A stretch of 8,571 bases of DNA, taken from contig JANWJO010000045.1 of the NCBI GenBank assembly GCA_025449435.1, forward strand, positions 1 through 8,571, read 5' to 3'. Below are positions 1-8,571 of the stretch, one piece after another; the first letter of the stretch is position 1; each line of letters starts with the position of its first letter. Position numbers and translations under genes: made by a program. This DNA comes from Chloroflexota bacterium. Lineage in GTDB: Bacteria; Chloroflexota; UBA4733. A model generated the notes under the pieces. That model did no database searches. It saw nothing but the letters and a program-made list of their open reading frames with translations, and was not told the DNA's origin.

Positions 1-362
1 CGCCAGCCATCGACAAGCTGCAGCTCCACGGCGATGAGGCTGTTGGCGCTGCCATCTTGAAGCGCGCGCTCGAAGAGCCCATCCGCCAGATCGCCGCTAA
101 CGCCGGCATGGAGGGCTCGGTCGTCATTGAGGCGGTCCGCCGCCACGCCAGGGAGCACAAGAATACCAACTACGGGTATGACGTGGTCTCCGAGACGTAT
201 GGCGACATGCTCGAGAAGGGCATCATCGACCCAGCCAAGGTCACGCGCTCGGCCGTCGAGAACGCCGCGTCCATCGGCGCGATGATCCTGACCACCGAAG
301 CCCTCATCACTGACATTCCTGAGAAGCCGGCGGCCGCTCAGGCGCCGATGCCGGAGTATTAA
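1..362 (+). CDS. groEL: 60 kDa chaperonin GroEL, C-terminal fragment (5' end outside window)
   Basis: This is the last 119 codons of the ATP-driven protein-folding chaperonin; the first complete codon is at position 3 and the stop is TAA at 360-362. The reading frame is open to the window edge, so the TTG at 57 is an internal leucine codon and not a start. Recognisable GroEL segments occur in the expected order: the [13 protein letters not shown] helix region, a GYD segment, [12 protein letters not shown], then [14 protein letters not shown], which returns to the equatorial domain. The tail is unusual: after DIPEK it runs through a short Ala/Pro stretch and ends PMPEY, without the Gly-Gly-Met repeats that fill the cavity floor in most bacterial GroELs. 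GroEL paralogues with altered tails are common in genomes with several copies, so this may be a second copy. Whether groES lies upstream cannot be seen. Identification is very secure. Confidence 0.97.
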
Positions 363-384
363 GCCGAGCTTTCCGGCCACAATC

Positions 385-424
385 CACTGGCGGATTCGTT
401 GCGCGAGCAGCGGATCCGCCAGTG
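385..424 (+). terminator. Strong hairpin after groEL, likely transcript 3' end
   Basis: Positions 385-402 pair with 407-424 to form an 18-bp stem. The outer 11 pairs (CACTGGCGGAT with ATCCGCCAGTG) are perfect Watson-Crick pairs, and the inner part has only two G-U wobbles (396/413 and 399/410). The loop is GCGA, a GNRA-type tetraloop closed by C-G. The hairpin begins 23 nt after the groEL stop, a typical place for a terminator or a 3' RNA-stabilising structure. There is no T-run on either side, so classical intrinsic termination is not proven. The stem could also act on transcripts arriving from the convergent operon. Confidence 0.55.
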
Positions 425-462
425 CGCAGTTTACGAGGACTTGCTCCTGCGCCAATGAGGCA

Positions 463-508
463 TAGGTATGGTCGTACCTTGCCCCCATTTTGGGGAATCG
501 CGCATACC
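463..508. other. Secondary-structure-prone intergenic stretch
   Basis: GGTATG (465-470) is complementary to CATACC (503-508) and encloses a small hairpin, CCCCA (483-487) with TGGGG (491-495) around a TTT loop. A competing short inverted repeat, AGGTA (464-468) with TACCT (475-479), shares the left arm. The stretch lies between the groEL terminator-like hairpin and the promoter of the next gene. It could be a second terminator element, an operator or chance; no function can be assigned. Confidence 0.25.
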
Positions 509-555
509 CAGTAGGTTCCCTTGTTGCGTCACCCGCGAGCGCAAATTGGCGTTTC

Positions 556-564
556 TGATACACT
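556..564 (+). promoter_or_regulatory. Possible extended -10 promoter for the small gene at 598
   Basis: TGATACACT matches the extended -10 pattern: a TG, one base, then TACACT, which shares four of six bases with TATAAT. No convincing -35 box sits 16-18 bp upstream, which is tolerated in extended -10 promoters. Transcription would start near 571, giving a leader of about 27 nt that contains the ribosome binding site at 586-591. The call rests on pattern and placement only. Confidence 0.35.
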
Positions 565-585
565 AGTACCCGTGGAAAGGGCATC

Positions 586-591
586 AGGGAG
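586..591 (+). promoter_or_regulatory. Ribosome binding site deciding the start at ATG 598
   Basis: AGGGAG is a good Shine-Dalgarno match. It leaves 6 nt to the ATG at 598, which is ideal, and would leave none to the alternative in-frame TTG at 592. It therefore selects the ATG. Confidence 0.6.
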
Positions 592-597
592 TTGGCC

Positions 598-855
598 ATG
601 AATTGGCAGAGCGTTCGGGGAACCAACCCTGTGCATGGATACTCTCCGCTGCAAATGCTGTTCCTCCTGCGCCTCAACCGTCTCCTCCGCTTGCAGCGGC
701 AGTACGCCAGCATGCCCCACACGGAGAAATATCTCTTGGAGATGCTCAATAAGGCGATGTACTCCACCTATGTGGACTGCGACGCGTTGGGTATCGCCAG
801 TAACGCCCGGGAGATGATCGAAAAGAGCCGGGCCGAGAAGAGCAGCAGCAGCTAA
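598..855 (+). CDS. Small hypothetical protein, 85 aa
   Basis: I do not recognise this protein. Several things argue that it is a real gene. It has a well-spaced Shine-Dalgarno, a plausible promoter just upstream and strong GC preference at third codon positions (about four fifths of codons by my count), and it fills the gap between groEL and the operon. The product starts MNWQSVRGTNPVHGY. A Leu/Arg-rich stretch (about residues 18-32) follows that looks like an amphipathic helix and is too charged to be a membrane segment. The second half is probably helical too, with one Cys in VDCDALG, and the end is a polar Lys/Ser tail. There is no signal peptide. A small, soluble, mostly helical cytoplasmic protein is the likeliest picture. 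Its TAA (853-855) overlaps the TAG of the convergent vWA gene, so the two genes end in each other. Any link to groEL or to the operon is unknown. Confidence 0.65.
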   Translation: MNWQSVRGTNPVHGYSPLQMLFLLRLNRLLRLQRQYASMPHTEKYLLEMLNKAMYSTYVDCDALGIASNAREMIEKSRAEKSSSS

Positions 856-2054
856 CGCTGCGTTTGGTCTGCCTGCACGGTTACGATGTCCTGGCGGCTT
901 GCCCACTTGCTCAGGTCCTGTCCTTGCAGTGCAGTGGCGAGCATGTCAGGAAACAGTTCGGGCGTACAACCAAAGGTGGGAACGCCGCTGGCTGCCATCG
1001 AAGCCGCTTCTTGACGGTGGTAAGCCGGTACACCGCGGTCGCTGAGGGCCAGCAGGCAAATGCACTGGACGCCGCTGTTCACCATCCACGCCACGCGGCG
1101 GCGCATGTCCAGCGCATTGCCACCCTCATACAAGTCACTCAACAGCACAAAGATGGTCTGCGCGGGTCGCCGGATGAGTCCCTGGCAGTAGGCCAGCGCC
1201 CGGTTAATGTCCGTGCCGCCGCCCAGATGCACACCGAATAGCAAGTCAACGGGGTCCTGCAGATCCTCGGTAAGGTCTACCACTGCTGTATCGAACACCA
1301 CTACGCGCGTGCTCAGTGCGCGGATTGAGGCGAGGACACAGCCGAAGATGCCCGCATACACTGCGGATGTGGCCATGGAGCCGCTCTGATCGATGCACAG
1401 GATGACGTCGCGTAACGACGTTTGTTTGCGCCCATGTCCGATCAACCGCTCAGGAATGATGGTGCGGCGATCGACTTGATAGTGCTTGAGGTTGGCGCGG
1501 ATGGTGCGGTCCCAGTCGATCTCGTGAGCACGTGGGCGTTGCCGCCTGGTAGCGCGGTTCAGGCTGCCGTGTACCGCTTGGATCAGCGAGGTTTTGAGCC
1601 GCCGTTCCACATTGTCCACCACGGCGCGGACGACTTGGCGAGCCGTGTCCCTAGTCTGGCTGGGGATAACGGCACGCAATGCCAGTAGCGTTGCTACGAG
1701 CTGCACGTCTCGTGTGGTGGCAGCCAGTAACTCCGGTTCTAGAAGCATCTGGCGAAGTCCGAATCTGGACAGCGCATCCTGCTGCATCACGGTGACCGCG
1801 GACATCGGAAAGTAGGTGCGGATGTCGCCCAGCCAGCGCGCCACATTCGGAGACGAGCGCTCCAGACCTGCCCGGCGAGGGCCGTCCGGCGGCTCCTCTT
1901 GAACGGCGTTGCTGTACAGCGCCGACAAGGAATTGTCCATGCCCTGATCGGTAGCCGAGAGGCCAATTTCCAGTTGTGCGTCGGGTCCGAGCACGAGCCG
2001 CCATCGGCGCATGCGCTCGGTTTCTGCCGGCAGAAGTGGTGGATTAGGAGGCAT
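852..2054 (-). CDS. vWA-domain protein (MIDAS) of the MoxR-vWA-DUF5682 cluster
   Basis: This 400-residue cytoplasmic protein is the last gene of the operon. The N-terminal half is helical, with blocks typical of this family (RRWRLVLG at 16-23, VARWLGDIRTYFP at 71-83, then LLLEPELL). A von Willebrand factor A domain fills about residues 215-375. The metal-ion-dependent adhesion site is complete: DQSGS at 222-226 (DxSxS), the Thr in GGGTD at 281 and the Asp in LLSDLYEGG at 307. In MoxR systems the vWA partner binds the AAA+ ring and presents substrate through the MIDAS metal, so this is the expected partner of the ATPase at 4305-5417. The start ATG lies inside the end of the DUF5682 gene (11-nt overlap) and has no Shine-Dalgarno, which suggests translation by coupling. 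Met15 is an alternative start but has no better site. There is no signal peptide or membrane segment. The family assignment is secure and the cellular role unknown. Confidence 0.93.
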   Translation of the reverse strand: MPPNPPLLPAETERMRRWRLVLGPDAQLEIGLSATDQGMDNSLSALYSNAVQEEPPDGPRRAGLERSSPNVARWLGDIRTYFPMSAVTVMQQDALSRFGLRQMLLEPELLAATTRDVQLVATLLALRAVIPSQTRDTARQVVRAVVDNVERRLKTSLIQAVHGSLNRATRRQRPRAHEIDWDRTIRANLKHYQVDRRTIIPERLIGHGRKQTSLRDVILCIDQSGSMATSAVYAGIFGCVLASIRALSTRVVVFDTAVVDLTEDLQDPVDLLFGVHLGGGTDINRALAYCQGLIRRPAQTIFVLLSDLYEGGNALDMRRRVAWMVNSGVQCICLLALSDRGVPAYHRQEAASMAASGVPTFGCTPELFPDMLATALQGQDLSKWASRQDIVTVQADQTQR

Positions 2055-4305
2055 TGCGCTGCACGCCGAGGATGCGTTGCAAAACAGGCAACACTATACG
2101 AGCACGCTGCATGTCCAGGCCATCTCCCCAAGTCATTTCCCGGCTGCTGGATGTGTTGGAGATCCCGGCTGATCCCAAGTTGGCTACAATTTCCGCCATG
2201 GCCTGGCGCTCGGGTGCGTGAAATCCAGCGAAGGCGCGGCGCAACACGGGTAACAATTGGACGAAGGTGCCGGCCGGAAGCGTGTTGAGCCACTCGTCCA
2301 GAATTTGCCACAATGCGCGCGCTTGGAGGAGTCGCATGCCGCTGCCGCGCAGGGCTCCTTGCAGCCACGCACCGGCTTGATCAGCTGGAACGGCCGGCGA
2401 CAGCGCCAACCCAGCTTGCTGAGACAGGTCAGCGGCGCCGAGTACCCCATCATCGAACAACAAACGTGCCGACCAACCACGCACGAGCGCGTGGTCGGTC
2501 TCTCGTTCCATGACCGCTCGCAGCGCCTGCTGCCAGGTCACACGCCAATCATCGTGCTCGAGCAGCGCGATACTTCCATGCACGTGCTCCATCGCGGTGG
2601 CCAGCTTGTCTGCCTGCAGGTCATCAACGAACTGGCAAGCGAGCGGCAAGCCGACGCACGCTCGCTTGAGCAAGCCGCCAATGATCGGAAGTATGTGTTG
2701 AGCGTTGGTCTGCCGCACATCGCTGTAACGCGCCAACCTGGCCAGTGGCGAAATGGCAGCCATGAGGTGCAGGGTGTCTGACGCCAGCGCCGCACTCTGC
2801 TGGACCGCGTCGAGTAGCGCCTCCACTGCAAATGGCAGACGAGCTAGCGTCGCCAAATCGAGCAATTCGGTCAGGCGGGGTAGTCCGGCGCCAGCGGCGG
2901 TATGTGCCATTCGTGCGCTCGCGGCCTCTTCCACGGTCGCGCCCCACACACTAGCCTCGATCACCGCAATCGTCAGCTCCGGCGCCCAAGCAAGTTCCCA
3001 CTCCTCGCGGAAGGTGCTGGTCGTTGACGAGCGCTGTAGCTTCTTGCCCCAACTAATGCCGAGGGCTACGAGCCGGTGCAAGACAGCGCTTCGTTCCAGG
3101 TCAAATTCGGTGCGCAGGTCGAGGTTCAAGTGACGCGTATCCGCCGTAGGCGACATTCGGAGCCGGCGCTGCAACGCGGCAAGGTCCGCTTGGAGCGGCA
3201 CAGCGGGCACGCTGTCCGGGACCGCACCCATGCGGTCACCGACCTCAAGCTTATGGCGTATGAGAGCAAGTGGCGCCTGGTTGCCGTTGCACATGACCGC
3301 GAACATGGCGTCGTTGAGTTCGTCCAGACCTGGAACAGGGCTCCCTCGCAATGCCGCGAGCGTTTGGGCCAGACGTTCGGACTCGATGACCGACGCTGAA
3401 GACACCGGGAGGTCTTCCGCCCGAAGTAAGCGAGCTGCTCTCACTAGCCAGGTGCTGCTTGACGACGAGCCACCGGCCCACAACTGCTCATACCAGCCAG
3501 GGGACGCAACACCCGCGCCGTACCCGCTGCGACTGGCCAGCCTGCCATTGGTCCATGGTACCCAGGTGGCAAGCACTCTAAGTCGCCCCAGATTGGCGAG
3601 CAATGCGGCATCCTGGGCGGCGGGGCCAAGGGTCGAGACCGCTGGCGCGTGCCAGGCGCCACACACCACGGCGACGCGTTGATACCCCTCGCGCTGAGCC
3701 GCGCGGATAGCTTGACGCATCGACGCCTCGCGCCTGGCTTCCACGCCATCTGGAGCGGGTGACTCGGCGCGCAGAGCCGTCATCGCCTGCAAGATGCCGT
3801 CAAAGAGGCCGGCACTGTCACGACGCTGCTCAATCTGCCGTTCCCACCATAGCTCGCGATCTGTGAACCCCGCCGCGGCAGCCAGCGCCCCCACCGGGTC
3901 GTCACTAGGGCTGGCTGTATGCCGTTCAGCATCCAGGTCCGGCGACATGTCACCTGGCAACCGGTCGGTTTGCTGTCGTTGTTCCGCGAGCAGTGCCGCG
4001 GCGGGCAAGTCTATGAGGCGGACAGGTATGGCGCAGCGCATTGCGTACTGAATCGCCTGCCACTCGGGAGAGTAGGTGGCAAACGGATAAAAGGCCGCCA
4101 ACTTGGGCACGTCGGCCGCATACACCAACAGCGCTACAGGTGTCTGCATCGCCGGATCCGCAGCCAGCGGCACGATGGCTTGGGCGTCGGGCGGGCCCTC
4201 AACCAGCACGATATCTGGAGCAAGCGACTCCAGCGCCGCCACGAGGCTGCGGGCGCATCCAGGTCCGTGATGCCGGATCCCATACACCGCAACCTGGCCG
4301 GGCAC
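2044..4305 (-). CDS. DUF5682-family protein, possible TIKI/TraB/ChaN-like hydrolase
   Basis: This is a 753-residue protein. Its N-terminal region (about 1-265) opens with AVYGIRHHGPG and LAPDIVLVEGPPDA, hallmarks of DUF5682. I also see two GxxH motifs (G9-IR-H12 and G216-AW-H219), Glu36 after a beta strand, and VRLIDLP with Asp99. The same order of motifs occurs in the TIKI/TraB/ChaN/EreA group of predicted metallo-hydrolases, so a hydrolytic active site is plausible but inferred. A polar stretch, about 103-145, interrupts the domain. A Ser-rich GGSSSSS segment lies at 278-284. The remainder (about 305-753) is a long, all-helical, probably scaffold-like region ending near FHAPERQAM. The start is GTG at 4305, which shares its G with the TAG of the upstream ATPase (TAGTG) and sits 7 nt after AGGAAG. 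The in-frame ATG at 4386 lies far inside the ATPase gene and is rejected. No signal peptide or membrane segment is seen. Substrate unknown. Confidence 0.9.
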   Translation of the reverse strand: MPGQVAVYGIRHHGPGCARSLVAALESLAPDIVLVEGPPDAQAIVPLAADPAMQTPVALLVYAADVPKLAAFYPFATYSPEWQAIQYAMRCAIPVRLIDLPAAALLAEQRQQTDRLPGDMSPDLDAERHTASPSDDPVGALAAAAGFTDRELWWERQIEQRRDSAGLFDGILQAMTALRAESPAPDGVEARREASMRQAIRAAQREGYQRVAVVCGAWHAPAVSTLGPAAQDAALLANLGRLRVLATWVPWTNGRLASRSGYGAGVASPGWYEQLWAGGSSSSSTWLVRAARLLRAEDLPVSSASVIESERLAQTLAALRGSPVPGLDELNDAMFAVMCNGNQAPLALIRHKLEVGDRMGAVPDSVPAVPLQADLAALQRRLRMSPTADTRHLNLDLRTEFDLERSAVLHRLVALGISWGKKLQRSSTTSTFREEWELAWAPELTIAVIEASVWGATVEEAASARMAHTAAGAGLPRLTELLDLATLARLPFAVEALLDAVQQSAALASDTLHLMAAISPLARLARYSDVRQTNAQHILPIIGGLLKRACVGLPLACQFVDDLQADKLATAMEHVHGSIALLEHDDWRVTWQQALRAVMERETDHALVRGWSARLLFDDGVLGAADLSQQAGLALSPAVPADQAGAWLQGALRGSGMRLLQARALWQILDEWLNTLPAGTFVQLLPVLRRAFAGFHAPERQAMAEIVANLGSAGISNTSSSREMTWGDGLDMQRARIVLPVLQRILGVQRNAS

Positions 4306-5417
4306 TACAGCACTTCCTGGCACGCTCGAAACAGGTCTTGCCAGCCTTCGCGTTCTCTGGCTACCGTTTGCAGGTACTCCAGCCACACCACGCGGTCTTG
4401 CACCGGGTCGCGTACGATGGCGCCGGTGATGCCGGACGCCAGGTCGTTGGCGCCCATCCGGCCTTCGCCAAAGAATGCCGCGCTCGCCAGGCCGCCGGTG
4501 ACCACCGAGATAGCTTCGGCGGTGGAGAGTGTGCCACTGGGCGACTTTACTTTGGCCTTGCCATCAAGCGTCTTGCCATCGCGCAACTCACGGAACACGG
4601 TGACCACACGGCGGATCTCTTCCAGAACCGGTTGCTCAACGGGCAACTCCAGTGCTTTGCCCAATGAGGCCACTCGCTGATCCACAATCGTCACTTCTTC
4701 GTCCAGCGTCGCCGGAACCGGCAGCACCACCGTGTTGAACCGGCGCATCAACGCGCTCGACAGCTCGTTCACACCCTTGTCACGGTTGTTGGCTGTGGCA
4801 ATGAGGTTAAATCCCTTACGAGCTTGGACTTCCGTAGTAAGTTCCGGAACCGGCAGCGTTTTTTCGGAGAGCACGGTGATGAGGGTATCCTGCACCTCGG
4901 CCGGCATACGCGTGAGCTCCTCGACGCGAACAATCTTGCCGTCGCGCATGGCCCTCAGCACTGGTCCGATAACTAACGCCTGCTCCGACGGGCCCTCGGC
5001 TATTAGGCGCGCGTAGTTCCAGCCGTAGCGGATGGCGCTTTCGTCGGTACCGGCGGTGCCTTGGATCAACAGCGTCGAGTCGCCAGAAATCGCTGCGGCC
5101 AGATGTTCGCTCACCCACGACTTCGCAGTGCCAGGTAGGCCGTACAGTAGGAGCGCGCGATCGGTTGCCAGCGTGGAGATGGCAATCTCCATCAGCCGCG
5201 CGTTGCCGATGTATTTCGCCGTTACCTCAAAGCCGTTGGACAGCGTGCCACCTAGCAGATAGGTACGCACGGCCCACGGCGACATGCGCCAGTTGGGCGG
5301 ACGCTGCTTGGTGTCTTCCCGCTGCAGTTCGGTCAGCTCTTGCGCAAACTGCTGCTCGACGTGCTCGCGCAGCAGCCCGGCAGCGCCAGACGATACTTCG
5401 CGTTGATAGCTGCTCAT
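4305..5417 (-). CDS. MoxR-type AAA+ ATPase
   Basis: This 370-residue protein is a single AAA+ module preceded by a helical N-terminal region of about 70 residues. Walker A is GLPGTAKS (93-100). The Walker B region reads KIVRVEELTRMP (161-172), with Glu-Glu where most AAA+ proteins have Asp-Glu. Sensor 1 is in LIATANNRDKG (Asn210), followed by ALMRRFN with Arg225/226 as arginine-finger candidates. The C-terminal helical lid contains ISVVTGGLASAAFFGEG (303-319). MoxR ATPases form hexameric rings that use ATP to remodel partners or insert cofactors, commonly with a vWA protein, and one is encoded two genes downstream. The start is the ATG at 5415-5417, which overlaps the preceding TGA as ATGA and follows a GGAAGGA ribosome binding site by 5 nt. 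An in-frame extension to 5549 lies wholly inside the upstream gene and is not used here. It looks intact and active. Confidence 0.95.
   Translation of the reverse strand: MSSYQREVSSGAAGLLREHVEQQFAQELTELQREDTKQRPPNWRMSPWAVRTYLLGGTLSNGFEVTAKYIGNARLMEIAISTLATDRALLLYGLPGTAKSWVSEHLAAAISGDSTLLIQGTAGTDESAIRYGWNYARLIAEGPSEQALVIGPVLRAMRDGKIVRVEELTRMPAEVQDTLITVLSEKTLPVPELTTEVQARKGFNLIATANNRDKGVNELSSALMRRFNTVVLPVPATLDEEVTIVDQRVASLGKALELPVEQPVLEEIRRVVTVFRELRDGKTLDGKAKVKSPSGTLSTAEAISVVTGGLASAAFFGEGRMGANDLASGITGAIVRDPVQDRVVWLEYLQTVAREREGWQDLFRACQEVL
4313..4318 (-). promoter_or_regulatory. Ribosome binding site supporting GTG start of the DUF5682 gene
   Basis: On the minus strand AGGAAG lies 7 nt before the GTG at 4305. 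It sits inside the last codons of the ATPase gene. Together with the TAGTG junction it fixes the start and avoids an 82-nt overlap that the upstream ATG would require. Confidence 0.6.
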
Positions 5418-7042
5418 GGCAGTCCTTCCCAGATGGATTGCCGGATTGAGACAATGCGCACCAGCGCATCCACCCCGACCCGCCAGGCTATGGAGGCCAT
5501 AGTTTTGGCCTCTGGAAGCATCCAAGGTTGGAGCGCTGCGGCGAAGCACGACGGCGGCAGCGCAACCGCTGCGATGTGCGTGTTGGGCGGTAGCTCCGTG
5601 CTGCCGATGGTTGGCGGATTGTTGACGAACGATCTGGCATACGCGCGCAACATTCCAACGTAGGTTCGACCAAAGGTCTCCGACCAGGGTTGTGGCATAG
5701 ATTCCAGGAGTTGCCGGAGGTGCCGTTTCTCAGCTTCCTCTTGAGCGTCCAGCAGTGAGAGCGCGAGGCGCTCCGCTGCGTTGCTGGGCAACAGCCTGAC
5801 GAGCGCCGGTATGAAGGCAACCTCAGGGCCCAAGATATCGGTCCGTGGGGGGCCAGCTGCCTGGCTCCACCAGTAAGGTAACAACAGATCGGCCCAGGAA
5901 CCGTCGCCGAAGACGTGCGCCGATAGCGACCAGCCGGCAAAAAGCGCATCTGCCCAGTCCGTGTCGCACGCCGCTTGCGTAATAGCTTCTGGCGTTGCTT
6001 CCAGTTGCTGCTCCCATTGTGCAAGCGGCGTAGCCGCCAGCACGTCCTGTATCCACCCAGCTGGACTCGACCCGGTCAGGGAGTTCGAGGTTCGCACGAA
6101 GTCACGCGCCGCGCTGTCCATGTGTAGCACGTCGGGGTCAAGGTGGAAGTGGAGAACAAGCTTGCCGCGCTTGTGGCTTCCCGACACGAGCAGCCTGGCG
6201 CGCTCGCGCATGCGCAGTGAGAAGCGAGACCCTACCAGGGTACGCAGGAGGCTTGCACTTTCCACCCGTACTTCCAGAGAACGGTCGTCGAGCGCTCGCT
6301 CTAAGAAGTCCTCGTCGGCTAGTGTCAAGCCGGTGGCAAGCGCTGCTACCGACTTGGCTCGCAGGGCGGCAGGGTCAGTGTGCCAGGTGGACTCTAGCCA
6401 GCCGCGCGCCTGACCGGCGTCGATCGACCGTCCTGCCTCGAGGGCAGCGATCCGCTCGGCCGTCGTGCCGGTGTTCCAGACGGCGGCAAGCACGTCTATC
6501 CCGGTCGCGCCCGTACCCACTGGTGCTGCCCACGTCCACTCAAGGTTGAAGGACGCCAGCCAGCGGCCTCGCTCACCGAGCACCGGTCGCAGGCAGCGCC
6601 GGAGCTGTGGTGGCTTGCTCGCCAGCGCCAATGGCAAGAGCCAGTTCGGCAATCGTTGACTTCGGTCACTGACCCATCCCAATGCCTCAGCCAGGACCTT
6701 GCAGCTGAGCCAGGGATGGGACGCGTCGGGTGAAAGAATGCACTCCGTTACCCATGGGCCGTGTCCAACCAGGAGCAGCACACGGTGCAGATGCTGGGCG
6801 ACCACAGGCGAACATTCAGGCAGGATATCGGGTGGAGCAATGGGCATTCGTTGGGTGCAGTGGATGGACTGCCCACCGGCAAGCTGGATGACGGCCTGCG
6901 CACCGGCGGCAATGAGCATGCGCTGTTCTACCGTGAGCATTGCTGCAGGAGCAAACAGTTCGCTCAGCGGCGCTGGCACCTCCAAATGCTCAACTCCCGC
7001 TTGCGCCGTCCCCTGTATCGCTACGTCGAGCAGTGATGGCAT
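5414..7042 (-). CDS. DUF5691-family helical-repeat protein
   Basis: This 542-residue protein has no catalytic motif that I can see. It resembles DUF5691 proteins, which sit beside SWIM, MoxR, vWA and DUF5682 genes in other bacteria. The clearest part is a HEAT-like stretch at about 195-272 (ERIAALEAG, then DPAALRAKSVAALATGLTLADEDFLERALDDRSLEVRVESASLLRTL in shorter units), with the paired helices and the Asp/Arg spacing of HEAT repeats. This suggests a protein-binding scaffold. The N-terminus (MPSLLDVAIQGTAQAG) and the Trp-rich middle and end are otherwise unrevealing. No signal peptide or membrane segment is seen. The start is ATG at 7042, which shares its A with the TGA of the SWIM gene (TGATG) and sits 6 nt after GAGGA. 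Upstream in-frame starts to 7117 lie inside the SWIM gene and lack this support. Family call is moderately secure; the role as scaffold or adaptor is inference. Confidence 0.82.
   Translation of the reverse strand: MPSLLDVAIQGTAQAGVEHLEVPAPLSELFAPAAMLTVEQRMLIAAGAQAVIQLAGGQSIHCTQRMPIAPPDILPECSPVVAQHLHRVLLLVGHGPWVTECILSPDASHPWLSCKVLAEALGWVSDRSQRLPNWLLPLALASKPPQLRRCLRPVLGERGRWLASFNLEWTWAAPVGTGATGIDVLAAVWNTGTTAERIAALEAGRSIDAGQARGWLESTWHTDPAALRAKSVAALATGLTLADEDFLERALDDRSLEVRVESASLLRTLVGSRFSLRMRERARLLVSGSHKRGKLVLHFHLDPDVLHMDSAARDFVRTSNSLTGSSPAGWIQDVLAATPLAQWEQQLEATPEAITQAACDTDWADALFAGWSLSAHVFGDGSWADLLLPYWWSQAAGPPRTDILGPEVAFIPALVRLLPSNAAERLALSLLDAQEEAEKRHLRQLLESMPQPWSETFGRTYVGMLRAYARSFVNNPPTIGSTELPPNTHIAAVALPPSCFAAALQPWMLPEAKTMASIAWRVGVDALVRIVSIRQSIWEGLP
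5423..5429 (-). promoter_or_regulatory. Ribosome binding site of the MoxR ATPase gene
   Basis: GGAAGGA on the minus strand is the strongest Shine-Dalgarno of the operon and leaves 5 nt to the ATG at 5417. It sits within the final codons of the DUF5691-like gene. It selects the 370-residue form and may make the ATPase the best-translated product, as would suit a ring-forming subunit. Confidence 0.6.
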
Positions 7043-8376
7043 CACGAGTCCTCGATCAGCCTGTACAACGCACCGTCGATCAACGCAGCGTGTGGTGCCA
7101 GCGATGTCCCGTCCCACTCACCGGCGAGATCCAGCGGCTGCCCGCCGGAAACGGCAAGTAAACGCCAATGCTCGCCTTTGCTCAGCGGCAGTGCCTGGTT
7201 GCTGGTTTCGGCAATGACCCATCGATCTGCGCCTAGCCGCACCGGTGTGACACTGTGGAGCGTACAGGGAAAAAGGTCTAACCAGGGTTGATGGCTCAGT
7301 TTTAGCGACACCTGATCCAGGAATCGGCCTACGCTCACCGCGCCGCCCAGCCCGACAGGCTGGCTCGACGATACAATGGCCCCATCGCACAACAACGCCC
7401 GCTGGGGACACGCGCTTGGCCAAAAGGCCATCGTGCCCCACACGAGCTGCCCGGGTTTGCCGATCTTATCAAACGTGGCCCCGTTAGCCGCGTAACTGAG
7501 TTCCAACGCATCCCGCCTCGTATTTACGCCCTGAAGCCAGGTGCGCCGCACGCGGAGCCGATCCTCGACATACGTGCGCTGAGAGACGACCAACCAGTGG
7601 TCGTTGACATGGTCCCCTTGAGTGAGCACAGCCTCTTTGGTCAGGGTCCAACCGATGGAGTGGCGCACATCGGCCTGCAACGGCGGGTCAAGGGTGTCGA
7701 TGCTCCGGTAAGCCTGCACGAGCAACGTCAGCTTGCCCAGCTCAGCGAGCACGCGCTCGGGCCAGTTGGCAGATGTATGTACGAGTTCACCAATCCGCCG
7801 CACCCTCGCGGCGAGCGCCGGTGCCTGCGCATCCACCAGCCGGGCTGCTTGCGCATCCCAGAACGCCTTACGCTGGCTTCCGAGCGCCGCAAGTCCCTGG
7901 CGGATGATGTCCTGGCTCCACAATTCTAAGCTATCGAGCCCGACATCTACCTGTTCCTTGCGGCGCTCTGCGCGCCTGGCTTGTGCCTTGACGTCGGGCC
8001 CGCTGGAAGCTTGCGCCCGTTCTTGGCGCGCCGCCGCGCGTTTTTCGCGCTGACTGAGCCAGTCGGTCACCCAGCCGGGAGGGTCGGCCTGTGGCAGGTC
8101 GCCGCCTTGTTGTGCGGCCAGCAATAACAGCGCGAGCGCATGTTTACACGGCTGTTTGTGGCTCGGACAGGTGCACTTGAAGCCCAGGTCGTGGATGGAC
8201 GCTCGCACCTGGTACAGGGTGCTCCCTTTAAATTCTCCCCACACGGCGTGCGCGTTCATCCCCAGGAGTTGCCAGGATGGTACGCGGGCCAGGGTTCGCG
8301 CCACCTTCGCCGCCGGGACATCTGGTGCCAGCGCAAGCACCGATTCAACGTGGAGCGGCGCGCTGTCCATGGCCAT
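7042..8376 (-). CDS. SWIM zinc-finger protein, first gene of the operon
   Basis: With the start chosen here the protein has 444 residues. An N-terminal module ends in a SWIM zinc finger: CTCPSHKQPCKH (68-79) gives the pattern CxC-x6-CxH (Cys68, Cys70, Cys77, His79). The lead-in is typical of the family, with SVLALAPD, then AVWGEFKGSTLYQV. A basic, Ala/Arg/Glu-rich linker (about 107-142) is probably helical or disordered. The rest (about 145-444) is a conserved-looking C-terminal region with no motif I can name. SWIM domains bind nucleic acid or protein, so this may be the sensor or targeting subunit. The start is uncertain. TTG at 8433, ATG at 8376 and ATG at 8370 are all in frame and none has a Shine-Dalgarno. 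I prefer 8376 or 8370 because they place the N-terminus just ahead of the conserved SVLALAPD block. Confidence 0.88.
   Translation of the reverse strand: MAMDSAPLHVESVLALAPDVPAAKVARTLARVPSWQLLGMNAHAVWGEFKGSTLYQVRASIHDLGFKCTCPSHKQPCKHALALLLLAAQQGGDLPQADPPGWVTDWLSQREKRAAARQERAQASSGPDVKAQARRAERRKEQVDVGLDSLELWSQDIIRQGLAALGSQRKAFWDAQAARLVDAQAPALAARVRRIGELVHTSANWPERVLAELGKLTLLVQAYRSIDTLDPPLQADVRHSIGWTLTKEAVLTQGDHVNDHWLVVSQRTYVEDRLRVRRTWLQGVNTRRDALELSYAANGATFDKIGKPGQLVWGTMAFWPSACPQRALLCDGAIVSSSQPVGLGGAVSVGRFLDQVSLKLSHQPWLDLFPCTLHSVTPVRLGADRWVIAETSNQALPLSKGEHWRLLAVSGGQPLDLAGEWDGTSLAPHAALIDGALYRLIEDS
7049..7053 (-). promoter_or_regulatory. Ribosome binding site of the DUF5691-like gene
   Basis: GAGGA on the minus strand lies 6 nt before the ATG at 7042, inside the end of the SWIM gene. 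It supports the TGATG junction as the true start and translational coupling of the two genes. Confidence 0.55.
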
Positions 8377-8571
8377 ATGCCCAATCAGTCGCTCGCTATG
8401 TGCATTCGCCGTCTTTGCCCCAGTGTAAGGCAAGACATATGCGTGGCCACCGTAACCATCGGGCTAGACCGTGGTGGAAATGCGGGTCGGGTCAGGCGAA
8501 AGCACTAACTTTTCAGCAACTCGGCGTCCTCTTGGGGAATCTTAATGAGGGGTCCATTAATGCTTCACCCC
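8377..8571. other. Upstream region of the operon; promoter not identified
   Basis: These 195 bases hold no supported gene. The promoter of the minus-strand operon should lie here, but I find no convincing -35/-10 pair and no ribosome binding site. The right end is more AT-rich and contains the perfect palindrome CATTAATG (8555-8562), flanked by GGGGT (8549-8553) and ACCCC (8567-8571) as an inverted repeat, and a direct repeat of TTAATG (8542-8547 and 8557-8562). This could be an operator or part of a divergent promoter cut by the window edge. Confidence 0.3.

Follow-up and report, generated by a model that had tools for sequence, protein, structure and literature searches.

Five genes lie one behind the other on the minus strand, between positions 852 and 8376, of the 8,571-nucleotide stretch of Chloroflexota DNA analysed here (the window), and the question they raise is whether their products work together and what they would build. 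All five are intact according to the list of open reading frames. From 5' to 3' they encode a SWIM zinc-finger protein (7042..8376; 444 aa from ATG 8376), a DUF5691 protein of HEAT-repeat-like type (5414..7042; 542 aa from ATG 7042; Pfam PF18944, 311 bits), a MoxR AAA+ ATPase of the YehL type (4305..5417; 370 aa from ATG 5417; AAA_5, PF07728, 122.6 bits), a DUF5682 protein (2044..4305; 753 aa from GTG 4305; PF18934, 801.3 bits) and a vWA protein of the CoxE type (852..2054; 400 aa from ATG 2054; VWA_CoxE, PF05762, 168.9 bits). The SWIM protein matches the Pfam SWIM model PF04434 with 23.2 bits (cut-off 19.6). Read from the DNA with these tightly coupled starts, all four junctions overlap: by 1 nt between SWIM and DUF5691 (TGATG), 4 nt between DUF5691 and MoxR (ATGA), 1 nt between MoxR and DUF5682 (TAGTG) and 11 nt between DUF5682 and vWA. 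Longer alternative starts are also listed, at TTG 8433, GTG 7117, GTG 5549 and GTG 4386. The arrangement of intact, overlapping, same-strand genes proposed in a preliminary description of this DNA is thus borne out by the reading frames, the Pfam matches and the junction DNA.

The same genes travel together elsewhere. DUF5682 occurs in 24 of 151 Chloroflexota genomes and DUF5691, above cut-off, in 15, all of which are among the 24; a sixteenth genome (G013) has a DUF5691 match of only 22.6 bits and no DUF5682 match. The five-gene order is kept on one strand in 14 of the 15 DUF5691 genomes, in some with insertions between the genes, and in the fifteenth (G086) the genes are split over separate contigs. 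Two-component genes, for instance, interrupt the set in L015, and a gene of a group II intron does so in G147. The loci examined came from 20 of the 24 DUF5682 genomes (all but G094, G072, G040 and G032), together with 10 of the 36 plasmid records that carry DUF5682. Gene order is retained over several phyla, and two natural fusions were found, SWIM::DUF5691 and DUF5682::vWA, which suggest that these pairs form subassemblies. Because order is conserved, the genes co-occur and two fusions exist, the five genes belong together and are real partners, as the expectation of co-occurrence had it. Pairwise distances among the five proteins are also correlated (rho 0.67-0.94, with 0 of 500 permutations as high; 18 loci, 17 for vWA), but without a species-tree control this says little beyond shared inheritance. 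The window's set is not unique, the same set or its relatives having been found in other genomes. At least 7,856 proteins contain DUF5682.

The closest known counterpart is the yehL-yehM-yehP-yehQ operon of Escherichia coli, which encodes MoxR, DUF5682, vWA and SWIM proteins, four of the five families in the window. Of 5,426 complete E. coli genomes, 5,301 carry it, with 5,320 chromosomal and 2 plasmid locations. The two operons share the single strand and the tight spacing, and their MoxR proteins fall in one group. They differ in that the E. coli order is MoxR-DUF5682-vWA-SWIM, that DUF5691 is absent and that DUF4132 and WGR genes lie upstream; YehQ, moreover, escapes the SWIM-protein profile built here, and the short zinc-finger model of Pfam alone detects it. 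Four E. coli-like operons examined in other records likewise have DUF4132 and no DUF5691. Among the Chloroflexota, DUF4132 occurs in 7 of 151 genomes, and in three of these, which carry the five-gene form, it lies elsewhere in the genome. When DUF4132 was considered as an alternative to DUF5691, none of the examined operons, apart from the unannotated loci L033 and L039, was found to have both. The window holds the YehL-class MoxR operon in a form termed 'type I', a variant of yehLMPQ and not a new kind of locus. The statement that no function had been defined for this set stands within the literature searched, in which neither DUF5682 nor DUF5691 is mentioned by name and the available parts of the yehM, yehP and yehQ literature hold only mutation listings; the preliminary description had not noticed the kinship with yehLMPQ. 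The gene cluster is widespread in bacteria and probably builds an ATP-driven protein machine, centred on a protein with a previously overlooked enzyme-like domain.

The motor of such a machine is readily recognised. The window MoxR protein has the AAA+ core of the YehL subfamily, with a Walker A motif GLPGTAKS (aa 93-100, 5118-5141), an acidic Walker B-type VEE (IVRVEEL), a sensor ATANN and an arginine motif ALMRRF, and the vWA protein carries the MIDAS sequence DQSGS (aa 222-226, 1377-1391). Pfam matches and motifs agree with the expected MoxR-vWA pairing. In an unrooted quick tree, with four AAA matches below 50 bits dropped and other MoxR subfamilies not included by name, the window protein groups with E. 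coli YehL (21 DUF5682-linked rows against 13 others, SH-aLRT 98); the positions of the long rows RavA and L065 are uncertain. The vWA, DUF5682 and SWIM genes stand in operon with a YehL-type MoxR gene in the window, in E. coli and in the Chloroflexota loci, and we read this neighbourhood as defining the YehL subfamily. The E. coli RavA-ViaA system is also a MoxR-vWA operon pair (PMC3893208), but RavA, whose branch is too long to be reliable, is placed among the other MoxR-like proteins, and the available part of that source describes no DUF5682, DUF5691 or SWIM partner.

What the motor would act on depends on DUF5682. In the predicted structure its N-terminal domain (aa 1-262, 3520-4305, minus strand) has a parallel β-sheet core with flanking helices, whereas the rest of the protein is all-helical and repeat-like. 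This domain resembles the TraB/TIKI hydrolase fold, a likeness not recognised before, which the model supports but does not prove. According to the accessible part of PMC6254334, TraB/TIKI proteins require a catalytic His-Glu pair, a second His and a nearby basic residue. The alignment of DUF5682 proteins contains conserved H12/H13, E36, R192-E193 and H219, so that H12/H13, E36, H219 and R192 reproduce this pattern, in the same His, Glu, Arg, His order. These positions are kept across distant members of a 152-row alignment in which some Dictyobacter genes are repeated; H12 is missing in 8 of the 152 rows and H13 in 2 of 23, and every row with residues at these positions has at least one of the two. 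The second catalytic Glu of the TIKI endopeptidase, two residues before the first His, is absent in DUF5682 (I10 instead). E. coli YbaP, of the TraB family, has Ser at that place too (GSIH), and the feature may therefore not be general.

Sequence profiles did not link DUF5682 to these hydrolases here, and it also differs from them by its long helical arm. The E-values of the custom profile searches apply to small, purpose-made sequence sets. Aligned with hhalign against a shallow YbaP/TraB profile (Neff about 3), the N-domain gave a non-significant E of 0.39, no better than the E 0.12-0.58 of four unrelated controls; Pfam TraB matched 1 of 23 DUF5682 members, at E 0.18. The TraB family PF01963, sought for a deeper profile, was found in none of 41 Chloroflexota genomes, and a sequence search of the PDB with the DUF5682, DUF5691 and SWIM profiles returned no convincing relative. 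Foldseek against the PDB gave no match for DUF5682 at E <= 0.001; a Tetrahymena chain ranked 29th (E 0.25), and a PDB search with YbaP to identify that chain found no match. The erythromycin esterase and ChaN structures named in the available part of PMC6254334 are not among the best 50 rows of either structure list, which excludes nothing. The suggestion that DUF5682 carries out a hydrolytic step gains structural support from the fold, a resemblance that the sequence-profile tests did not confirm.

The two remaining proteins would form the receptor side. The predicted model of the SWIM protein places the SWIM domain at aa 5-97 (about 8086-8364, minus strand); after a helical middle part come two OB-like folds, at aa 250-436 (about 7069-7629, same strand). 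All 62 aligned homologues keep the zinc ligands C68, C70, C77 and H79 (CxC...CxH), and the model matches ZSWIM8 in structure searches. The tandem OB-like folds are similar to DNA-binding proteins, cytosolic DNA sensors among them, but the region has a neutral to acidic net charge (family mean -3.3, n=62), which does not favour DNA binding. A HEAT-like nature of DUF5691 finds weak backing among relatives, with HEAT_2 in 6 of 21 and HEAT in 4 of 21 (E <= 1, best 1.4e-4), and none of these models matches the window's own protein.

Taken together, we tentatively favour a machine in which a MoxR-vWA motor controls a TIKI-like hydrolase and SWIM-DUF5691 acts as the receptor, a reading we hold at somewhat less than even confidence. 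Judged from their families, MoxR and the CoxE-type vWA protein would be the ATP-driven motor and its adaptor. DUF5682, given its fold and its fusion, would do the actual work: its TraB/TIKI-like hydrolase domain would be carried on an arm of helical repeats, and the protein would be kept beside the vWA protein. The SWIM protein and the HEAT-like DUF5691, as their fusion and folds suggest, may form a second module that binds a substrate or partner. ATP hydrolysis by MoxR, relayed through the vWA protein, would remodel the substrate or open DUF5682, and the bound target would then be cleaved or otherwise hydrolysed by DUF5682. A bolder version, which we consider rather unlikely, makes DUF5682, MoxR and vWA a new ATP-gated protease-like machine, in which the AAA+ protein would drive substrates into the TIKI-fold hydrolase, or unlock it, via the vWA protein. 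Its substrate receptor would be the SWIM/tandem-OB protein together with a helical-repeat protein that can be exchanged between branches, being DUF5691 in one of them and elsewhere DUF4132 or a HEAT protein.

A maturation role, which we also regard as possible but on the unlikely side, would have the MoxR-vWA complex insert a metal or cofactor into a target enzyme, or assemble it, with DUF5682 as a structural adaptor or retired enzyme. MoxR proteins are described, in the available part of PMC3893208, as maturation or activation factors for specific complexes; the window vWA protein is of the CoxE type, and CoxE acts in cofactor assembly of CO dehydrogenase (PMC4240915, in part). Furthermore, yehM mutations arose in copper-evolved populations in one experiment (excerpt of PMC12409786), and E. 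coli MolR, a WGR-domain protein, is cited as possibly tied to molybdate (PMC8533742, in part), WGR/DUF4132 genes being neighbours of yehL. The same portion of that source, however, notes no change in molybdate genes, and no cofactor enzyme recurs near the operon among the matches listed (79 neighbour proteins; 25 of 167 families). Moreover, distant DUF5682 members retain the His, Glu, Arg and His residues, for which an inert adaptor would have no use.

It is improbable, in our judgement, that the operon adds one more to the MoxR-vWA conflict systems of Kaur et al. 2020; in that case the SWIM protein would sense invader nucleic acid or protein and DUF5682 would be the effector. The MoxR-vWA core is indeed common to the published conflict systems (PMC7159879, in part), the OB-like folds recall DNA sensors, and the Iodobacter copy of the operon adjoins a type I restriction system. 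The available part of the same source names VMAP, iSTAND, FtsH or a β-propeller as third components; none of the four was found in the five proteins (Pfam, E <= 1), and bpMoxR stays below its cut-off (22.4 against 27 bits), so that membership in the published ternary systems was rejected. PADLOC gave weak matches only: the defence-candidate model PDC-S62 to the SWIM protein (26.5 bits), confined to residues 47-132 of the longer reading frame, around the zinc finger, and IetA and CARF-AAA models to MoxR (12.5-14.6 bits). The 79 neighbour proteins (of 85 selected reading frames, six of L002 being left out) yielded, among the matches listed, 7 to mad3, 7 to mad8 and 1 to Cas1_IIIb models, which we read as probable cross-hits arising from widespread kinase, ATPase and methyltransferase folds. 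A scan of viral_contigs with one peptide pattern found no relative, and the sole 'phage' record is, judged by its genes, a bacterial contig. The neutral to acidic charge of the OB region also speaks against the sensing of nucleic acid, and the E. coli relative is near-universal, unlike patchy defence genes. Genomic data thus do not clearly favour an anti-phage role, and the defence link suggested earlier is not supported.

Slightly less probable still is a machine that responds to DNA damage or general stress, in whose E. coli-like form DUF4132/WGR proteins would be the partners. WGR-DUF4132 genes adjoin that form, and one DUF4132 and one WGR gene of Deinococcus radiodurans rise upon depletion of the DdrO repressor (PMC8533742, in the part available), but these Deinococcus genes have no demonstrated tie to the operon, and DUF4132 is not in the window. 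That the five are unrelated housekeeping genes, merely co-transcribed, is very improbable: insertions do split them in some genomes, but the order kept over several phyla, the strict confinement of DUF5691 to genomes that have DUF5682 and the two fusions practically refute it.

If the bolder version, a new ATP-gated protease-like machine, is true, a near-universal operon of E. coli would be an unrecognised regulated hydrolase. With specific active-site residues predicted in DUF5682 (YehM) and a scheme proposed for how the subunits connect, E. coli K-12 offers a direct test.

The five genes of the preliminary description are all present on the minus strand of the window, at 852-8376, and intact. 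Pfam recovers the same families, SWIM, DUF5691, AAA_5 (MoxR class), DUF5682 and VWA_CoxE, each above its curated cut-off, and every junction is indeed overlapping, by 1, 4, 1 and 11 nt when the nearest sensible starts are used. Residues of the Walker and MIDAS motifs and at the SWIM ligand positions are likewise intact. On the plus strand, an open-ended ORF (3-362), which we take to be the C-terminal part of GroEL, is convergent with the operon, while an 87-aa ORF (592-855), with no relative found among the fetched loci, overlaps the end of the opposite-strand vWA gene by 4 nt.

The preliminary description had treated these genes as a candidate multi-protein system, and they do form a real functional unit. 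Of 151 evenly drawn Chloroflexota genomes, 24 have DUF5682 and 15 have DUF5691 above cut-off; each of the 15 also has DUF5682, and together they hold the 15 top DUF5682 scores (at least 757 bits). The order SWIM-DUF5691-MoxR-DUF5682-vWA is kept on a single strand in 14 of them, and in the fifteenth (G086) the operon genes are divided over contigs. Some genomes carry insertions between operon genes, such as two-component genes at one locus (L015) or, in genome G147 (around C1:2979557-2984900; loci L076 and L020), about 4 kb that part SWIM from DUF5691 and hold a reverse transcriptase/HNH gene of the group II intron type. Two loci (L031 and L032) show a distinct arrangement, vWA-MoxR-DUF5682, with DUF5682 proteins of about 890 aa that match Pfam weakly and in pieces.

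The products of E. coli K-12 yehL, yehM, yehP and yehQ are AAA_5, DUF5682 (330.8 bits), VWA_CoxE and SWIM proteins, respectively. A quick tree was built from 34 MoxR-like proteins, with RavA and one other entry long and unsurely placed. A branch with support 98 sets apart the 21 DUF5682-linked proteins, including YehL and that of the window, and within these, 13 from type I operons (the window-like form with DUF5691) form a supported set. The name YehL subfamily already appears in PMC3893208 and PMC11432383, and from this kinship we call the window operon a type I YehL operon. It is a variant of the YehL-class MoxR operon and does not represent a novel type of system. One DUF5682 operon is accompanied, about 6 kb downstream of its vWA gene, by a second MoxR gene (L029:40-1167) that falls outside the YehL group. 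Inteins with LAGLIDADG domains interrupt two other MoxR genes (L018:5857-8226 and L030:5590-7986), immediately ahead of the matched portion of the AAA domain.

Ten plasmid-collection records with DUF5682 matches were opened. Six have the window order: Methylobacterium (L033), Deinococcus (L038), Rhizobium (L034; SWIM detected by the custom profile only), Methylosinus (L042; vWA as a partial ORF only), Hymenobacter (L035; a SWIM-DUF5691 fusion) and Fusobacterium (L039; the DUF5691 place taken by a 637-aa protein that no Pfam model matches). The other four are of the yehLMPQ-like E. coli type (L036, L037, L040 and L041). L036 (NZ_CP103756), a conjugative E. coli plasmid, carries a chromosome-like stretch that comprises a DUF4132 gene, the yehLMPQ relatives and, at the other end, mlrA; an IS26 transposase gene borders the stretch. 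MT835988 (L043), an unverified record labelled 'Bacteriophage sp.' in GenBank, encodes MoxR-DUF5682-vWA; because it also has MgsA, DUF5717 and DUF5716 genes, it is probably a bacterial contig.

In the E. coli type, DUF4132 is usually present, with or without WGR, upstream of or within the operon, and L030 has a HEAT_2 protein within it. This suggests that DUF5691, DUF4132 and HEAT proteins fill a single exchangeable helical-repeat role. Several DUF5691 relatives do show HEAT matches, though weak ones.

Two natural fusions inform the wiring. The Hymenobacter protein (1,009 aa) joins SWIM (aa 3-460; below the Pfam cut-off, 404 bits with the custom family profile) to DUF5691 (aa 498-999). In Streptomyces atratus a single protein combines DUF5682 and vWA (profile scores of 399 and 296 bits), the only one of 23 scanned DUF5682 members with VWA_CoxE (4.7e-64). 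Together with the known MoxR-vWA partnership, these fusions point to likely SWIM-DUF5691 and MoxR-vWA-DUF5682 subassemblies.

A role in defence seems unlikely. In its favour, the SWIM protein weakly matches the defence-candidate model PDC-S62, some neighbour proteins match PADLOC models and a restriction system adjoins one copy. Against it, Pfam shows none of the defining third components of published MoxR-vWA conflict systems in the window, a search of viral contigs with one peptide pattern confirmed no viral relatives, and the E. coli relative is near-universal in its species: yehLMPQ DNA is matched in 5,301 of 5,426 complete genomes (in 5,162 of them the match covers 80% or more of this DNA), at 5,320 chromosomal and 2 plasmid places. 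Published hints on role are thin; yehM is among genes mutated in copper-evolved E. coli (PMC12409786), a study of butanol tolerance (PMC6442406) lists yehQ with the genes it tested, and DdrO depletion in Deinococcus raises WGR/DUF4132 genes (PMC8533742).

Structure comparison indicates that the DUF5682 N-domain likely adopts a TIKI (TraB/TIKI hydrolase-like) fold; catalysis by this protein is plausible. Sequence profiles fail to show the kinship: hhalign against the TraB profile gave E 0.39, inside the range of four controls, and the Pfam TraB model matched one of 23 members (E 0.18). Foldseek of the DUF5682 model against the PDB returned none at E <= 0.001. Our work offers a testable hypothesis on the predicted active site and the wiring of a large, unstudied family that is represented in E. 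coli K-12.
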